From Gammaproteobacteria bacterium (lineage in GTDB: Bacteria; Pseudomonadota; Gammaproteobacteria; Arenicellales; CAJQKF01), in assembly GCA_030429665.1 (NCBI GenBank), contig JAUIEZ010000001.1:62001-126000 (forward strand): a stretch of 64,000 nucleotides of DNA, in the 5' to 3' direction. The notes beneath the pieces are model-generated. The model was not told the origin of the DNA and ran no database searches. It saw nothing but the letters and a program-made list of their open reading frames with translations. This document shows, one piece after another, positions 1 to 64,000 of this stretch (position 1 is the stretch's first letter; every line of letters begins with the position of its first letter). Made by a program: the position numbers and the translations under genes.

Positions 1-313
1 AATGGGTCGCCGCCTCCTCGGTCTCCCCGCCATGCAGAACGGTTTCGAGCGCCTGGCGCTGGCCGGCGTCGGCGCGCTCGTCGATGATCGCCTGCAGTTC
101 TCCGCGACCCTCGGAAATCAGCCCGGGCCATGCATAGAGCACCGCGATGTTGAGCCCCGCCAGATCCACGTCGCCGAAGTGGCCCCTGTCGATACGAAGC
201 GTCTCGAAACCTCGACAGTTGCCGTGTGTCGGCGCCGCCTCGAACTGGCAGGGACATCCGTACGAGCAGTTGCAGTTCCCGTAGGCTTCGCCTTCGACGT
301 ACCAGTCGATCAT
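1..313 (-). CDS. DUF1326 family protein (partial, runs off left edge)
   Basis: Read on the minus strand from an ATG at 313, the frame stays open to the window edge and gives about 104 residues. It begins MIDWYVEGEAYGNCNCSYGC and continues PCQF, then a THGNCRG stretch and RIDRGHFGDVDLAGL. The cluster of five cysteines in an NCNCxYGCPCQF arrangement followed by the HGNCRG and GHFGDV blocks is the hallmark of DUF1326 proteins. Their biochemical role is not established; the cysteine pattern suggests metal binding (inference). In many genomes DUF1326 genes sit beside DUF2182 membrane proteins, but that neighbour would lie outside this window. The C-terminal half is missing here because of the window boundary, not because of a visible mutation. 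Recognition is from sequence memory only. Confidence 0.8.
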   Translation of the reverse strand, partial: MIDWYVEGEAYGNCNCSYGCPCQFEAAPTHGNCRGFETLRIDRGHFGDVDLAGLNIAVLYAWPGLISEGRGELQAIIDERADAGQRQALETVLHGGETEEAATH

Positions 314-698
314 GCCGCCCTCCCCGTGGATCGGATACTCGGGCCGGCCAGTTTACTCCCAAATGCGCGATGGTTCGAAATCCGTCGTCATCGGGCGGAC
401 GGTACAGTGCTCCTGGCGCGCACACAGACGATGTTCTCGCCGGCCTGTCCCGCAGCCGTGCGACCGTCCCGACCTGGATCAACCCCGCGCGCCACCCGCT
501 ACCGCGCCCGCATCCGACGGCGCCGGGAACTCCCGAGCACCACCGGCGCGGCAAGTCCCACGAGTTGTCCGAGGTTCGTCGTCGAGTAGAATCGGGAATG
601 ATCCGCACTTTGGAATCCCGAAAATGTCATTCGAGTGGAGGGCGGCGGGATGAGTCCACCGGGTTCGTCGTTCACCGCTCCCGGGTAATCGCCGATCC
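314..698. other. intergenic region, no gene seen
   Basis: This 385-base stretch separates the divergently arranged DUF1326 gene and the BT1-like transporter. The open frames through it are arginine/proline-rich and resemble no family. It must carry both upstream regions, but I see no convincing promoter, repeat or RNA gene. Confidence 0.5.
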
Positions 699-2336
699 AT
701 GAAACTTCCGGCGAGAGCCATTTACACCTGGGTCGACGAGATCTTCCTCGACCTCGCGCGGCAGTTCCGCTGGTCCTACCTCCCGCCCCTGATGGTCTAC
801 CTCGCCGCCGGCGTATCCGGTCTGACCGCCATCGTCGGCACGTTTTTCGTCAAGGACTATCTCGGACTATCGGCCGCCTTCCTGGCCGGGCTCGCGTTCT
901 GGGCGGGCATACCCTGGGCGCTGAAGATGCCGCTCGGCCACCTGGTCGACCTAATCTGGCGCTGGAAGGCGTTCCTGGTATGGGTGGGCGCCGGCCTCAT
1001 CGCCACGAGCGTGATCATCATGTACGCCCTTATCGCGCATACCGATGCGATCACCACCATTATGCCGGCCGAAGCCTGGTACGTCGTCTCCGTGCTGCTC
1101 GCCCCGACCGGCTACGTGGTCCAGGACGTGGTGGCCGACGCCATGACCATCGAGGCCGTTCCGGTCATCGACGAGAACGGCAACGCGTTCGGGGATGCCG
1201 ACATCAAGGCGATGCACACGACCATGCAGACCCTCGGCCGCTTCGCCATCATCAGCGGCACGGTGGCGGTCGCGGTCGTCAACATCGTCATGTTCGAGGG
1301 TGTCGAGAATCTCTCCGAGCAACAAAAGGCCGATATCTATGCCGACATCTACCTGCTCGCTTTGATCATCCCGGTGGTCTCGGTAGCCGGCGTAACGCTT
1401 GGATCGCTGTCGCTGCGCGCCCGCGCGCGACGGCTCCGCGCACAGGGGCTCGACGAAGCCGACATCCAGTCCGCGCTCTTCGCGCCCGCCGAGCCGACTG
1501 CGCCGAACTGGTGGATTCTTGGCGGCAGCGCCGTGTTCGTGGTCTTTACGCTGACAATGGGCCTGGGCGAGGTGCCTTTCGCCCAGGAGATCGTCTTCGC
1601 CGGCTCCATGATCATCGTGGTTTACCTGATCCACCGGCTGCTGCTGGAACTCGAGCCCGCCCTGCGCGGACCGCTGGTGGGCACCGCGATCATCATCTTC
1701 GTTTTCCGCGCCGTGCCGCTACCCGGCCCGGGCGCCACCTGGTTCGAAATCGACATGCTCGGATTCGATCAACAGTTCATATCGGTCCTCACCCTGATCA
1801 CGTCGGTCCTGACGCTGGCGGGACTGGTGGTGCTGCGGCCGTTGATGACGCGCCACTCCATCGCCTGGATCGTCGTTTTGCTGACCATCGCCGCGGGCTT
1901 ACTGTCGCTGCCGAACATCGGCCTGTACTACGGCATCCACGAATGGACCCAGCGCTGGACGGCCGGGGTCGTCGATGCCCGTTTCATCGCGATCATCGAT
2001 ACCGCGCTGGAATCGCCTCTCGGCCAGGTCGCGATGATCCCCATGCTGGCGTGGATCGCGCGAAACGCCCCCAAGCACCTCAAGGCGACGTTTTTCGCCG
2101 TCATGGCGTCCTTTTCAAATCTCGCGCTGTCGGCGAGCGCGCTTGGAACGAAATACCTGAACGAAATCTTCGTCGTCACCCGGGAAGTGAGCGACCAGGC
2201 CACCGGCGTCGTCTTGACCCCGGCGGACTACGGCGAACTCGGCTGGTTATTGATCGTCGTCGCCGCGATCGCCGTCGCCGCGCCGCTCGTCACGATTGCC
2301 GTCGTACAGAGAAGTTCGCTTCGCACGGCGCAGTAG
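699..2336 (+). CDS. BT1/folate-biopterin-type MFS transporter
   Basis: A 545-residue integral membrane protein with roughly 12-14 hydrophobic segments spread over its length. The block LKMPLGHLVDLIWRWKAFLV (about residues 72-91) corresponds to the conserved loop between the second and third helices of MFS-type BT1 (folate-biopterin) transporters, and the QDVVADAMTIEAVP block (about 142-155) matches the family's conserved motif after helix 4. Eukaryotic BT1 members move folates and pteridines; bacterial members are mostly uncharacterised, so the substrate cannot be named. A long soluble loop (about 240-270) splits the two halves. The gene stands alone: upstream is a long intergenic gap, downstream is a convergent HIT gene. 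ATG start chosen because the first helix begins shortly after it. Confidence 0.75.
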   Translation: MKLPARAIYTWVDEIFLDLARQFRWSYLPPLMVYLAAGVSGLTAIVGTFFVKDYLGLSAAFLAGLAFWAGIPWALKMPLGHLVDLIWRWKAFLVWVGAGLIATSVIIMYALIAHTDAITTIMPAEAWYVVSVLLAPTGYVVQDVVADAMTIEAVPVIDENGNAFGDADIKAMHTTMQTLGRFAIISGTVAVAVVNIVMFEGVENLSEQQKADIYADIYLLALIIPVVSVAGVTLGSLSLRARARRLRAQGLDEADIQSALFAPAEPTAPNWWILGGSAVFVVFTLTMGLGEVPFAQEIVFAGSMIIVVYLIHRLLLELEPALRGPLVGTAIIIFVFRAVPLPGPGATWFEIDMLGFDQQFISVLTLITSVLTLAGLVVLRPLMTRHSIAWIVVLLTIAAGLLSLPNIGLYYGIHEWTQRWTAGVVDARFIAIIDTALESPLGQVAMIPMLAWIARNAPKHLKATFFAVMASFSNLALSASALGTKYLNEIFVVTREVSDQATGVVLTPADYGELGWLLIVVAAIAVAAPLVTIAVVQRSSLRTAQ

Positions 2337-2436
2337 CGCGCCGCGAACGACTGATCGATGGCGGACGGAACAAGGACTTTCCGCGATAGCCGAGGTCAGC
2401 GACGGGACGAACAACGCGCGGGAACCCGGGAAACGG

Positions 2437-2832
2437 TCAGCCTGAACCTTCCAGGAGCTGGTAGCGCTGCTTTTGCGGTATCACCGCGCGAACGCCGCCC
2501 TGGGGATTCTCGACGTCGCCGACGTATCGCGGAATAAGGTGGATGTGCAGGTGCATCACCGACTGTCCGGCCGCCTTGCCGACGTTGATTCCGACATTGT
2601 ACCCGTCCGGAGAATGCTCGCGATCGAGATGGGCCTTCGCATTGGCGACCATCTCCCACAGCGCGACGCGCTCATCGTCGGTACATTCAAAGTAGTTGGC
2701 AAAGTGGCGTCTTGGCACGATGAGCATGTGTCCGTCGCTCACCGGATGGCGATCGTACCAGGCCTGCGACCATTCGTCGGACAGCACGACGCGATCTTCG
2801 GCCCGGTTGCAGAATCGGCAGGTATCGGTCAC
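2437..2832 (-). CDS. HIT family nucleotide-binding hydrolase
   Basis: A 131-residue protein of normal HIT length. The histidine triad HLHIHLIP lies at residues 94-101 (H94, H96, H98), preceded by the usual GYNVGINVGKAAGQSV segment that forms the nucleotide pocket. HIT-domain proteins of this short type (Hint/Fhit-like) hydrolyse nucleotide phosphoramidates or dinucleoside polyphosphates through a covalent histidine-AMP intermediate. An N-terminal CxxC (C5, C8) fits the zinc site present in many bacterial members. It is a stand-alone gene convergent with the BT1-like transporter. The exact substrate cannot be read from sequence; family assignment is firm. Confidence 0.92.
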   Translation of the reverse strand: MTDTCRFCNRAEDRVVLSDEWSQAWYDRHPVSDGHMLIVPRRHFANYFECTDDERVALWEMVANAKAHLDREHSPDGYNVGINVGKAAGQSVMHLHIHLIPRYVGDVENPQGGVRAVIPQKQRYQLLEGSG

Positions 2833-3036
2833 CAGGAATCCCCGTCTCGCATTGTTTGAAAATGTCGCGTTGAACGTCGCAACCGGAAAACATCTCGGAT
2901 CGGTTCACAGCGACTCATCACGGCGCACCCATCGAGGCCGGGTCGCCGGCACGGCCCGCGGTAATGGCGCGCAGGGCGCGATTCTACCGGGATTCGCCGG
3001 GTGCCGGTACTTCCCGAAGACCGATCGCGCGGCAGT

Positions 3037-4644
3037 CTACAACTGCGATTCGATCGGCAACAGTCGCAGCAACGTTACCGCCACTCGCAACCACAGCGAG
3101 GTTTGTGGCTCGTGGATCCATGCCTGGCTTTCGCCGGCTGCCGTCCAGGTAATCGACTCGCCGCCGGCGAGGGTCTCCTCCAGGGACAGCCGCCACGCGG
3201 CCGTCGAGGTAAATTGCTCGAACCACTCGATCATGTCCGATGCGATGATCTGCGAATCGATCACCAGTCCGATCTCGGTATTCTCGTGAATGGATCGCGG
3301 GTCGAGGTTCAGCGAGCCGACGAACACCCGCTGCCGGTCGAACACGAACGACTTGGCGTGCAGGCTGGCGGCGGACGAACCGCCAAGCGGGCTTCCCACG
3401 ACCGAGAACTCATCCTCGCCCGGCCGCGCCTCGAACAGTTCCACCCCGGCGCGAAGCAGCTCCCGTCGGTATCGGGCGTATCCCGCATGCACAACGGGTA
3501 CGTCCGTCGAGGCGAGCGAATTGGTGAGCACCCGAACCCGGACGCCTCGTGAAACGAGCTCCGCCAGGAAGGCCGCGCCCGCGCGCCCGGGCACGAAGTA
3601 CGGCGAAATGATCACCAAGTCGTGCGTCGTGCCGCTGAACAGGGGCCGTAGCTCCGCCGCCAGTTCGTACTCCGACGAGGCATGCGGCGGATCGATCTTC
3701 TCCGGTCCGTCCGAGACCAGGTGCGCATCGACCCATTCGAGCTGCAGGTTCCCGTCACGGAATTTTCCCGCGAGCCCCGATTCTTTCAGGGCCTCCCGAT
3801 ACGCTTTCTCGGACACCGCGGCGCCGGCATGCGCACGTCGCGTGGCCCGCTCGGCATCGGCGCTCAACCGATCGGTGTCCAGCACTTCGACCGGGTAGGA
3901 GAGATCGCTGTTCCAGAAGGCGTCGAACGATTCGGATACCTCTTCCACGACCGTACCGGCGACCAGGGCATCTAGATCGGTGAAGTTCATCTCGCCCGAC
4001 GCACCGAAATACTCGTCGCCGATATTGCGGCCGCCGATCACGGCCACCGCGTTGTCCACCGTAAACGACTTGTTGTGCATCCGCCGGGTGATCTGCCCAT
4101 ACCGGGTGGCGAACTGCAACGCCCGCGGCGAGCCGCGGGCAAAGGGGTTAAATACGCGCACTTCTATTTCGGGATGATTCGCCAGCGCCGCGGCAGCACT
4201 CTCGCGGCCGCCGAAATCGATGTCATCGACCAGCAAGCGAACGCGAACGCCGCGGTCCGCGGCAGCCAGCAAGTGATCGGTGAACAACCGACCGGTGAGA
4301 TCGTCGTGATACAGGTAGTACTGCGCATCGATGGTACGCTCGGCCAGTTGCGCGAGCACGGCGCGCGCGACGAACGCATCCAGGCCGTCGTCGAGCAGCA
4401 ATACGCCGCTCTTGCCCGAATGCCCGGCCGCCGCCGTGGCGACCCGCTGCCCGAGAAACGTCTGCCCGGCATCGTCGATGGCGAACGACGGCTCTCGTTC
4501 GAAGTCGGTTGGCAACGTGGCACAGCCAGGCGATAGAAGAACGACCGTCAGCAACGCACATACCCGACCGAACAACGGTCGTACTCGACGAGTAAACTTG
4601 CGTCGCGCCGGCGTGGCTTCGGACGATGTCGAGCAAGCGCGCAT
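3037..4644 (-). CDS. phospholipase D-family lipoprotein (cardiolipin synthase-like)
   Basis: Two complete HxK(x)4D catalytic motifs are visible: MHNKSFTVDN with the following GGRNIGDEYF in the middle of the protein, and LHAKSFVFDR with GSLNLDPRS near the C-terminus. This paired arrangement defines phospholipase D/cardiolipin synthase enzymes, which transfer phosphatidyl groups through a phosphohistidine intermediate. Unlike membrane-bound cardiolipin synthases, it has one N-terminal hydrophobic stretch ending in LLSPGCA, a lipobox, so it should be an exported lipoprotein acting in the periplasm, resembling the lipobox-bearing ClsC/YmdC-like group. I prefer the ATG at 4644; an in-frame GTG at 4695 would add 17 residues. 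Physiological substrate is unknown. Confidence 0.85.
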   Translation of the reverse strand: MRACSTSSEATPARRKFTRRVRPLFGRVCALLTVVLLSPGCATLPTDFEREPSFAIDDAGQTFLGQRVATAAAGHSGKSGVLLLDDGLDAFVARAVLAQLAERTIDAQYYLYHDDLTGRLFTDHLLAAADRGVRVRLLVDDIDFGGRESAAAALANHPEIEVRVFNPFARGSPRALQFATRYGQITRRMHNKSFTVDNAVAVIGGRNIGDEYFGASGEMNFTDLDALVAGTVVEEVSESFDAFWNSDLSYPVEVLDTDRLSADAERATRRAHAGAAVSEKAYREALKESGLAGKFRDGNLQLEWVDAHLVSDGPEKIDPPHASSEYELAAELRPLFSGTTHDLVIISPYFVPGRAGAAFLAELVSRGVRVRVLTNSLASTDVPVVHAGYARYRRELLRAGVELFEARPGEDEFSVVGSPLGGSSAASLHAKSFVFDRQRVFVGSLNLDPRSIHENTEIGLVIDSQIIASDMIEWFEQFTSTAAWRLSLEETLAGGESITWTAAGESQAWIHEPQTSLWLRVAVTLLRLLPIESQL

Positions 4645-4755
4645 CACTGGACGTCTTTCAATACCTTTCTGGGATTCGCATTGTAAGCAATTCACCTCGT
4701 GTCACATCTTTCGTATCCACACCGTACCTCATCCGTCTGGCGATTTACCACCGCA

Positions 4756-5664
4756 CTATCCCGACGTTCGCCACCTTCGTACCTGATCGCGAAACACCTC
4801 GACGAAAGCCTGCACCGCGGGCGTCAGCTTCTTCCCCTTGTACTTGATGATGCCAACGTCGCGATAGACCGCTGGCCGCCTGATCGGAATCGTCTTCAGC
4901 AATGGCTGGCTGAGCATCGAGACCGCCATCGACGGCAGCGCCGTGACGCCGAGTCCGGCCTCCACCATTCCCCCCAGCGTATAGTGGTGCTTGGTCTCGT
5001 GCAGCGGCACCAATCGCAGGCGCTCGGCTGCAAGCGCCGAGTCCAGTATCTCACGCACGATCGAGTCTTTTGTCATGGTCAGGAAAGGGGCTTCCGTCAG
5101 ATCCTTCAGGGTAACGCTTCGCCGCCGCGTCCAGGGATGCTGCTTTGGCACGATCGCCACGTAGGCATCTCGCGCCAGGCGTTCGAACTCGAAGTCGCTT
5201 TCCTTCGGCGGCGAAGGACCGATGCCGATTTCCGCCTCGTCGCGTACCAGCTCTCCAAGTATGTCCGCCGCGACGACGTCGTGAACGGAAAGCTGTATGC
5301 CGGGGAACTGGTTCTGGAACCGCGCCATGGCGTCGGGAAGGAAACGCGCGGCGATCGTCGGCACGCACGCGATCACCACGCGACCGCGCTGCAGCGCAGC
5401 CTCGTCCTTCAACTCGTCGACGATATCGCCCAGATCGGTAAGCAGCCGTTCGGCGCGGTGCCTGAATCGTTCGCCGGCGCGCGTCACGCGCACGCGCCGC
5501 GTGGTGCGATCGAGCACCGCGATGCCGAGTTCGTCCTCGAGTTGCTGAACGTGTGCCGTTACCGCGGGCTGGGAGAGATGGACCCGCTCCGACGCGGCTC
5601 GAAAACTGCCCGTCTCGACTACCGCCAGGAAAGTGCGAATCTGCTTGATGGAGATATTATTCAT
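4756..5664 (-). CDS. LysR-type transcriptional regulator
   Basis: A 302-residue LysR protein of standard length. The N-terminal winged helix-turn-helix reads IRTFLAVVETGSFRAASERV then HLSQPAVTAHVQQLEDELG (about residues 9-47); the rest is the periplasmic-binding-protein-like effector domain, with the typical GLGVTALPS segment near residue 237. It is transcribed divergently from the ornithine-cyclodeaminase/CoA-transferase/TRAP genes and is very likely their regulator, by the usual LysR layout. No Shine-Dalgarno sequence precedes the ATG, and the start codon lies inside an AT-rich inverted repeat, consistent with autoregulation or leaderless translation. The inducer is unknown but is presumably the transported substrate of the neighbouring island. 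Confidence 0.92.
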   Translation of the reverse strand: MNNISIKQIRTFLAVVETGSFRAASERVHLSQPAVTAHVQQLEDELGIAVLDRTTRRVRVTRAGERFRHRAERLLTDLGDIVDELKDEAALQRGRVVIACVPTIAARFLPDAMARFQNQFPGIQLSVHDVVAADILGELVRDEAEIGIGPSPPKESDFEFERLARDAYVAIVPKQHPWTRRRSVTLKDLTEAPFLTMTKDSIVREILDSALAAERLRLVPLHETKHHYTLGGMVEAGLGVTALPSMAVSMLSQPLLKTIPIRRPAVYRDVGIIKYKGKKLTPAVQAFVEVFRDQVRRWRTSG

Positions 5665-5676
5665 ATTTTATGAATA
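5658..5676. promoter_or_regulatory. AT-rich inverted repeat, probable LysR operator
   Basis: TATTCATA and TATGAATA are perfect 8-base arms separated by TTT. The core fits the T-N11-A LysR box with dyad symmetry. It overlaps the start codon of the LysR gene (5662-5664) and sits in the divergent region upstream of the GTG start at 5789, inside a markedly AT-rich patch. Operator function is inferred. Confidence 0.5.
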
Positions 5677-5788
5677 GTTTATTTAATCTTTAAAATTGTA
5701 TTGAGTAATCGCCAATGCTTCAATAATCAAAAATCAGTGCCGTCGGCCACAACGGCCACGCCGACAAGTAACAGGAGGACCCAGCAAC

Positions 5789-6910
5789 GTGAGCGAAACG
5801 CTCCTCGTCACTAACCAGGACATGCCCGGCCTCGCCACCATCGGTGAGTGCATCGAGGCGATCGAGCATGCCTACCTCGAGCATGGCCAGGGCACCGCGC
5901 GGGAACTGCCGCGCCGCCGCATCTACCATCCGCGCGAAGACCCGCCCGACCACTACTACTGGTTCAACGAGATGGCGGGCATTGTGCCCGGTGTTCGCAG
6001 CATGGGATTGCGCGTGAACTCGGCGACCGTGAACGTGGCACGAAAACGCGGTAATGCCCGTCTCGGCTTCCCCGGCGCGTTTTCCGCCCTGGTGTTCCTG
6101 TTCGATACCGAGACGACCGAGTTGCTCGCCATTCTTCAGGACTTCTACATCAACCCGATTCGGGTCGCCGCCACCAGTGCCATCGTCACCAAACGCCTGG
6201 CCCGGGACGACTCGAGGGTGATGGGCCTGTTCGGCTCGGGCACCCAGGCGCTGCTCCAGGTTCAGTGCCATCGGGCGGTAACCGGCATCGAGGAGGTTCG
6301 GGTCTACAGCACCCGCCCCGAGCGACGAGAGAAAGTCGCCGCGCAGTTGAACGAACTGGCCGGCATCAACGCTGTCGCCGTGGATCATCCACGGGACGCC
6401 GTGAGGGGATGCGACATCGTCACCACCGCCACCAGTTCCAACGAACCGGTCTTCGACGGCGACTGGCTCGAACCCGGCACCCACGTCAACACCATGATCG
6501 GCTCGGACTACTTTCTGCCGCGCCGCGAGACCGACGACAAGACGGTGCTGAAGAGCGACATCATCGTGGTGAACTCCAGGGAATCCGTGCGACTCGACAA
6601 GCAGCCCGAGCTGTATCCGCACCTGCAGCGCGGCACGCTCAACTGGGACGACGTCTACGAGATCGGCGACCTGATGGTGAAGCGTCATATCCACGGGCGC
6701 TCGACCAGCCAGCAGATCACCTATCACAACAATAATGTCGGCATGGGAATCCAGTTTGCCGCCATGGGTCGTTTGCTCTACGAAAAGGCCATGGAACGCG
6801 GCGTCGGCACCGGCGTCGACTCGCGTTTCTTCATGCAATACGACGACGACCTGCGCGCCATTCGCGACACCGCCTTCCTGGCTGACGCAGACGCGGTCGA
6901 GGTGAACTAG
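5789..6910 (+). CDS. ornithine cyclodeaminase/mu-crystallin family protein
   Basis: A 373-residue protein of the OCD/mu-crystallin family. The conserved features are the MGLRVNS segment, DTETTELLAILQDFYINPIRVAATSA (about residues 110-135, substrate and active-site lysine/arginine region), the Rossmann-type GLFGSGTQA at about 150-158 and the DIVTTATSSNEPVF block. Family members convert L-ornithine to proline, reduce cyclic imines (Pyr2C/ketimine reductases), or act as other NAD(P)-dependent amino-acid dehydrogenases, so the substrate is left open. It starts with GTG, preceded by AGGAGG at 5773-5778, the best ribosome site in this island. It is the first gene of the plus-strand operon that continues three bases later with a class III CoA-transferase. 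Confidence 0.85.
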   Translation: MSETLLVTNQDMPGLATIGECIEAIEHAYLEHGQGTARELPRRRIYHPREDPPDHYYWFNEMAGIVPGVRSMGLRVNSATVNVARKRGNARLGFPGAFSALVFLFDTETTELLAILQDFYINPIRVAATSAIVTKRLARDDSRVMGLFGSGTQALLQVQCHRAVTGIEEVRVYSTRPERREKVAAQLNELAGINAVAVDHPRDAVRGCDIVTTATSSNEPVFDGDWLEPGTHVNTMIGSDYFLPRRETDDKTVLKSDIIVVNSRESVRLDKQPELYPHLQRGTLNWDDVYEIGDLMVKRHIHGRSTSQQITYHNNNVGMGIQFAAMGRLLYEKAMERGVGTGVDSRFFMQYDDDLRAIRDTAFLADADAVEVN

Positions 6911-6913
6911 GCC

Positions 6914-8155
6914 ATGGACCGCGCCGAATACCGCGACGAGTTCCCGCACGCCGCGCCGAGCAAGTCGAAACCGCTCGCCGGCGTCACCGTGATCGACGCG
7001 GGCAACATGGTCGCGGCGCCATTCGCCACGGTGTTGATGGCGGATTTCGGCGCCGAGGTGATCAAGATCGAGCATCCCGAAACGGGCGACGGCCAGCGGC
7101 GACTGGAACCGATCAAGAACGGCGTGCCGCTGTGGTGGAAGAACATCTCGCGCAACAAGCAGTGCGTCACGCTGAACCTGGGTAAACCCGAGGGTGCCGA
7201 GGTGTTCCGCGACCTCGTCACCAGCGCCGACGTGGTCGTCGAGAACTATCGCCCGGGCACGTTCGAACGTTGGGGACTGTCGTGGGAGTCGTTGCGCGCC
7301 GTCAACGAGCGGTTGGTCATGCTGCGCATCTCGGGGTTCGGTCAAACCGGCCCCTACAGCAGCCGTCCCGCCTTCGGTCGCGTTGCCGAGGCCATGAGCG
7401 GGCTGTCACACCTGATCGGCGAAGCCGACGGCCCGCCCATGTCGCCAGGCTATCCGCTTGGCGATCTCATCGCCGGTCTGTTCGGTGCCTACTCGGTGAT
7501 GATGGCGTTGTACCACCGTGACGTGCACGACGGCCCCGGCCAGGTTATAGACCTTGCGCTGTACGAAGCGGTGTTCCGACTGCTCGATTTCGACCCGCTG
7601 GAATTCGACCAGCTTGGCACCGTGCACACACGCACCGGCAACCGCGTCGCTTACGCGGCTCCGAGCTCGACGTTTCGCACCCGCGACGACAAGTACATCA
7701 CCCTGGCCGCTACCACCCAGCGGGTATGGGAGCGGCTGTGCGCGGCGATCGACCGCGAGGATCTCGTTTCCGACCCGCGCTTCGTGGACAACCCGCGCCG
7801 GGTAGAGCGCTCCGAGGAGATCAACGGCGTGGTGGAGTCGTGGATGAGGGAACGCAATCGCGAGGAGGCCAGCGCGCGGCTGAACGAGTTCTCCGTGCCG
7901 CACTCGGCAATCTACGATATGCGAGACGTGTTTCGCGACGCGCAATACCGTGCCCGACAGGCCATGGTACGGGTCGCCGACAACGATCTCGGCGACGCGC
8001 TCGTGCACAACGTCGTGCCGCGCCTGTCCGAAACGCCCGGGTCGGTGGATTGCCTGGGCGCGGCGATGGGCGCCCACAACGAAGCGGTCTATCGCGACCG
8101 GCTAGGTTACCCGCCGGAAAAGCTCAACAGACTCAAGGAAGACGGTGTTATATAG
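6914..8155 (+). CDS. class III (CaiB/BaiF) CoA-transferase
   Basis: A 413-residue protein of normal length for family III CoA-transferases. Diagnostic stretches are GVTVIDAGNMVAAPFATVLMADFGAEVIKIEHP near the N-terminus (given here only as a description of the nucleotide-pocket region at about residues 23-55), SRNKQCVTLNLGKPEG, and YRPGTFERWGL. The catalytic aspartate expected after the NLGKPEG/VVENYRPG region lies in the GEADGPP-GYPLGDL segment (about 167-185). These enzymes move CoA between carboxylic acids. Sitting directly behind the OCD-like gene and ahead of a TRAP transporter, it probably activates the imported acid or a derivative (inference). Confidence 0.93.
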   Translation: MDRAEYRDEFPHAAPSKSKPLAGVTVIDAGNMVAAPFATVLMADFGAEVIKIEHPETGDGQRRLEPIKNGVPLWWKNISRNKQCVTLNLGKPEGAEVFRDLVTSADVVVENYRPGTFERWGLSWESLRAVNERLVMLRISGFGQTGPYSSRPAFGRVAEAMSGLSHLIGEADGPPMSPGYPLGDLIAGLFGAYSVMMALYHRDVHDGPGQVIDLALYEAVFRLLDFDPLEFDQLGTVHTRTGNRVAYAAPSSTFRTRDDKYITLAATTQRVWERLCAAIDREDLVSDPRFVDNPRRVERSEEINGVVESWMRERNREEASARLNEFSVPHSAIYDMRDVFRDAQYRARQAMVRVADNDLGDALVHNVVPRLSETPGSVDCLGAAMGAHNEAVYRDRLGYPPEKLNRLKEDGVI

Positions 8156-8208
8156 AGGCAAGGCCCGCCCGAAGTCAGACTACTACTACAAAACGAGGAG
8201 GAAAGACG

Positions 8209-9201
8209 ATGTTGAATCGAATCATCAAGACGGCCGCGATCGCGGTCACGCTGGCCGCCGCAGGCAGCGCCCAGGCCCAGGACGCGTATCGTTGGACGCT
8301 GTCGGGCGCGAGCCCCGAGGGACTTTGGTCCATGCTCGGCGCCGGCGTGGACTCGGCGCTGCGCACCAGCCATGACGGCTCCGTGGTGACCTACCAGACC
8401 TCGGGCGGCGGGCTCGCCAACGTGGGCATTCTCGATGCCGGGAACGCAGACCTGGGCATCGTCCACAATATCGAGCTGAAAGTGGCCGTCGACGGCGCCG
8501 AGCCGTTCAAGGCGCCGGTGACGAGCCTGCGCGCCATCGCGGTACTGTACAACTGGGCGCCGATGCAGATGGTCATCACGAAGAGCTTCATGGAAGAGCA
8601 CGGTATCACCAGCATGCGCGACATTGCCGGGAAAAAGCCGCCGCTTCGCATCGCGGTGAACCAGCGAGGCAACATGGTGCAGGAGACCAACAAGCAGATC
8701 CTCGACGCGTACGGGATCACTTACGAGGATATCGAGTCCTGGGGCGGACAGGTCGTCTATGCGCCGGGCGGCGAGATGGCCAACCTGTTCAACGACCGAC
8801 GCATCGACATGGCCGGTAACGGCGTGTTCGTGCCCTACCGCTACTTCACCCGCGTGGCCGAGAACATGGCGCTGGACATCCTGCCGCTGGAGCAGGACGT
8901 CATCGAGCAGGTCGCCGCGGCCTCCGGCGCCGATCCGTACCTGATCAAGGCCGGCGGTTACGAGTGGCTGGATCACGACGTACCGACGGTCGCCCTCTCC
9001 GCGGTGCTGGTGGCAAGCGACAAGATGTCCGAACAGGACGCCTACAATTTGACCAAGGCCCTGGTGTCCAACGTTGGCAAGATCCAGGAGGTACACAAGT
9101 CCATGGCCGCGCTGACGCCCGGACTCATGGCTTCCTTGACGGTCGCGCCCTATCACCCGGGCGCGGAGAAGTACTACCGCGAAGCCGGCCTGATGGACTG
9201 A
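8209..9201 (+). CDS. TAXI-family TRAP transporter solute receptor
   Basis: A 330-residue exported receptor. The start at 8209 is fixed by GAGGAGG at 8195-8201 and by the signal peptide that follows (MLNRIIKTAAIAVTLAAAGS with cleavage near AQAQ-DAY). Longer upstream reading frames are spurious. The mature part has the TAXI pattern: a short WTLSGASPEGLWSMLG opening, a GGGLANVGILDAGNADLGIV stretch that lines the binding cleft, and DRRIDMAGNGVFVPYRYF. TAXI receptors work with fused TRAP permeases, and exactly such a permease is the next gene, 28 bases downstream. Known TAXI ligands are small acids such as glutamate; the real ligand is unknown. Confidence 0.88.
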   Translation: MLNRIIKTAAIAVTLAAAGSAQAQDAYRWTLSGASPEGLWSMLGAGVDSALRTSHDGSVVTYQTSGGGLANVGILDAGNADLGIVHNIELKVAVDGAEPFKAPVTSLRAIAVLYNWAPMQMVITKSFMEEHGITSMRDIAGKKPPLRIAVNQRGNMVQETNKQILDAYGITYEDIESWGGQVVYAPGGEMANLFNDRRIDMAGNGVFVPYRYFTRVAENMALDILPLEQDVIEQVAAASGADPYLIKAGGYEWLDHDVPTVALSAVLVASDKMSEQDAYNLTKALVSNVGKIQEVHKSMAALTPGLMASLTVAPYHPGAEKYYREAGLMD

Positions 9202-9229
9202 CAATCGCGTCGACCGGGAATTCCAGTCC

Positions 9230-11185
9230 ATGCCAAACGACCCTGGCGAAACGCCGCTGAAAGGAGTCGCCGCCGTGTTCTTCGCGGTCGGCGCGCGGCG
9301 CGAGCCGGGCGGTCCCGTCGGCGCGGTCACCGCCGCGCTGGCGCTCGGTGTCTCTCTCTGGGTACTTTATGCCGCCACGCTGGCGATCATCGATCCGTTG
9401 GCGCTGGCGGCTGTTTTTCTCTGCTTCATGTTCGCGCTGCTATTCCTGGTCGTGGCCGCGACGCCGGGCTCGACCCGACGGCAGCCGCCGCTTTACGATA
9501 TCGCGCTGGCGCTCGCCGCGGCCGCCTGCGGCATCTATTTTGCGCTCGAATCCGGCCGCATCGTCACTCGCATCTCCCTGCTCGACCCGCTGTCCACGGG
9601 CGATGTCGTCGTCGGCAGCGCGCTGTGCGTGCTGGCAATAGAGGCCACTCGCCGAACCGTCGGCTTCGCGTTGACGCTGATCGTGCTGGCCATGCTCGCC
9701 TACAATCTGTGGGGCGATCACCTGTCGGGCCTGATTGGTCACGGTCCCATCAGCTACCAGCACTTTCTCGACCAGACCATGTTCACCACCAACGGCATCT
9801 TCGGGGCGCCGGTGCGGGTCGCGGCGACCTATGCCTTCCTGTTCGTTACCTTCGGCACCATCCTCGAACGCGCCGGCGGCAGCGAGTTTTTTTTCAACCT
9901 GGCCGCCGCCATCAGCGGGCGCAGCGTCGGCGGCCCGGCCAAGGTGGCGGTGTTCTCCTCGGCGCTCTACGGCACGGTGTCGGGAAGCCCCACTTCGGAC
10001 GTGGTGACCACCGGATCGATCACCATTCCCATGATGCGCCGGCTTGGCTACCCGCGTTCCCTCGCCGGGGGAATCGAGGTAGCGGCGTCGACCAGCGGCG
10101 GACTCATTCCGCCGGTGATGGCCTCGGCCGCTTTCATCATGGTGGAAGTCACCGGCATCCCCTACCTGACCATCGCCAAGGCCGCGCTGATCCCGGCGCT
10201 GCTGTACCTGCTCGGCGTGTTCATCCAGGTGCACCTGCTGTCGAAGCGCTACAACCTCGCGCCGATGGAGGTGAAGGATATTCCCCGGCTCGCGCCGACC
10301 CTGAAGGACGGCGGATTGTTCATCGTCCCGCTGGTCTGCCTGGTGGGCGCACTGTTCGTCGGATACACGGCCACGCTGGTAGCGGTGGTCGGCATCGTCA
10401 GCGTCGTGGCTGTTGCAACGCTGAAATCTTCCACTCGACTCGGACCGATCGCACTGGGATCTGCGCTCGTTACGGCCTGCCGACGCATGGTGCCGGTCGC
10501 TGCAGCGTGCGCCGCGGCGGGTCTCGTGGTCGGCGGCATCAGCATGACCGGGCTGTCCGGTAAGGTCTCGATTCTGGTTTTGGAGCTGGCCGGCGACGGC
10601 ATGCTGTTGTCGCTGATCGTCGTCGCCATGATGGCCATACTGCTGGGCATGGGCATGCCGACGCCCAGCGCCTACATCATGGCAGCGGTGCTGACGGCGC
10701 CGTTTCTCATCGATCTCGGCCTGGCGCCGCTCACCGCGCACATGTTCCTGCTCTTCTTTGCCGTGCTCTCCGCCCTGACGCCGCCGGTCGCCGTCGCCGC
10801 CTTCGCCGCCTCGTCGCTGGCCGAGGCCAATCCCCTGGCGATCGCCTCGCGCGCGGTGCTGCTCGCACTGCCGGCCTTCATCATTCCGTTCATCTTCGCC
10901 TATCGCCCGGAACTGCTCGGGCAGGCGGCGTGGCCGCAGACGGCGACCGCGGTGGTGACTGCCGTAGTCGGGGTGAGTGCGCTCGCCGTCGCGGTGGCCG
11001 GCTACCTTGACCGGCCGCTGGCATGGCACCTGCGTATCGTCGCATTCTCGGTCGGCCTGCTGCTGATGATTCCCGGCCTGGCGACCGATGCGGCGGGTCT
11101 CGCCATCGGCATCGGGTTGCTCGGGACGCTGGCGTGGCGCCGCCGACATGCGCGGCACGTCGCGGACGAAGCCGATGGACCGTAA
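9230..11185 (+). CDS. fused TRAP transporter permease (DctQ-DctM, 4TM/12TM type)
   Basis: A 651-residue polytopic protein of the size typical for TRAP permeases in which the small and large subunits are fused. The first four hydrophobic segments (to about residue 150) correspond to DctQ; the remainder is DctM, with the conserved GTVSGSPTSDVVTTGSITIP block (about 245-264) and GMGMPTPSAYIMAAVL (about 475-490) in the two inverted halves. It should couple Na+ or H+ gradients to uptake of the ligand bound by the TAXI receptor encoded just upstream. Its last 11 bases overlap the next gene, indicating translational coupling. Confidence 0.93.
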   Translation: MPNDPGETPLKGVAAVFFAVGARREPGGPVGAVTAALALGVSLWVLYAATLAIIDPLALAAVFLCFMFALLFLVVAATPGSTRRQPPLYDIALALAAAACGIYFALESGRIVTRISLLDPLSTGDVVVGSALCVLAIEATRRTVGFALTLIVLAMLAYNLWGDHLSGLIGHGPISYQHFLDQTMFTTNGIFGAPVRVAATYAFLFVTFGTILERAGGSEFFFNLAAAISGRSVGGPAKVAVFSSALYGTVSGSPTSDVVTTGSITIPMMRRLGYPRSLAGGIEVAASTSGGLIPPVMASAAFIMVEVTGIPYLTIAKAALIPALLYLLGVFIQVHLLSKRYNLAPMEVKDIPRLAPTLKDGGLFIVPLVCLVGALFVGYTATLVAVVGIVSVVAVATLKSSTRLGPIALGSALVTACRRMVPVAAACAAAGLVVGGISMTGLSGKVSILVLELAGDGMLLSLIVVAMMAILLGMGMPTPSAYIMAAVLTAPFLIDLGLAPLTAHMFLLFFAVLSALTPPVAVAAFAASSLAEANPLAIASRAVLLALPAFIIPFIFAYRPELLGQAAWPQTATAVVTAVVGVSALAVAVAGYLDRPLAWHLRIVAFSVGLLLMIPGLATDAAGLAIGIGLLGTLAWRRRHARHVADEADGP

Positions 11186-12152
11186 GCGCCTGGCGATCGC
11201 CATTGACCGCTACGATCGCCACGTACCGCTGTTCACGGGAGCGGTCGAGCCGCCGCCGGGGTACGCGGTCGATTTTCTCGAAGTGGGTATGGATCCGCCG
11301 CGCCGGCACGGTGTCGATCGCCATCGGCGCATGCTCGTCGACAGGGAATTCGATGCCGCCGAGGTGTCCCTCGCTTCCTACCTCGTGGCGCGGGACAAGG
11401 GCATGACCGATCTCATCGCGCTGCCCGTCTTCCCGCGGCGATTGTTCAGTCACAACCACGTGTTCGTCTCATCGCGCTCGGGAATCACGAAACCTGCCGA
11501 TCTGGCCGGCCGGCGCGTGGCCGTATGGGCTTTCCAGGTCACCATGTCCGTACTCGCCAAGGGTGATCTGCAGCGCGACTACGGGCTCGATTGGCGAACG
11601 GTCACCTGGATGACCGAGCACCGGGAGGAAATCCGCCACGACTACGGGGACGACGTAATGATCGAGCGCCTGCCCGACGGCTTCGACGTCGTGAAGGCAC
11701 TGCAATCGGGAGCCCTCGACGCCTGCATCAATCCCCATCCGCCCGAGGCCATGATGACGCCAGGCAACGGCATCGAGCGACTGTTCCCGAACTGGCAGGA
11801 AGCGACCGGAAACTACTTCCGACGCTACCGCTACTATCCCGTGATGCACGTGCTTGCGGTCAAGTTGGAACACCTCGAGCGGGACCCGTCATTGGGTGGC
11901 GCCCTTGTACGGATGTTCGACGAAGCCGCCTCCATGGCGCGGCAGTTCTATGTCGATCCCGGCTACGCCATGGTGATGCACGCCAGGAACACGCTGGAGC
12001 ACGAGTTGCGGCACTATTCTGCGCAGGTGTGGCCGTCCGGCATCGAACGCAACCGGAGAAACATCGAGGATTTCATCGGCTATTGTGTTGATCAGCGCCT
12101 GCTGCGCGCAGCGGCACCGGTATCCGGTTTGTTTGCCGACACCGGCGAATGA
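11175..12152 (+). CDS. 4,5-dihydroxyphthalate decarboxylase-like protein
   Basis: A 325-residue protein starting at the ATG at 11175, inside the 3' end of the permease gene. It has no signal peptide, so although the fold is that of a periplasmic binding protein it should be cytoplasmic. The sequence follows the Pht5-type pattern: IAIDRYDRHVPLFTG at the start, MLVDREFDAAEVSLASYLVA, LIALPVFPRRLFSHNHVFVS, GITKPADLAGRRVAV and YYPVMHVLAV. Pht5 enzymes decarboxylate 4,5-dihydroxyphthalate in phthalate degradation. No other phthalate gene is present here, so the substrate may differ. The alternative, an intracellular or anchored NMT1-like binding protein, is less likely. Confidence 0.75.
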   Translation: MDRKRLAIAIDRYDRHVPLFTGAVEPPPGYAVDFLEVGMDPPRRHGVDRHRRMLVDREFDAAEVSLASYLVARDKGMTDLIALPVFPRRLFSHNHVFVSSRSGITKPADLAGRRVAVWAFQVTMSVLAKGDLQRDYGLDWRTVTWMTEHREEIRHDYGDDVMIERLPDGFDVVKALQSGALDACINPHPPEAMMTPGNGIERLFPNWQEATGNYFRRYRYYPVMHVLAVKLEHLERDPSLGGALVRMFDEAASMARQFYVDPGYAMVMHARNTLEHELRHYSAQVWPSGIERNRRNIEDFIGYCVDQRLLRAAAPVSGLFADTGE

Positions 12153-12190
12153 ACTCGAACCATGACGTGCTTGCTCACTAAGCGACGCCC

Positions 12191-12210
12191 GGCGCCTGGT
12201 CAAAGGCGCC
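12191..12210 (+). terminator. weak hairpin at the end of the catabolic operon
   Basis: GGCGCCT and AGGCGCC form a 7-base stem with a GGTCAA loop between the convergent ends of the decarboxylase-like gene and the CRP gene. No T-run follows, so intrinsic termination is uncertain. Confidence 0.35.
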
Positions 12211-12243
12211 TGTCGATGCAAATCGCTCCGGCGAGAAAGCGTT

Positions 12244-12900
12244 TCAATTGCCGGACGATCTACCCGCCTCGAAGGGGTATACGACAATGCTGCGTCCCTC
12301 GAGGCGAATCAATCCGTCCTCCTCCAGGATGCGCAGTACGTGTCCCGCCACTTCCCGTGAACAGTTCACGATCTGACCCAGTTCCTCGCGGGTGATTCGC
12401 ACGAGCTTGCCGTCCGGGTGACTCATCGCCTGTTCGTCGTCGGCAAGCTGGATCAAGGCGCGGGCGATGCGGCCGGTGACGTCCAGGAACGCCAGGTTGC
12501 CGAGCTTCTCGCTGGTCTTTCGCAGGCGGATCGCGAGTTGCCTGGTCAACTCCATCAGCAGCTCGTGATCTTCCGCCACCAGCGACCTGAACCGGGCCAG
12601 TTCCACCACTGCCACCTCGCACTCGCCTCGCGCGAGCACCGTCGCGCTGCGTTTCGGCTGGTCCTCGAAAAGTCCCATCTCGCCGAAGAACTCGCCCGGA
12701 CCGATGTAGTCGAGCACCAGGCGACGACCGTCCTCGTCGTAGGCCTCCACGCTCAGCGAGCCCTTGAGCACGTAGTAGACGTCCTTCGACGCGGCGCCCT
12801 GCTGCAGGATCACCTGCTTGGGTCGAAACCGTTCGAACCGGCACACGGCGAGCAATCGCTGTATGGGCGCTGGGGCCTGGGCCGGTTGCACACGTGTCAT
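12244..12900 (-). CDS. Crp/Vfr-type cyclic-nucleotide-responsive regulator
   Basis: A 218-residue CRP/FNR protein. The N-terminal cyclic-nucleotide domain has VILQQGAASKDVYYVLKGSL, GEFFGEMGLFEDQPKRSATV (phosphate-binding cassette, about residues 69-88, with the conserved GE and RS/T contacts) and the dimer helix LRKTSEKLGNLAFLDVTGRI. The C-terminal helix-turn-helix reads ITREELGQIVNCSREVAGHV then LRILEEDGLI. The LRKT.K.G.LAFLDVTGR.A stretch is especially close to Pseudomonas Vfr and E. coli CRP, so cAMP is the likely ligand. It has no FNR-type cysteine cluster. It is separately transcribed; a class III cyclase lies 43 kb away in the window. Confidence 0.92.
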   Translation of the reverse strand: MTRVQPAQAPAPIQRLLAVCRFERFRPKQVILQQGAASKDVYYVLKGSLSVEAYDEDGRRLVLDYIGPGEFFGEMGLFEDQPKRSATVLARGECEVAVVELARFRSLVAEDHELLMELTRQLAIRLRKTSEKLGNLAFLDVTGRIARALIQLADDEQAMSHPDGKLVRITREELGQIVNCSREVAGHVLRILEEDGLIRLEGRSIVVYPFEAGRSSGN

Positions 12901-13073
12901 CGCGGTGTCTCTCTCGTCATGGTGGACCGGGCCGGCAAAGCGCCCGCCCGGTGCCCCTTGTGGCCGAAGACTCCCCCGCGTCCCGATTTCTCCGCGCGTG
13001 GCGCGAAGTGGGGTTGCCGAAGAGTTACTTTACTGGTTTTTCTCCCTGACTCACAGCCCTCGAGAAAACCGGC

Positions 13074-13096
13074 AAAAAGGCCGCCCGAAGGCGGCT
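13074..13096 (-). terminator. rho-independent terminator with UUCG loop
   Basis: On the minus strand GCCGCC, TTCG and GGCGGC form a 6-base GC stem capped by the very stable UUCG tetraloop, followed directly by CTTTTTG. A second outer pair (AAAAGGCC at 13075-13082, GGCCTTTT at 13103-13110) could extend it or make it bidirectional. It lies 50 bases after the stop of the 35-residue peptide gene at 13148-13255. Confidence 0.75.
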
Positions 13097-13147
13097 CGAA
13101 ATGGCCTTTTGAAGACCGACGTGGTCTCGATGAAACGCGGGCGGTGA

Positions 13148-13255
13148 CTACAACGCGACAAGGGCGATGAACGCGGCACCGGCCACGTAGAATGCCGCCA
13201 ACACGTCGTAGAAATTGCACAGGCGATCGGTGGTGTAGTCGGTGAAATCGTTCAT
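13148..13255 (-). CDS. 35-residue predicted membrane peptide
   Basis: A short frame from ATG at 13255 to TAG at 13148 encodes MNDFTDYTTDRLCNFYDVLA followed by AFYVAGAAFIALVAL. The first 15 residues are polar and acidic with one cysteine; the last 20 form a single hydrophobic helix that ends at the C-terminus, so the peptide should be a tail-anchored inner-membrane microprotein. A purine-rich AAGGGCAGGA precedes the ATG, and a strong UUCG-loop terminator follows the stop, which together suggest an independent transcription unit rather than chance. It lies between crp and ahpF. I do not recognise the family. A longer in-frame extension upstream to 13591 is arginine-rich and overlaps ahpF antisense, so it is not credible. 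Confidence 0.55.
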   Translation of the reverse strand: MNDFTDYTTDRLCNFYDVLAAFYVAGAAFIALVAL

Positions 13256-13425
13256 TGTCCTGCCCTTCGGGCTCATTACCGCAATGAGCGCATTTTGGCG
13301 GGTACGCCAACACGATTCTGCGAACTGGCCGACAATGCGCGCACCTCGATTGTGATACGGCTCACATTCCTCCGGGCGGAGGGGACGAGGGTCGTCCGCC
13401 CCGCCGCCGCGGGACGGACATGGCG

Positions 13426-15006
13426 TCAGGCCGCTTCCCGGGTTTCGCCGGTGGCGGGACGACTCATCAGCAGGTACTCGAAGGCGGCGAGACCGGCCTT
13501 GGCACCCTCGCCCATCGACACGACGATCTGCTTGTACGGAACCGTCGTGACGTCGCCGCAGGCGAAGACGCCCTCGGCGCTGGTGCGGCACTTTTCGTCG
13601 ATGACGATTTCCCCGTGCGGCGAGCGTTCCACCACGCCGTCGAGGAATCGGGTGTTGGGCACGAGCCCGATCTGGACGAAGACGCCCGCCGTCTCCAGGC
13701 GGTGCACCTGGCCGGTGTCGCGGTCTTCATACTCGATGGCGTCGACCTTGCCGTTCGACGCGGTGACCTGTTTCGTCGCCGCGTTGCGAACGATGGCGAT
13801 GTTGTCCCGCCCCAGGGCCTGGTCTACCAGCACCCGGTCGGCCTTGAGTTCGGGCATGAACTCGAGCACCGTGACCGATCGGACGATACCCGCGAGATCC
13901 AGGGCCGCCTCGATGCCCGAGTTGCCCCCGCCCACCACGACGACGTCCCTGCCCTTGAAAAACGGACCGTCGCAGTGGGGGCAGTAGGCGACGCCATTAC
14001 CGATGTTCTCCCTCTCGCCCGGCACGCCAAGCTCGCGCCAGCGCGCGCCGGTAGCGAGGATCACGGAGCGAGCCCGGATCGTTTCGCCGGAAGACAGTGT
14101 CAGCGTCTTGACCTCGCCGGTCTCCACGCCGGTGACGCGTAGGTGCTCCTTCAAGGTGATTTCGTAGTTTTCCATGTGGGCGACGAGCGCCGCGCTCAGT
14201 TCGGCGCCCGTGGTGCTCGGCACCGAGATGAAATTCTCGATGCCGAGCGTGTCCTTGACCTGCCCGCCGAAGCGGTCGGCGACGACAGTCACGCTCAGTC
14301 CCTTGCGCGCGGCGTAGATCGCCGCGCTGACGCCCGCGGGACCGCCGCCGACCACGACTACGTCCTGCAACCGCAACGGCTCGCCGGCGGCATCGCGCCG
14401 CAGGGAGGGGTCGCGCTCGATCATCTTGTCGATCAGCCGCGCCGCGTCCACCTTGCCGTTGGCGAACAACTCGCCGTTGACATACACCGACGGCACGCCC
14501 TGGATGTCGCGCTCGTCGACGAGTTCGCGGAACAGGCCGCCGTCGATCATCTCCGTGGTGATGTTGTCGTTCAGCAGCGCGAACTGATTGAGCGCCTGTA
14601 CCACGTCGGGACAGTTATGGCACGACAGGCTCACGAACACCTCGAAGCGAAGCGGTTCGCTCACGCCCGCCACCAGCGCTTTCAGGCTCTCGTCGAGCTT
14701 GATCGGCGTGCCGGCTGCCTGCAATACCGCCAGTATCAACGAGTTGAACTCGTGCCCGCCGGGTATGCCCGAGAACACGATGCCGGTGGCGCGGCCGTCG
14801 GCCTCGATCGAGAAGCTGATCGGGCTGCGAAGGCCCGCGTCGCGCTCTTCGAGCGACAACTTGTCCGAGACCGTGCAAAGCCCGGCGAGGAACTCCACCA
14901 AGGCCGGGCGCCGGTCATGATCGCCCGTCTGCAGGACGAACGTTACCGGCAGACGCATGTTCTCGGTGTAGGATTTAAGTGTCTGCAGAATGTCGGGGGT
15001 CAGCAT
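13426..15006 (-). CDS. ahpF: alkyl hydroperoxide reductase subunit F
   Basis: A 526-residue flavoprotein disulfide reductase of canonical AhpF length. Domains in order: two tandem thioredoxin-fold units (about residues 1-195) with the redox pair CHNC (C129/C132), then the FAD/NADH region with GGGPAGVSAAIYAAR (about 220-234), the catalytic CPHC (C342/C345) followed by DGPFFKG, a second GGGNSGIEAALDLAG dinucleotide site and the FAD-binding GVFACGDV. It passes electrons from NADH through FAD and these disulfides to AhpC. It lies 79 bases downstream of ahpC on the same strand, and the pair faces a divergent oxyR, so peroxide induction is expected. Confidence 0.97.
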   Translation of the reverse strand: MLTPDILQTLKSYTENMRLPVTFVLQTGDHDRRPALVEFLAGLCTVSDKLSLEERDAGLRSPISFSIEADGRATGIVFSGIPGGHEFNSLILAVLQAAGTPIKLDESLKALVAGVSEPLRFEVFVSLSCHNCPDVVQALNQFALLNDNITTEMIDGGLFRELVDERDIQGVPSVYVNGELFANGKVDAARLIDKMIERDPSLRRDAAGEPLRLQDVVVVGGGPAGVSAAIYAARKGLSVTVVADRFGGQVKDTLGIENFISVPSTTGAELSAALVAHMENYEITLKEHLRVTGVETGEVKTLTLSSGETIRARSVILATGARWRELGVPGERENIGNGVAYCPHCDGPFFKGRDVVVVGGGNSGIEAALDLAGIVRSVTVLEFMPELKADRVLVDQALGRDNIAIVRNAATKQVTASNGKVDAIEYEDRDTGQVHRLETAGVFVQIGLVPNTRFLDGVVERSPHGEIVIDEKCRTSAEGVFACGDVTTVPYKQIVVSMGEGAKAGLAAFEYLLMSRPATGETREAA

Positions 15007-15085
15007 GTCGCGGCTTCCGTCAAGGATTTCAGGGATTCGCGACGCGCGTTGCCGCGCGCCGCGAAGTCATGGACCGATATCGGGT

Positions 15086-15649
15086 TCAGATCTTGCCGAC
15101 CAGGCTGAGGGACGGTGCGAGCGTATCCTCGCCCTCCTCCCACGCCGCCGGGCAGACCTCGTCGGGGTGGGCGCGCACGTACTGCGCGGCCTTGACCTTT
15201 CGCAGCAACTCGCCGGCATTGCGGCCGACACCCTCGGCGGTGATTTCCATCACCTGGATCACGCCGTCGGGGTCGACGACGAAGGTGCCGCGATCCGCCA
15301 GACCCTGGTCCTCGCGCATCACCTCGAAGTTGCGCGTGATCTGGCCGGTCGGATCGCCGATCATCGGGTAGCCGATCTTGCCGATGGTATCGGAGGCGTC
15401 GTGCCAGGCCTTGTGGGTGAAGTGCGTGTCGGTGGACACGGCGTAGACCTCCACGCCGCGGGCGGCGAATTCCTCGTACTTGTCGGCAAGATCGCCGAGT
15501 TCGGTCGGGCACACGAACGTGAAATCGGCCGGGTAGAAGAAGAAGACCGCCCACTTGCCCATCACGTCCGCCTCGGTGACCTCGACGAACTTGCCATCGC
15601 GGTAGGCGGTGGCGCTGAACGGCTTGATACGGCTGTTGATCAGTGACAT
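15086..15649 (-). CDS. ahpC: alkyl hydroperoxide reductase subunit C (peroxiredoxin)
   Basis: A 187-residue typical 2-Cys peroxiredoxin beginning [16 protein letters not shown]. The peroxidatic cysteine is C47 in [13 protein letters not shown] and the resolving cysteine C166 in [10 protein letters not shown], with the expected length and C-terminal tail. It reduces H2O2 and organic peroxides and is recycled by AhpF, the next gene. The start at 15649 was preferred to an in-frame ATG at 15697 because the mature family sequence begins there. The upstream region holds a Fur-like palindrome and faces oxyR. Confidence 0.97.
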
Positions 15650-15709
15650 TTGTCGTACTCCGAAAATGGTATTGGTGGTGAAAAATCGCATCGTCATCGA
15701 CGACTGTCA

Positions 15710-15732
15710 CTAATGATAAGGATTCTCATTAG
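15710..15732. promoter_or_regulatory. Fur-like palindrome between ahpC and oxyR
   Basis: The outer arms CTAATGA and TCATTAG are a perfect 7-base dyad. The inner TGATAAG-G-ATTCTCA matches the Fur 7-1-7 consensus TGATAAT-N-ATTATCA at 12 of 14 arm positions. It sits 61 bases upstream of ahpC and 51 bases upstream of oxyR in an AT-rich patch. I see no clear four-part OxyR box. Iron control is inferred. Confidence 0.55.
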
Positions 15733-15782
15733 AAATAAAAATTGATAATATTGAACATAATGATCTAAAAAACCGATTACAG

Positions 15783-16682
15783 ATGATTACTTTCAAGCAA
15801 ATACGCTACGCGCTTGCCGTGGCGAAGACGCTGCATTTCAAGAAGGCCGCGGACCAGTGCGCGATCTCGCAGTCGGCGCTGAGCACCGCGCTGGCGGAAA
15901 TGGAGAAGCAACTCGGCTACGTCGTGTTCGAGCGGGACAACAAGAAGGTGTTGATCACCCCGGTAGGCCATCGGATGCTCGAGAAGGCGCGCCAGGTCAA
16001 GCTGCTGGTCGACGACATTCACAAGCTGGCCGACCAGCAACGCAGGCCGCTGGGGTCGCGGCTGGCCATCGGCATGATTCCCACCGTCGGCCCCTACCTG
16101 TTGCCGATCCTGCTTCCGGCACTGGCGGCGGACTACCCGGACCTGGCGCTCGAGGTCGAGGAAGCGCAGTCGCTGGAACTACTGGAGCAGCTGAGAAACG
16201 GCGAACTCGATACCGCCATCCTGGCGCTGCCCTTCCAGCACGAGGGCCTGCTGGCCTTCAGTTTCTGGAAGGAGAACTTCTACTTCGTGACCCGTGCCGA
16301 CGACGAACTGGCCGGCCGCAAGCGCGTCCGCGCCGGCGAGCTGGCGCCGTCGCGGTTGATGCTGTTGAAGGAAGGCCATTGCCTGAAGGACCACGCGCTG
16401 GCCGCGTGCAGGCTTCCCGAGGCGGCCGCCCACGGCCTGCAGGCGACCAGTCTGCCGACCCTGGTGCAAATGGTCGCGGGCAGGATGGGATCTACGCTGG
16501 TGCCGGAAATGGCGCTCGCGCAGCTCGTCGAACCCAACCCCGACCTGGTCGCGATCCCGCTGGCCGAGCCCGGGCCCCATCGCGAACTCGCCCTGCTGGT
16601 GCGACCCAACTACCCGGGCCTGCAGGATATCGAGCAGTTGCGCGAACGATTGACCCGGGCATTGTCCGACGCACTCGGCTAG
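15783..16682 (+). CDS. oxyR: OxyR-type peroxide-sensing LysR regulator
   Basis: A 299-residue LysR protein with the N-terminal helix-turn-helix (FKKAADQCAISQSALSTALA, about residues 19-38). The decisive feature is the redox site EGHCLKDHALAAC with C200 and C209, the same nine-residue spacing as C199 and C208 of E. coli OxyR, which form the regulatory disulfide. The flanking LP-LVQMVAGRMGSTLVP segment also follows OxyR. It is divergent from ahpC-ahpF, its classic target, across an AT-rich region containing a Fur-like box. The start (ATG at 15783) leaves a normal LysR N-terminus. Confidence 0.95.
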   Translation: MITFKQIRYALAVAKTLHFKKAADQCAISQSALSTALAEMEKQLGYVVFERDNKKVLITPVGHRMLEKARQVKLLVDDIHKLADQQRRPLGSRLAIGMIPTVGPYLLPILLPALAADYPDLALEVEEAQSLELLEQLRNGELDTAILALPFQHEGLLAFSFWKENFYFVTRADDELAGRKRVRAGELAPSRLMLLKEGHCLKDHALAACRLPEAAAHGLQATSLPTLVQMVAGRMGSTLVPEMALAQLVEPNPDLVAIPLAEPGPHRELALLVRPNYPGLQDIEQLRERLTRALSDALG

Positions 16683-16687
16683 CCGAC

Positions 16688-16703
16688 GGGCGGTTCGCCG
16701 CCC
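16688..16703. terminator. GC hairpin with TTCG loop between oxyR and the PKS operon end
   Basis: GGGCGG-TTCG-CCGCCC, six base pairs, lies five bases past the oxyR stop and in the convergent gap with the last gene of the polyketide operon. It lacks a T-run on either strand, so it may stabilise the 3' end of the transcript rather than terminate. Confidence 0.4.
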
Positions 16704-16725
16704 GGCGAGGAACACCGAAACCGCG

Positions 16726-17895
16726 TCACTTTTCGCGGTCGCCCGCGTCCTTTCCCAGCGCCTGTCGTTCGAACGCGTGCAGTTCGTGAGGCGTCCACAC
16801 GAAGTAGAGCCAGCGCTGCAGCTTGCGGTAGAGCCAGTTGTTCGACCAGAAGTAAAAACGAAGCGGATCGAAGGAATCGGTCAACCGGGCCTTCGTATAG
16901 TTGTTGACGATGCCGAAGTGGACGCTCTCGAGACCTTCCGTCAGCGCGTACTCGAGGGCCGACGCCACCAGCAGATCGTAGACCGGCGCGTCGCGCGTGT
17001 AGCGACGATCGAAACCGCCCAGGATGCCGCCGAGGCGACGGCCGCACTGCCTGAACGTCGAGAATCCGGCGAGGGTCCCGTCGAGGCGAACCAGTATGTG
17101 CACGTACGCCTCGCGCCGGAAGGGTTCGGTGTCGAGGATGTGTCGATCGAAAAAGCCCTGGAAGGGAATGACGCTTCGGGTGCTCCGGGCCGAGGAGACC
17201 AGGCAGCGCCCCATGGCTTCGCGCACGTCGTCGCCGACCGCGCCGCGGGTGACTTCGACGGTCACCGGCTGGCGCCTGCGAAACTTCGCGAGCTTCTTGC
17301 GCGTGCGATTGTGCACGGCAAAGTAATCGTCGATTGACGTGTATCGCGACGCCCGTATCGAAGCGCCCGAGCAATAGGGGAAGGCCGCGTAGCCGCGGCC
17401 ACGATAGACCGCCTCGTCGTCGACGTCGTCGATGACGACCACGTACGCGGCATCGGGCTTGTTCTTCAGGTGCGCGGCAATCGCCGCCTTCACCGTGTCG
17501 CGCCGGCTTTCGTCGCGACAATAAACCGGGCCGTCGAGGTTCGCGCCGAGGATCTCGTTCATCGCGCAGTACATGACGTTGCCGCCGAACACGCGCGATA
17601 CACGGAGCAACGGTTCGAGAACACGAAAGCGTCGATACCGTGTGTTGAGAGCGTGGTACGGATTGTAGTGTTCGACCCGCGACACGAGCCCCACGCCGAC
17701 GAGCCCGGAGTCGTCGAATACCTTGACGAAGAAAAACCGCTCGGCGTCCGTCGAGCGACGGGCGAGATCCTCGAAAAACTCGAACACGCCGATGTCCAGT
17801 TCCCGCGCCGCCAACGCGTCCGCGAATCGGGATTTCTCCTCGTCCGCAAGCACCTTCGAGTCTTCGCAGCGCAGTGGCGGGTTTGGCGCATCCAC
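16726..17895 (-). CDS. GNAT/FemAB-like acyltransferase of the polyketide operon
   Basis: A 389-residue soluble protein, last gene of the seven-gene operon, starting 12 bases after the thioester reductase stop. I recognise the overall pattern of large GNAT-fold acyltransferases (FemAB/BioF2-like): an N-terminal half with AYVVVIDDVDDEAVYRGRGY, then SIDDYFAVHNRTRKKLAKFRR, and a C-terminal half with AYVHILVRLDGTLAGFSTF, VYDLLVASALEYALTEGLES and HFGIVNNYTKARL. The IDDYFAxxxxxxRKKLxKxRR-type segment is common in proteins of this group. The fold suggests acyl transfer to an amine or hydroxyl; in this context it may acylate, or use as donor, the product released by the reductase. Substrate and exact family are uncertain. 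Confidence 0.6.
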   Translation of the reverse strand: MDAPNPPLRCEDSKVLADEEKSRFADALAARELDIGVFEFFEDLARRSTDAERFFFVKVFDDSGLVGVGLVSRVEHYNPYHALNTRYRRFRVLEPLLRVSRVFGGNVMYCAMNEILGANLDGPVYCRDESRRDTVKAAIAAHLKNKPDAAYVVVIDDVDDEAVYRGRGYAAFPYCSGASIRASRYTSIDDYFAVHNRTRKKLAKFRRRQPVTVEVTRGAVGDDVREAMGRCLVSSARSTRSVIPFQGFFDRHILDTEPFRREAYVHILVRLDGTLAGFSTFRQCGRRLGGILGGFDRRYTRDAPVYDLLVASALEYALTEGLESVHFGIVNNYTKARLTDSFDPLRFYFWSNNWLYRKLQRWLYFVWTPHELHAFERQALGKDAGDREK

Positions 17896-17907
17896 GACAA
17901 ATCGCTC

Positions 17908-19143
17908 CTAGACGGGTTCGACGCCCGGGCGCAGATAACCGATGTCGACCAGGCGATCGAAGTAGGTGCTCCAAAGGGTCTCGTCCAGCGGCGGACAGGC
18001 GGTGCCCGACGCGGCTATCGCCTCGCTCAATCGATCGGTGACGAAGCGGTACGGTCGGAAGTACCACTGGAACAAGCGGCCGTCGGACTCCTCCCGGAAC
18101 AGGTACTTGAGCACGAACGCCTGCTTCTTCGAATAGTGCTTGCGAATGAATGCCTGGCAGTGGTCGACCCATGCGCCCAACGGCACGGGTTCCGACGGAT
18201 AGCCCCGGGAACGGATGAACTCGAACAGCCCGTCGACCGGCATCGGTTGTCGATGCACCAGGTTGACCACCTTGAACGTCTCGCCATCGGTCATGCCACC
18301 GACGAACACGGCCATCCGCGCCGCGAAGTCGACCGGCACGATGTTGACCTGGCCGCTAAACGGCTCGGGCCGCTCACCGAGTTCGACGAACAGCCGCAGG
18401 AAAAGGTGGAACAGGTCGGTGGTCTTGCCGATGCCGCTACGACTGTCGCCGGCCATGTCGCCGCCGCGAATGATGGTCACCGGCACGCCGAGCCGTGCCG
18501 CGTTCTGCAGGCTGCGTTCCGCCACCCACTTGCTGAGACCGTACGCGGACACCAGGGTTGCCGGCGAGGCGTGGACGCGCTCCTCGGGATAGAGCAGGAC
18601 GCGGTCGCGGGCGCGTCCGACGCAGGCGGCCGTGGAGGACATGAAATGAATTCGCATGGCACGGCGCTGGCAGGCGAAACGGATGACCTCGTGGGTCGCG
18701 GTGACGTTGGTCTTTTTCAACAGCGGGTAGGGGAGCACGTGATTGATTGCCGCGGCGCTGTGAACGACGAGGTCGACGCGCTCGGCGAGTTCGTCGTGGA
18801 CGTCCGGCGCGAGCCCGAGCCGGGGCTTCTCGATGTCGCCGTCGACGACGCGTATGCGCGAGTCGTGATCCGGTCGCCAGCGCCCGTACGCCGAAAGGTT
18901 GTCGCGCACCCGCTGCGCCGACGGCTGCGAGGACGATGGGCGCACCAGGCAATGCACCGTGGCGTCCGTCTGGTCGAGCAACTCGTCGAGCAGGAAGGCG
19001 CCGAGAAACCCGGTCGAACCCGTCAGCAGGATGTTCTCCGTCCGTTCCGATCGCGTCGCGGATCGCGGCGGTTCGATGTCGCCGGGCAGGCGCGCATCCT
19101 TGACCGGATCAAACCACATGGAAAACACGCCGGCGCGTCGCAT
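17908..19143 (-). CDS. stand-alone thioester reductase (NAD(P)H-dependent SDR)
   Basis: A 411-residue extended SDR of the Lys2/carboxylic-acid-reductase terminal-domain type. The Rossmann motif LLTGSTGFLGAFLLDELL starts at about residue 39, the VDLVVHSAAAINHVLPY and NVTATHEVIRFA blocks follow, and the catalytic pair YGLSK lies near 199-203 with MSSTAACVG upstream. Such domains reductively release phosphopantetheine-bound acyl chains as aldehydes or alcohols. The gene lies 30 bases after the polyketide synthase, which lacks a thioesterase, so it most likely performs product release in trans. Start could also be the ATG at 19119. It is a separate polypeptide here, whereas many TR domains are fused to the synthase. 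Confidence 0.85.
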   Translation of the reverse strand: MRRAGVFSMWFDPVKDARLPGDIEPPRSATRSERTENILLTGSTGFLGAFLLDELLDQTDATVHCLVRPSSSQPSAQRVRDNLSAYGRWRPDHDSRIRVVDGDIEKPRLGLAPDVHDELAERVDLVVHSAAAINHVLPYPLLKKTNVTATHEVIRFACQRRAMRIHFMSSTAACVGRARDRVLLYPEERVHASPATLVSAYGLSKWVAERSLQNAARLGVPVTIIRGGDMAGDSRSGIGKTTDLFHLFLRLFVELGERPEPFSGQVNIVPVDFAARMAVFVGGMTDGETFKVVNLVHRQPMPVDGLFEFIRSRGYPSEPVPLGAWVDHCQAFIRKHYSKKQAFVLKYLFREESDGRLFQWYFRPYRFVTDRLSEAIAASGTACPPLDETLWSTYFDRLVDIGYLRPGVEPV

Positions 19144-19173
19144 CGCGGTTGAGGTCGTGGAATGCGGGCGTCA

Positions 19174-22100
19174 TCACGACTTGTCGCCCGGCCCAGCCGC
19201 CAGTGCCGCGACGATGCGGCCGGCGGTCGACGACAGGCTGCCGCCGGCGGCGGCGCTCATCGACGAGAACGGGATACCGAAATACTTTTCGATCTCCAGC
19301 GCAAGCTCCACCGCCATCAGCGAGTCCATGCCCATGTCCTGGAGCGACAGGTCCGGGTCGATGCGATCGGCCGCGATGCGCAGCACCTTGCCGACCTGCT
19401 CGCGCAGCACGCCAATCACCAGCTCTCGGAGCGCGGCGGCATCGAGTCCGGCGATCCGCTCGCGAAAACTCGCCCCATCTTCGGCCGACATTGCGCCCGC
19501 GGCGGCCAACACCTCGCGAAATCGGGCCGCCCGCGCGCCCGGCAACGCCTTGCGTATCACGTTCCAGTCCAGCTCCATGACAGCGGCGTGGGGTCGGCCC
19601 GCACCGATCAACCGGTCCATGACGTCGAGCGCGGACCGTGACGCCAGCGGCCTGAAACCGGTGCGCGCAGCCAGCGATGCCCGCAGCTCTTCGTCGCGCG
19701 CCAGCACGCCGACATCGCCGATCGAGCCCCACGCAACGGCGAGCGCGGGCCGGCCGAGCGCGTGACGGTAGGCCGCGAGACCTTCGAGATACGCATTGCC
19801 GGCAACGTAGTTGCCCTGCCCGGCACTGCCCAGGCACGAGGTGGCCGAGGAATAAAGCACGAAGAAATCCAGTGGATCGTCGAGCGTCGCCTGGTGCAGG
19901 TTCCACGCACCGACCGCCTTGGCGTCGAACACGCGGGCAAATCGCGCCTCGTCGAGATTTCGCACGAGCCCGTCGTCCAGCACCATGGCTGCGTGCACCG
20001 CGCCGCGGATCACGCGGCCCGCGCGGCGGACATCCTCGAGAGCACGCGAGAGCGCGTCGTCGTCGATCACGTCGACGGCCAGTGCATCGACCGAAACGCC
20101 TCGCTCACCCAGGGCCGCGATGGCGTCGAGCGCCTCGGTAGAACCGGCGCCGGATCGTCCCAGCGCGACCAGGTGGCGCGCGCCCTTCTCCGCCAACCAG
20201 TGGGCGGTCGCCAGGCCGAATCCGCCGAACCCGCCGCTGATGACGTAAACCCCTTCCGGGTCGATCGAAACCCGCGGAACGCTTGCCGCCGTCGACCGGG
20301 GCGCGCCGGCATCGTCCGGCGCCAGGATCAGCTTGCCGATGTGCCGCGACTGCTGCATGGTCGTAAATGCGTCGCGAACGCGCGAGAAGCCGAACAGACG
20401 ATACGGCAGCGGCTTGAACACACCCGAATCGAACAATGTCATCATCTCGCGGAACAGTCGGCGCGTGAGCGCCGGACGGCGCGCCATGAGCTGGTCCGCG
20501 TCGATGCCGAAATAGGAAAGGTTGTTGCGAAAGGGGCGCAGGCCGATCTTGCTGTCGAGGTAGAAATCTCGCTTGCCGAGTTCGAGAAAGCGGCCGAACG
20601 GCCGCAGCACGCGCAGGTTGCGCTCGATGGCCTCGCCGGCGAGCGAATTGAGCACCACGTCCACGCCGGAGCCGCCGGTATCGGCCAGGATCGCGTCGGC
20701 GAAGTCGAGGGAACGCGAGTCGTACACGTTGTCGACGCCGAGCAGTCGCAGGAAGTCGCGCTTTTCCTCGCTGCCGGCGGTGGCGAAAATCTCGGCGCCG
20801 ACGTGGCGGGCATACTGGATCGCCGCCAGGCCGACGCCGCCCGCAGCGCCGTGGATCAAGATGCGCTCTTTGGGCTCGAGGGTGGCGAGATGATCGAGCG
20901 CATAGTAGACGGTAAAGAACGCGGTCGGGATGGTGGCGGCTTGCGCGAAATCCAGGCCGGCGGGTATCCGCGCCGCGGCGTTGGTGTCGGCGAGCACGCG
21001 GCTGGCAAGGCAGCGCGGCGCGAAACAAACCACCGGATCGCCGGGCGCGAAACCGATCACGTCCTCGCCGACCTCCAGCACGATCCCGGCGCACTCCATG
21101 CCGAGCGAGGCGCCGGCGAAGCCGTCCTCCACCGCCTCGTCCTGAAGCAGGCCCATGGCCCACATCACGTCGCGGAAGTTGAGGCCGCTGGCGCGTACGT
21201 CGACGACGATCTGCCCTGCGCCCGCGCGCAGCGGCGCGACTTCGCGCCACGTGAGATTGTCGAAGGAGCCGGGATTGTCGAAGTCGAGGGCAACCGGGCC
21301 GTCGCCGTCGGTGCGGGACGATTCGGCGAGCCGAGACGCGGCGAGCGGTCTGAGTCGCGCGCCGTATCGGCGCCCTTCGACGAGCACCACCTCGTCTTCG
21401 TCGTCGTCGGCCTCGATCTCGCGCACCAGCGCGTCCAGGGTGTCGGCGTCATCGGCACCGTTTGGCAGATCGACGGTGCGCGAGCGCATCGCGTAGTGCT
21501 CGTTGGCGATCACGCGGCGCAAGCCGGCGGCCGCCCACTGCGCGGGCGACGGCGTGCAGGAGGGCGAGTGGGCATTCAACGCGCCGGCGGTAACGAGGAC
21601 GATCCTGGGCGGCGACGATTGCCACGTAGCCGCAATCGCCTGCGCCAGGTTCATCAACGCCAGACTCGGTGTCGCGCTCTCGGCGGTCGGCGGCGTGACG
21701 CCGTCGGCGGGAACGCGAAGCAGGTCGACGATGACGCGCGGTGAATCGTTGCCTTCGTTCAGCGCGGAGAACAGGCGGGTAAAATCCTCGCGACCGGTCC
21801 CTTCGATCGGACTCGTACAATCGTCGTGGGACTGGCATTGTCCGCCGACGGAGGCGCATGCCCACCGGACCGGATGGCCTGAACGCTTGAGCGCCTCGAC
21901 CAGCGCCCCGGCCACCGCAGCCGACTCGCCCCGCGAGCGGCTGAGAACCAGGACCGTCTCACGCGCCTGATTCGCCTCCAGGCCCATGGCAAGCGGTACT
22001 TCCGACGCCTCGCGCCATGCACCGAGGAGGAAACCGCTGCCCAGCGGCAGGCGTCGCGCGGCGAGCAGCTCGACGGCGTCGAAACCGTATTCCTCGAGCT

Positions 22101-25100
22101 GCCGGCGCCATGCCTCGGCATGCGCGACGCGCGGGGCGACGGGTTCGACGCTTCCACGATCCAGCGCGCGCACCGCCTGGAGCAACCGCGTCGCAGGCGT
22201 ATCGGCCTCGCCGGCCACCAGGATCGTGCCGCCGGGCGCGGCGAGCTGCCCGAGCCAACCCGCTGCATCGTCGGCTCGCATACCGCGCGCTGCCGGGTTC
22301 CACGCAATGACCAGGTCGAATTTTCCAGTGTTCTCGCCGGGATCTGGAAGCGCATCGGGTGCGAACGACCACGTGGACACTCGCGGGTCGCCATTGAAGT
22401 CGACCTCGATCGCCGACGCGCCATCGTCACCACCGGCAAACACGTAGTCGAACGCGTCCGCCGGCAGGCAGTCGAGAAACCGTCGCACCAGCGCCGGCTC
22501 GCCGGGCCCGATGTGCAACACCTTCATGCGCTCGGGGCCGCGCCAGGCGCGGCCGGCGGCGGCCACCGCCTCGCCCGTTGCCCGTTGCAATCCGGACCAG
22601 CCCAGTGAATCGGTGTCGAGATAACCCGCGACCGCGGAACCGCGCGGCGAAAGTATCTCGGAAGCCTCGACCTCGCCGCGCAGCAGCGGCACGAGATTGC
22701 GTCCGATTCGGCCGACGAGCGTGAGTTCGGGGAGCAGCGCCGGACAGTCGCCTAGCAGCTCCCGCCAGGCCGTCGCCGCGGCAAACGAACTTGCCGGTTT
22801 CGACAGGCGCCATCCCTCGTTCTCATCGCCTTGGCAAGGTCGAGCACCGGAAAGTTCGAGCAGTTGATGGACAAGCGTGCGGCCGGCGCGACCGCCGGCC
22901 GCATCGATCGCATTGTCGGCGATGGCACCCTCGACATCGGCAAACGTCGACAGCGCCTCGGTCGCGAACGCGGCAACCAGGGCGTCGAGCCGCTCCCGCG
23001 CCTGCCCGTAACGTGACAGCACCTCGTCGTCGAGTGCGAAACTTACGCCCTCTATCGCGTCTCGGGCCGTCGCGGATGTCGTTGCCGCGGCGACCATCGA
23101 CGAGTCCGGAGCATCGCACAGAACGGTCGCGAACTCGTAGATTCCCGGCAGCGACTGGCGACGGGCAACGTCCATGCGCCGGAACCGGCAGCTCTCGAGC
23201 CTTGCGACCGGTCGCAATTCGGCATCGTAGAGATCGAAATCGGCAACGACCGAGCGCGCGCCGCTTCTCGCCAGGTGCGTGGCGCAGTACCTGGGCGCGA
23301 CGCCCGCTCGAAGCAGCGTCGTGCTTTCGAAGCTCGTCGGCAGGAACACCCCGTCCTCGCCCGTCCAGCCTCGCCGCGCCAGCACCGCGAACAGCGTCTG
23401 GAAGCAACCGTCGAGCACGGCCGGGTGAAGCAGCAGTCCGTCGTCGGTCCCGGCGTGCGCGCGGGGCGCCTCGAGGATCGTCCAGGCCCGGTCGCCGTCG
23501 CTCCGCGACTCGACGACGGTGCGAAACACCTCACCGTATTCCAGCCCCAACTGGCGCGCCGCCGCGTAGTGCCGATCGCCGGCCAACGGCAGCGCGTCGC
23601 GCCGCAGCGCCAGCACCCGCTCGTCCGGCGGCGGCAACTCGCGCAGGGTGCCGCGACGCAGGCGGCCGGTCGCGTGCACCACGCCCGGCCCGGACTCCAG
23701 GTAGCCCCGACTCGATATCTCGAACGAGCCGACGCCGTCGGCGACCTTCACGGTGATCACCCGGGAGGCGTCCGCGGCGAGTTCCAGGGGGCGCACGATA
23801 TCCATGCGTGCGACCTGAAGCGATGGCGCTTCGCCGAATACCTCCCGGGCGGCCGCGAGCGCCGTCTCGATGAAGCCGGCGGCCGGAAACATCGCCGTGC
23901 CGCCGACGCGGTGATCGTCGAGCCAGGGCATCAACACGGTGTCCAGCATGGCCTCCCACTCGGGCGCGTCGCTGGCGCGGCGCCAGCCGAGAAACGGGTG
24001 AACGCGCCGGCCGTGCAACAGTTCTCGCGATTCGGCGGTTGGGTCGTAGTGGTGCCGGGTCCGGTGCCAGGGATAGCGCGGCAATGCCACCGGCATGTCC
24101 GCGACCCCCTGGTACAGGCGCGCAAAGTCGAGACGGGCACCGTTAACGTAGAGCAGGCCCGTCGCCCGGGCCAGGCGCAGCTCTTCGGGCTCGTTCCGGT
24201 CGAGAATGGCGATCGCGGCGGCACCGGACTCGCTGTCGCGCAGCGTCTCGTTAAGGTAGAACTGCAAGATCGCGTGCGGCCCGATCTCGACGAACGGACC
24301 GTACCCTTCCTTGGCGAGGCGGCTGACCGCGTCGCGAAAGCGAACCGGCCGCCGGACGTTTTCCCACCAGTACGAGGCGCCGAGTTCGAATCCCTCGGCG
24401 TCGTCTCCCGTTACCGTGGAGACGAAACGCAGCCGGCTGCGCGTTGGCACGAGGTGCGCGAGCTCGGCCTTCAGACCCGTCTCGATACCGTCCATGGCGC
24501 GGCTGTGGAAGGCGTATTCGAGATCGAGGATGCGGAAGAACACGCCGCGCTCTGCCATGCGACCCTCGAGGACCCGGAGGTCTTCGAGCGGCCCGGAAAC
24601 GGTGACGCCGCCCGGACTGTTGACGGCGGCCAACTCGACGCGGCCATCGAAGTTGGCGATTTCATCGCTCGCGGCGACTTTTGCCAGGCCCATCGCCGCC
24701 ATGCGTCCGAGGCCGCGGGTCTGTTCCTGGAATCGGCTGCGCTGACAGATCACCTCCGCCGCCGCGGGCAGGTCGAGGACACCGGCGGCCCAGGCAGCGG
24801 CCACCTCGCCGACGCTATGACCGAGAACGGCTTCGAATTCTGCGCCGCGCTCGCGCAGAACCTCCCATAATGCGACTTGAATCGCGAACAAGGCCGGCTG
24901 GGCGATATCGGTTCGCGAGAGGCGCGAATCATCGTCGTCGGCGGCCAGCTCGTCGGCAACGGACCAGCCAGTGTGCACCGACAGTGCCGCGTCGACGCGC
25001 GAAAAATATCTCCTGAACGAGTCGTCCATCGCCAGCAGGCGCCGTCCCATACCCACCCATTGAGCGCCATTGCCCGAGAACACCCCGACGGCTTTCCCCG

Positions 25101-26709
25101 AGGCGGGGTGGCACCGGGCGTTGCAGATATTCGGTCCGGGCTCGCCGTCGGCAAATGACTCCAGTGCCGCCGCAACCTCGTCGCCGCTTTCTCCGATCGC
25201 CGCCAGGCGGAAAGGATGGTGCTCTCGGTGCAGCGCCGCCGCGCGCGCGATGACCACGCAAGACGCCGGGTCCGCCAACAGCCGCTGTCGATAGTCCAGG
25301 GCAAGTTGCGCCAGCGACGATTCGCTGCGCGCGGAAATTGCCAGCGGCGGCAGGTAGCCCGCGGTAAGCCGCGGTTCACACGCCGGCTCGCGGACCGACG
25401 CCTCACCAGGCGGATGGGATTCGAGCAGGACATGGGCGTTCGCCCCGCCGAACCCGAACGAGTTGACACCGACCCGGGCGGGCTGACTGTCGGCTCCCGG
25501 CAACGCCGTCGCCTCGGTCACCACGCGCAGGTTAAGCTCGTCGAACGGGATATTCGGGTTCGGCGTGTCGAAGTGCAGCGAGGGCGGCACGCGGCGATTC
25601 TCCACGCACAGGATCGCCTTGGCGAGACCCGCCATGCCGGAACCCGATTCCAGGTGGCCGATATTGGTCTTGACCGAACCGATGAGCAGGGGGGACGACG
25701 CCGCTCGCCGGCGGCCGATCACTTCGCCGACCGCGATCGCCTCCGCCGGGTCGCCGACGGCGGTGCCGGTACCGTGCATCTCGATGTAGGAAATCGCGGC
25801 GGGATCCACTCCCGAGCGTTCGTACACACCGCGAAGCAATGCCTGCTGGGTCAGCGTGTTGGGCAGCGAGATGCCGGCGGTACGCCCGTCGCAATTGCTG
25901 GCCGCATCGATAATGACAGCGCGCACGGGATCACCGTCGCGCTCCGCTTGCGATAACGGCTTCAGCAGGACGACCGCGCCACCCTCGGAGCGCACGTAGC
26001 CATGTCCGCTGGCGTCGAATGCCTTGCAGCGCCCGTCCGGCGACAGCATGGAGGCCTGGGAGAAACCCACGTAGGGGAAAGGACTCAGCAGCACGTTGAC
26101 GCCGCCGCAGACCACCATCGACGAGGTACCGGCCCATAGCGTCTGACAGGCCTGGTGCAACGCCACCAGCGACGAGGAGCACGCCGTGTCGATGGCCATG
26201 CTGGGGCCGTGCAGGTCGAATACGTAGGATATGCGGTTGGCCGCGATGCTCAGCGTGCAGCCGGTCATGAAATAGGCGTTTCCCGAGGCCGGGTCGTCGA
26301 AGCGGTCTCCGGCGGCGTCCGTGCTCGAGATGCCGACGAACACGCCGGTGTTCGATCCTCTCAGCGTCGAGGGCGCGATGCGCGCGTCCTCGAAGGCCTC
26401 CCAGGTCATCTCCAGGAGCAGTCGTTGCTGGGGGTCGATCTGTCCCGCCTCGCGCGGCGATATACCGAAGAAATCGGCGTCGAATGACCAGATGTCGTCG
26501 AGCTGCCCGGCCGCGCGGGTATAGGCCTTGCCGGGCGTCCCCGGGCGCGGATGGTAGAAACGATCGATATCCCAACGGTCGGGCTCGAGCTCGGTAACCG
26601 CATCCCGCCCGTCCATGAGCAACTTCCAGAACGACTCGGGGGAATTCGCCCCCCCGGGGAAACGCAACCCAAGTCCGATCACCGCGATGGGATTCACCAA
26701 CGGATTCAC
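19174..26709 (-). CDS. highly reducing type I polyketide synthase, KS-AT-DH-(psi)MT-ER-KR-ACP
   Basis: A 2511-residue single-module megasynthase. Ketosynthase 7-430 (DTACSSS with C177; H312 in MHGTGT; H352 in NIGHLE). Acyltransferase 540-850 (GHSVGE, S632; YAFHS specificity box). Dehydratase 900-1180 (H933xxxGxxxxP; D1100 and Q1104). A methyltransferase-like region 1230-1570 whose SAM motif is eroded to HIGPGEP (1399-1405). Structural KR half about 1580-1780. Enoylreductase 1805-2135 (HGAAGGVGLAAIQ at 1953). Ketoreductase 2150-2380 (GGFGGFG; K2264, S2287, Y2301). Acyl carrier protein 2425-2505 (GMDSL, S2463). All reductive domains look intact, so a saturated chain is expected from iterative use. 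No thioesterase; release is probably by the next gene. Start may be the GTG at 26697, giving VNPIAVIGLG. Confidence 0.95.
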   Translation of the reverse strand: MNPLVNPIAVIGLGLRFPGGANSPESFWKLLMDGRDAVTELEPDRWDIDRFYHPRPGTPGKAYTRAAGQLDDIWSFDADFFGISPREAGQIDPQQRLLLEMTWEAFEDARIAPSTLRGSNTGVFVGISSTDAAGDRFDDPASGNAYFMTGCTLSIAANRISYVFDLHGPSMAIDTACSSSLVALHQACQTLWAGTSSMVVCGGVNVLLSPFPYVGFSQASMLSPDGRCKAFDASGHGYVRSEGGAVVLLKPLSQAERDGDPVRAVIIDAASNCDGRTAGISLPNTLTQQALLRGVYERSGVDPAAISYIEMHGTGTAVGDPAEAIAVGEVIGRRRAASSPLLIGSVKTNIGHLESGSGMAGLAKAILCVENRRVPPSLHFDTPNPNIPFDELNLRVVTEATALPGADSQPARVGVNSFGFGGANAHVLLESHPPGEASVREPACEPRLTAGYLPPLAISARSESSLAQLALDYRQRLLADPASCVVIARAAALHREHHPFRLAAIGESGDEVAAALESFADGEPGPNICNARCHPASGKAVGVFSGNGAQWVGMGRRLLAMDDSFRRYFSRVDAALSVHTGWSVADELAADDDDSRLSRTDIAQPALFAIQVALWEVLRERGAEFEAVLGHSVGEVAAAWAAGVLDLPAAAEVICQRSRFQEQTRGLGRMAAMGLAKVAASDEIANFDGRVELAAVNSPGGVTVSGPLEDLRVLEGRMAERGVFFRILDLEYAFHSRAMDGIETGLKAELAHLVPTRSRLRFVSTVTGDDAEGFELGASYWWENVRRPVRFRDAVSRLAKEGYGPFVEIGPHAILQFYLNETLRDSESGAAAIAILDRNEPEELRLARATGLLYVNGARLDFARLYQGVADMPVALPRYPWHRTRHHYDPTAESRELLHGRRVHPFLGWRRASDAPEWEAMLDTVLMPWLDDHRVGGTAMFPAAGFIETALAAAREVFGEAPSLQVARMDIVRPLELAADASRVITVKVADGVGSFEISSRGYLESGPGVVHATGRLRRGTLRELPPPDERVLALRRDALPLAGDRHYAAARQLGLEYGEVFRTVVESRSDGDRAWTILEAPRAHAGTDDGLLLHPAVLDGCFQTLFAVLARRGWTGEDGVFLPTSFESTTLLRAGVAPRYCATHLARSGARSVVADFDLYDAELRPVARLESCRFRRMDVARRQSLPGIYEFATVLCDAPDSSMVAAATTSATARDAIEGVSFALDDEVLSRYGQARERLDALVAAFATEALSTFADVEGAIADNAIDAAGGRAGRTLVHQLLELSGARPCQGDENEGWRLSKPASSFAAATAWRELLGDCPALLPELTLVGRIGRNLVPLLRGEVEASEILSPRGSAVAGYLDTDSLGWSGLQRATGEAVAAAGRAWRGPERMKVLHIGPGEPALVRRFLDCLPADAFDYVFAGGDDGASAIEVDFNGDPRVSTWSFAPDALPDPGENTGKFDLVIAWNPAARGMRADDAAGWLGQLAAPGGTILVAGEADTPATRLLQAVRALDRGSVEPVAPRVAHAEAWRRQLEEYGFDAVELLAARRLPLGSGFLLGAWREASEVPLAMGLEANQARETVLVLSRSRGESAAVAGALVEALKRSGHPVRWACASVGGQCQSHDDCTSPIEGTGREDFTRLFSALNEGNDSPRVIVDLLRVPADGVTPPTAESATPSLALMNLAQAIAATWQSSPPRIVLVTAGALNAHSPSCTPSPAQWAAAGLRRVIANEHYAMRSRTVDLPNGADDADTLDALVREIEADDDEDEVVLVEGRRYGARLRPLAASRLAESSRTDGDGPVALDFDNPGSFDNLTWREVAPLRAGAGQIVVDVRASGLNFRDVMWAMGLLQDEAVEDGFAGASLGMECAGIVLEVGEDVIGFAPGDPVVCFAPRCLASRVLADTNAAARIPAGLDFAQAATIPTAFFTVYYALDHLATLEPKERILIHGAAGGVGLAAIQYARHVGAEIFATAGSEEKRDFLRLLGVDNVYDSRSLDFADAILADTGGSGVDVVLNSLAGEAIERNLRVLRPFGRFLELGKRDFYLDSKIGLRPFRNNLSYFGIDADQLMARRPALTRRLFREMMTLFDSGVFKPLPYRLFGFSRVRDAFTTMQQSRHIGKLILAPDDAGAPRSTAASVPRVSIDPEGVYVISGGFGGFGLATAHWLAEKGARHLVALGRSGAGSTEALDAIAALGERGVSVDALAVDVIDDDALSRALEDVRRAGRVIRGAVHAAMVLDDGLVRNLDEARFARVFDAKAVGAWNLHQATLDDPLDFFVLYSSATSCLGSAGQGNYVAGNAYLEGLAAYRHALGRPALAVAWGSIGDVGVLARDEELRASLAARTGFRPLASRSALDVMDRLIGAGRPHAAVMELDWNVIRKALPGARAARFREVLAAAGAMSAEDGASFRERIAGLDAAALRELVIGVLREQVGKVLRIAADRIDPDLSLQDMGMDSLMAVELALEIEKYFGIPFSSMSAAAGGSLSSTAGRIVAALAAGPGDKS

Positions 26710-26740
26710 TCCCCCATTACTCGACCCGTCCTTCGGGCAT

Positions 26741-26768
26741 CCCCCCCCCGGCGGCCTCCGCGCCGCCG
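26741..26768 (-). promoter_or_regulatory. hairpin plus nine-G run in the PKS leader
   Basis: Read in the direction of transcription, CGGCGGC-GCGGAG-GCCGCCG (26768-26749) forms a seven-pair stem that runs straight into nine consecutive Gs (26749-26741), then an ATG at 26740 opening a seven-codon frame (MPEGRVE). This is the only gap of note inside the operon, between the outer-membrane protein and the synthase. Attenuation or slippage control is inference. Confidence 0.4.
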
Positions 26769-26783
26769 TGACGCGTATCGCGC

Positions 26784-27962
26784 CTAGAAATTCAGGCTGA
26801 CGCCCGCAAACACGGACGAATCCACGATGCTTCCAAACTCCGAGTCGGCATCGCCGCTGGTCAGGTTCACGACGGTAAACAGTTCCGTGCGCGGATTGAG
26901 GTCGTATCCGAGAATGCCGACCACCAAATCCGACCCGTCGTCGAGATTGTGTATGGCGCGAAGCGTCAGCTCCGTGCGGCTGCTGAAAAATTCGGTGTCG
27001 GTGTATTGCAGCATGTAGTAGTCGCTGCGGAACAGGGGCTCGTCCTGACTGGTCGTATTCGGCGGAAGGAAGCAGAGATGAATTCTTTCATCCTCGCATC
27101 CCTCGCTGTTGCGGTAGTACTCGACCACGACCGTGCCGGCGTTTTCGAACGTGTACGAGCCGCCCAGTAGCATCTTTGACCCGCCGTCGTCGTCGATTTC
27201 ACCCTCGGCATGCACGAGCGTGGCGTCGGAAAGCGTCATCCCGGCGAAAAATCCCAACCGGTCCGGACCCGATTCGCGGTGCGAAGGAATCAGCGAGAAA
27301 TACCTGCCCTCGCCCGTGTAGTCGAGTTTCAGCGCGTAGGTTTCTTCGAACGCCTCACGAAACTCGGCTTCGCCTTCGTCGGTATTGGCAATGACCGACA
27401 CGGTCCATGTCCCGTCGGGCAGCCACAGTACCCGCGCGTAGTCCAGTCCCGGCTGTTCCTGCCACGGATTGTTGCGGCTGTTTCTCGGGTTGAACGGGTT
27501 TGACGGCGAGAACAGGAACGACGGTCCCCACTGCAGGTTCTCCCGGCCGTAGGATACGAACACCTTGTCCTGGAACGAATACCGTGCCCGCCACTCGTTG
27601 ACGAAGGCGTCGTCGAACGACTCCGACTCGTCGGCGAGAGGCCCGGCGTCGAAACTCCGCCGCCCCGCGTTGGCGCGCGGCTTCAACACGAAATCGAACC
27701 CCGCATACTCGAGAAAGAGATCCGCCCTGACCTCCACCATCGTCTCCCGGTCCGGAATCTCGAGACGGTTGTCGGCGTTGAGTTCGGAATCGACGAGGTC
27801 GTTAAACTCTCCGGTGCCAAGCACTTCCACCCGATAGGAGAAACCGTCGGCGAGCGGCGAACCATTCTCTTCCTGGCCGTACGCGTACTGGGCCATGCCG
27901 GCGCACGCGAGTCCGGCCACAAGCCATGTCGCAGGCCTTGCTTCGTTTCGGTTGATCAGCAT
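26784..27962 (-). CDS. outer-membrane beta-barrel protein of the polyketide operon
   Basis: A 392-residue protein with a signal peptide (WLVAGLACAGMAQYAYGQEE, cleavage near residue 30) and a mature part made of alternating hydrophobic/polar strands rich in aromatic residues, ending in the C-terminal phenylalanine (GVSLNF) that BamA recognises. Features such as FVSYGRENLQWGPSFLFSPSNPFNPRN and LDYTGEGRYFSL are typical of outer-membrane porin-like or export barrels. It does not obviously belong to a named family. It lies between the LolA-like carrier and the polyketide synthase, so it may be the exit pore or receptor for the product. The internal pair C281/C287 region (SEGCEDERIHLC) could form a loop disulfide. 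Confidence 0.75.
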   Translation of the reverse strand: MLINRNEARPATWLVAGLACAGMAQYAYGQEENGSPLADGFSYRVEVLGTGEFNDLVDSELNADNRLEIPDRETMVEVRADLFLEYAGFDFVLKPRANAGRRSFDAGPLADESESFDDAFVNEWRARYSFQDKVFVSYGRENLQWGPSFLFSPSNPFNPRNSRNNPWQEQPGLDYARVLWLPDGTWTVSVIANTDEGEAEFREAFEETYALKLDYTGEGRYFSLIPSHRESGPDRLGFFAGMTLSDATLVHAEGEIDDDGGSKMLLGGSYTFENAGTVVVEYYRNSEGCEDERIHLCFLPPNTTSQDEPLFRSDYYMLQYTDTEFFSSRTELTLRAIHNLDDGSDLVVGILGYDLNPRTELFTVVNLTSGDADSEFGSIVDSSVFAGVSLNF

Positions 27963-27987
27963 CTCGACCCAGTCAATATCGCCAAAA

Positions 27988-28752
27988 TCAGTTCACCATC
28001 AGATTCAGGTTGAACACGGCGTCGGGAATCTGCCGAAGTGTCGGACTGCTGAATGTCAGCTCCGTGACATCCTTGTTGATCAATTCCCCCTGGATACGGA
28101 TGCGGGAAATGAAGGGTCTCGGCTCACCATTTCGCTCGACCCGGTTATGGTACTCCATCCGGGCCGACTTGAATAACTTGCCGGATACCGTGTAGTACTC
28201 GGCCCGGACACCGGTTTTCTCGTCCTTCGTTACCCAGTACCTGATTCGGTCGTAGGTCGTCTTGTTGTGCCGGGCGGTGAGATCGAACACGTAGCATGGC
28301 GTGCCGTCGATGACTTCCTCGCCGAGCACTTGCGCATCGTAGTCGCCCGCGTAGTTCGTCGTCGCCACGTCCCCGTAGGCGGCCGTGCCCATCAGCTTCT
28401 GTCGCTTGGAGATCGGCACCGGCTTGCTCAGGCCGGGGCGGTGAAACCACATGTTATCTTTCAACATCAACAACTTGTTCCCTTTCGAGCGGGCCGGCGA
28501 AAGGGTCGTGACGAGCACGTCGAATCCGCGCGACTGCACCTGCATATCCATCTCGCGCTCGTCGCCCGCGTCCTCCGTGACCATCGAAAGGCGCCACTCG
28601 ACGCCGCCGAGATTGCCCCGCGCCTGGTCCGCCTCGGTGAGGACCTCCTCCGGCGTCGGCGGTTCCGGCGCCGGCTCGTCCAGGGGCGGCAGCGTCGCCG
28701 GAATCAGCACCAGCGAGGTCCCGAGCACGACCGATGCGACGAGGCTAGACAT
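27988..28752 (-). CDS. LolA-like outer-membrane lipoprotein-sorting/carrier protein
   Basis: A 254-residue exported protein with an N-terminal hydrophobic segment (SSLVASVVLGTSLVLIPATL) and then the fold pattern of LolA-like outer-membrane lipoprotein-sorting proteins: EMDMQVQSRGFDVLVTTLSP, KGNKLLMLKDNMWFHRPGLS, KRQKLMGTAAYGDVATTNYA and RIRYWVTKDEKTGVRAEYYT. Family members form an open half-barrel that shields lipid chains in the periplasm. Its start overlaps the permease stop by eight bases. In this operon, with a synthase for a fatty product, the natural cargo is probably the polyketide lipid rather than lipoproteins, but that is inference. Confidence 0.85.
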   Translation of the reverse strand: MSSLVASVVLGTSLVLIPATLPPLDEPAPEPPTPEEVLTEADQARGNLGGVEWRLSMVTEDAGDEREMDMQVQSRGFDVLVTTLSPARSKGNKLLMLKDNMWFHRPGLSKPVPISKRQKLMGTAAYGDVATTNYAGDYDAQVLGEEVIDGTPCYVFDLTARHNKTTYDRIRYWVTKDEKTGVRAEYYTVSGKLFKSARMEYHNRVERNGEPRPFISRIRIQGELINKDVTELTFSSPTLRQIPDAVFNLNLMVN

Positions 28753-30007
28753 GGCCGAGCGCGTCCACGATGTTCGACCGCGCCACCCGGCGCGCGGGCA
28801 GAATGCCCGCCGCGAAGGACAACGCGACCAGGCAGACGAAGCTGAGAGCGAGATAAACGGGCACCACGTACACCTCCAACGGCAGCGATTTCGCCGTCTG
28901 CGGCGGCGTCCATACCGGGTCGACCAGAGCCATTACGCCCAGGCCCAGCGCCTGGATGACAACGCCGAGCAGGCAGCCGAAAGTGCCGAGCATCGCGCTC
29001 TCGAGACTGAACATCAGCACGATGCCACGCCGCCGCACCCCCATGGCCCGTAGCGTACCGATTTCCCGGGACCGCTCGAGCACCGCCATGCTCACCGTGT
29101 TGACCACGCTCATCGCCACGATGATGAACACGATAATGAAAATGAACAGGAAAATGATCTGGAACATCTTCTCGACCTTGATGTAGAACGGCGAGAGCTC
29201 GCGCCACAGATAGACGTCCGCCTCGATGCCGCTCGCGGCAAGCCTCCCGGCGAGATCGTCCCTGAAGGCGCGCTGGTCGACGCCGCGCTCGAGCAGCACG
29301 TTCATCTCGCTGACGCCGTCGGTGCCGTAGAGGGACTGCGCGAAACCGAGGGGCATCACGACGTACTTGTCCTCCAGGACTTCCACCGCGGCGTCACTGA
29401 ACTGGAACACTTCCGCGTCGAGCGCATTGATCTGCCCGTCGACCGTGGGCGCCATGAGTACGATCGGGCCGCCGACGTCTATGCCGAGCTTGCCGCCCAG
29501 GCCGCGCGCGATACCGACGCCGTACTCGGTGTCGTCGCGCAGCGGCTCGCCGTCGAAATAGGTCAACCGGCCCATCAACCCGGATGCAAACTGCTGGATC
29601 CGGTACATCTGCGAGGGAACCCGCGCGCGGCCGACGAATATCGTCGACACGTCCCCGTTGCTGGCGAGACCGGTGAGCTGAAGCATCGAGCCGATGGTGA
29701 CCACGCCCGGCAAGGCGGACGCGATCGACTCGATTTCGCGCTGCTGGGCCGCGGGGATCAGGTACTTTCCCGGATCCTGCTGGCCGTCGTTGCGAAACCC
29801 TTTCTTGAACACGGACACGTGGCCGTTGCCCTGGATGTAGATGAACGAATCGCGCAGGTTACTGAAAATGTAGCTGGTAAAGCCGCCGAATATATTGAAC
29901 GCGGCGAAGCCGATGCCCACCGCCGCGATCGTGTACAGGGAACGCCGGCGGTTTTTCAGGAGATTTCGAAAGGCGATTCTCGTCCATACGCCGACGGACG
30001 CGATCAT
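28745..30007 (-). CDS. FtsX/LolC-like ABC transporter permease
   Basis: A 420-residue permease with the four-helix LolC/MacB layout: one N-terminal helix (about residues 20-42, IAAVGIGFAAFNIFGGFTSY), a large periplasmic MacB_PCD domain (about 45-275), and three C-terminal helices with the FtsX region (VFIIVAMSVVNTVSMAVLER, SREIGTLRAMGVRRRGIVLM). Such permeases do mechanotransmission or extract lipids from the inner membrane instead of pumping through a channel. Only one permease is encoded, so a homodimer is expected, unlike LolC+LolE. The start overlaps the ATPase stop by four bases. No membrane-fusion protein is present, which argues against a MacAB-TolC arrangement and for a Lol-like route. 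Confidence 0.9.
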   Translation of the reverse strand: MIASVGVWTRIAFRNLLKNRRRSLYTIAAVGIGFAAFNIFGGFTSYIFSNLRDSFIYIQGNGHVSVFKKGFRNDGQQDPGKYLIPAAQQREIESIASALPGVVTIGSMLQLTGLASNGDVSTIFVGRARVPSQMYRIQQFASGLMGRLTYFDGEPLRDDTEYGVGIARGLGGKLGIDVGGPIVLMAPTVDGQINALDAEVFQFSDAAVEVLEDKYVVMPLGFAQSLYGTDGVSEMNVLLERGVDQRAFRDDLAGRLAASGIEADVYLWRELSPFYIKVEKMFQIIFLFIFIIVFIIVAMSVVNTVSMAVLERSREIGTLRAMGVRRRGIVLMFSLESAMLGTFGCLLGVVIQALGLGVMALVDPVWTPPQTAKSLPLEVYVVPVYLALSFVCLVALSFAAGILPARRVARSNIVDALGHV

Positions 30008-30687
30008 TGCACGTCGTCCTCGGCAATGGTTCCGTCATGCAGTTTCACGCGTCGACCGACATTGTCGAGCAGGCGCTGGTCGTGCGTCGAGAACACGAAC
30101 GTGGTGCCGTGATCCCTGTTGCGGCGCCGCATGATGTCGATAATGGCCTTGGCATTGACGGTATCGAGATTGGCTGTCGGTTCGTCGGCGATCACCAGCG
30201 ACGGATCGGTGTTCAGCGCCCGGGCGATCGCCACGCGTTGCTGCTGGCCGCCGGAGAGCTTGTCGGGCCGATGGTCCAGGTACGCGCCGATACCGAGGGT
30301 TTCGAGCAGTTCCACCGCCTCCCGGCGTACCCGCGCCGGAGAATCACCGCGAATCAGGCGGGGCAACATCACGTTTTCCAACGCGCCCAACACCGGGACC
30401 AGGTTGAAGCTCTGGAACACGAAGCCGATTTCGCGAATCCTCAGGTCGCTTCGATGATTGTCGTCAAGGTCGCCGACGACCTTGTCGCGAAACCGTACGA
30501 CGCCCTCGTCGCACTCGTCCACCAGGCCGAGCAGGTTGCAAAGCGTCGATTTGCCCGACCCCGACGGTCCCCACACCGCGATGAACTCGCCCGCGTCGAT
30601 CGTCAGGTCAACCCCTCGCAGGGCCTCTATGTACGTGTCGCCTAGCCGGTAGCGTTTCCGGACACCCGACAATTTCACCAAGGGCAT
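30004..30687 (-). CDS. LolD/MacB-type ABC transporter ATP-binding protein
   Basis: A 227-residue ATPase of the LolD/MacB class. Walker A GPSGSGKST is at about residues 40-48, the Q-loop follows in GFVFQSFNLVPVLGALENVM, the signature is LSGGQQQRVAIARAL, and Walker B with catalytic glutamate is LVIADEPTANLD. It energises the permease whose start overlaps its stop (30004-30007). It is the first gene of the seven-gene operon that ends with the acyltransferase, so export functions are transcribed before the biosynthetic genes. Confidence 0.93.
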   Translation of the reverse strand: MPLVKLSGVRKRYRLGDTYIEALRGVDLTIDAGEFIAVWGPSGSGKSTLCNLLGLVDECDEGVVRFRDKVVGDLDDNHRSDLRIREIGFVFQSFNLVPVLGALENVMLPRLIRGDSPARVRREAVELLETLGIGAYLDHRPDKLSGGQQQRVAIARALNTDPSLVIADEPTANLDTVNAKAIIDIMRRRNRDHGTTFVFSTHDQRLLDNVGRRVKLHDGTIAEDDVQ

Positions 30688-31146
30688 TACCGCCGCTCTC
30701 CGATCCGCGACATGCCCGGTATACTACCTGTTAGCCAGCTTGCTCGTACATCCCCGGCGCTCCGGGCCTCCCGCGATGACCCGCAATCTCGCCAACCGAC
30801 CACAACCGGACCGATACGCCAGACCGATGACAATCGGCGAACCGAGCCGACACCAATCGCCGCGAACCGCCATGCGACGGCCGCAAGGACAACGCGATGT
30901 CGAGCCGCGCGGCATTGCCAATGGTCATGACCCCGGTTCCGGTCCGGCCATACCGGCGCTCGACACGCACCCCTCCGACAGGCGAGACTGTCCCGTCGGC
31001 CGGATCGCCACGAAGGATTTTCCGCACATGCATCCTGTCGACATCACTCGAACCCGACCGATGCTTTAGCGGGAGATCGACCCTGGTGGCCAACGGGACA
31101 AGGAATCCGTCGAAGATTTCAACCGATCCAAGAGCTGTCCCGAACG
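30688..31146. other. divergent intergenic region, no gene seen
   Basis: About 460 bases between the export/polyketide operon and the polyphosphate phosphotransferase gene. It must hold both promoters. The open frames here are arginine/threonine-rich with no family resemblance. I found no confident -35/-10 pair, repeat or RNA structure. Confidence 0.5.
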
Positions 31147-32727
31147 ATGGTCAACGAAAAATTCCCGATGTTCGAAACCGCTGAACTGGGCCACGTCCTC
31201 GACAAGAAGCAGTATCGCAAACGCGCGAAGCACCTGCGCGTGCAGCTTCTCGAGGCCCAGGACGCATTCCGCCACGACGCCCGCCGGCAGATGATCCTGT
31301 TGTTTGCCGGCGTCGACGGCGCCGGCAAGGGCGAAACGGTCAACCTGCTCAACGGCTGGATGGATCCCCGATGGATGGTGACCCGTGCCTATGACGTGCC
31401 GAACGCCACCGAACTGGAAAAACCCCCTTTCAGCCGCTTCTGGCGCGACCTTCCGCCACGCGGCCGCATCGGCATGTTCCTGAGCGCCTGGTACTCCCAG
31501 GCGATCCTGGACCACGTCTACCGCCACATCGACGACGACGGCCTCGAGGTCGATCTCGAGCGCATCGAGCGCTTCGAACGCGCCCTGACGGACGACGGCG
31601 CGATCATTCTCAAATTCTGGATGCACCTGAGCAAGGCGGGCCAAGAAAGGCGACTCCGGAATCTCGCCGACGACCCGTTGAACGAGGCACGTGTCACCGA
31701 ATCGGACTGGGAAAACTGGCGCCACTACGATCGTTTCATCGCCGCCGCCGAACGGGCCATACCGCACACGAACACCGCCGATGCACCCTGGTTCATCATC
31801 GAAGGCGAGGATTCTCGCTACCGGGAGATCCGGGTGGCCGAACTGGTGCTCGCGGGACTTGAGCGCGGCATCGAGGAACGACGTCCACCCGCCGATCGGT
31901 CCGGCGCGACGGACGACCAATCGGGGTCACGCCAGAAAGGGAAGCGCGGCGGACATCCCCCGCCATCCGATCCGGGCGGGAACGCGCTCGACAGCGCGCC
32001 CGACGAAACGCGGATCACCGTGCTGTCGACGCTGGACATGAACCGGACCATCGACAAGACGGAATACACCGAACGTCTGCGCAACCTGCAGGCCGCGTTG
32101 CACGTGCAACATCACCGCGCGCGGAGCCGGGGTGTCGCCTCGGTGCTGGTGTTCGAGGGACCTGATGCCGCCGGCAAGGGCGGCGCCATCCGTCGCATCA
32201 ATGCGGCGCTCGACGCGCGAAACTACCAGGTGCACGGCGTCGCCAAGCCGACCGAGGAAGAACTCGCCCAGCACTACCTGTGGCGATTCTGGCGCAACGT
32301 CCCGCGCGACGGGCGTATCGCCATCTTCGATCGTTCCTGGTACGGCCGCGTGCTGGTGGAGCGCATCGAAGGATTTGCCACGCAGAGCGAATGGCGACGC
32401 GCATACGCGGAGATCAACGATTTCGAGCAGCAATTGACCGACCACGGTATCGTCGTCATGAAGTTCTGGATTCATATCACCCCCGACGAACAACTCGCCC
32501 GGTTCAAGGCGCGCAAGAGAACCACGTACAAGCGCTGGAAGCTCACCGACGAGGACTGGCGCAATCGCGATCGCTGGAGCGCCTACGAAGAAGCCGTTAA
32601 CGACATGGTCCAGTACACGAGCACCGCGAATGCGCGCTGGCACCTGGTCGAGGGCAACCAGAAGCAATTCGCGCGAATCAAGGTGCTGGAAACTTTTCTC
32701 GACCAGTTGCGCCAGGCGCTTGACTGA
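31147..32727 (+). CDS. pap: polyphosphate:AMP phosphotransferase (two-domain PPK2)
   Basis: A 526-residue protein made of two PPK2 domains, the length and layout of class II PPK2 enzymes (PAP). Walker A motifs are GVDGAGKG (residues 55-62) and GPDAAGKGG (338-346); each is followed by the lid region containing RPP-like RGRIGMFLSAWYSQ in the first domain and DGRIAIFDRSWYGRVLVERI in the second. In characterised PAPs the C-terminal domain is catalytic, transferring phosphate from polyphosphate to AMP to give ADP. A charged linker (about 243-290) joins the halves. It is followed by two phosphate transporters, so the group probably balances phosphate and polyphosphate. No PPK1 or PPX gene lies nearby. 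Confidence 0.93.
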   Translation: MVNEKFPMFETAELGHVLDKKQYRKRAKHLRVQLLEAQDAFRHDARRQMILLFAGVDGAGKGETVNLLNGWMDPRWMVTRAYDVPNATELEKPPFSRFWRDLPPRGRIGMFLSAWYSQAILDHVYRHIDDDGLEVDLERIERFERALTDDGAIILKFWMHLSKAGQERRLRNLADDPLNEARVTESDWENWRHYDRFIAAAERAIPHTNTADAPWFIIEGEDSRYREIRVAELVLAGLERGIEERRPPADRSGATDDQSGSRQKGKRGGHPPPSDPGGNALDSAPDETRITVLSTLDMNRTIDKTEYTERLRNLQAALHVQHHRARSRGVASVLVFEGPDAAGKGGAIRRINAALDARNYQVHGVAKPTEEELAQHYLWRFWRNVPRDGRIAIFDRSWYGRVLVERIEGFATQSEWRRAYAEINDFEQQLTDHGIVVMKFWIHITPDEQLARFKARKRTTYKRWKLTDEDWRNRDRWSAYEEAVNDMVQYTSTANARWHLVEGNQKQFARIKVLETFLDQLRQALD

Positions 32728-32935
32728 AGATTCGATGCTCGCGGCCGACCAGTGCGCATCAATACCCGTCGCGGCCGAATCACGCCGGCGCCGCGCGTCG
32801 GCCGCCTGTCAACCACGATTTGAACGTTTACTGACCCTGATCGCCGCGGCGCCCGCCTTGCCGCGCTAGACTAAAAAATATCGTGCCGTTTCACCGGCAT
32901 GTCGATACATCGTTGATAGTTCGCGAGAAAAGTCC

Positions 32936-34504
32936 ATGGACCTAGAGAACATCCAGTCGATCGAGAAGGCGACCCGATTCGGTCGTAACGAGTTGTTCCG
33001 TGTCGGGACGGCGCTTTTGTTCATCGCAGCGATCATGCTGTATACGCGTTCGCTCGGCGTTGATGCGCCAAATCTCGTGATGCTCTCCATCGCGGCAATG
33101 ATCGGCGGCTATATGGCGCTGAACATCGGCGCCAACGACGTTGCCAACAACGTTGGACCCGCGGTCGGTTCGCGGGCACTGACCATGAGCGGCGCCATCG
33201 TGATCGCCGCGGTGTTCGAGGCGAGTGGTGCACTTATCGCCGGCGGAGACGTGGTCGGCACGATCAAGAAGGGAATCATCGACCCGACCGTCATCGGCGA
33301 CACGGACACCTTCATCTGGCTCATGATGGCGGCCCTGCTGGCGGCCGCGATCTGGCTGAATGCGGCGACTGCCATGGGCGCGCCGGTGTCGACGACGCAT
33401 TCGATCGTCGGCGGCGTGCTCGGGGCAGGCATCGCCGCGGGAGGCGTCGACATCGCGAACTGGGACCGTTTTGCGCAGATTGCCGCGAGTTGGGTCATCT
33501 CGCCCGTCCTGGGCGGCATCATTGCGGCAGCATTCCTCTACCTCATCAAGCGCTCGATCACGTACCAGTCGCAGATGGTGGCCGCGGCCAGGCGGCAGGT
33601 GCCGATTCTCGTTGGCGCCATGGCTTGGGTATTCGCCACTTACCTGTCGCTGAAAGGGTTGCACAAAGTCATCGAACTGGGCTTTCTGATGTCGCTCGCA
33701 GCGGGATTCATCGTCGGAATCCTCGTGTATCTCCTGGTGCGCCTCGCCATCAATCACTACGCGCAGCAACTCGACAACTCCAAGGAAAGCATAGATCAAC
33801 TGTTTACCATTCCGCTGATATTCGCGGCCGCCCTGCTGAGCTTCGCGCACGGCGCGAACGACGTCGCCAACGCGGTAGGTCCACTGGCCGCCATCAATGA
33901 CTCGGTCGTCGCGGGTCAGTTTTCCACCACCGCGTCCGTCCCGTTATGGGTCATGATGGTCGGCGCCGTCGGCATCGCCCTCGGGCTCGCCCTCTACGGG
34001 CCCAAGCTCATCCGCACCGTCGGCTCGGAGATCACCGAGCTCGACAGGATGCGCGCGTATTGCATCGCCATGGCGGCGGCGATCACCGTAATCATTGCCA
34101 GCCAGCTCGGACTGCCGGTCAGTTCCACCCACATCGCCGTCGGCGGCGTGTTCGGCGTCGGCCTGCTACGGGAGTACCTGAAAGTCACCTACCGACGGAT
34201 TATCGACGAGATCGAGGATCACTACGAAGGCGAGGACCGAACGGTCGTCGAGTCGTTTCTCGAAACATTCAACGCGGCGTCCTTCCAGGAAAAGGGGGAC
34301 CTGCTTCGGGAACTCAAGGCCACGCGCGGGAAACGATTGATCTCCAAGCGGGAGAGGAAAAGCCTCAAGCGCGTATATCGCCAGGAACTGGTCAAGCGCT
34401 CGGCGGTGGTCAAGATCGTCGCCGCCTGGCTGATCACCGTTCCGGCGTCCGGGTTGTTGGCCGCCCTGCTGTACTTCACGATTCGAGGCATGCTCTTGCC
34501 CTGA
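32936..34504 (+). CDS. PiT-family inorganic phosphate transporter
   Basis: A 522-residue membrane protein with the two PHO4 signature repeats: GANDVANNVGPAVG near residue 64 and GANDVANAVGPLAA near residue 305, each followed by the STTHSIVGG / SSTHIAVGG motif of the second half of the repeat. PiT carriers are low-affinity H+- or Na+-coupled (metal-)phosphate symporters. A charged loop of about 70 residues (about 425-490, rich in E/K/R) before the last hydrophobic stretch may be cytoplasmic and regulatory. It is encoded 208 bases after pap, on the same strand, and 58 bases before a Na/Pi symporter. Confidence 0.95.
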   Translation: MDLENIQSIEKATRFGRNELFRVGTALLFIAAIMLYTRSLGVDAPNLVMLSIAAMIGGYMALNIGANDVANNVGPAVGSRALTMSGAIVIAAVFEASGALIAGGDVVGTIKKGIIDPTVIGDTDTFIWLMMAALLAAAIWLNAATAMGAPVSTTHSIVGGVLGAGIAAGGVDIANWDRFAQIAASWVISPVLGGIIAAAFLYLIKRSITYQSQMVAAARRQVPILVGAMAWVFATYLSLKGLHKVIELGFLMSLAAGFIVGILVYLLVRLAINHYAQQLDNSKESIDQLFTIPLIFAAALLSFAHGANDVANAVGPLAAINDSVVAGQFSTTASVPLWVMMVGAVGIALGLALYGPKLIRTVGSEITELDRMRAYCIAMAAAITVIIASQLGLPVSSTHIAVGGVFGVGLLREYLKVTYRRIIDEIEDHYEGEDRTVVESFLETFNAASFQEKGDLLRELKATRGKRLISKRERKSLKRVYRQELVKRSAVVKIVAAWLITVPASGLLAALLYFTIRGMLLP

Positions 34505-34562
34505 ATCTACGCATTAGCAACGAATCAGTCGTCCGAACGTCCATCGGTAACCACTCGCCGCC

Positions 34563-36371
34563 ATGCTACGACGCGCATTGCTACCCGTTACCATCGGGCT
34601 GTTGATCTACGGCTTCTGGGTGAGCCCGGATTTCAAACTGGTGTGCGCGGGCGTGGCGATTTTTCTCTACGGGATGCTCGCGCTCGAGGACGGCTTTCGC
34701 GTGTTCGCTGGCGGCATTCTCAACGACATCCTGCGTCGTTGCACCGACAAGCTGTGGAAAAGTTTCGCGTTCGGCGTCGTCTCGACGAGCCTCGTACAGT
34801 CGAGTTCACTGGTTTCCCTGCTGACGATTACCTTTCTTTCCTCGGGCCTGATATCGCTCGGCGGGGCCATCGGAATCGTGTTCGGCGCGAACCTCGGCAC
34901 GACGTCGGGCGCATGGCTGGTCGCCGGGCTGGGCCTGAAGGTTTCCCTGTCGGTCTACGCCATGCCCCTCCTGGTATTCGGCGTTTTGCTCGTCTTCCAG
35001 CGCAACAACGTCTCGAAGGGCTTCGGCTACATCCTCGTGGGTCTCGGCTTCCTGCTTCTTGGCATCGACTACATGAAGTCCGGCTTCGAAGCGTTTCGAT
35101 CGTCGATAGACCTGACCCGATTCAGCATGGAAGGACTTCCCGGATTGCTGGTCTACACGGGATTCGGCGTGGCCGCGACGGTGATCATGCAATCGAGTCA
35201 CGCCGTGCTCGTCTTGACCCTGGCCGGCCTCGCGGCGGGGCAGATCGAGTACGAGAATGCCATGGCGCTTGCCATCGGATCGAACATCGGGACCACCATC
35301 ACCGCCATCATCGGCAGCCTGGGGGCCAACCAGGACGGCAAGCGACTGGCTGCCGCGCACCTGGTTTTCAATTGCGCGACCGCGCTCGTCGCGATCGTAT
35401 TCATCGGCGAATTCACGGCCGCGGTGGGGTGGCTGTCCACGCTGGCGGGCTTCGAGGACGATACCCTTCGGCTCGCGCTGTTTCATACCTTGTTCAACCT
35501 CACCGGCATGCTGTTGATGCTGCCGCTGACCGGGAAATTGGAACGGGTCCTGAGCCAGCGTTTCCGCGCGCCATCACCCGCGGTCAAGCAGCCGAAGTAT
35601 CTCAACGAAGCGGTCAAGCAATATGCCGATGCTGCAGTCGATGCATTGCAAAACGAAACCACGAGACTGTACGACACCGCCGAACGAATCATCGCGCACG
35701 CGATGGGATTGCATCGCGACGACATCCATTCCGAACGTGACTTGAAGCGGGTCGTGAGCGTTTCGCGCAAGGCGATTCGCGAAGACATAAACGAAAAGTA
35801 TGCCTTGAACGTCAAGTCGCTGTACTCGGCCATCGTGGAGTTCATCAGCGACGTTTCCGCGAAGGCTGACGTGGACGGCCGACAAATCGAGCTGATTCAC
35901 CTGTATCGAACCGCGGGCGCGCGCATCGTCGAGTCGGTGAAGGCCATCAAGCACCTGCAAAAGAACCTGCTCGCGCAGATGATGTCGCCCAACGTCGTCG
36001 TCAGGGACCAATACGACGAGATCCGTTTCCACGTCGCACAGACCTTGCGGGCAATCCACACAATGAAGACCGCCGGCTCGGAAGATGTCATCGTCCCGTC
36101 ATATGACGAGGCCAGAGTCGCCCTGGCGAAAGGCGATCTTGTCGCAAACGGCACGATCGATCATCTGATTCGCGAACGAAGCATCACACCCGCGATCGCG
36201 ACCTCGCTCATGAACGATACCGCCTATGCCTTCCAGGCCTGCAACGGCCTGCTCGGCGCCGCCGAAATCCTGTTCATTCGCGGCCGAAAGAAACTTCGGC
36301 CCGCGGAAACGGCCCTGGAACTCGACGACCAAGAGATCGCCTCCCTGGCTGCCCGCGATCCGAACCCCTAG
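34563..36371 (+). CDS. Na+/phosphate symporter fused to a PhoU-like domain (NptA/YjbB type)
   Basis: A 602-residue protein. The membrane half has two inverted QSS repeats, QSSSLVSLLTITFLSSGL and QSSHAVLVLTLAGLAAGQ, that are diagnostic for type II Na/Pi cotransporters; the GSNIGTTITAIIGSLGANQD segment follows the second. The C-terminal soluble half (about residues 345-590) is helical, charged and PhoU-like. YjbB of E. coli, of the same architecture, exports phosphate when internal levels are high, so export is possible here. The gene is third in the phosphate group after pap and the PiT carrier and is followed 24 bases later by a small coiled-coil gene. Confidence 0.92.
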   Translation: MLRRALLPVTIGLLIYGFWVSPDFKLVCAGVAIFLYGMLALEDGFRVFAGGILNDILRRCTDKLWKSFAFGVVSTSLVQSSSLVSLLTITFLSSGLISLGGAIGIVFGANLGTTSGAWLVAGLGLKVSLSVYAMPLLVFGVLLVFQRNNVSKGFGYILVGLGFLLLGIDYMKSGFEAFRSSIDLTRFSMEGLPGLLVYTGFGVAATVIMQSSHAVLVLTLAGLAAGQIEYENAMALAIGSNIGTTITAIIGSLGANQDGKRLAAAHLVFNCATALVAIVFIGEFTAAVGWLSTLAGFEDDTLRLALFHTLFNLTGMLLMLPLTGKLERVLSQRFRAPSPAVKQPKYLNEAVKQYADAAVDALQNETTRLYDTAERIIAHAMGLHRDDIHSERDLKRVVSVSRKAIREDINEKYALNVKSLYSAIVEFISDVSAKADVDGRQIELIHLYRTAGARIVESVKAIKHLQKNLLAQMMSPNVVVRDQYDEIRFHVAQTLRAIHTMKTAGSEDVIVPSYDEARVALAKGDLVANGTIDHLIRERSITPAIATSLMNDTAYAFQACNGLLGAAEILFIRGRKKLRPAETALELDDQEIASLAARDPNP

Positions 36372-36395
36372 CCCGAATTAGACCGTTCCCCGACG

Positions 36396-36662
36396 ATGAA
36401 ACTCAAGAAGCTGCTTGGCAATCTGTCCGACCTGCTGGACGTGGACCGCCGCGAACAACTGAAGCGCTACGACGACATCAAAGCCGCACTGAAGAAGCTG
36501 AAGAAAAAGCGGAACGAACTGCGGCACGAGTTGAAGACGGCGGACGACGAAAAGCGCGGGAAAATCCTCAAGAAGCTGGAGATAGTCGCCGCCCAGCGGA
36601 GAAAGGGCGTCGACCTGCTCAAGGAGTTAAAGAGCGAGCGAAAGCGGGAACGACCGTCGTAG
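36396..36662 (+). CDS. small lysine-rich coiled-coil protein
   Basis: An 88-residue, highly charged helical protein (for example KAALKKLKKKRNELRHELK, about residues 29-47) with heptad-like leucines and an excess of lysine/arginine. No signal peptide, no membrane segment, no recognisable domain. It begins 24 bases after the Na/Pi symporter stop on the same strand, so it is very likely cotranscribed with the phosphate genes. Binding to polyphosphate or to the PhoU-like domain is conceivable given the basic charge, but there is no direct evidence. I do not recognise the family. Confidence 0.65.
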   Translation: MKLKKLLGNLSDLLDVDRREQLKRYDDIKAALKKLKKKRNELRHELKTADDEKRGKILKKLEIVAAQRRKGVDLLKELKSERKRERPS

Positions 36663-37031
36663 CGTTCCTGTCTTCGTCAACGATTCCTGAGCCGAGGCGA
36701 CCGAACGCCTGAGCGCCACGACCAGGTTCAACGGTGCGTGCCGATTGTCACTCGGACGACGCTCGTTGCCGAATTGGAACGCCGTTGGACGCCGGCGGGG
36801 ACCGTGTGGATGTCGAGCCACTCGATTCTCCGCCCGGTTTGTCGAACGCGGTGATCACGCCGCACAAAGCGTGACACGCCCGGCTGACGGAAACCGATCG
36901 CCTCGATTCGATTTCGCATCGGGGAATGAATGCTATCCTTGCCGAACCAAGGAACAGTCTCAACGCCATTCAACCCAATTGACTGGAAGCTCAGCGCGAG
37001 AAATCCGGTCACGCCGCAGACGATTGTTGAC
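36663..37031. other. intergenic region, no gene seen
   Basis: About 370 bases between the coiled-coil gene and the LysR gene on the same strand. Several frames are open but none has a recognisable product. The in-frame ATG at 36930 would add 34 residues to the LysR protein that do not belong to the family's N-terminus. Confidence 0.45.
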
Positions 37032-37952
37032 GTGAAAGACCATTTCGATCTCGCCACGCTGCGCGTCGTCGTCGCGGCCGCGGACAGCGGTTCGATCAGC
37101 GCCGCGGGCGACCACCTCGAGCTGGCCACTGCCGCGGCCAGTGCGCGGGTGACCGCGCTGGAGAAGTCGCTGGGGTTTCGCATATTCGAGCGCTCGCCGC
37201 GCGGCGTGCACCTGACGCCGAACGGCACCGTTCTGGTAGAGCGTGCGCGCCGCATCATCGCCGACGCCGATCGCCTGTACCAGGACATGTACGAGTACCG
37301 GCAAGGCCTGGAAGGGCACGTGCATGTGCTGGCCAACAGTTCGTCGCTGCTCCAGGTGTTGCCCGGCGTTCTGAAGGACTTTGCGCGGCAATCGCCGCGC
37401 ATCCAGGTAGAGGTGGAGGAGCGGGGCAGCTCGGAAACCCAGCGCGCCCTGCTGGAGGGGCGCGCCGACGTAGGCGTGGTGGACGCACCGATTCGGGTTC
37501 GCGGCATCGAGCTCGAGGACTTCTTCAGCGACGACATCGTGATCGTCGTTCACCTCGACCACCCGCTTGCCCGGCACGACGCGGTTTACCTGGGCTCCGT
37601 ACTCGACGAGGAGTTCATCGCGTTGATCGAGTCCACGGCATTGTCGGCGCGGCTCGCAATGTCGGCGTCGGCGCTCAACAAGTCGTTGCGCATCCGCATG
37701 CGCATGCACGGGTTCGACGCCATCACCCGCATGGTCGCCGCCGGGCTCGGCGTCGGCATGCTGCCGCTGCAGGCGATCCGGCCGCAGCTTTCCACGCTGC
37801 CCATCAAGGCGATCGGGCTGCGCGACGCGTGGGCGACGCGGGTGCATCGCATCGCGACGCGCCGCAACGTGCCCGTCTCTCCCGCCGCGCAAACGTTTAT
37901 CGCGGCATTGCGCGCCGAACGCCGGCGGCGGCGAAACAACGGCGGCGACTGA
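37032..37952 (+). CDS. LysR-type transcriptional regulator
   Basis: A 306-residue LysR protein if read from the GTG at 37032 (VKDHFDLATLRVVVAAADSG), which places the helix-turn-helix (SISAAGDHLELATAAASARV, then TALEKSLG) at the normal position. The effector domain shows GRADVGVVDAPIRVRGIELE and GLGVGMLPLQ. This subgroup resembles regulators beside aromatic or hydroxy-acid catabolic genes. It converges on the beta-lactamase-like gene of the second catabolic island with a gap of only 11 bases, and is the best candidate regulator for that island, though it is not in the usual divergent position. Confidence 0.9.
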   Translation: MKDHFDLATLRVVVAAADSGSISAAGDHLELATAAASARVTALEKSLGFRIFERSPRGVHLTPNGTVLVERARRIIADADRLYQDMYEYRQGLEGHVHVLANSSSLLQVLPGVLKDFARQSPRIQVEVEERGSSETQRALLEGRADVGVVDAPIRVRGIELEDFFSDDIVIVVHLDHPLARHDAVYLGSVLDEEFIALIESTALSARLAMSASALNKSLRIRMRMHGFDAITRMVAAGLGVGMLPLQAIRPQLSTLPIKAIGLRDAWATRVHRIATRRNVPVSPAAQTFIAALRAERRRRRNNGGD

Positions 37953-37963
37953 CGCCGCCAGTC

Positions 37964-39430
37964 TCAGCCGCGACCGAGCGCGGCCATGATGTCGCGCAAC
38001 AGCCCCTCCACTTTCGCCTTCGCCCCCGCCCAGCCCCGCGTGTGGCCCTGGCGAACGATGACGAGGTTGTCGCCGGGCACGACGAAGACGTACTGGCCCC
38101 CGCCACCGTAGAGGTAGAACGTGTCCGGCGGAAGCGGAAACGCCCGGTTCGTATTGATCCACAACTGCGCGCCGTAGTCTGCCTCGGGCCAGGCCGGCGC
38201 CGGGGTGCGACTGAAGGCGACCCAACCCGCGGGCAGGATTCGTTCGCCGTCCCACACGCCGTCGTGCAGGTAGAGATGACCGAACCTTGCCCAGTCCCGG
38301 GCCGTACCGTAGTTGAACCCGGTGATGATGAAACGTCCCCATCGATCGGTTTCATGGACCAGGCCGTGCATGCCGATACGGTCGAACAGCATCGCCTGGG
38401 GCCAGGTGCGAGGATCTTCGCCGAGCGCGTCCCGCACCGTGTCGTGGTAGATGGTCGATAGCGCGAGGGGATCGCAGTTGCGGTAACGACCCACGCTGGC
38501 CGGCGGGTGTTCGAGGGGCCGGCCCGTTGCATAGCGGGCCACGTCGACGGCGCCCGCGTACGGCGTGAAGTGGTCTGGAAGGCTGCCCTTCCAGGCTCGC
38601 CTCGGCTCCTCCATGCCCGTGCAGGCCAGACCGCTCGACATGTTCAGCAAGTGCCGCACGGTAATCATTCCTCGGGGATCGCCCGGCGCGCGCCACTCGT
38701 CGAGAGGCGCGGGTTGGTCGAGCGCCAGGGCCCCTCTTCCTACCAGCACCCCGGTCAGCGCCGACATCACGGTCTTGCCCATGGACCAGCTCTCCAGGGG
38801 CATGTCTGCATCGAGGCCTTCGGCGTAGCGCTCGCCCACCAGGTGGCCGTGCCAGGCGACGAGAATCGACGCGTGGTAGCCATCGCAATCGGCCATCGCA
38901 GCGTCCAGCACCGTCGACAGGCGCCGGCGCGCGTCGTCCTGCATGACGGCCGGCAGGGCGCGCGCGTCCTGCATGGTATCGGGGAGCCAGCCGGTGCTCG
39001 GCACCGGGCCGCGCGTCACCGGTACCGGCTCGAAGTACAACCGCCGATTGCCATCCCGCGGCAGGATGACGGCGCCCTGGTCGCCGGTGAACAAGGCGGT
39101 GCGGCAGACCTCACCGAGTCCGGACAGTCGCGCAATCTCCGCGTTCCAGTCGGCCTCGAAGCCGGTGAACGTGTCGCGAAAAACCGTTACCAGCCGTCGC
39201 GCTGCCGGTGCGTCGATGCGCGCGCGCATTTCGACGCACCGCGTGTCCCAATCGATTCGCCAGGACATGAGCTCCGCCATCGCCTCGGGCAGTTGTGCTG
39301 ATTGCAGGGCCGTCGTCGCGCTGTTGACGAACGCCTCGTGCGGGTCGCGACCGGAGACGAAAACCGCCGAACACAAAACCTTGGCCGACGTGGCCAGCAG
39401 GCGCTCGACGGGAATGATCCCGGCACTCAT
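37964..39430 (-). CDS. beta-lactamase-fold serine hydrolase
   Basis: A 488-residue protein from the ATG at 39430 (MSAGIIPVERLLATSAKVLC), avoiding overlap with the upstream enzyme. The class C beta-lactamase/esterase signature SMGK (in LESWSMGKTVMSALTG) gives the nucleophile and general base lysine; the second motif is in the GRYRNCDPLALS segment (YxN-like) and a third, HTRG, lies near the C-terminus. The N-terminal ~190 residues are an unrecognised extension that contains no signal peptide. Such proteins are often cytoplasmic or periplasmic esterases, lactonases or amide hydrolases. Being 28 bases downstream of a mandelate-racemase-family gene on the same strand, it may open a lactone or ester in that pathway (inference). 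Confidence 0.8.
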   Translation of the reverse strand: MSAGIIPVERLLATSAKVLCSAVFVSGRDPHEAFVNSATTALQSAQLPEAMAELMSWRIDWDTRCVEMRARIDAPAARRLVTVFRDTFTGFEADWNAEIARLSGLGEVCRTALFTGDQGAVILPRDGNRRLYFEPVPVTRGPVPSTGWLPDTMQDARALPAVMQDDARRRLSTVLDAAMADCDGYHASILVAWHGHLVGERYAEGLDADMPLESWSMGKTVMSALTGVLVGRGALALDQPAPLDEWRAPGDPRGMITVRHLLNMSSGLACTGMEEPRRAWKGSLPDHFTPYAGAVDVARYATGRPLEHPPASVGRYRNCDPLALSTIYHDTVRDALGEDPRTWPQAMLFDRIGMHGLVHETDRWGRFIITGFNYGTARDWARFGHLYLHDGVWDGERILPAGWVAFSRTPAPAWPEADYGAQLWINTNRAFPLPPDTFYLYGGGGQYVFVVPGDNLVIVRQGHTRGWAGAKAKVEGLLRDIMAALGRG

Positions 39431-39458
39431 GAGCACATCGTCTCGGAAAGCAGAGCGT

Positions 39459-40613
39459 TCATGCCTTCCCCTTGCCCCGGGAAAGCGGCCGCTTCGCCAG
39501 TTCCGCAACGTTCCCGGGATTGGGCGCGAAACCAAGACCCGGACCCTCGGGGAGCCGCAACATGCCCGCCTCGGGTACGGGCAAGTCGTCGAATACCTGT
39601 TCGCAAATTTTCACGGCCGCGGCGTGATATTCCACCAGCGTACCGTTGGCGAGCCCGGCATGCAGGTGCATGTTGTGGTGCGGCCAGGCGCCGCCGTTGG
39701 CAAAGCGGGTGTTGAACGCCTGGGCCATGCCGGCAATCTTCTGACATTGCGTGAAGCCGCCGCTGATGCAGGCGTTCGCCTGGATCACGTCCAGCGCGCC
39801 ATTGACGAGGAAGTCGCGGAACCGGCAGGCGAGCCCTTCGTTCTGGCCGCCCGCGAGCGGGATCGACGTCTTGCCGCGCAGCTTGACGAGATTGCCGATG
39901 TCGTTGTGCGACACCGGCTCCTCGAAAAAGCTGATGCGCAGCTCCTCGACGCGCTGGGCGAGCGCGAGCGCATGGAAGTAGTCGAGACTGCAGTTGGCGT
40001 CGATGTAGATGTCGACGTCGGCACCGACCGCCTCGCGCACCGCGCGAATGCGGGCCACGTCCTCGCGGACGACGGCGTCCAGGGGCCTGGGCTCGTCGCG
40101 CCGCTGCAGCGCGTGATGCCCCACGGTCATCTTCAGGCGCGTGAATCCGCGTGACACCCAGCGTTCGGCCGCCTCGGCGAGTTCCTCGCGATCGAAAAAG
40201 TTGAAGCCAAAGGTCACGTAGACGGGCACGGTGTCGCGCGCACCGCCCAGCAAACGCCAGCAGGGCTCGCCCAGCGCCCGGCCGCGGATATCCCACAGCG
40301 CGAGATCCACGGCGGAGACGGCATGGCTCGCATAGCCCGACTGACCGCGCGGGGTGAGCAGCCAGTACAACCTCTCGAACGCCTGCTCGTGGCGCATCGG
40401 GTTCATGCCAACGAGATTCGGCGCTATCACGTCGTCAACGATGGAGGCGATCACTTCCTCCTCGGTGATTGCGGTCATGCCGGTGCCGTTGATACCGGCA
40501 TCGGTTTCCACGTCGACCAGGCAAAGCGACAACGCGGTGTCCTTTTTCCCGCCGGAAGACTCGAACTGAGCCGAAAGATGAACCGGCGTGGCCTTGACAC
40601 GGGTGATTTTCAT
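39459..40613 (-). CDS. mandelate racemase/muconate lactonizing enzyme family protein
   Basis: A 384-residue enolase-superfamily enzyme. The N-terminal capping domain is followed by the (beta/alpha)7-beta barrel: FTRLKMTVG (strand-2 lysine region), IYIDANCSLDYF (first metal aspartate), ISFFEEPV (second metal acid), PLAGGQNEG (third metal site, written here with Q where many relatives have E), and ANGGAWPHHNMHLHA with candidate catalytic histidines. Members abstract the proton alpha to a carboxylate and act as racemases, sugar-acid dehydratases or cycloisomerases. The WPHHNMHL block is typical of uncharacterised sugar-acid or hydroxy-acid subgroups. Its neighbours, a TRAP system and an alpha-hydroxy-acid dehydrogenase, point to a hydroxy acid substrate. 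Confidence 0.88.
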   Translation of the reverse strand: MKITRVKATPVHLSAQFESSGGKKDTALSLCLVDVETDAGINGTGMTAITEEEVIASIVDDVIAPNLVGMNPMRHEQAFERLYWLLTPRGQSGYASHAVSAVDLALWDIRGRALGEPCWRLLGGARDTVPVYVTFGFNFFDREELAEAAERWVSRGFTRLKMTVGHHALQRRDEPRPLDAVVREDVARIRAVREAVGADVDIYIDANCSLDYFHALALAQRVEELRISFFEEPVSHNDIGNLVKLRGKTSIPLAGGQNEGLACRFRDFLVNGALDVIQANACISGGFTQCQKIAGMAQAFNTRFANGGAWPHHNMHLHAGLANGTLVEYHAAAVKICEQVFDDLPVPEAGMLRLPEGPGLGFAPNPGNVAELAKRPLSRGKGKA

Positions 40614-40658
40614 CGGAACTCCTGGGATAAGGGAACGTTTGCGCGACGATTCATTGGA

Positions 40659-42338
40659 CTACTCGACGCGAAAGCCGCGCATCGGATCGTCGTCGGTGTC
40701 GGGATAGGATTCAGGTTCGATCTCGATGATGACGCTTGCCGGATCGACGACGGACCCGCCGCCGAGCCGATCCGTCACCAGGCCGGGGTACATGATCAGG
40801 ATGGCGATCATCACGACCTGCAATACGACGAAGGCGACCGCGCCGCGGTAGATTTGCTCGGTGCTGACCCGCTGGATTCTCGCGCCGGTCACCCGGTCGG
40901 CGTAGTCATGACGCGGCGCGACATTGCGCAGAAAGAACAGGGCGAAACCGAAGGGCGGCGTAAGATACGACGTTTGCAGGTTCACCGCGATCAACACGCC
41001 GAACCAGACGAGATCGATGCCCATGCCCTCGGCGATGGGTGCGAGGATCGGGATCGCGATGAAGGCGATCTCGAAGAAATCGAGAAAGAACCCGAGAAAG
41101 AACACCAGCGTGTTGACCGCCACCAGGAAACCAATCTCTCCGCCTGGCAGCCGGTCGAACAGGTGCTCGACGAAGGTATGCCCGTCCGCGGCGTTGAACA
41201 CCAGGCTGAACACGCTGGCGCCGATCAGGATGAAGATGACGAAGCAGGTCAATCGCGCCGTGTGCTCCGCCGCGCCGCGCAGCACGCCGGCATTCAACCG
41301 GCGCCTGAGCGCCGCGAGGACGAGCGCGCCGACCGCGCCCATGGCGCCGCCCTCGGTGGGCGTCGCCAGCCCCAGGAACACGGTACCGAGCACCAGGAAG
41401 ATGAGCACCAGCGGCGGCAGCAAAAGTAATGTCACGCGCACCGCCAGGGTCGAGAACAGGCCGAGACCGCACAAGCGATCGACGCCGATGAGCATGGTGG
41501 CCGCGACCGCCCCGGCGACCACCGAGATCACGATATCCGCGCCCATGCCGCGTGTGCCGAGGATTCCCCGCGGTATCAGCTCTCCCGACATCCAGGCGCC
41601 CAGGCCGGTGGCAGTGGCGAGCAGGAACAGCACGGTTAGCGAACGATAGCCACTGGATCCGTTCGCTTCGCGGTACGTCCGGGCCTCGACGGGTAGCGCC
41701 GGCACCCAGGACGGTCGCGCCACCGCCACCGCCACGACGAACAACACGTAAATGCCTACCAGGCACAGGCCCGGGATCATCGCGCCGATGAACATGTCCC
41801 CCACCGAGCGACCGAGCTGGTCGGCCAGCACGATCAGGATGATCGACGGAGGAATGATCTGGGCCAGCGATCCGGAGGCCATGATGACGCCGGTGGCGAC
41901 GTGCCGGCTGTAGCCGTAACGCAGCATGACCGGCAGCGAGATGAGCCCCATGGAGATCACCGCCGCGGAAATGACGCCGGTGGTCGCGGCCAGCAAGGCG
42001 CCAACCACGATCACCGAGATAGCCAGGCCGCCGCGCAACGGTCCGAACACCTGGCCGGTGGTTTCCAGCAGGTCCTCGGCGATGCCGGACTTCTGCAGCA
42101 CGATGCCCATGAAGGTGAAGTACGGCACCGCGAGGATGGTGTCGTTCTGCATGATGCCGATGATGCGCAGCGGCACCGCCTGCAACATCTCGACGGGAAA
42201 CAGGTCGAGAGCGATACCGAGCAGGCCGAACGACAGTCCCACGGCGCACAGCACGAAGGCGACCGGAAATCCGCTCAACAGGAAGACGAGCAGCCCGAGG
42301 AACAATAGCGGGACGAAATTATCCGCGGCGAAGCTCAT
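40659..42338 (-). CDS. TRAP transporter large permease subunit (DctM-like)
   Basis: A 559-residue membrane protein. It has the DctM/SiaM pattern: FPVAFVLCAVGLSFGLLGIA, NDTILAVPYFTFMGIVLQKS, GALLAATTGVISAAVISMG, SGSLAQIIPPSIILIVLADQ and in the second half AVNTLVFFLGFFLDFFEIAF with VWFGVLIAVNLQTSYLTPPF. It is longer than simple DctM (about 430), with an extra membrane region around residues 210-290, as in the subgroup that transports alpha-keto or mandelate/chloroaromatic acids. It forms the ion-coupled channel with the DctQ and DctP genes upstream on the same strand. Confidence 0.95.
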   Translation of the reverse strand: MSFAADNFVPLLFLGLLVFLLSGFPVAFVLCAVGLSFGLLGIALDLFPVEMLQAVPLRIIGIMQNDTILAVPYFTFMGIVLQKSGIAEDLLETTGQVFGPLRGGLAISVIVVGALLAATTGVISAAVISMGLISLPVMLRYGYSRHVATGVIMASGSLAQIIPPSIILIVLADQLGRSVGDMFIGAMIPGLCLVGIYVLFVVAVAVARPSWVPALPVEARTYREANGSSGYRSLTVLFLLATATGLGAWMSGELIPRGILGTRGMGADIVISVVAGAVAATMLIGVDRLCGLGLFSTLAVRVTLLLLPPLVLIFLVLGTVFLGLATPTEGGAMGAVGALVLAALRRRLNAGVLRGAAEHTARLTCFVIFILIGASVFSLVFNAADGHTFVEHLFDRLPGGEIGFLVAVNTLVFFLGFFLDFFEIAFIAIPILAPIAEGMGIDLVWFGVLIAVNLQTSYLTPPFGFALFFLRNVAPRHDYADRVTGARIQRVSTEQIYRGAVAFVVLQVVMIAILIMYPGLVTDRLGGGSVVDPASVIIEIEPESYPDTDDDPMRGFRVE

Positions 42339-42391
42339 CGTGCGATTCCGACCGGCGGCGGGCGACGCACGTGCGCCAGTTACCGGGAAAT

Positions 42392-42443
42392 ATTCATGAA
42401 CATGCGTGGCGAGAGCGACGGTCGCGGCGGCAAATTCATGAAC
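42392..42443. repeat. pair of direct repeats each containing the palindrome TTCATGAA
   Basis: ATTCATGAAC occurs at 42392-42401 and again at 42434-42443, start-to-start distance 42 bases (four helical turns), in the 113-base gap between the small and large TRAP permease genes. Each copy includes the self-palindromic TTCATGAA. This could be a paired regulator site for the large permease, or chance. Confidence 0.35.
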
Positions 42444-42451
42444 AAGGCGGA

Positions 42452-43012
42452 CTAGGAGCCGAGCACGTCGTCGCCGGCCGAGGGATCGGCCAACGGCGCG
42501 GGATCCGGTATCAGGCCCCGCAGGAAGGCGACACGCTTGATCGCCTCGGAGGTCGACTGCGCGAACAACAGCAAGAATCCGAGCGGAAGCAATACGTAGA
42601 CCGGCCAGCGCAACAGGCCGCCGGCGTTCTGCGACACCTCGCCGCTATGCCAGGCGTCGGCGACGATGGGCCAGGACTGATAAACAAGGAAGGCGCAGAA
42701 CGGCAGGAGAAACAGCACGATGCCGGCGAGGTCCACCCAGGCGCGGCCGATGGGCGTCAGCCGCTGGGAGAGAACGTCCACGCGAACATGGTCGTTCTTC
42801 AGGAACACGTAACCGGCGCCGAGAAGAAAGACGGCCGAGAACAGGTACCACTGGATCTCGAGAAAGGCGTTGGAGGACAGGTCGAAGAACTTGCGCGACA
42901 CGGCGTTTCCCGCGCTGATGAACACGATCACGAGAATCGTCCAGCGCAGGAAACGGTTGATCGCCGTGCTTGCCGAATCGACGTACGCGGAAAGCGCGAG
43001 CAGGGCCTTCAC
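42452..43012 (-). CDS. TRAP transporter small permease subunit (DctQ-like)
   Basis: A 186-residue protein with four hydrophobic helices and the DctQ hallmarks: NAVSRKFFDLSSNAFLEIQWYLFSAVFLLGAGYV (described, residues about 36-69) and NDHVRVDVLSQRLTPIGRAW, in which the HVRVD element is nearly invariant. It scaffolds the large permease. Gene order on the minus strand is dctP, dctQ, dctM, the usual TRAP order, with 49 bases separating it from the receptor gene. Confidence 0.93.
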   Translation of the reverse strand: MKALLALSAYVDSASTAINRFLRWTILVIVFISAGNAVSRKFFDLSSNAFLEIQWYLFSAVFLLGAGYVFLKNDHVRVDVLSQRLTPIGRAWVDLAGIVLFLLPFCAFLVYQSWPIVADAWHSGEVSQNAGGLLRWPVYVLLPLGFLLLFAQSTSEAIKRVAFLRGLIPDPAPLADPSAGDDVLGS

Positions 43013-43061
43013 GTCGCCGGGCAGCTGCTATCGGACCCGTTCGTGCACACGTTCCGTTCCA

Positions 43062-44141
43062 TCAAGTTTTCGATTGCACGAAGTTGTTATACCCGGCCTC
43101 GGCGATACCGAACCACAGGTTCTGGTCCTTCTGGAACGCGGCGTAGGAACCGTACACCTTCTTCCATCGCGGATTGCGCGCGGAGATGTCGGCGTACAGA
43201 TCCATTGCCGCCGCGTAGCCGGCCTCGATAATCTCGCGGGGGAACCGGTGCAGCTTGGTGCCTTCGGCAACCAGGCGGCGCAGCGCCGGCGGGTTGAGCC
43301 CGTCGTAGCGCGACATGACGGCGACGTGCGCCTGCATGGCGGCGGCCTCGACGATGGCCTTGTACTCCGCGGGCAGCGCCTCGTAGGCGTCCCGGTTGAC
43401 GAACAGGTCGACTTGCGGACTGCCGTCGTGCCATCCCGGAAAATAGTAGTTCTTGGCCACCTTGTAGAAGCCGAGCTTCTCGTCGTCATAGGGGCCGGAC
43501 AACTCCACGGCGTCGATGGTGCCCTTTTCGAGTGACTGGTAGATCTCGCCGCCGGGAATGCTTTGCGGCACCACGCCGAGCTGTTCGTAGACCTGGCCCG
43601 AAATCAGACCGGATACGCGCAGCTTCAATCCCTCGAGGTCGGCGAGACCGTTGATCTCGTCGCGGTACCAACCGCCCATTTGCACGCCCGTGTTGCCCAT
43701 GGGGAAGCTGATGATGTTGTAGTCACCATAGAACTCGCGCATCAGCTCCAGACCGCCGCCCTCGTACTGCCAGGCGTTCAACTGCCGATAAGTCATGCCG
43801 AAGGGAATGCCGTTGAGGGCGAACGTCTCGTCCTTGCCGGCGAAAAAGTTGGACGCCGTGTGCGTGCACTCGACGGTGCCGTCCTGCGCGGCATCGAGAA
43901 CACCGAACGGAGGTACGAGCTCGCCGGGTCCGTGAACGGATATGGTGAACTTGCCGCCGGACATCTCGGCGACGCGCTCGGCGAACAACTCGGCGCCGCC
44001 GAAGACGGTCTCGAGCGAGCGGGGAAAACTGTGCGCGAGGCGCCAGCGTATGTTCGACTGGGCGACCACGGCTGGCGCGGTGCCGGCCGCCAATACGCCG
44101 GCCAGGCCGGCATGTCCAAGAAAACTGCGACGTTTCATCAT
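43062..44141 (-). CDS. TRAP transporter DctP-type solute receptor
   Basis: A 359-residue receptor starting at 44141 (or the adjacent ATG at 44138), preceded by GGGAGAG. The signal is of Tat type: KRRSFLGHAGLAGVLAAGTA, with twin arginine and cleavage near VVAQ. The mature protein shows the DctP pattern: WRLAHSFPRSLETVFGGAEL, FGMTYRQLNAWQYEGGGLEL, LKLRVSGLISGQVYEQLGVV, IPGGEIYQSLEKGTIDAVEL and WHDGSPQVDLFVN. This branch (7-bladed-free, FcbT1/TakP-like) binds alpha-keto or aromatic/hydroxy acids through a conserved arginine in the LRVSG segment. Ligand unknown. Confidence 0.92.
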   Translation of the reverse strand: MMKRRSFLGHAGLAGVLAAGTAPAVVAQSNIRWRLAHSFPRSLETVFGGAELFAERVAEMSGGKFTISVHGPGELVPPFGVLDAAQDGTVECTHTASNFFAGKDETFALNGIPFGMTYRQLNAWQYEGGGLELMREFYGDYNIISFPMGNTGVQMGGWYRDEINGLADLEGLKLRVSGLISGQVYEQLGVVPQSIPGGEIYQSLEKGTIDAVELSGPYDDEKLGFYKVAKNYYFPGWHDGSPQVDLFVNRDAYEALPAEYKAIVEAAAMQAHVAVMSRYDGLNPPALRRLVAEGTKLHRFPREIIEAGYAAAMDLYADISARNPRWKKVYGSYAAFQKDQNLWFGIAEAGYNNFVQSKT

Positions 44142-44446
44142 TCTCTCCCAAGTGTTGGTCTCGGCGAGCGTCGACTCCAGCGCGGCGGCGATGGATATCG
44201 ATTCGGTCGTCGAGCCAGTCTTATTGAAGGCGCCGGGGCGGGCAAGCGCACCGTACGATATCGGTTTTCGCCATCGACGATAACCCGGCCACGGTACACT
44301 GGAGCGTGGTTCGCGTACGGTCGGCGGCGGACCGGCACCAGGCGATCGGCTCGCGCAAGTCACCTTGCACCCGCCGCGCGACGGCCGAAAGGCGGACGCG
44401 ATGTCGGCCGACCATCGCGTTTCTCTATTATGATCGACAGGTCCGA

Positions 44447-45574
44447 ATGGGGTTCATCGACATTCAACACGCCCGGCGAGAGGCGCAACGGCGTCTGCCG
44501 CGCGCGGTGTTCGACTATCTCGACGGCGGCGCCGAGAACGAGCGCGGTCTGGCGCGAAACACCGATGCGTTCGCGCGCATTTGCTTTCGCCCGCGCCGCC
44601 TCGTGGACGTATCGAGCATCGACACCTCGGTTTCGCTGTTCGGCGATCGGCGGCCGTGGCCGTGGCCGTTCGTCGTCGCGCCGACCGGGCTGAACGGAAT
44701 CCTGTGGCCGGACGGCGACGTCGCGCTGGCACGCGCGGCAGCGGATGCCGACATTCCGTTCTGTCTTTCCACCGCTTCGACCACCACCATCGAGGACGTG
44801 GCCAGGCGGGTGGACGTCGACATGTGGTTCCAGCTCTATGTCGTGACCCGCGAGCTCGCCGACAGCCTCGCCGAACGCGCATGGCAGGCGGGCTGCCGGG
44901 TATTGATTCTCACCACCGACGTGCCCGTCAACGGCAAGCGCCTTCGGGACCTTCGAAGCGGCTTCAAGGTGCCGTTCAAGCCGGGACCGAGGTTGGCGTT
45001 CGACGCGTTGCGGCACCCCGCCTGGCTTGCCGGGCAGCTTCGACACGGTTTGCCCGAACTGGCCAACATGAAGATGGCGGGCACGCCCAGCCTCCAAACC
45101 CAGGCCGCGCTGATGGCGCGGCGGATGGACACGAGCTTCGACTGGCAGGCGTTTTCGCGACTTCGCGATTCATGGCGCGGACGACTGATCGTCAAGGGAA
45201 TCATGCGACTGGACGACGCGCGACGGTGCGTCGAACTTGGCGCCGACGGCGTGGTGCTGTCCAATCACGGGGCGCGCCAACTCGATGACGTCGATTCGCC
45301 GCTGAACGTCCTGCTCGACGACGACCCCGGCGTTGATGCCACGCTGTTTCTCGACAGCGGCATACGCGATGCAGCCGACGCGGTGAAGGCGTTATCGCTC
45401 GGCGCCGACGCCGTGATGCTCGGTCGCGCGCTGCTCTACGGTCTCGCGGCCAGAGGCGAGACCGGTGCTAAGGACATGATCGGGATGTTCAAGGCCGACC
45501 TCGCCCGTACCCTCACGCTTCTCGGCTGCCCGTCAGTTCGCGATCTGTCGCGCGACTTCGTCGCTACCGGCTAG
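44447..45574 (+). CDS. FMN-dependent alpha-hydroxy-acid dehydrogenase
   Basis: A 375-residue protein from ATG 44447 (MGFIDIQHARREAQRRLPRA), of normal length for the L-lactate/(S)-mandelate/glycolate oxidase family. The FMN-binding and active-site elements are PTGLNGILWPDGDVALARAA, CLSTASTTTIEDVA, WFQLYVVTR, LILTTDVPVNGKRLRDLRSG, LIVKGIMRLDDA, and SNHGARQLDD, whose histidine is the catalytic base. It oxidises a 2-hydroxy acid to the 2-oxo acid. It is divergent from the TRAP operon and next to a mandelate-racemase-family gene, a coherent hydroxy-acid import and oxidation module. Specificity cannot be deduced; mandelate-like or lactate-like substrates are both possible. Confidence 0.92.
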   Translation: MGFIDIQHARREAQRRLPRAVFDYLDGGAENERGLARNTDAFARICFRPRRLVDVSSIDTSVSLFGDRRPWPWPFVVAPTGLNGILWPDGDVALARAAADADIPFCLSTASTTTIEDVARRVDVDMWFQLYVVTRELADSLAERAWQAGCRVLILTTDVPVNGKRLRDLRSGFKVPFKPGPRLAFDALRHPAWLAGQLRHGLPELANMKMAGTPSLQTQAALMARRMDTSFDWQAFSRLRDSWRGRLIVKGIMRLDDARRCVELGADGVVLSNHGARQLDDVDSPLNVLLDDDPGVDATLFLDSGIRDAADAVKALSLGADAVMLGRALLYGLAARGETGAKDMIGMFKADLARTLTLLGCPSVRDLSRDFVATG

Positions 45575-45783
45575 CAAGGGCGCGAGTCCGACGCGTCAAT
45601 CACCCGCGGCTGTCGAGGAAACGACACCGAATCTCTTGAAACGCGCTGGTGCCTGATCGAACGATGGATCTTTTCCGGGACCGGTCGGGGAGTGCATGGC
45701 ACCGGACAACGAAGGGCGGTCGCGCATTCGAACACGAGCATCAATATATACTCGAGACTGTTTACCTCCGGCGATCAAACGCG

Positions 45784-47157
45784 ATGAGCCGCGGTCCGAA
45801 CCACGCGACAATGGCGAGGCGTGAAATTGAAGCGGACATCGCCGTCCTTGGCGGCGGTCCCGCGGGGTGCGTGCTGGCGACACAACTGGCAGGTTTCGGC
45901 CACCGGGTGACGATCATATCCCGGCCCCGCCGGCATGACGCGATCGAGGGCATGTCCGAGCGGGCGCTGAAGGGACTGCGGTACGCGGGATTCGAGAACG
46001 CACTGGCCGCGCTCGGGCCCATGGTGCGCCGGAGTGCCGAGTGGAATGGCGAGCGACGCGACGCCAACCGGGAATGGCTGGTGGATCGGCCGGCGTTCGA
46101 CGCGGCATTGCTGAAGGACGCGGCCCGGCTCGGCGTGCGAATGCTGGCCGGCACCGTGCGGCGAACCCGGCGCGGCGTCAAGCGCTGGGCGGTGGCCTAC
46201 ACGAGCGACGACGGCGAGGAGCGCGCCCTCGTCGCCCGCTTCGTGGTGGACGCGCGCGGGCGCGCCACCCGGCGCGGCGCGAAGTCGTGGACGAAGGGGC
46301 CCGCGGCGTTCGCGCTCGCGCGCCGCTGCCGCTCGTTCGCCGGCCGGCCGCCGGGCACGGCGGTGATCGCCGCGCCCGACGGCTGGGCGTGGCTCGCGGA
46401 CGCGGGCGACGATCGCGCCATCGCGCAACTTTTCGTCTCGGGCGACCGGCGCCTGCCGCCGAGAACCCGCATCGATGCCTTTTTCGAACGGGAAATAGCA
46501 CGAATCGTCGGCGGCGATTTCCACCTGGAACCGATCGAACCGACCGGCGTTCGCGACGCGGCAACCGCCATGCGTCGCCGGGTCATCGTCGAGGACTTCG
46601 CCTGGGTTGGCGACGCCGCCCTGGCCATCGATCCATTGTCGGGACACGGCCTGTTCGAGGCGGTCTCGGGAGCGCTCTGCCTTGCCGCGGTGGTCAACAC
46701 CGCGATACGACGGCCCGACGACGCCGCCCTGGCACGGCGCTTCTACGGCGAAAAGATCGATACCGATTTCTGGCGCCTCGCACGCGTCGGCCGCGACTTC
46801 TACCGCGCCGAGACGCGTTTCGCCGCGCGCGAATTCTGGCGCGTGCGCCGCACCTGGCCCGACGACGCGCCGAGCCACGAATCCCCGTCGGTGGCGCCGC
46901 CGCGAATCGAGCGACGGCCGGTCCTGTCCGACGGTTACGTCGTCGCGCGCGACGTGGTGGTGACGCCCGACTACCCGCGCGGAATCTGGCAGGTCGCCGG
47001 TGTGCCCCTCGCCGACCTGCTTGCGCTGGGCGACGTGCTCCCGGCCGGAAGCGAGGCCGCGGCCCGGGCCGCCTCGGATCGCCTGGGCCGACCCGGTGCC
47101 GATATCGAGATCGCCCTGGCCTGGCTACGCCGGCGCGGCATGCTGCCATTGCCCTAG
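45784..47157 (+). CDS. qhnG: QhnG-type FAD monooxygenase for CTQ cofactor formation
   Basis: A 457-residue flavoprotein (start at 45784; ATG at 45811 is an alternative). The N-terminal FAD motif is ADIAVLGGGPAGCVLATQLA, with a further WVGDAALAIDPLSGHGLFEA segment that binds the FAD pyrophosphate, as in tryptophan-halogenase-like monooxygenases. In the Paracoccus system QhnG dihydroxylates the tryptophan of the gamma subunit that becomes cysteine tryptophylquinone. Position directly upstream of the structural genes supports this assignment. The C-terminal ~80 residues with the RRPVLSDGYVVARDVVV stretch are a QhnG-like extension not found in ordinary PHBH hydroxylases. Confidence 0.85.
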   Translation: MSRGPNHATMARREIEADIAVLGGGPAGCVLATQLAGFGHRVTIISRPRRHDAIEGMSERALKGLRYAGFENALAALGPMVRRSAEWNGERRDANREWLVDRPAFDAALLKDAARLGVRMLAGTVRRTRRGVKRWAVAYTSDDGEERALVARFVVDARGRATRRGAKSWTKGPAAFALARRCRSFAGRPPGTAVIAAPDGWAWLADAGDDRAIAQLFVSGDRRLPPRTRIDAFFEREIARIVGGDFHLEPIEPTGVRDAATAMRRRVIVEDFAWVGDAALAIDPLSGHGLFEAVSGALCLAAVVNTAIRRPDDAALARRFYGEKIDTDFWRLARVGRDFYRAETRFAAREFWRVRRTWPDDAPSHESPSVAPPRIERRPVLSDGYVVARDVVVTPDYPRGIWQVAGVPLADLLALGDVLPAGSEAAARAASDRLGRPGADIEIALAWLRRRGMLPLP

Positions 47158-47214
47158 CGGCGCGACCGGCAATCGGGCCGCTCGTACCGCCGCTCGGGCC
47201 GGGGGGCGCCCACC

Positions 47215-47236
47215 GGCGGCTTCCGTTGAAGCCGCC
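47215..47236. promoter_or_regulatory. inverted repeat overlapping the qhnA promoter
   Basis: GGCGGCTTC and GAAGCCGCC are perfect nine-base arms around CGTT. No T-run follows on either strand, so it is not a good terminator. It overlaps the probable -35 element at 47226-47231, the expected place for a repressor or activator site. Confidence 0.5.
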
Positions 47237-47253
47237 GCCAATGAACGTATAAT
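47226..47253 (+). promoter_or_regulatory. sigma-70-type promoter upstream of qhnA
   Basis: TATAAT at 47248-47253 is a perfect -10 in a GC-rich genome, with TTGAAG at 47226-47231 and a 16-base spacer. It would start transcription about 90 bases before the qhnA ATG, separate from any transcript that begins at qhnG. Confidence 0.6.
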
Positions 47254-47347
47254 CACTATTTATTGCGTTCGCCGAACCGTCGCCCGACAGAGGGCGCCGA
47301 GTACCCGGATTCGAATACCAACACGGCGCGCAGCGGAGGAGCAGACC

Positions 47348-48925
47348 ATGTCGATCACGCAGCTGTCCCCGGTTTTCACCCTACTGGCCGTTTTCGCCTT
47401 CGCGGCCCCCGCCCACGCGGCGGAGCCCGATGAACTCCTCAACAGCAAGTGCAGCGGCTGCCACGCCCGAACCGACGACGGCCTGCAACGCATCAAGGAC
47501 TCGCGCCGCACGCCCGAGGGCTGGGACATGACGCTGGTGCGCATGGCGCAGATACACGGCGTGAAGTACGCCGAAGGCGAGCGCGCCGCACTGATCAAGC
47601 ACCTTTCCGACACCCGCGGGTTGGCGCCGTCCGAGACCGCTGCGTGGCGCTACGCCCTCGAACGCACGCCCGGGGTGGTCGAATCGCCCGAAGACGCGAC
47701 GCTGGCCGAGATGTGCGCCCGCTGTCACACCTATGCGCGACACGCATTGCAGCGGCGGACGCAGGAGGACTGGCTGAAGCTCTCCCACTTCCACCTCGGC
47801 CAGTATCCGACCACCGAGTACCAGGCCCTGGGTCGCGACCGCAACTGGTGGGAAATCGCTTCCACCGAGGTACCGGAATTGCTGGCCGATCATTACCCGC
47901 TCGATACCGAGGCCTGGAACGAGTGGTCGGCGCGCGAGCATCCCGACCTCTCCGGCACTTGGCGAATCGCCGGCCACGCCGAAGGCGAAGGCCCCTACCA
48001 CGGTACGGTCGAGATCAGCGCCGAGGGAGAGGATCGCTACGCCACGGTCGCCACGTTGAATTTCCCCGAAGGCCGCACCGTCGTCTCCGAGGGCAATGCC
48101 ATCGTCTACACCGGCTACGAGTGGCGGGGCACTGCCGACGCCGACGGCAAGACCATCCGCCAGGTATTCGCCGTCGGCGAGGACGGAAACACGCTCTCAG
48201 GCCGCTGGTTCGACGCCGATAACGACATCGACGGCGGCACGCTCACGGCAGTACGCGAAGGCCCCGCCATCCTCGCGGTGATCCCCGAATACATTCGCGC
48301 CGGCGAAACCGCCGAGATCGCCGTGCACGGCGTCGGCCTCGACGGCGAGGTGAGCCTCGGCGCAGGCGTGGACATCGTCGAAACGGTCTCCGCCGACGGC
48401 AATATCGTGGTGGTGCGGGCGATGGCGGCGGGCGATGCCGGCGCGGGCCGGCGCGACGTATCGGTCGGCGACGCCAGCGCGAGCGCCGCACTGGCCGTGT
48501 TCCAGTCCGTGGACAGCGTACGCGTGGAACCGGCCAACACCATCGCGCGCGTCGGCGGCAACGATGGACCGCTGGCCAAGGTACCCGCGCAGTTCGACGC
48601 CGTCGCCTACGCCAACGGTGCGGACGGCGACGCCGGTACCGACGACGACGTGCGCATCGGGTATTTCGACGCCACGTGGTCCGTCGAGCCCGCCACCGAG
48701 ATCGCCGCCGCCCTGGACGACGTCGAGTACGCCGGAGAAATGAACACCGCGACGGGTCTGTTCATGCCCGCCGCCGCCGGCCTCAACCCGGAACGGCCCT
48801 ACAGCACCAACAACGCCGGCGACCTCGTCGTGAAGGCGACTGTCGACGACAACGGCAGCGAGGTATCCGGCACGGCCCGCCTGGTCGTGACGGTGCAGCG
48901 CTGGATCGACCCGCCCATCCGCTAG
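47348..48925 (+). CDS. qhnA: quinohemoprotein amine dehydrogenase alpha subunit (dihaem)
   Basis: A 525-residue exported protein. GGAGGA (47335-47340) and the signal peptide ending AHA-AEPD fix the start. The N-terminal dihaem cytochrome c domain carries CSGCH (C35, C38, H39) and CARCH (C123, C126, H127); the rest is a set of beta-sandwich domains (about residues 165-525) as in the Paracoccus and Pseudomonas enzymes. It accepts electrons from the quinone cofactor in the gamma subunit and passes them to a cytochrome c or azurin. The complete enzyme oxidises primary amines in the periplasm. The two maturation genes and two other subunits follow immediately. Confidence 0.95.
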   Translation: MSITQLSPVFTLLAVFAFAAPAHAAEPDELLNSKCSGCHARTDDGLQRIKDSRRTPEGWDMTLVRMAQIHGVKYAEGERAALIKHLSDTRGLAPSETAAWRYALERTPGVVESPEDATLAEMCARCHTYARHALQRRTQEDWLKLSHFHLGQYPTTEYQALGRDRNWWEIASTEVPELLADHYPLDTEAWNEWSAREHPDLSGTWRIAGHAEGEGPYHGTVEISAEGEDRYATVATLNFPEGRTVVSEGNAIVYTGYEWRGTADADGKTIRQVFAVGEDGNTLSGRWFDADNDIDGGTLTAVREGPAILAVIPEYIRAGETAEIAVHGVGLDGEVSLGAGVDIVETVSADGNIVVVRAMAAGDAGAGRRDVSVGDASASAALAVFQSVDSVRVEPANTIARVGGNDGPLAKVPAQFDAVAYANGADGDAGTDDDVRIGYFDATWSVEPATEIAAALDDVEYAGEMNTATGLFMPAAAGLNPERPYSTNNAGDLVVKATVDDNGSEVSGTARLVVTVQRWIDPPIR

Positions 48926-48944
48926 CGCGCCGGAGAGACCAAGC

Positions 48945-50381
48945 ATGACCGCCTTGAGGCTCAATACCGCGAACGCCCACCAGGTGCGCCGGGCGGATGG
49001 CCGGCGCATGCTGTTCCACGTACCCACTACCGCGCTGTTCGACCTGGACGACGTGAGCGGCGCGGTGCTCGACGCCTTCGGCCCCGCCGCCATGACCAGC
49101 GAGAACGCGATCCGCGGGGCGCTCGACGAGCGCTTCGGCGCCGACGCGGTGAAGGGCGCGCTGGACGACTTCATCGATCTCGAGATCGTCTCCGGCGCGC
49201 TCGCCGAGCCGCGCCCCGCCGCCGACCTGGTGATCGACAACTATCCGTTGAGCACCATCGTGCTGAACGTGAACACCGGATGCAACCTGGGCTGCTCCTA
49301 CTGCTACAAGGAAGACTTGCAGGTGCCCGCCCGGGGCGAGCGCATGGACTTCGAGACCGCGCGCAAGAGCATCGACCTGTTGCTCGCCGAAGGCGCGTCG
49401 CGCGACCGGCTGAACGTGGTGTTCTTCGGCGGCGAGCCGCTTTCCAACCTGCCGCTCATCAAGCAGGTTGTCGAGTACACCAATCGCCGCTGCGCCGAGC
49501 TCGGCAAGACACCCGACTACTCGATGACCACCAACGCCACGCTGCTCAAGCCGGAAACGGTGGACTGGCTCAACGGCGAGCGCTTCAGCATCGCGGTGAG
49601 CATGGACGGGCCGAAGCGCCTGCACGACCGCCACCGGCTCACCGTCGGCGGCAAGGGCACCTACGACACCGTGAGCGGCAAGGTGCGCATGCTGCTGGAA
49701 CGCTACACGTCGCGGCCGGTGGGCGCTCGGGTAACGCTCACCCGGGGCAACACCGAGGTGCTCGAGATCCACCGTCATCTCAAGCACGAACTCGGATTCT
49801 TCGAGGTCGGCTACGCGCCCGTGACCAGCGGAACGTCCGATGCCTACGCCCTCGGCGGCGCCGAGCTCGCGGAGGTGTTCGCGCAGATGAAGGCGCTCGG
49901 GCTCGAATACCAGGCCGACGCGCTGCGCGGCGTCAACAACGGTTTCTCCAACATGCACCAGATGATGACCGACCTGCACCAGGGCACGCGCAAGGTACTG
50001 CCCTGCGGCGCCGGCATCGGCATGCTGGCGGTAGACAAGGACGGCGGGTTGAACCTGTGCCACCGCTTCACCGGCTCCGAGCTTGACACCTACGGCACCG
50101 TCGACGCCGGCATCGACAAGCAACGACTCGGCGACTTTCTCAGCCGGGCCGCGGACCGCTCGGATCGCGGCTGCGCGACCTGCCGCATTCGCAACCTGTG
50201 CGCGGGGGGCTGCTACCACGAGTCCTACGCCCACTTCAACGATCCCCTGTATCCGACTTACCACTACTGCGACATCCTGCGGGACTGGATCGACTTCGGC
50301 ATCGGCGTGTACGCCACCATCGTCGAACGACGCCCGGATTTTCTCGATACGCATGTCACGCCGCGGAGGGCCATCCAATGA
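48945..50381 (+). CDS. qhnD: radical SAM/SPASM cross-linking enzyme QhnD
   Basis: A 478-residue radical SAM protein. The [4Fe-4S]-SAM motif is CNLGCSYC (C113, C117, C120), followed by the SAM-binding [11 protein letters not shown]. The C-terminal SPASM region has the cysteine series starting at [16 protein letters not shown] and [18 protein letters not shown]. QhnD forms the three intra-peptide thioether bonds between cysteines and Asp/Glu side chains in the gamma subunit. The N-terminal ~90 residues contain an RRE-like peptide-binding portion (inferred). Its stop overlaps the gamma-subunit start (ATGA at 50378-50381), indicating tight coupling of enzyme and substrate. Confidence 0.95.
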
Positions 50382-50704
50382 GACGCCTGAAATCCATCAA
50401 TCCCAAGGCCGAGAAGCTGAGCGACGCACTACGCGACGGCGGCGCCGAGGAGATCTACACCATGCAGACCGTGGCCGGATGCTCGAGCACCCTCGATCCC
50501 GGTTGGGAGGTCGACCCGTTCGGCGGCGTGGCGGCGTTGTGCCAACCCATGGAGGCCGACCTCTACGGCTGCTCGGACCCCTGCTGGTGGCCGGCCCAGG
50601 TGGCCGACACCCTGAACACGTACCCGGACTGGAACGCCGACGCCAACGCCGCGCAATCCGACTGGCGCGAATTGCAGGCGGTCTATCCGAAGCCGAAGAC
50701 CTGA
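50378..50704 (+). CDS. qhnC: quinohemoprotein amine dehydrogenase gamma subunit (CTQ precursor)
   Basis: A 108-residue RiPP-like precursor. Assuming a 28-residue leader as in Paracoccus, every cross-link residue is in place: C35-E44, C55-D61 and C69-D77 for the three Cys-to-acid thioethers, and C65 with W71 for cysteine tryptophylquinone, equivalent to mature positions 7/16, 27/33, 41/49 and 37/43. It has no conventional signal peptide, matching export by a dedicated ABC transporter and leader removal by a dedicated protease, both encoded downstream. The start overlaps the qhnD stop. Confidence 0.95.
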
Positions 50705-50753
50705 ACAGGAATGCCCGGCCGGGCCGCCGACCATGAAAACAAGAGGTGACACC

Positions 50754-51842
50754 ATGCGTGGACCGATAACACTCCTGGCCATCGCCTTCGCTGGAGGGCT
50801 GATGGCGAGCGCCGCCGCGCCGGCGGCCGACTACATTCTCACCGGACAGAAACCCGACCAGCTCGTGCTGATCGACGCCAAGGCGCGCAGCGTGGCGGCG
50901 AAGCACACGATTCCCGACGCCGCGCCGGGCGTCCTCACCGTGACGCCGTCTCCCGACGGCAAGGTCGGCTATGCCATCGTCAATCGCTGGGAAAGCGTCA
51001 GCGGCATCGATCTCGATTCCGGCGAGCAGGTATTCCGCGCCGACTTCTCCGGCGGCGACAAGCGCGTGAAGGCGATGTTCGGCATGGACGTCAGCCCGGA
51101 CGGCAGTGAACTGTTCGTATTCCTGTCGCCGGTTTCGCTCAAGGCCGGCGAGTACGAGGTCGGCGATACCTACGTCGCGGTCTACGACACCTCGGCCGGG
51201 GTCGGCGCCGAACCCGTGCGCACCTTCCCGGCGCCGCGGCGCACCGCGATTCTGGCGGTGTCGAACGACGGCTCGAAACTGTACGCCATAGGCTGGGACG
51301 TCGTGGTACTGGACGCGCAGAGCGGCGAGCAGATCGGCGTGCACCCGATCCGCAACTGGGGCCGCCAGAACTTCACCGAACCGGACGTGCTCGACGTGTG
51401 GCCGCAATGGTCGCAGGCGGACGTCTTTTCCACGCCCTACTTCACGATTCGCACCGACAAGGCCGAGGACGACCCGGCGGCCTACGCCATGGGCATGCTC
51501 ACGCTGGACCTTCAAACCGACGAGTTCGTCATGGAGGAGTACGAAAACTTCGAGGTCATCATCTTCTCCACCGTGGTCAACCCGGTACGGCGCAACGAGG
51601 TCTACGGCGTTTACACCCAGCTATCCAAGATCGACATCGAGAAGGACGAGCTGGTGGAGCGCATCGACCTGCCCCACACCTATTACGCCGTGAACGTATC
51701 GAGCGACGGCAGCGAGCTCTACGCCGGCGGCACCATGAACGACATCGCCGTGTTCGACACCGAGACGCTCGAGCAGATCGGCTCCATCGAACTCGACGGC
51801 GGCAACATGGCCCTGTCTTCGATCCGGGTCCTGCAACGGTAG
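50754..51842 (+). CDS. qhnB: quinohemoprotein amine dehydrogenase beta subunit
   Basis: A 362-residue exported beta-propeller. ATG 50754 is preceded by AGAGGTGA; an in-frame ATG at 50733 is less good. A signal peptide (MRGPITLLAIAFAGGLMASA, cleavage near PAAD) is followed by repeated blades of the type GVLTVTPSPDGKVGYAIVN, GMDVSPDGSELFVFLS, ILAVSNDGSKLYAIGWD and NVSSDGSELYAGGTMNDIAV. The beta subunit packs against the cross-linked gamma subunit and forms part of the amine-substrate pocket. Gene order alpha-QhnD-gamma-beta matches other amine dehydrogenase operons. Confidence 0.94.
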   Translation: MRGPITLLAIAFAGGLMASAAAPAADYILTGQKPDQLVLIDAKARSVAAKHTIPDAAPGVLTVTPSPDGKVGYAIVNRWESVSGIDLDSGEQVFRADFSGGDKRVKAMFGMDVSPDGSELFVFLSPVSLKAGEYEVGDTYVAVYDTSAGVGAEPVRTFPAPRRTAILAVSNDGSKLYAIGWDVVVLDAQSGEQIGVHPIRNWGRQNFTEPDVLDVWPQWSQADVFSTPYFTIRTDKAEDDPAAYAMGMLTLDLQTDEFVMEEYENFEVIIFSTVVNPVRRNEVYGVYTQLSKIDIEKDELVERIDLPHTYYAVNVSSDGSELYAGGTMNDIAVFDTETLEQIGSIELDGGNMALSSIRVLQR

Positions 51843-51850
51843 CCCCGGGT

Positions 51851-53516
<1,666 letters not shown>

Positions 53517-53524
<8 letters not shown>

Positions 53525-54221
53525 ACACGACAAATCGCCGGTTCGCGTCGGCCTGCTCGATACCGGCGTGTCGGACGCCGGATTGCCGATCGACGCCAGC
53601 ACGGCATTCGGCATCGAGGACGGCGAGGTGCGCGAAGTTTCGATGGACCCATCGGACACCGTCCACGGCACCGCGCTGGCCGCGACGATCGTCTCGCAGG
53701 CGCCTGGCGTCATCATCGTCAGCGCGCAGGTCTTCCGCGGCGGCCGACCCGGTTCCGCCGCGGTCGTCGCCGCCGGCCTGGACTGGCTGGTGAGTCAGGG
53801 CGCGCAACTCGTCAACATGAGCTTCGGGCTGCGGCACGACCGCGCCGTGCTTCGCGGGGCCTGCGAGGGCGCACTGGCCTCCGGCGTCGTCCTCGTCGCC
53901 TCGGCCCCGGCCAGCGGCCACTCCGTCTACCCCGCCGCCTACCGGGGCATGGTGCGCGTCACCGGCGACGCGCGCTGCGCGCCCGGCGAACTGTCGTGGC
54001 TGGGTGGCGAGCATGTCGACTTCGGCGCCTGCGTGGGCGGACCCGACCACCGGCCCCATCAGCCCGGCGCCGGCGCCAGTCTTGCCGCCGCCCATTTCAG
54101 CGGCGCGCTGGCGCGCGAGCTCGCCAACGACCGATCGGCGACACGCGCCATCGAACGCTTGCGTCGCGCCTGCCGCTACCGCGGGCGCGAGCGACGCGGC
54201 ACGCCGGCCGGCCCGGCGTAG
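53517..54221 (+). CDS. qhnE: subtilisin-like protease QhnE (gamma-subunit leader peptidase)
   Basis: A compact 234-residue S8 serine protease lacking signal peptide and propeptide. The catalytic triad is D15 (GLLDTGVSD), H50 (TVHGTALAATI) and S188 (GAGASLAAAHFSG). QhnE cleaves the leader of the cross-linked gamma subunit and, in Paracoccus, depends on the other maturation factors. It overlaps qhnF by eight bases, which fits coupling of export and cleavage. Small size and lack of export signal agree with cytoplasmic action before or during transport. Confidence 0.92.
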
Positions 54222-54230
54222 TCGGCAGCC

Positions 54231-56351
54231 GTGTTCGTCAACCTAGAAACCATCACGGTGGCCTGCGCCGTGGCCGCGGCCACGGCAGCCGTCTTCGCGC
54301 CGAACCGGCGCACGGCGCTGGCGGTGTTGTCCGCCACCCTTCTCTGGATCGCGTTGGCGTCTCTCGCCGCGCGGTTGCTCACCGACGATTTCGCGGTCCG
54401 TTACGTGTGGCTGTACAGCGGACCGAACCTGCCCTGGTACCTGAAGCTCGCCAACGTCTGGGGCGGCGACGAGGGCACGTTGTTGTTCCTGGCCGCTTTG
54501 CTCGCCGCGTTCGCCTCCGCCTTGTGCCGTCGAACGCCCTGGGCCGCCGGCGGCATGCTCGCGTTCGCCGCCGCGTTCGGCTTCGGCACGCTCGTTTGGA
54601 ACCCGTTCGTTCCGACGCCGCCGGCCGAGCTGGCCGCGCTGCCCTACCGCGGCATGAACGCGCACCTGATGGTGATCTGGATGGCGCTGCATCCGCCGGC
54701 GCTGTTCGTCGCCTACGCGTTGCTCATGGCGCCGGCCGGCGCTGCCGTGGGCGCGCTGCTCGGCCGCCCGGCCGAGTTCGAACGCGTGAGCGCGCGCTGG
54801 TTCCGCCTCGGCTGGCTGATGCTGACCACCGGCATCGCCTTCGGCATGTGGTGGGCGTTCGAGGACTTTACCTTCGGGCAGGCCTGGCACTGGGACCCGG
54901 TTCAGACCGGGGTGTTCGCGACCTGGTGCCTCGCCACGGCCGCGCTCCACGGCCTGCGCAGACACCGCGCCGGCAGCGTGTACGACGCACTGCTTCCGCT
55001 GCTGTCGCTGCTCGTGGTCGCGGCGGTATTCGTATCCATGGCAATCACGCGCGTCGAAGTGCTGCAAAGCTCCCACCGCTACGTCGGCGACACCTCGGCG
55101 CCGTTGTTCGTCCTGCTTGCCGTCGTCGTCACGATGGTCGCGAGCGCCGCCGCCTTCCGTGCGCGCCGGTCGCGGCGCCGCCCACGACTGTCCCGGCTGG
55201 ATCGCTGGGTGCTCGTCGCCATCGCGTTGTTCACCGTTATCGCCTTTGCCGCCCTGATCCACCTCGGCTACGCATTCGCGGCCGCCTGGCTCGGCTGGGC
55301 GCGCCCCGACGACACCAAGCCCTTTTTCGAGATGCTGCTGCGATGGAGCACCAGCGGCGAGTTGGCCGGCCTGCGGCGCGTGTTTGCGAGCTGGGACGTG
55401 GATGGTTTTTCCCTCAATCGCGCGCTGGCGCCGATGGGCGTGCTCATGGCCATCGTCGGCGGCCACGTGTTTGCCACGCTGACCAATCACCGTCGCGCGG
55501 CGCTTTTCAGCCTCGTCGCCGCCGCCATCGCGCTCGGCGTACCCTGGGCGTGGCAACCCATGGATGCGCTGTTCACCGGCACCGGCATGACCTCGCAGAA
55601 AACCGTGGCGATGTTCTACTGGCTCGACGCCCTCCTGCTCGCCGCCGGCTACTTCTTCGCCGCCGCAACCACCTGGTTGATCGCCCGCTTCCGCCGCGCC
55701 GTCGCGGCCGGCCGGCTACCTTTCGTGCTGCCCGTCGCGCTGGTCCACGCCGGCGCCATGACCGCCCTTGTCGCCATCGTGTTCGCGAGCGTCCTTGATC
55801 ACTACCTGCAGGCCGAGGTCGACTACCCGGCCGCGCTGACGAGGCCGCAGTCGATCGCAGAAGGATTTACCATCACGATTGCGTCCGAACACACCGAGCG
55901 AGCCCCCGACGGCGGCCGACGCGCGGCCGATGATGCCGGGTTCAGGGCGGTGCGGACGGTTTCGCTGGCCTTGAACGACGAGGACGGAACCACGATCCGC
56001 GGCGAGACGCTGTACCGGGATACCCGCCCGGCGGCGTCCGGACTGGGCTCGGTCCGCGAGCTGTGCCGTATCCTCGATTACCGCTACGCACGTTACGTCG
56101 ACGACGGCGCGAGCCGGCTGGATCCCTTCATCTATCGCGGCTGGTGGCGCGACATACAGGTGTGGATACCGCCCGGCGGCTTCGAGGACAGGGACGGCGC
56201 GACGATTCCGAACAGCGATGAGTTTCTCGTCGTAATCCGCATCTATCCCCTGATGTCCTGGCTGTGGATCGGGTTGGTCGCGGTCGTCGTCAGCGCCTTG
56301 GTGCTCACCTACGATGCGTTCAGGTATACCTCGCGGAGGATTCGCTCCTGA
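54231..56351 (+). CDS. CcmF-like cytochrome c haem lyase
   Basis: A 706-residue multi-helix protein, starting at GTG 54231, nine bases after qhnE. It has the CcmF/CcsA-type features: ANVWGGDEGTLLFLAALLAA near residue 75, GMNAHLMVIWMALHPPALFV, and the haem-handling tryptophan-rich segment GMWWAFEDFTFGQAWHWDPV near residue 205, followed by CLATAALHGLRRHR with a candidate haem-axial histidine. A large soluble region near the C-terminus (about 535-665) resembles the periplasmic domain of CcmF. CcmF attaches haem to CxxCH motifs. As last gene of the amine dehydrogenase operon it is probably a dedicated lyase for the dihaem alpha subunit, alongside a general system elsewhere in the genome. Confidence 0.85.
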   Translation: MFVNLETITVACAVAAATAAVFAPNRRTALAVLSATLLWIALASLAARLLTDDFAVRYVWLYSGPNLPWYLKLANVWGGDEGTLLFLAALLAAFASALCRRTPWAAGGMLAFAAAFGFGTLVWNPFVPTPPAELAALPYRGMNAHLMVIWMALHPPALFVAYALLMAPAGAAVGALLGRPAEFERVSARWFRLGWLMLTTGIAFGMWWAFEDFTFGQAWHWDPVQTGVFATWCLATAALHGLRRHRAGSVYDALLPLLSLLVVAAVFVSMAITRVEVLQSSHRYVGDTSAPLFVLLAVVVTMVASAAAFRARRSRRRPRLSRLDRWVLVAIALFTVIAFAALIHLGYAFAAAWLGWARPDDTKPFFEMLLRWSTSGELAGLRRVFASWDVDGFSLNRALAPMGVLMAIVGGHVFATLTNHRRAALFSLVAAAIALGVPWAWQPMDALFTGTGMTSQKTVAMFYWLDALLLAAGYFFAAATTWLIARFRRAVAAGRLPFVLPVALVHAGAMTALVAIVFASVLDHYLQAEVDYPAALTRPQSIAEGFTITIASEHTERAPDGGRRAADDAGFRAVRTVSLALNDEDGTTIRGETLYRDTRPAASGLGSVRELCRILDYRYARYVDDGASRLDPFIYRGWWRDIQVWIPPGGFEDRDGATIPNSDEFLVVIRIYPLMSWLWIGLVAVVVSALVLTYDAFRYTSRRIRS

Positions 56352-56446
56352 CCGGTTGGCACGGGCGCCGACGCGGGTCGAATCCGAACCTCTCATCCCC
56401 GCGTTTCGCGAACCGTGACAAGCGGGTTTGTGAGAGAATCCGCGGG

Positions 56447-57949
56447 ATGCGAATCACCTACCTCGCCGCCATGGCGAGTCTGTGCCTGGTCGACATGGCG
56501 CTGACCGGCGTCTATGTCGTCATCTCGTCGCACGTCGAGGTCGTCCCCAGGTTTCTGCTCCAGAACCTGTTGTTTCTAGGCGTCATCAACATCGCCGGCG
56601 CGAGCATCATCTACCGGCCGATCGCGGCCTTCGTCGCCGGTGCGCCACACGGCGCGACGCAGATGCGCGCGGCGGCTCAACGCCGACTCGAGTTCCTGCC
56701 GCGGCTGTCAATGGCGTGGGGCTTCCTGCTGTCCATCGTCTACTGCGGGCTGAGCTTCGGCGGCGGCAACTTCACCCCGGACCCCGCGCTGGTCGACCAG
56801 GTCGCGCTGTCCAAGCGCGCCTGGGCGCTGGCCTGGTTCACCCTGCTTTTCTCCACCTACTACGGCTTCTACGTCTACTTCGTCGTGGGCACGGTCGCCG
56901 AATCCCTGCGCGCGACGCTGTTCACGGAACACGGCCTGGCAATCAGGCCTCGGCCCCGGCGCTTCCGGCGGAAACTGGCCTGGGTGTTCGCGGTGGCGAT
57001 CATTGCACCCACGACCCACCTCCTGCTCGACGTCACGTGGTTCCGGGACGTGCGGGCGGCCCAGGGGCTCACGCTCTTCGACACCGTGCTGCTCGACCTT
57101 TTCGCCGGGTTCCTGGTGTTCTGCGCCACGTTGTACTTCGTCGGACGCAGCCTGACGCGGCCGGTGCGGGACCTGACGGAAACCATGACCTCGGTCGCCG
57201 ACGGACGGCTGGACGTTCGCGTACCAATCGTCACCGACGACGAGTTCGGCGTGATGGCGCAGTCCTTCAATCGCATGGCCGAACGACTCGAGGAGCAGGC
57301 ATTCATTCGCGACACGTTCGGCAAATACGTCCCCCGGGCGGTCGCTGCGGCGATCATGTCGAGTCGCGAGCCGCTCGAGCCGAAACAGGCGACAGCCACG
57401 ATCCTGTACGCGGACATCGAGAACTTCACGGCAATCGCCGAGCAGATGACGCCGCCCGGCGTCGTCACCATGCTCAACGAGTACTTTTCCGCCATCATCG
57501 AACCCATCGAGGAGAACGGGGGCGTGGTGAACCAGTTCCAGGGCGACGCCATTCTCGCCACGTTCAACATTCCGATCGCCGACGACGATCACGCCGACAA
57601 GGCCGTCGCCGCGGCCCTGCGCATTCGCGAAACCGTTCGCGACCGCACGTTCGGCGGCGTTTCGCTGCGAGCGAGGATCGGGATCAACACCGGCACCGTG
57701 GTCGCCGGCAACGTCGGATCCGAGGGCAGGCTCAATTACACCGTTCACGGAGACGCCGTAAACCTGGCCGCTCGCATCGAGCAGATCAACAAGGACTACG
57801 GCAGCGACCTCCTGATTTCCGACAATACCGCCGCGATGCTGAAGCGCAAGGCGCCACTGCGGGAGATCGGTGAAGTGCGACTCAGGGGGAAGACGCGGGT
57901 GACGAAGCTCTACGGCATCCCGATGGAGGACGCGCACGCCCGGGGGTGA
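56447..57949 (+). CDS. membrane-bound class III adenylate/guanylate cyclase with HAMP
   Basis: A 500-residue sensor cyclase from ATG 56447. Six hydrophobic segments (about residues 4-27, 38-60, 88-106, 128-150, 176-196, 211-235) form the membrane part, then HAMP (about 232-285, SLTRPVRDLTETMTSVADGR) and the cyclase domain. Catalytic metal aspartates are D323 in ILYADIENFT and D367 in QFQGDAILATF; the transition-state residues fall in HGDAVNLAARIE. It should make cAMP or cGMP in response to an unknown signal. The window also encodes a Vfr/CRP-type receptor at 12.2 kb, but no physical link ties the two. Confidence 0.9.
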   Translation: MRITYLAAMASLCLVDMALTGVYVVISSHVEVVPRFLLQNLLFLGVINIAGASIIYRPIAAFVAGAPHGATQMRAAAQRRLEFLPRLSMAWGFLLSIVYCGLSFGGGNFTPDPALVDQVALSKRAWALAWFTLLFSTYYGFYVYFVVGTVAESLRATLFTEHGLAIRPRPRRFRRKLAWVFAVAIIAPTTHLLLDVTWFRDVRAAQGLTLFDTVLLDLFAGFLVFCATLYFVGRSLTRPVRDLTETMTSVADGRLDVRVPIVTDDEFGVMAQSFNRMAERLEEQAFIRDTFGKYVPRAVAAAIMSSREPLEPKQATATILYADIENFTAIAEQMTPPGVVTMLNEYFSAIIEPIEENGGVVNQFQGDAILATFNIPIADDDHADKAVAAALRIRETVRDRTFGGVSLRARIGINTGTVVAGNVGSEGRLNYTVHGDAVNLAARIEQINKDYGSDLLISDNTAAMLKRKAPLREIGEVRLRGKTRVTKLYGIPMEDAHARG

Positions 57950-58070
57950 CCACGATGGAAACACCTGACACATCGCGACCAAATCGCGTCGACCTGCGAC
58001 TCGATGCGGGCAGCGTCATGCCCAGGAACGCGATGGTCCCCTATCGACGGGATAACGTGCGAGGCTCGCA

Positions 58071-58697
58071 GTGATTTCCAATCGGTATCGATATATTTTC
58101 GTACACGTTCCCAAGGCCGGCGGAACGACTGTCAAACGTGCGCTCGGCGACGACCCGACCATTGAGGAGAACGACTGGCACCATGATCTGGCGCATTTCA
58201 AGAAAATGCACCGGGACAGGTTCGATACGTTCTTCAAGTTCGCGGTTGCCCGCAACCCGTTTGATCGACTCGTTTCCGCATACTGCTACAACGTTCGCTT
58301 GATGCAGGAGAATGACGCGATTCATTGGCGTCACTACGGCGACCTTTACCGCTGGCTGGCGGCGTCGGTGGAACCTGGCGACCTGCCGGGGAGTTTTCGC
58401 CGATTCGTCGCGAGCGCCTGGTTCGACAAATCGGTCGACGACGGGTTTCCGATCCATTTCAAGCCACTGACGCGATTTATCGCGATCGAAGGTCGCGTGG
58501 AACTGGACTACCTCGCGCGCATCGAAACGCTCGAGCACGACCTCAGGAATATCGCGAAGCGGATCGAGTACGAATTCACCGGCGTTTCGTGGCTGAACAA
58601 GACGCCGCGGGCCGATTACCAGCAGTTCTACGATTACAGGACCTGTACCATCGTTCGGCGCGCGTACGCCGCGGATTTCGAATTGCTGAATCTCTGA
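58071..58697 (+). CDS. sulfotransferase-family protein
   Basis: A 208-residue protein from GTG 58071, of the short Sulfotransfer_2/carbohydrate sulfotransferase type. The 5'-phosphosulfate loop is IFVHVPKAGGTTVKRAL (residues about 9-25) and the 3'-phosphate site is FKFAVARNPFDRLVSAYCYN (about 55-74), both conserved. It transfers sulfate from PAPS to a carbohydrate or other hydroxyl. No signal peptide or membrane anchor. The neighbours downstream are glycosyltransferases and a Ser/Thr-rich secreted protein, so a sulfated surface glycan is plausible, although this gene is on the opposite strand. Confidence 0.85.
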   Translation: MISNRYRYIFVHVPKAGGTTVKRALGDDPTIEENDWHHDLAHFKKMHRDRFDTFFKFAVARNPFDRLVSAYCYNVRLMQENDAIHWRHYGDLYRWLAASVEPGDLPGSFRRFVASAWFDKSVDDGFPIHFKPLTRFIAIEGRVELDYLARIETLEHDLRNIAKRIEYEFTGVSWLNKTPRADYQQFYDYRTCTIVRRAYAADFELLNL

Positions 58698-58743
58698 ACA
58701 CGCTTGACGTATTCCCCGGTGGCGATGTCGGAACGCCGAATGA

Positions 58744-60132
58744 TCAGTCCACGGCCGTTTTCACGAGCTTGTGCAGCTCGTCGTTCAGCACCGCATAAAC
58801 ATCGCCGCCCAAACTCTGCTCGATGGCATAGGTGGTGGAGTCGGCGGTCAGCAGTTGCTTTACACTCACCACTTCCCTGGAATCGTCGACTCGCACCGCC
58901 CACAAGTGCCTCATCAGGACGTCGCCGCACAAGTACCAGCCGTACAGCTCCCGAAACTTGTCACCGCGGTATACCGGACCGCCGAGGATGCTGCGCGCCT
59001 GCGATCGATTCGGCGAGAAAACGGGTTCGACCGGAAAGCCGTACCATGGATCGGGCGTCGGTCCCGACGGCGGCGCGCGATCCCACGCGATCTCGACATC
59101 CTTTCCCGCGCGGTACGGCCAACCGTAGTTTCCCCCGCTTACGATCCTGTTGATCTCCTCGCCGTTGCTGGGACCAACCTCGGCAACCCACAGTTCGCCG
59201 GTGTCGGCGTCGACCGTCAGCTTCCAGGGGTTGCGGTGGCCAATGGTGAAATACTCCTCCATCAGGGCGCCGGAATCATCCAGGAACGGGTTGTCGTTGG
59301 GTATCCAGTATCCTACCCCCGAAATTTCCTCCGGCAACGCGATCGGCAAGCGCCTTCGCGGCGGATGACTTCTCAGCGGATCTTTGTCGACGTCGATTCG
59401 CAATACTCCACCGACCAGGTTGTCGTCAATGCGCTGTACGAGATTCATCATGTCTCGTGCGATCGCCGTCCCACCGTACGGGCCGTGCGTCTCGGAGCTG
59501 TGGCCGTCTCCGACCGGCACGTAGAGAAAACCATCCTGGCCGAACGCCAGTTCGCCGATAGAATGCAACGCTCCCCCGGGGAGCAACAACTCGATCATGA
59601 CTTCCTCGCTGTCATTGACGAGTTGACCGGTCTCCTCGGACACTGCGAACCGGCTGAGTCGTCGTTTCCAGTCGCGGGTAACGTAGGCAATGAATATCGT
59701 GGCCCGGTTGGCGTCGGAGGACAAACCAAACGCCGGATGAAAGGCGAAGCCTTTCAAACCACTGCGCTCGTTGTCCTGCAATACAAGATGCTCGATGCTT
59801 CCCAACAGCTCGGGCGTGGTATCCGGCTTGTCAGGATCGTGCACCAGTATGCGACCGTCAATACGGCCGAACGCGAGAAGGTTCGTGCGCGGGACACGGC
59901 GTATGGAGATGACGTCACCAAAGGCGTAGTCCACGCCTGCGGGTTGCCACGTCCAGCCGGTTGTCGATTCAATCTCGACTTCGTAGGTGCCGGCCCCCCG
60001 CACCGGAATCGCCAGGACAACAAGCAATCCAACGCCGACGATGGCTCTCAACAAGGGTGGTACCGGCAACCGTGCCTCGCGCGTCGTGAGGCGCGCCATG
60101 ACTGTCGGTCCGCGACTTTCTGCCCTGGTCAT
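58744..60132 (-). CDS. exported PQQ-type sugar dehydrogenase-like beta-propeller
   Basis: A 462-residue protein from ATG 60132 (or 60099), 20 bases after the glycosyltransferase stop. An internal signal sequence (LLRAIVGVGLLVVLAIPVRG) precedes a six-bladed GSDH/HHIP-type propeller: LVLQDNERSGLKGFAFHPAF, GELAFGQDGFLYVPVGDGHS (catalytic-histidine region), IGHRNPWKLTVDADTGELWV and GGNYGWPYRAG. The AEVGPSNGEEIN block is also characteristic. Soluble glucose/sorbosone dehydrogenases of this family oxidise sugars using PQQ, but many members are not enzymes and no PQQ genes are in this window. Cotranscription with the glycosyltransferase gene suggests a role in glycan handling. Confidence 0.8.
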   Translation of the reverse strand: MTRAESRGPTVMARLTTREARLPVPPLLRAIVGVGLLVVLAIPVRGAGTYEVEIESTTGWTWQPAGVDYAFGDVISIRRVPRTNLLAFGRIDGRILVHDPDKPDTTPELLGSIEHLVLQDNERSGLKGFAFHPAFGLSSDANRATIFIAYVTRDWKRRLSRFAVSEETGQLVNDSEEVMIELLLPGGALHSIGELAFGQDGFLYVPVGDGHSSETHGPYGGTAIARDMMNLVQRIDDNLVGGVLRIDVDKDPLRSHPPRRRLPIALPEEISGVGYWIPNDNPFLDDSGALMEEYFTIGHRNPWKLTVDADTGELWVAEVGPSNGEEINRIVSGGNYGWPYRAGKDVEIAWDRAPPSGPTPDPWYGFPVEPVFSPNRSQARSILGGPVYRGDKFRELYGWYLCGDVLMRHLWAVRVDDSREVVSVKQLLTADSTTYAIEQSLGGDVYAVLNDELHKLVKTAVD

Positions 60133-60152
60133 AAAATCGACCCGCGTGATGC

Positions 60153-62339
60153 CTACCAGAATAAATCCCGCAGCGACTCGTCTTCCTGGCCAAGTATCGA
60201 TTGCTGTGACGCGATGACCGGATGGCAGACGAATCGCCCGGGCACCTTCCTCAGGTACTGGTCGATGCCCCCACCGTTCTCGTGCAGCCACTGTTCCACT
60301 TCGAACTCGCCGGCGGGGATGGCGTCGAGCAGCATATCGAAAACACGTCGATGGTAGGCGACGGCATGGGTGGAGGTCATCTGGCCAGGACCGATGCGCC
60401 GCAGGTGCTCACGATCGTCCACCGCGTCGAACGTCTCGCCCCACCGATGTCCGCCGAGATACAGCACGTTCCACTCGAGCCCGGCGAGCTCGGGCAAGCA
60501 CTGGCCGAGGTGATACAGCTCGCCTCGAACGAACAACACGTCGTCCTCGAACACGAGCACGCTGTCCAGGTCGAGCTTCTTCGCCTCGGCGATGCACGCG
60601 CGATGGGACAGGGCGCAGCCGGTGTGATGCGATTCGGGCGTCTCGACGGCGCCGAACCGCATCACCCGTTCCGCGATGTCGAGGCGCTCGAACCGTTTGA
60701 CGACTTCGCGCCAGCGCCCGGTCGCGCCGTCCAGGTTGATGCAGTAGATCGCGCCGAAGAAATCGAAGGGGTTGTTCCGCTCGCGAGCCAACGCGCGCAC
60801 GGTATCGGTGACCACAGACTCTGAAACATGTTCGCGAAAATGGGCCGTCACCGCCTCCGTATCCATGCCGAGCTCCTCGAAACCGATAAGGTAATTCCTG
60901 ATCCGTTCCTTCCACAGGTTGGCGTAGCGGGTGCCGGCGGGCCGGCCAAAGCGATGCACCCAGCGAAGGAACGGCAGGCACAGCGTTCGACGCCCCGCCT
61001 GGCGGAATTTTTCGTGGATGTAGCCCTCCTCGGCGCCGAACCCGCGGAATTTCGGGTTGAACCCCAGCCACGCATCCTTCCGGCAGGCAAAGACGCCGAG
61101 CCCCTGCATGGGTATTTCGAAGGGTTCGCTGTCGCGATCCCTGGCGCGGTCGTCGAGGCCCCACGTTCCGTACATTCCAGCGCGCCAGACCGGGTCGAAT
61201 TGACTCGCGTACACATCGAGCTTCTCGCCGAGAAGCGGACCTTGCAGCAGGTCCATGCATTCGGGCCGGGCGTCGAGGTAATCGACGAGGCGGGAAATCG
61301 ATCCCGCCTCCAGGAATACGTGCGAATCCATGCAAAGCACGTATTCTCCCCGTGCTTCGCGAAAAACCATGTCACGCACCGAAGTCCCGCGCACTGCCGA
61401 ATACGGCACGTACCTGACCCCGGCGACCTGGCGCTCCAGCCGGCGCAGGTACTCCGATTCCGGGCCCTCGGGGTGATTGTCGATGATGAGGATCTCCGAT
61501 ATGCCGGTCACCTCGGGATGATAAAGACGAATCGCCTCGACACTGAAGAAAACACCGTCATAGTCGTCGTAGGTCGCCATGCCGATGGTGAGCCTGGGCC
61601 TCGGTGCCGCGGAAGGCTGCCGCGGCGAATCGTCGAACAGATAGCGATGGAACCGGTTGCTGATGCGGGCGGCACGATAGCCCGGCGTCAGTTTATCCTC
61701 GTAGCTAGCGGCGACGGAGCCGGTCGCGTCCCGCAGCTGGCGAGGCACGCGGCCATAGCGTTGACTCCCGTGTGTACGCGTGTGCCTGAGCGCGTCGGTC
61801 CCAAACGCGTAGTCGAAATTGTCCAGGTCCGGCCGACCGCCCGGTGACACGATCTGAGCCTTGACAGGCCGGTGCCGCTCGTCCTGGAGCCCGCCTGTCG
61901 AATCCCAGTGAAACGTGACGTCCGCCAGCGTTTCGTCGTCTACGACAACAACGTCCATCGTGCCGGACATCATCCACGTCCAATAGTTGTCGAGCGGATC
62001 GAACGTCTCGGATGGGTCAAGGAATGCCACCTTGACCGGGCTTGCCGCCGGGATCGGGGAATCGACAACCGGCGCACGCCGCAAAAAACCGCCGGCAATC
62101 AGGCTCGAAACGGTCTCCTCGAGCTCGTGCGGGTCGACATCGCCTTCAAGAACGCTCGATAACTCGTCGCGCAGGGCCGACAAGTCGCGCGTTCCGTCGC
62201 ACAGCTGCCAGATGACGAACCCCGTGGGGTCGGTTCGCATTCGCCTGGAAGGCGCGAACGACTGCAGGAAGACGTCGGGGGATTGGGAACTCCACGACAC
62301 AGCGCAATGCGGCCCGCGCCTGAAAAACGTGTCCTGCAA
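60153..62339 (-). CDS. multidomain glycosyltransferase: PqqD-like, GT2 and GT25 domains
   Basis: A 728-residue cytoplasmic protein with an unusual domain series. Residues about 18-90 fit the PqqD peptide-chaperone (RRE) fold: LQSFAPSRRMRTDPTGFVIW, QLCDGTRDLSALRDELSSVL, and ETVSSLIAGGFL. Residues 100-245 are an unrecognised segment. Residues 248-500 are a GT2 glycosyltransferase (LTIGMATYDDYDGVFFSVEA, metal site CMDSH at 336-340, RGFGAEEGYIHEKFRQAG acceptor side). Residues 528-725 are a GT25/LPS-type transferase (IYCINLDGATGRWREVVKRF, HTGCALSHRA, LVFEDDVLF with E598-D600). Adding a peptide-recognition domain to two transferases suggests that a protein or peptide is the acceptor. The next gene upstream encodes a Ser/Thr-rich secreted protein, a natural candidate. 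Confidence 0.8.
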   Translation of the reverse strand: MQDTFFRRGPHCAVSWSSQSPDVFLQSFAPSRRMRTDPTGFVIWQLCDGTRDLSALRDELSSVLEGDVDPHELEETVSSLIAGGFLRRAPVVDSPIPAASPVKVAFLDPSETFDPLDNYWTWMMSGTMDVVVVDDETLADVTFHWDSTGGLQDERHRPVKAQIVSPGGRPDLDNFDYAFGTDALRHTRTHGSQRYGRVPRQLRDATGSVAASYEDKLTPGYRAARISNRFHRYLFDDSPRQPSAAPRPRLTIGMATYDDYDGVFFSVEAIRLYHPEVTGISEILIIDNHPEGPESEYLRRLERQVAGVRYVPYSAVRGTSVRDMVFREARGEYVLCMDSHVFLEAGSISRLVDYLDARPECMDLLQGPLLGEKLDVYASQFDPVWRAGMYGTWGLDDRARDRDSEPFEIPMQGLGVFACRKDAWLGFNPKFRGFGAEEGYIHEKFRQAGRRTLCLPFLRWVHRFGRPAGTRYANLWKERIRNYLIGFEELGMDTEAVTAHFREHVSESVVTDTVRALARERNNPFDFFGAIYCINLDGATGRWREVVKRFERLDIAERVMRFGAVETPESHHTGCALSHRACIAEAKKLDLDSVLVFEDDVLFVRGELYHLGQCLPELAGLEWNVLYLGGHRWGETFDAVDDREHLRRIGPGQMTSTHAVAYHRRVFDMLLDAIPAGEFEVEQWLHENGGGIDQYLRKVPGRFVCHPVIASQQSILGQEDESLRDLFW

Positions 62340-62423
62340 ACAGGCTCTCCGCTGTCTATGCCCTGTCTCGCCGGCGTTACCCGCGAGCGGGTCGCGACCG
62401 GGACAACAATCGACGATTCCGGC

Positions 62424-63095
62424 TCAGGGCTCGATCGTCGTCGAATCCGAGGTCGAGGGACTGGGCGTCGTGGTCGACGTGGACGAGTCGAGCGTCGTGG
62501 TTGGCGCGACGGTCGTGGTCGGCTCGGGGGTGTCCGGCACATCCTTCGGACACGACCCGGCCCCGCCGGGCGTCGCGGTGAACGATATCCCGTTCACGTC
62601 GCCCTCGATGCGTATGATGACCCCATCGGTGCTTATCAATTTGCCGACGATGGTGTCGCCTGCGTTGAAAAACATCGAGAAGGCGCTTCTTACGATTTTT
62701 CCGGTGGTCTTGAAAAATATGCCGCCCGCCATCTGGATGAGGGCTTTTACGGTCTCACCGTCGATCGTCAGGTGCACGCACCCACCAGAGAAATCGTCTC
62801 CGGCATAACTCGGCAGAATGACCCTTTCCAGGATCGAACTGTCTTCGATCCCGATCGGACCACCGAATTCCACCGCGGAGGTAGTCTGCGCGTGGGCTGG
62901 AAGAATGACCGTTTCGACGACGGGTTTCTTCCAGGCGCCCGGGATGGACTCGGCGCCGATTACCAATCCGCCGCCAGCCAGCAGTTTTCTCAACGCCCCA
63001 CGGCGATGGGACTGGGGATTTTCGGGCGACGCCTCACCGCTCGGGTTCGCCGGGACATTCGCTCCTGTGTTGTTGGTTTTCTCGTCGTCGCGCAT
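62424..63095 (-). CDS. secreted protein with RR-LPAHAQT leader and Ser/Thr-rich tail
   Basis: A 223-residue protein from ATG 63095; the longer frame from 63227 would overlap the divergent glycosyltransferase gene. The N-terminal leader has HRRGALRKLLAGGG (residues 30-43), a twin-arginine-like signal, ending in WKKPVVETVILPAHAQTT (55-72), a block I recognise from many uncharacterised gammaproteobacterial exported proteins. A compact middle domain (about 75-180, two cysteines C106 and C182) follows. Residues 185-223 are almost pure Thr/Ser/Pro/Asp: 21 of 39 are Ser or Thr. Such mucin-like tails are typical O-glycosylation targets. It is encoded 84 bases upstream of the PqqD-GT2-GT25 enzyme on the same strand. 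Function unknown. Confidence 0.7.
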   Translation of the reverse strand: MRDDEKTNNTGANVPANPSGEASPENPQSHRRGALRKLLAGGGLVIGAESIPGAWKKPVVETVILPAHAQTTSAVEFGGPIGIEDSSILERVILPSYAGDDFSGGCVHLTIDGETVKALIQMAGGIFFKTTGKIVRSAFSMFFNAGDTIVGKLISTDGVIIRIEGDVNGISFTATPGGAGSCPKDVPDTPEPTTTVAPTTTLDSSTSTTTPSPSTSDSTTIEP

Positions 63096-63216
63096 CGCCC
63101 ATCCCCGATCAATTGGTTGTTGTGACGCGGGATTCTCGCAGGATATGCTCGGGTTATCAACCAACGAACCGACGAACATCAGCTCGCCACGGCGGGCAGA
63201 ACCGACGTTGCCACCG

Positions 63217-64000
63217 ATGCACAACACCCGTTTCAGGATCGTCGTGACGACCTACAACAACGAAGCCTGGATCGGACGATGTCTGCATTCGATCGCCGCC
63301 CAGCGTTTTGAAGATTACAGCTGCGTGATCATCGACGACGCCTCGACCGATGGCACCTGGCGGGAGATAGAGCGATTCGAGCACTCGCAATCCGGGAACA
63401 GGTATCGGATAGTCCGAAACAATACTCGCCGGGGCAAGCTAGCCAACCTTAACGCGGGGTTCGACCTGATGAACGTCAACTCGTCGCCCGATGCCGTTCT
63501 GGTCACGATCGACGGGGATGACTGGCTTTTCTCGCACACCGTTCTCGAATATGTCAACGATGTCTACACCCAGACCGGCTGCCTGCTGACCTGGGGTAAT
63601 CATGTTCACCACCCCTCGGGTAAACGATCGAACTGCATCAAACTGCCGCGCGACGTCGTGCTTGCCCGGGCGTTCCGATCGTATCCGCGTTTTGTAACGT
63701 CTCACCTCAAGACGTTTTCGGCGCGCCTGTGGCACGCGATTCGCGACGAGGACCTGCGCGACCCCAACGGGTTGTTCGGCCCGCGCGGCGCGTATCTCCC
63801 CTCGGCGGTGGACGTGGCGTTCATGATGCCCATGCTCGAGATGGCCGCCCCGCGAATTCAGTTCGTCGAAGAGATCCTCTACGTATACAATCGGGAAAAC
63901 CCGTTGAGCGACGATCGGCTGAATCCCGCGTTGCAGCAGGCTGTCGAACGGTACGTTCGATCCCTTCCGCCCTATGAAAGCTTCTTCCAGAACAGCAGGT
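63217..64000 (+). CDS. GT2 glycosyltransferase (partial, runs off right edge)
   Basis: From ATG 63217 the frame stays open to the window end (261 codons). It is a GT-A family 2 transferase: FRIVVTTYNNEAWIGRCLHS at the start, the nucleotide-binding VIIDDASTDGTW at about residues 38-49, KLANLNAGFDLMN, and VTIDGDDWLFSHTVLEYVND with the DGDD metal site near residue 95, then LTWGNHVHHPSGKR. It is divergent from the Ser/Thr-rich protein gene with only a 121-base gap. It may extend the glycan started by the PqqD-linked enzyme. The C-terminus is missing because of the window edge. Confidence 0.88.
   Translation, partial: MHNTRFRIVVTTYNNEAWIGRCLHSIAAQRFEDYSCVIIDDASTDGTWREIERFEHSQSGNRYRIVRNNTRRGKLANLNAGFDLMNVNSSPDAVLVTIDGDDWLFSHTVLEYVNDVYTQTGCLLTWGNHVHHPSGKRSNCIKLPRDVVLARAFRSYPRFVTSHLKTFSARLWHAIRDEDLRDPNGLFGPRGAYLPSAVDVAFMMPMLEMAAPRIQFVEEILYVYNRENPLSDDRLNPALQQAVERYVRSLPPYESFFQNSR

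What the first reader, a model, noticed from the sequence alone, without database searches (positions are those of the whole stretch)
60153..63095. Predicted dedicated O-glycosylation pair: PqqD-GT2-GT25 enzyme and a Ser/Thr-rich secreted protein
Sequence shows a glycosyltransferase whose N-terminus looks like the PqqD peptide-binding fold, fused to two unrelated transferase domains, adjacent to a gene for an exported protein with an RR leader, LPAHAQT motif and a 39-residue tail containing 21 Ser/Thr. PqqD-type domains bind RiPP leader peptides. Inference: the domain recognises the conserved leader of the secreted protein (RRxxL...WKKPVV...LPAHAQT) and the two transferases build a glycan on the tail in the cytoplasm before export. 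A leader-guided glycosylation of a folded exported protein would be a new use of the RRE fold.
Basis: partly seen in the sequence, partly recalled or inferred. Interest (0 to 1): 0.88.

Follow-up and report, generated by a model that had tools for sequence, protein, structure and literature searches.

The report
Leader-guided glycosylation of exported bacterial proteins
A bacterial sugar-adding enzyme appears to carry a peptide-gripping domain that lets it pick out secreted proteins by a shared tag at their front end, a targeting trick known so far from small peptide antibiotics and cofactors, here apparently used to decorate mucin-like secreted proteins.

Summary
Observation confirmed. P0001 (60153-62339, minus): PqqD/RRE domain, FucT_N-like segment, GT2, GT25. 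P0002 lies 84 bp upstream on the same strand, with an RR...WKKPVV...LPAHAQTT leader and 21 Ser/Thr in its last 39 residues. 'Dedicated pair' is too narrow: 14 places of the own genome carry this leader. Leader and a PqqD family (A3) co-occur in 35 of 109 order genomes (4 leader only, 3 PqqD only, 67 neither). Of 80 GT loci from several phyla, 35 have a leader ORF, 53 a PqqD, 30 both, 22 neither. Leader proteins in GT loci are richer in Ser/Thr (median 0.375 against 0.181). WxxP, published for PqqD-type RREs, is in 119 of 121 leader hits. The PqqD domain models as an RRE (top match TbiB1 with leader); GT2 and GT25 match COLGALT1 and ppGalNAc transferases by domain fold. In some loci PqqD is fused to an RR-signal, Thr-rich protein. 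RRE-glycosyltransferase fusions were already predicted in print; my searches found no report of this substrate family. Best reading: cytoplasmic, RRE-guided O-glycosylation of Tat-type exported proteins. Binding, sugar transfer and export are inferred.

The parts
62424..63095 (-). P0002, 223 aa leader-tagged, Ser/Thr-tailed, putatively exported protein
   Evidence: no Pfam match at E up to 1 and no NCBIfam match at E up to 10
62880..63005 (-). conserved leader of P0002, residues 31-72: RRGALRKLLAGGG...GAWKKPVVETVILPAHAQTT
   Evidence: alignment A1 of 14 own-genome leaders; column counts over 121 hits
62922..62933 (-). WKKP, the WxxP of the family, proposed RRE recognition motif
   Evidence: WxxP in 119 of 121 leader hits; W/Y/LxxP/L/I motif of RRE groups that include PqqD in PMC12710340 section 7
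62799..62840 (-). SSILERVILPSYAG, looks like a variant of a second motif (ILDxFxxxAHA) of other leader proteins; possible second cleavage site
   Evidence: second motif in 37 of 86 mature parts of 60 aa or more, duplicates included, against a shuffled mean of 2.5; P0002's variant is likened by eye and is not among the 37
62427..62543 (-). C-terminal 39 residues, 21 Ser/Thr, proposed glycosylated tail
60153..62339 (-). P0001, 728 aa PqqD - FucT_N-like - GT2 - GT25 protein (TTG start assumed)
62049..62339 (-). PqqD/RRE domain, residues 1-97 (Pfam core 35-81)
61800..62042 (-). FucT_N-like segment, about residues 100-180 (bounds mine)
   Evidence: alignment A8; homologous segments of L105, L118 and L127 hit PF18025 just below cut-off; residues 182-244 have pLDDT under 50
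60795..61607 (-). GT2 domain, about residues 245-515 (bounds mine; Pfam 282-360), fold like ppGalNAc transferases
   Evidence: D338, H340, H462 invariant in 25 rows
60156..60782 (-). GT25 domain, about residues 520-728 (Pfam 520-629)
63132..63160 (-). promoter-like sequence upstream of P0002; no minus-strand terminator-like site was found between P0002 and P0001
   Evidence: consensus match only; 2 found in the region, 0.6 expected
58071..58697 (+). sulfotransferase-family gene nearby; its part, if any, is unknown
   Evidence: PF03567 61.3 bits
63217..63999 (+). divergent GT2-family gene, cut by the window end
   Evidence: PF00535 80.3 bits

Best explanation
P0002 is made in the cytoplasm with a leader that combines an RR (Tat-like) export signal ending in an AHA/Q cleavage site with a WxKP recognition motif. 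The PqqD/RRE domain of P0001 grips the leader around WxKP and tethers P0002 to the enzyme; its ppGalNAc-T-like GT2 domain adds the first sugar to Ser/Thr of the exposed tail and its GT25 domain extends the glycan. The decorated protein is then exported and the leader removed. Shown by computation: domains and folds, gene pairing, genome co-occurrence, leader conservation, Ser/Thr enrichment, natural fusions of PqqD with RR-signal Thr-rich proteins. Inferred: leader binding, sugar transfer, which sugars, order of steps, Tat export, cleavage.
For: (1) RRE fold: best Foldseek match of the PqqD domain is TbiB1 with bound leader; TigE, TruD, lasso B1 and PqqD are in the list. (2) WxxP in 119 of 121 leader hits, a motif published for RRE groups that include PqqD. 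(3) A leader ORF lies in the fetched stretch of 12 of 18 GT places from other genomes of the order and of 35 of 80 loci; 39 of 51 leader ORFs are under 1.5 kb from the GT ORF; in 23 of 35 loci the nearest one is upstream, same strand, under 1.5 kb. (4) Genome co-occurrence of leader (E up to 1e-3) and PqqD alignment A3 (E up to 1e-6): 35 both, 4 leader only, 3 PqqD only, 67 neither of 109, Fisher p 1.4e-20; class 6, 1, 7, 355 of 369, p 3.5e-9, four of the six being of the own order. (5) Ser/Thr fraction of the mature part: median 0.375 for 55 leader proteins of GT loci against 0.181 for 56 others, p 1.5e-15; within the order 0.325 (14) against 0.181 (56), p 5.3e-6. (6) Whole model: COLGALT1 first (E 6.4e-19), then ppGalNAc transferases (E 6.4e-13 on); both kinds act on polypeptides (recalled). 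(7) Five loci by script, plus L124 by eye, hold PqqD fused to an RR signal and Thr-rich tail beside the GT. (8) PqqD over the Pfam cut-off is also fused to Gly_transf_sug, LicD and GT7C domains, and to weaker GT2_4 and PIG-L matches, in loci with leader genes.
Against: No biochemistry. PqqD of P0001 is below the Pfam cut-off in hmmscan. Of 80 GT loci 22 have neither leader nor PqqD, 5 a leader without PqqD, 23 a PqqD without this leader; PqqD there was called with a local profile, and where Pfam was run some are below cut-off (L140 16.6, L117 12.5). Of 17 order homologs scanned, 8 show no PqqD match at E up to 0.5 and 2 only a weak one; six have TPR matches instead, over cut-off in L065, L067 and L068. 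Genes near leader genes outside GT loci are not visibly enriched for glycosyltransferases: none among the first 25 of 229 families, which does not show families with fewer than 3 members (far control). The PqqD-RR-tail fusions lack the WxxP leader, so PqqD cannot work there exactly as proposed. COLGALT1 aligns at rmsd 22 and TM 0.22-0.30, so domains match, not their arrangement; heparosan synthase, a polysaccharide enzyme, is also in the list. Loci are not all independent (L102 and L103 have identical leader ORFs; several records are the order genomes again; L117 and L120 are one bin).
Confidence: 0.7

Rival explanations
1. The main modification of leader proteins is phosphorylation or phospho-glycosylation by the separate PqqD + HprK-like + nucleotidyltransferase gene set (own genome C120); P0001 only extends or decorates afterwards. 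This resembles PsmK/PsmN of pseudomycoidin. Not exclusive of the best explanation.
For: HprK_rel_A-like genes co-occur with the leader (34 both, 5 leader only, 4 HprK only, 66 neither of 109, p 1.6e-18). Own C120: HprK_rel_A 98.9 bits and Hpr_kinase_C 26.1 bits, below its cut-off of 33.3, PqqD 48.0, NTP_transf_5 135.2. In L109, L146 and L155 the GT2 itself is fused to an HprK_rel_A-like domain. PsmK phosphorylates a C-terminal Ser and PsmN is needed for hexose on it; that review leaves open that PsmN is a nucleotidyltransferase (PMC9266682, passages).
Against: No kinase match in P0001; a GT2 fold like ppGalNAc transferases fits direct Ser/Thr transfer; the HprK_rel_A hits are mostly far below the NCBIfam cut-off of 200 bits (1 of 109 genomes over it).
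Confidence: 0.4
2. The leader is only an export signal, PqqD binds something else, and P0001 builds a surface polysaccharide or lipopolysaccharide; neighbourhoods reflect a surface-glycan region.
For: GT25 is the LPS-type family by name; another GT2 gene lies next door; heparosan synthase among the fold matches; no visible GT enrichment near leader genes in general.
Against: WxKPVVxSV is conserved beyond RR and the cleavage motif, more than export should need (recalled); genome-wide leader-PqqD co-occurrence; PqqD-RR-tail fusions; Ser/Thr enrichment in GT loci.
Confidence: 0.1
3. PqqD is a chaperone of Tat-type leaders (like redox enzyme maturation proteins, recalled) that times export; enzyme fusions hold the substrate rather than direct sugar transfer.
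For: Cis fusions PqqD-RR signal-tail without WxxP.
Against: PqqD is repeatedly fused to sugar-related enzymes, and its fold matches leader-binding domains of modifying enzymes.
Confidence: 0.25
4. The loci are biosynthetic clusters of small secreted glycopeptides (RiPP natural products), not of structural glycoproteins. Not exclusive of the best explanation.
For: In alphaproteobacterial loci the parts after the leader are 14-106 residues, in several loci with two or more leader ORFs in a row.
Against: P0002 and the order's leader proteins of GT loci are mostly longer (median mature 166 aa of 14). Proteases, dedicated exporters and activity were not looked for.
Confidence: 0.3

Closest known systems
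RRE-dependent RiPP systems (PqqD, lasso B1 proteins TbiB1/FusE, McjB)
   Same: PqqD/RRE fold; a leader with a W/Y/LxxP-type motif; RRE fused to or beside the modifying enzyme
   Different: Substrates look like exported proteins with an RR signal and Ser/Thr-rich or longer mature parts; the leader seems to double as export signal; up to 20 leader matches per genome
RRE-glycosyltransferase fusions predicted by RRE-Finder (PMC7470986) and the 2025 RRE survey (PMC12710340)
   Same: RRE fused to a glycosyltransferase, PF00535 in the 2025 survey
   Different: The passages I saw name no substrate family of this kind, no export leader and no mucin-like tail; supplements were not available to me
HPr-rel-A system of NCBIfam (TIGR04352, TIGR04353)
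   Same: PqqD plus HprK-like kinase; the PqqD family found here co-occurs with HprK_rel_A-like genes
   Different: Scores mostly below the curated cut-offs; I found no paper that names the system
Eukaryotic COLGALT1 and ppGalNAc transferases
   Same: domain folds; COLGALT1 aligns over both the GT2 and GT25 parts; polypeptide acceptors (recalled)
   Different: Bacterial, carries an RRE; overall arrangement does not superpose (rmsd 22)
DUF2063 RREs with Sec-signal DUF2282 precursors (PMC12710340 section 7; called bufferins from recall)
   Same: RRE paired with precursors that carry an export signal
   Different: Different RRE group, no specific recognition motif reported there, no glycosyltransferase named there

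Membership tests
PqqD / RRE domain (PF05402) | profile match over the curated cut-off | tested here: inconclusive
   P0001 19.9 bits by hmmscan, 23.9 by genome search, cut-off 23.4; 7 of 17 scanned order homologs over it
PqqD / RRE domain (PF05402) | winged-helix fold, three strands then three helices | tested here: met
   model of residues 1-97 and PDB matches
PqqD / RRE domain (PF05402) | binds the leader of the partner protein | not testable with these tools
   WxxP conservation and gene pairing are indirect
GT2 (PF00535) | profile over cut-off | tested here: met
   29.0 bits, cut-off 23.3
GT25 (PF01755) | profile over cut-off | tested here: met
   29.8 bits, cut-off 24
ppGalNAc transferase-like | fold | tested here: met
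   Foldseek E 6.4e-13 to 2d7i, rmsd 6.5, TM by target 0.40
ppGalNAc transferase-like | DxH plus third His metal site | tested here: inconclusive
   D338, H340, H462 invariant in 25 rows; that these are the family's metal ligands is recalled, not aligned here
FucT_N (PF18025) | profile over cut-off | tested here: not met
   L105 22.6, L118 26.2, L127 26.6 bits, cut-off 27.2; no match in whole P0001 at E up to 1
RiPP | leader plus core precursor with RRE-dependent enzyme | tested here: inconclusive
   anatomy and pairing fit; modification and leader removal not shown
HPr-rel-A system (TIGR04352/TIGR04353) | curated score cut-offs | tested here: not met
   TIGR04352 77.5-99.6 bits in three GT2 fusions, cut-off 200, own genome 98.9, over it in 1 of 109 genomes; TIGR04353 29.0 (L109) and 20.4 (L036), cut-off 35
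Tat substrate | RR motif and signal peptidase site | tested here: inconclusive
   RR within 45 residues before WxxP in 117 of 119, AxA-like end in 110 of 121, the end having been set with a similar pattern; no signal-peptide predictor was on hand

The most novel reading that the evidence does not exclude
A widespread, undescribed class of bacterial protein glycosylation in which a RiPP-type RRE reads a WxKP motif inside a Tat-type export leader, so that mucin-like secreted proteins are O-glycosylated in the cytoplasm before export; the same leader marks the substrates of the HprK-like/PqqD/nucleotidyltransferase gene set, and a second cluster with a new domain (A9) adds hydroxyproline-type glycans to Pro-rich leader proteins.
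Probability: 0.55. Interest if true: 0.93.

Novelty: new variant of a known kind. Interest (0 to 1): 0.86.

Why it matters
It would extend RRE-guided modification from small natural products and cofactors to exported glycoproteins, give the HprK-like/PqqD gene set a testable substrate family, and offer a modular, leader-programmable O-glycosylation system in bacteria with enzymes that resemble human collagen and mucin glycosyltransferases.

Tried and rejected
Rejected: 'dedicated pair' (14 leader places in the own genome). Not borne out: GT enrichment near leader genes in general; 120 of 132 near genes and 120 of 135 far genes from own and order loci outside the GT loci were scanned; the near list's first 25 of 229 families hold no GT family (TPR in 6 of 120), the far list's first 25 of 161 hold Glycos_transf_1 in 2 of 120. 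Single near genes are glycosyltransferases all the same (L022, L025; L204). Middle segment against PDB sequences: no match at E up to 1. P0001 against PDB sequences: only procollagen galactosyltransferase 1, at E 0.17-0.23.

Literature searches without a hit: 'LPAHAQ', 'HPr-rel-A', RiPP + leader peptide + glycosyltransferase + twin-arginine, HprK-related + PqqD, twin-arginine + O-glycosylation + threonine-rich. With hits: PqqD + glycosyltransferase + RiPP recognition element 6 papers, RRE + glycosyltransferase fusion + RiPP 1, PqqD + HPr kinase + nucleotidyltransferase 3, leader peptide + RiPP recognition element + O-glycosylation 1, pseudomycoidin terms 3. The library holds no bioRxiv preprints and lacks most subscription papers. 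Seen: PMC12710340 passages and section 7; PMC7470986 one passage; PMC9266682 passages; all others listings only.

Limits of my own counts. The leader profile was built from own-genome rows with invariant W and P, which favours WxxP. Five of the six rows of PqqD alignment A3 were picked beside leader genes. The PqqD profile is local and only partly checked with Pfam. Cleavage points were set by a pattern; a few mature parts (such as L029) are cut too late. 'Leader proteins of GT loci' means anywhere in the fetched stretch. Co-occurrence tables were counted by hand from the listings and ignore shared ancestry. Duplicates and mature parts under 10 residues were dropped, parts under 60 in the motif count, which kept duplicates. 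The first within-order count (5 against 56) lost rows to duplicate removal across groups and was redone. The binomial values assume a 4% chance per locus, my own estimate.
Full report
What is there. The window is G000:C86:62001-126000 of a 5.0 Mb draft genome. P0002 and P0001 lie 84 bp apart on the minus strand, P0002 first, with a promoter-like site before P0002 and no minus-strand terminator-like site between them. A GSDH-family gene follows P0001 on the same strand.

P0001. Pfam finds GT25 and GT2 over cut-off and PqqD near it. The own genome has six PqqD matches over cut-off: P0001 and five in open frames of 90-176 aa on other contigs. The AlphaFold2 model (mean pLDDT 82.9) shows strands at 12-16, 23-27 and 33-36 and helices at 38-46, 53-64 and 70-82, the order known for RREs (recalled). 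Predicted alone, residues 1-97 match RREs first. The whole model matches human COLGALT1 first, at rmsd 22, so by domains and not by arrangement, and ppGalNAc transferases next. Between PqqD and GT2 lies a segment whose homologs score just below cut-off on FucT_N; P0001 itself does not. D338, H340 and H462 are invariant among 25 rows; that they are the ppGalNAc-T metal ligands is recalled.

The leader family. About residues 15-80 of P0002 match 14 places of the own genome, P0002 included; the mature parts mostly look different, two pairs look alike (by eye). Consensus of 14: RRxLLKALxxGGGxxxxxxLPxxWxRPVVESVxLPAHAQTT. It occurs in 39 of 109 order genomes, up to 20 matches each, and in 7 of 369 class genomes at a stricter limit. 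Of 121 hits in the loci fetched, 119 hold WxxP and 117 of these RR within 45 residues before it; H and A of the cleavage motif are at 94% each. PMC12710340 section 7 (read) reports W/Y/LxxP/L/I recognition for RRE groups that include FusE, McjB, PqqD and StsC.

Pairing. Relatives of P0001 are in 15 of 109 order genomes. Of 18 places in other genomes, 12 have a leader ORF in the stretch fetched; two of the other six are on contigs of 3.3 and 4.0 kb. A scan of genome contigs found 120 relatives and kept 80 loci. Of these, 35 hold a leader ORF, 53 a PqqD by the local profile, 30 both, 22 neither. Of 51 leader ORFs 39 are under 1.5 kb from the GT ORF, 8 at 1.5-3 kb and 4 further. In 23 of 35 loci the nearest leader ORF is upstream, co-directional and under 1.5 kb away. 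The loci are not all independent.

Genome-wide. PqqD alignment A3 hits 38 of 109 order genomes, 35 of them with the leader; 4 genomes have the leader only, 67 neither (p 1.4e-20). HprK_rel_A-like genes: 34 both, 4 HprK only, 5 leader only, 66 neither. Class level: 6 both, 1 leader only, 7 PqqD only, 355 neither; four of the six are of the own order. Shared ancestry inflates these values. The own genome's C120 holds an HprK-like frame, PqqD and NTP_transf_5, so other leader proteins may be served in trans (inference).

Tails. Among non-duplicate leader proteins the mature part is 37.5% Ser/Thr (median of 55) in GT loci and 18.1% elsewhere (median of 56). The groups differ in taxonomy; within the order it is 32.5% (14) against 18.1% (56), p 5.3e-6. 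Best-25-residue Ser/Thr of at least 0.6: 8 of 14 against 1 of 56. Not all in GT loci are rich: L055, L066 and one L069 protein reach only 0.28-0.32.

Modularity. PqqD over cut-off precedes GT2 or GT25 in 7 of 17 order homologs. In loci with leader genes it is also fused to Gly_transf_sug, LicD and GT7C domains and to weaker GT2_4 and PIG-L matches. In L111, L116, L117, L120 and L141 (script) and L124 (by eye) PqqD is fused to an RR signal and a Thr-rich tail beside the GT; Pfam puts PqqD over cut-off in L111 and L141, just below in L116 (22.9) and at 12.5 in L117; L120 and L124 were not scanned, and L117 and L120 are from one bin. The records are named Fraserbacteria, Actinomycetota, Microthrix, Anaerolineae and Acidobacteria. 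These fusions tie PqqD to exported Thr-rich proteins independently of the WxxP leader, but show too that PqqD need not read that leader there.

Judgement. What it works like: an RRE-guided modifying enzyme. What it is: GT2 and GT25 by profile, RRE by fold; not a member of HPr-rel-A as NCBI defines it. Prior art covers RRE-glycosyltransferase fusions; in what I searched, it does not cover this leader family or its link to export and mucin-like tails.

Noticed in passing
L022 (G000:C182) 802-9542: Leader protein with a Pro/Thr-repeat tail beside a GlcNAc transferase, an O-FucT and a 1236-aa protein with HPAT, GlcNAc and 2OG-oxygenase domains: looks like a bacterial hydroxyproline-type glycosylation cluster. 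Similar gene sets in L189, L220 and L202 by first residues only.
   Followed up: partly
L022:2861-3109 and L022:7248-7496, minus: Unknown ~70-aa domain (A9) shared by two enzymes of that cluster; in 6 of 109 order genomes, all leader-positive, on the same contig as a listed leader match in 5 of them. Candidate second leader-recognition domain.
   Followed up: partly
leader proteins; variant in P0002 at window 62799-62840: Second motif ILDxFxxxAHA ending 30-64 residues after the first cleavage site in 37 of 86 mature parts (duplicates included), shuffled mean 2.5; possible second cleavage site.
   Followed up: partly
L109, L155; in part L146, L180: Gene sets of leader peptides, discrete PqqD, GT2 fused to an HprK_rel_A-like domain, and NTP_transf_5: all four checked in L109 and L155; in L146 NTP_transf_5 and in L180 the HprK part were not scanned with Pfam.
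   Followed up: partly
L113, L114, L159, L165, L166 and 17 others: 22 of 80 GT2 relatives have neither leader nor PqqD in the stretch fetched; their substrates are unknown.
   Followed up: no
L146:7339-9867: DUF6065 (264 bits) fused in front of the HprK-like and GT2 domains.
   Followed up: no
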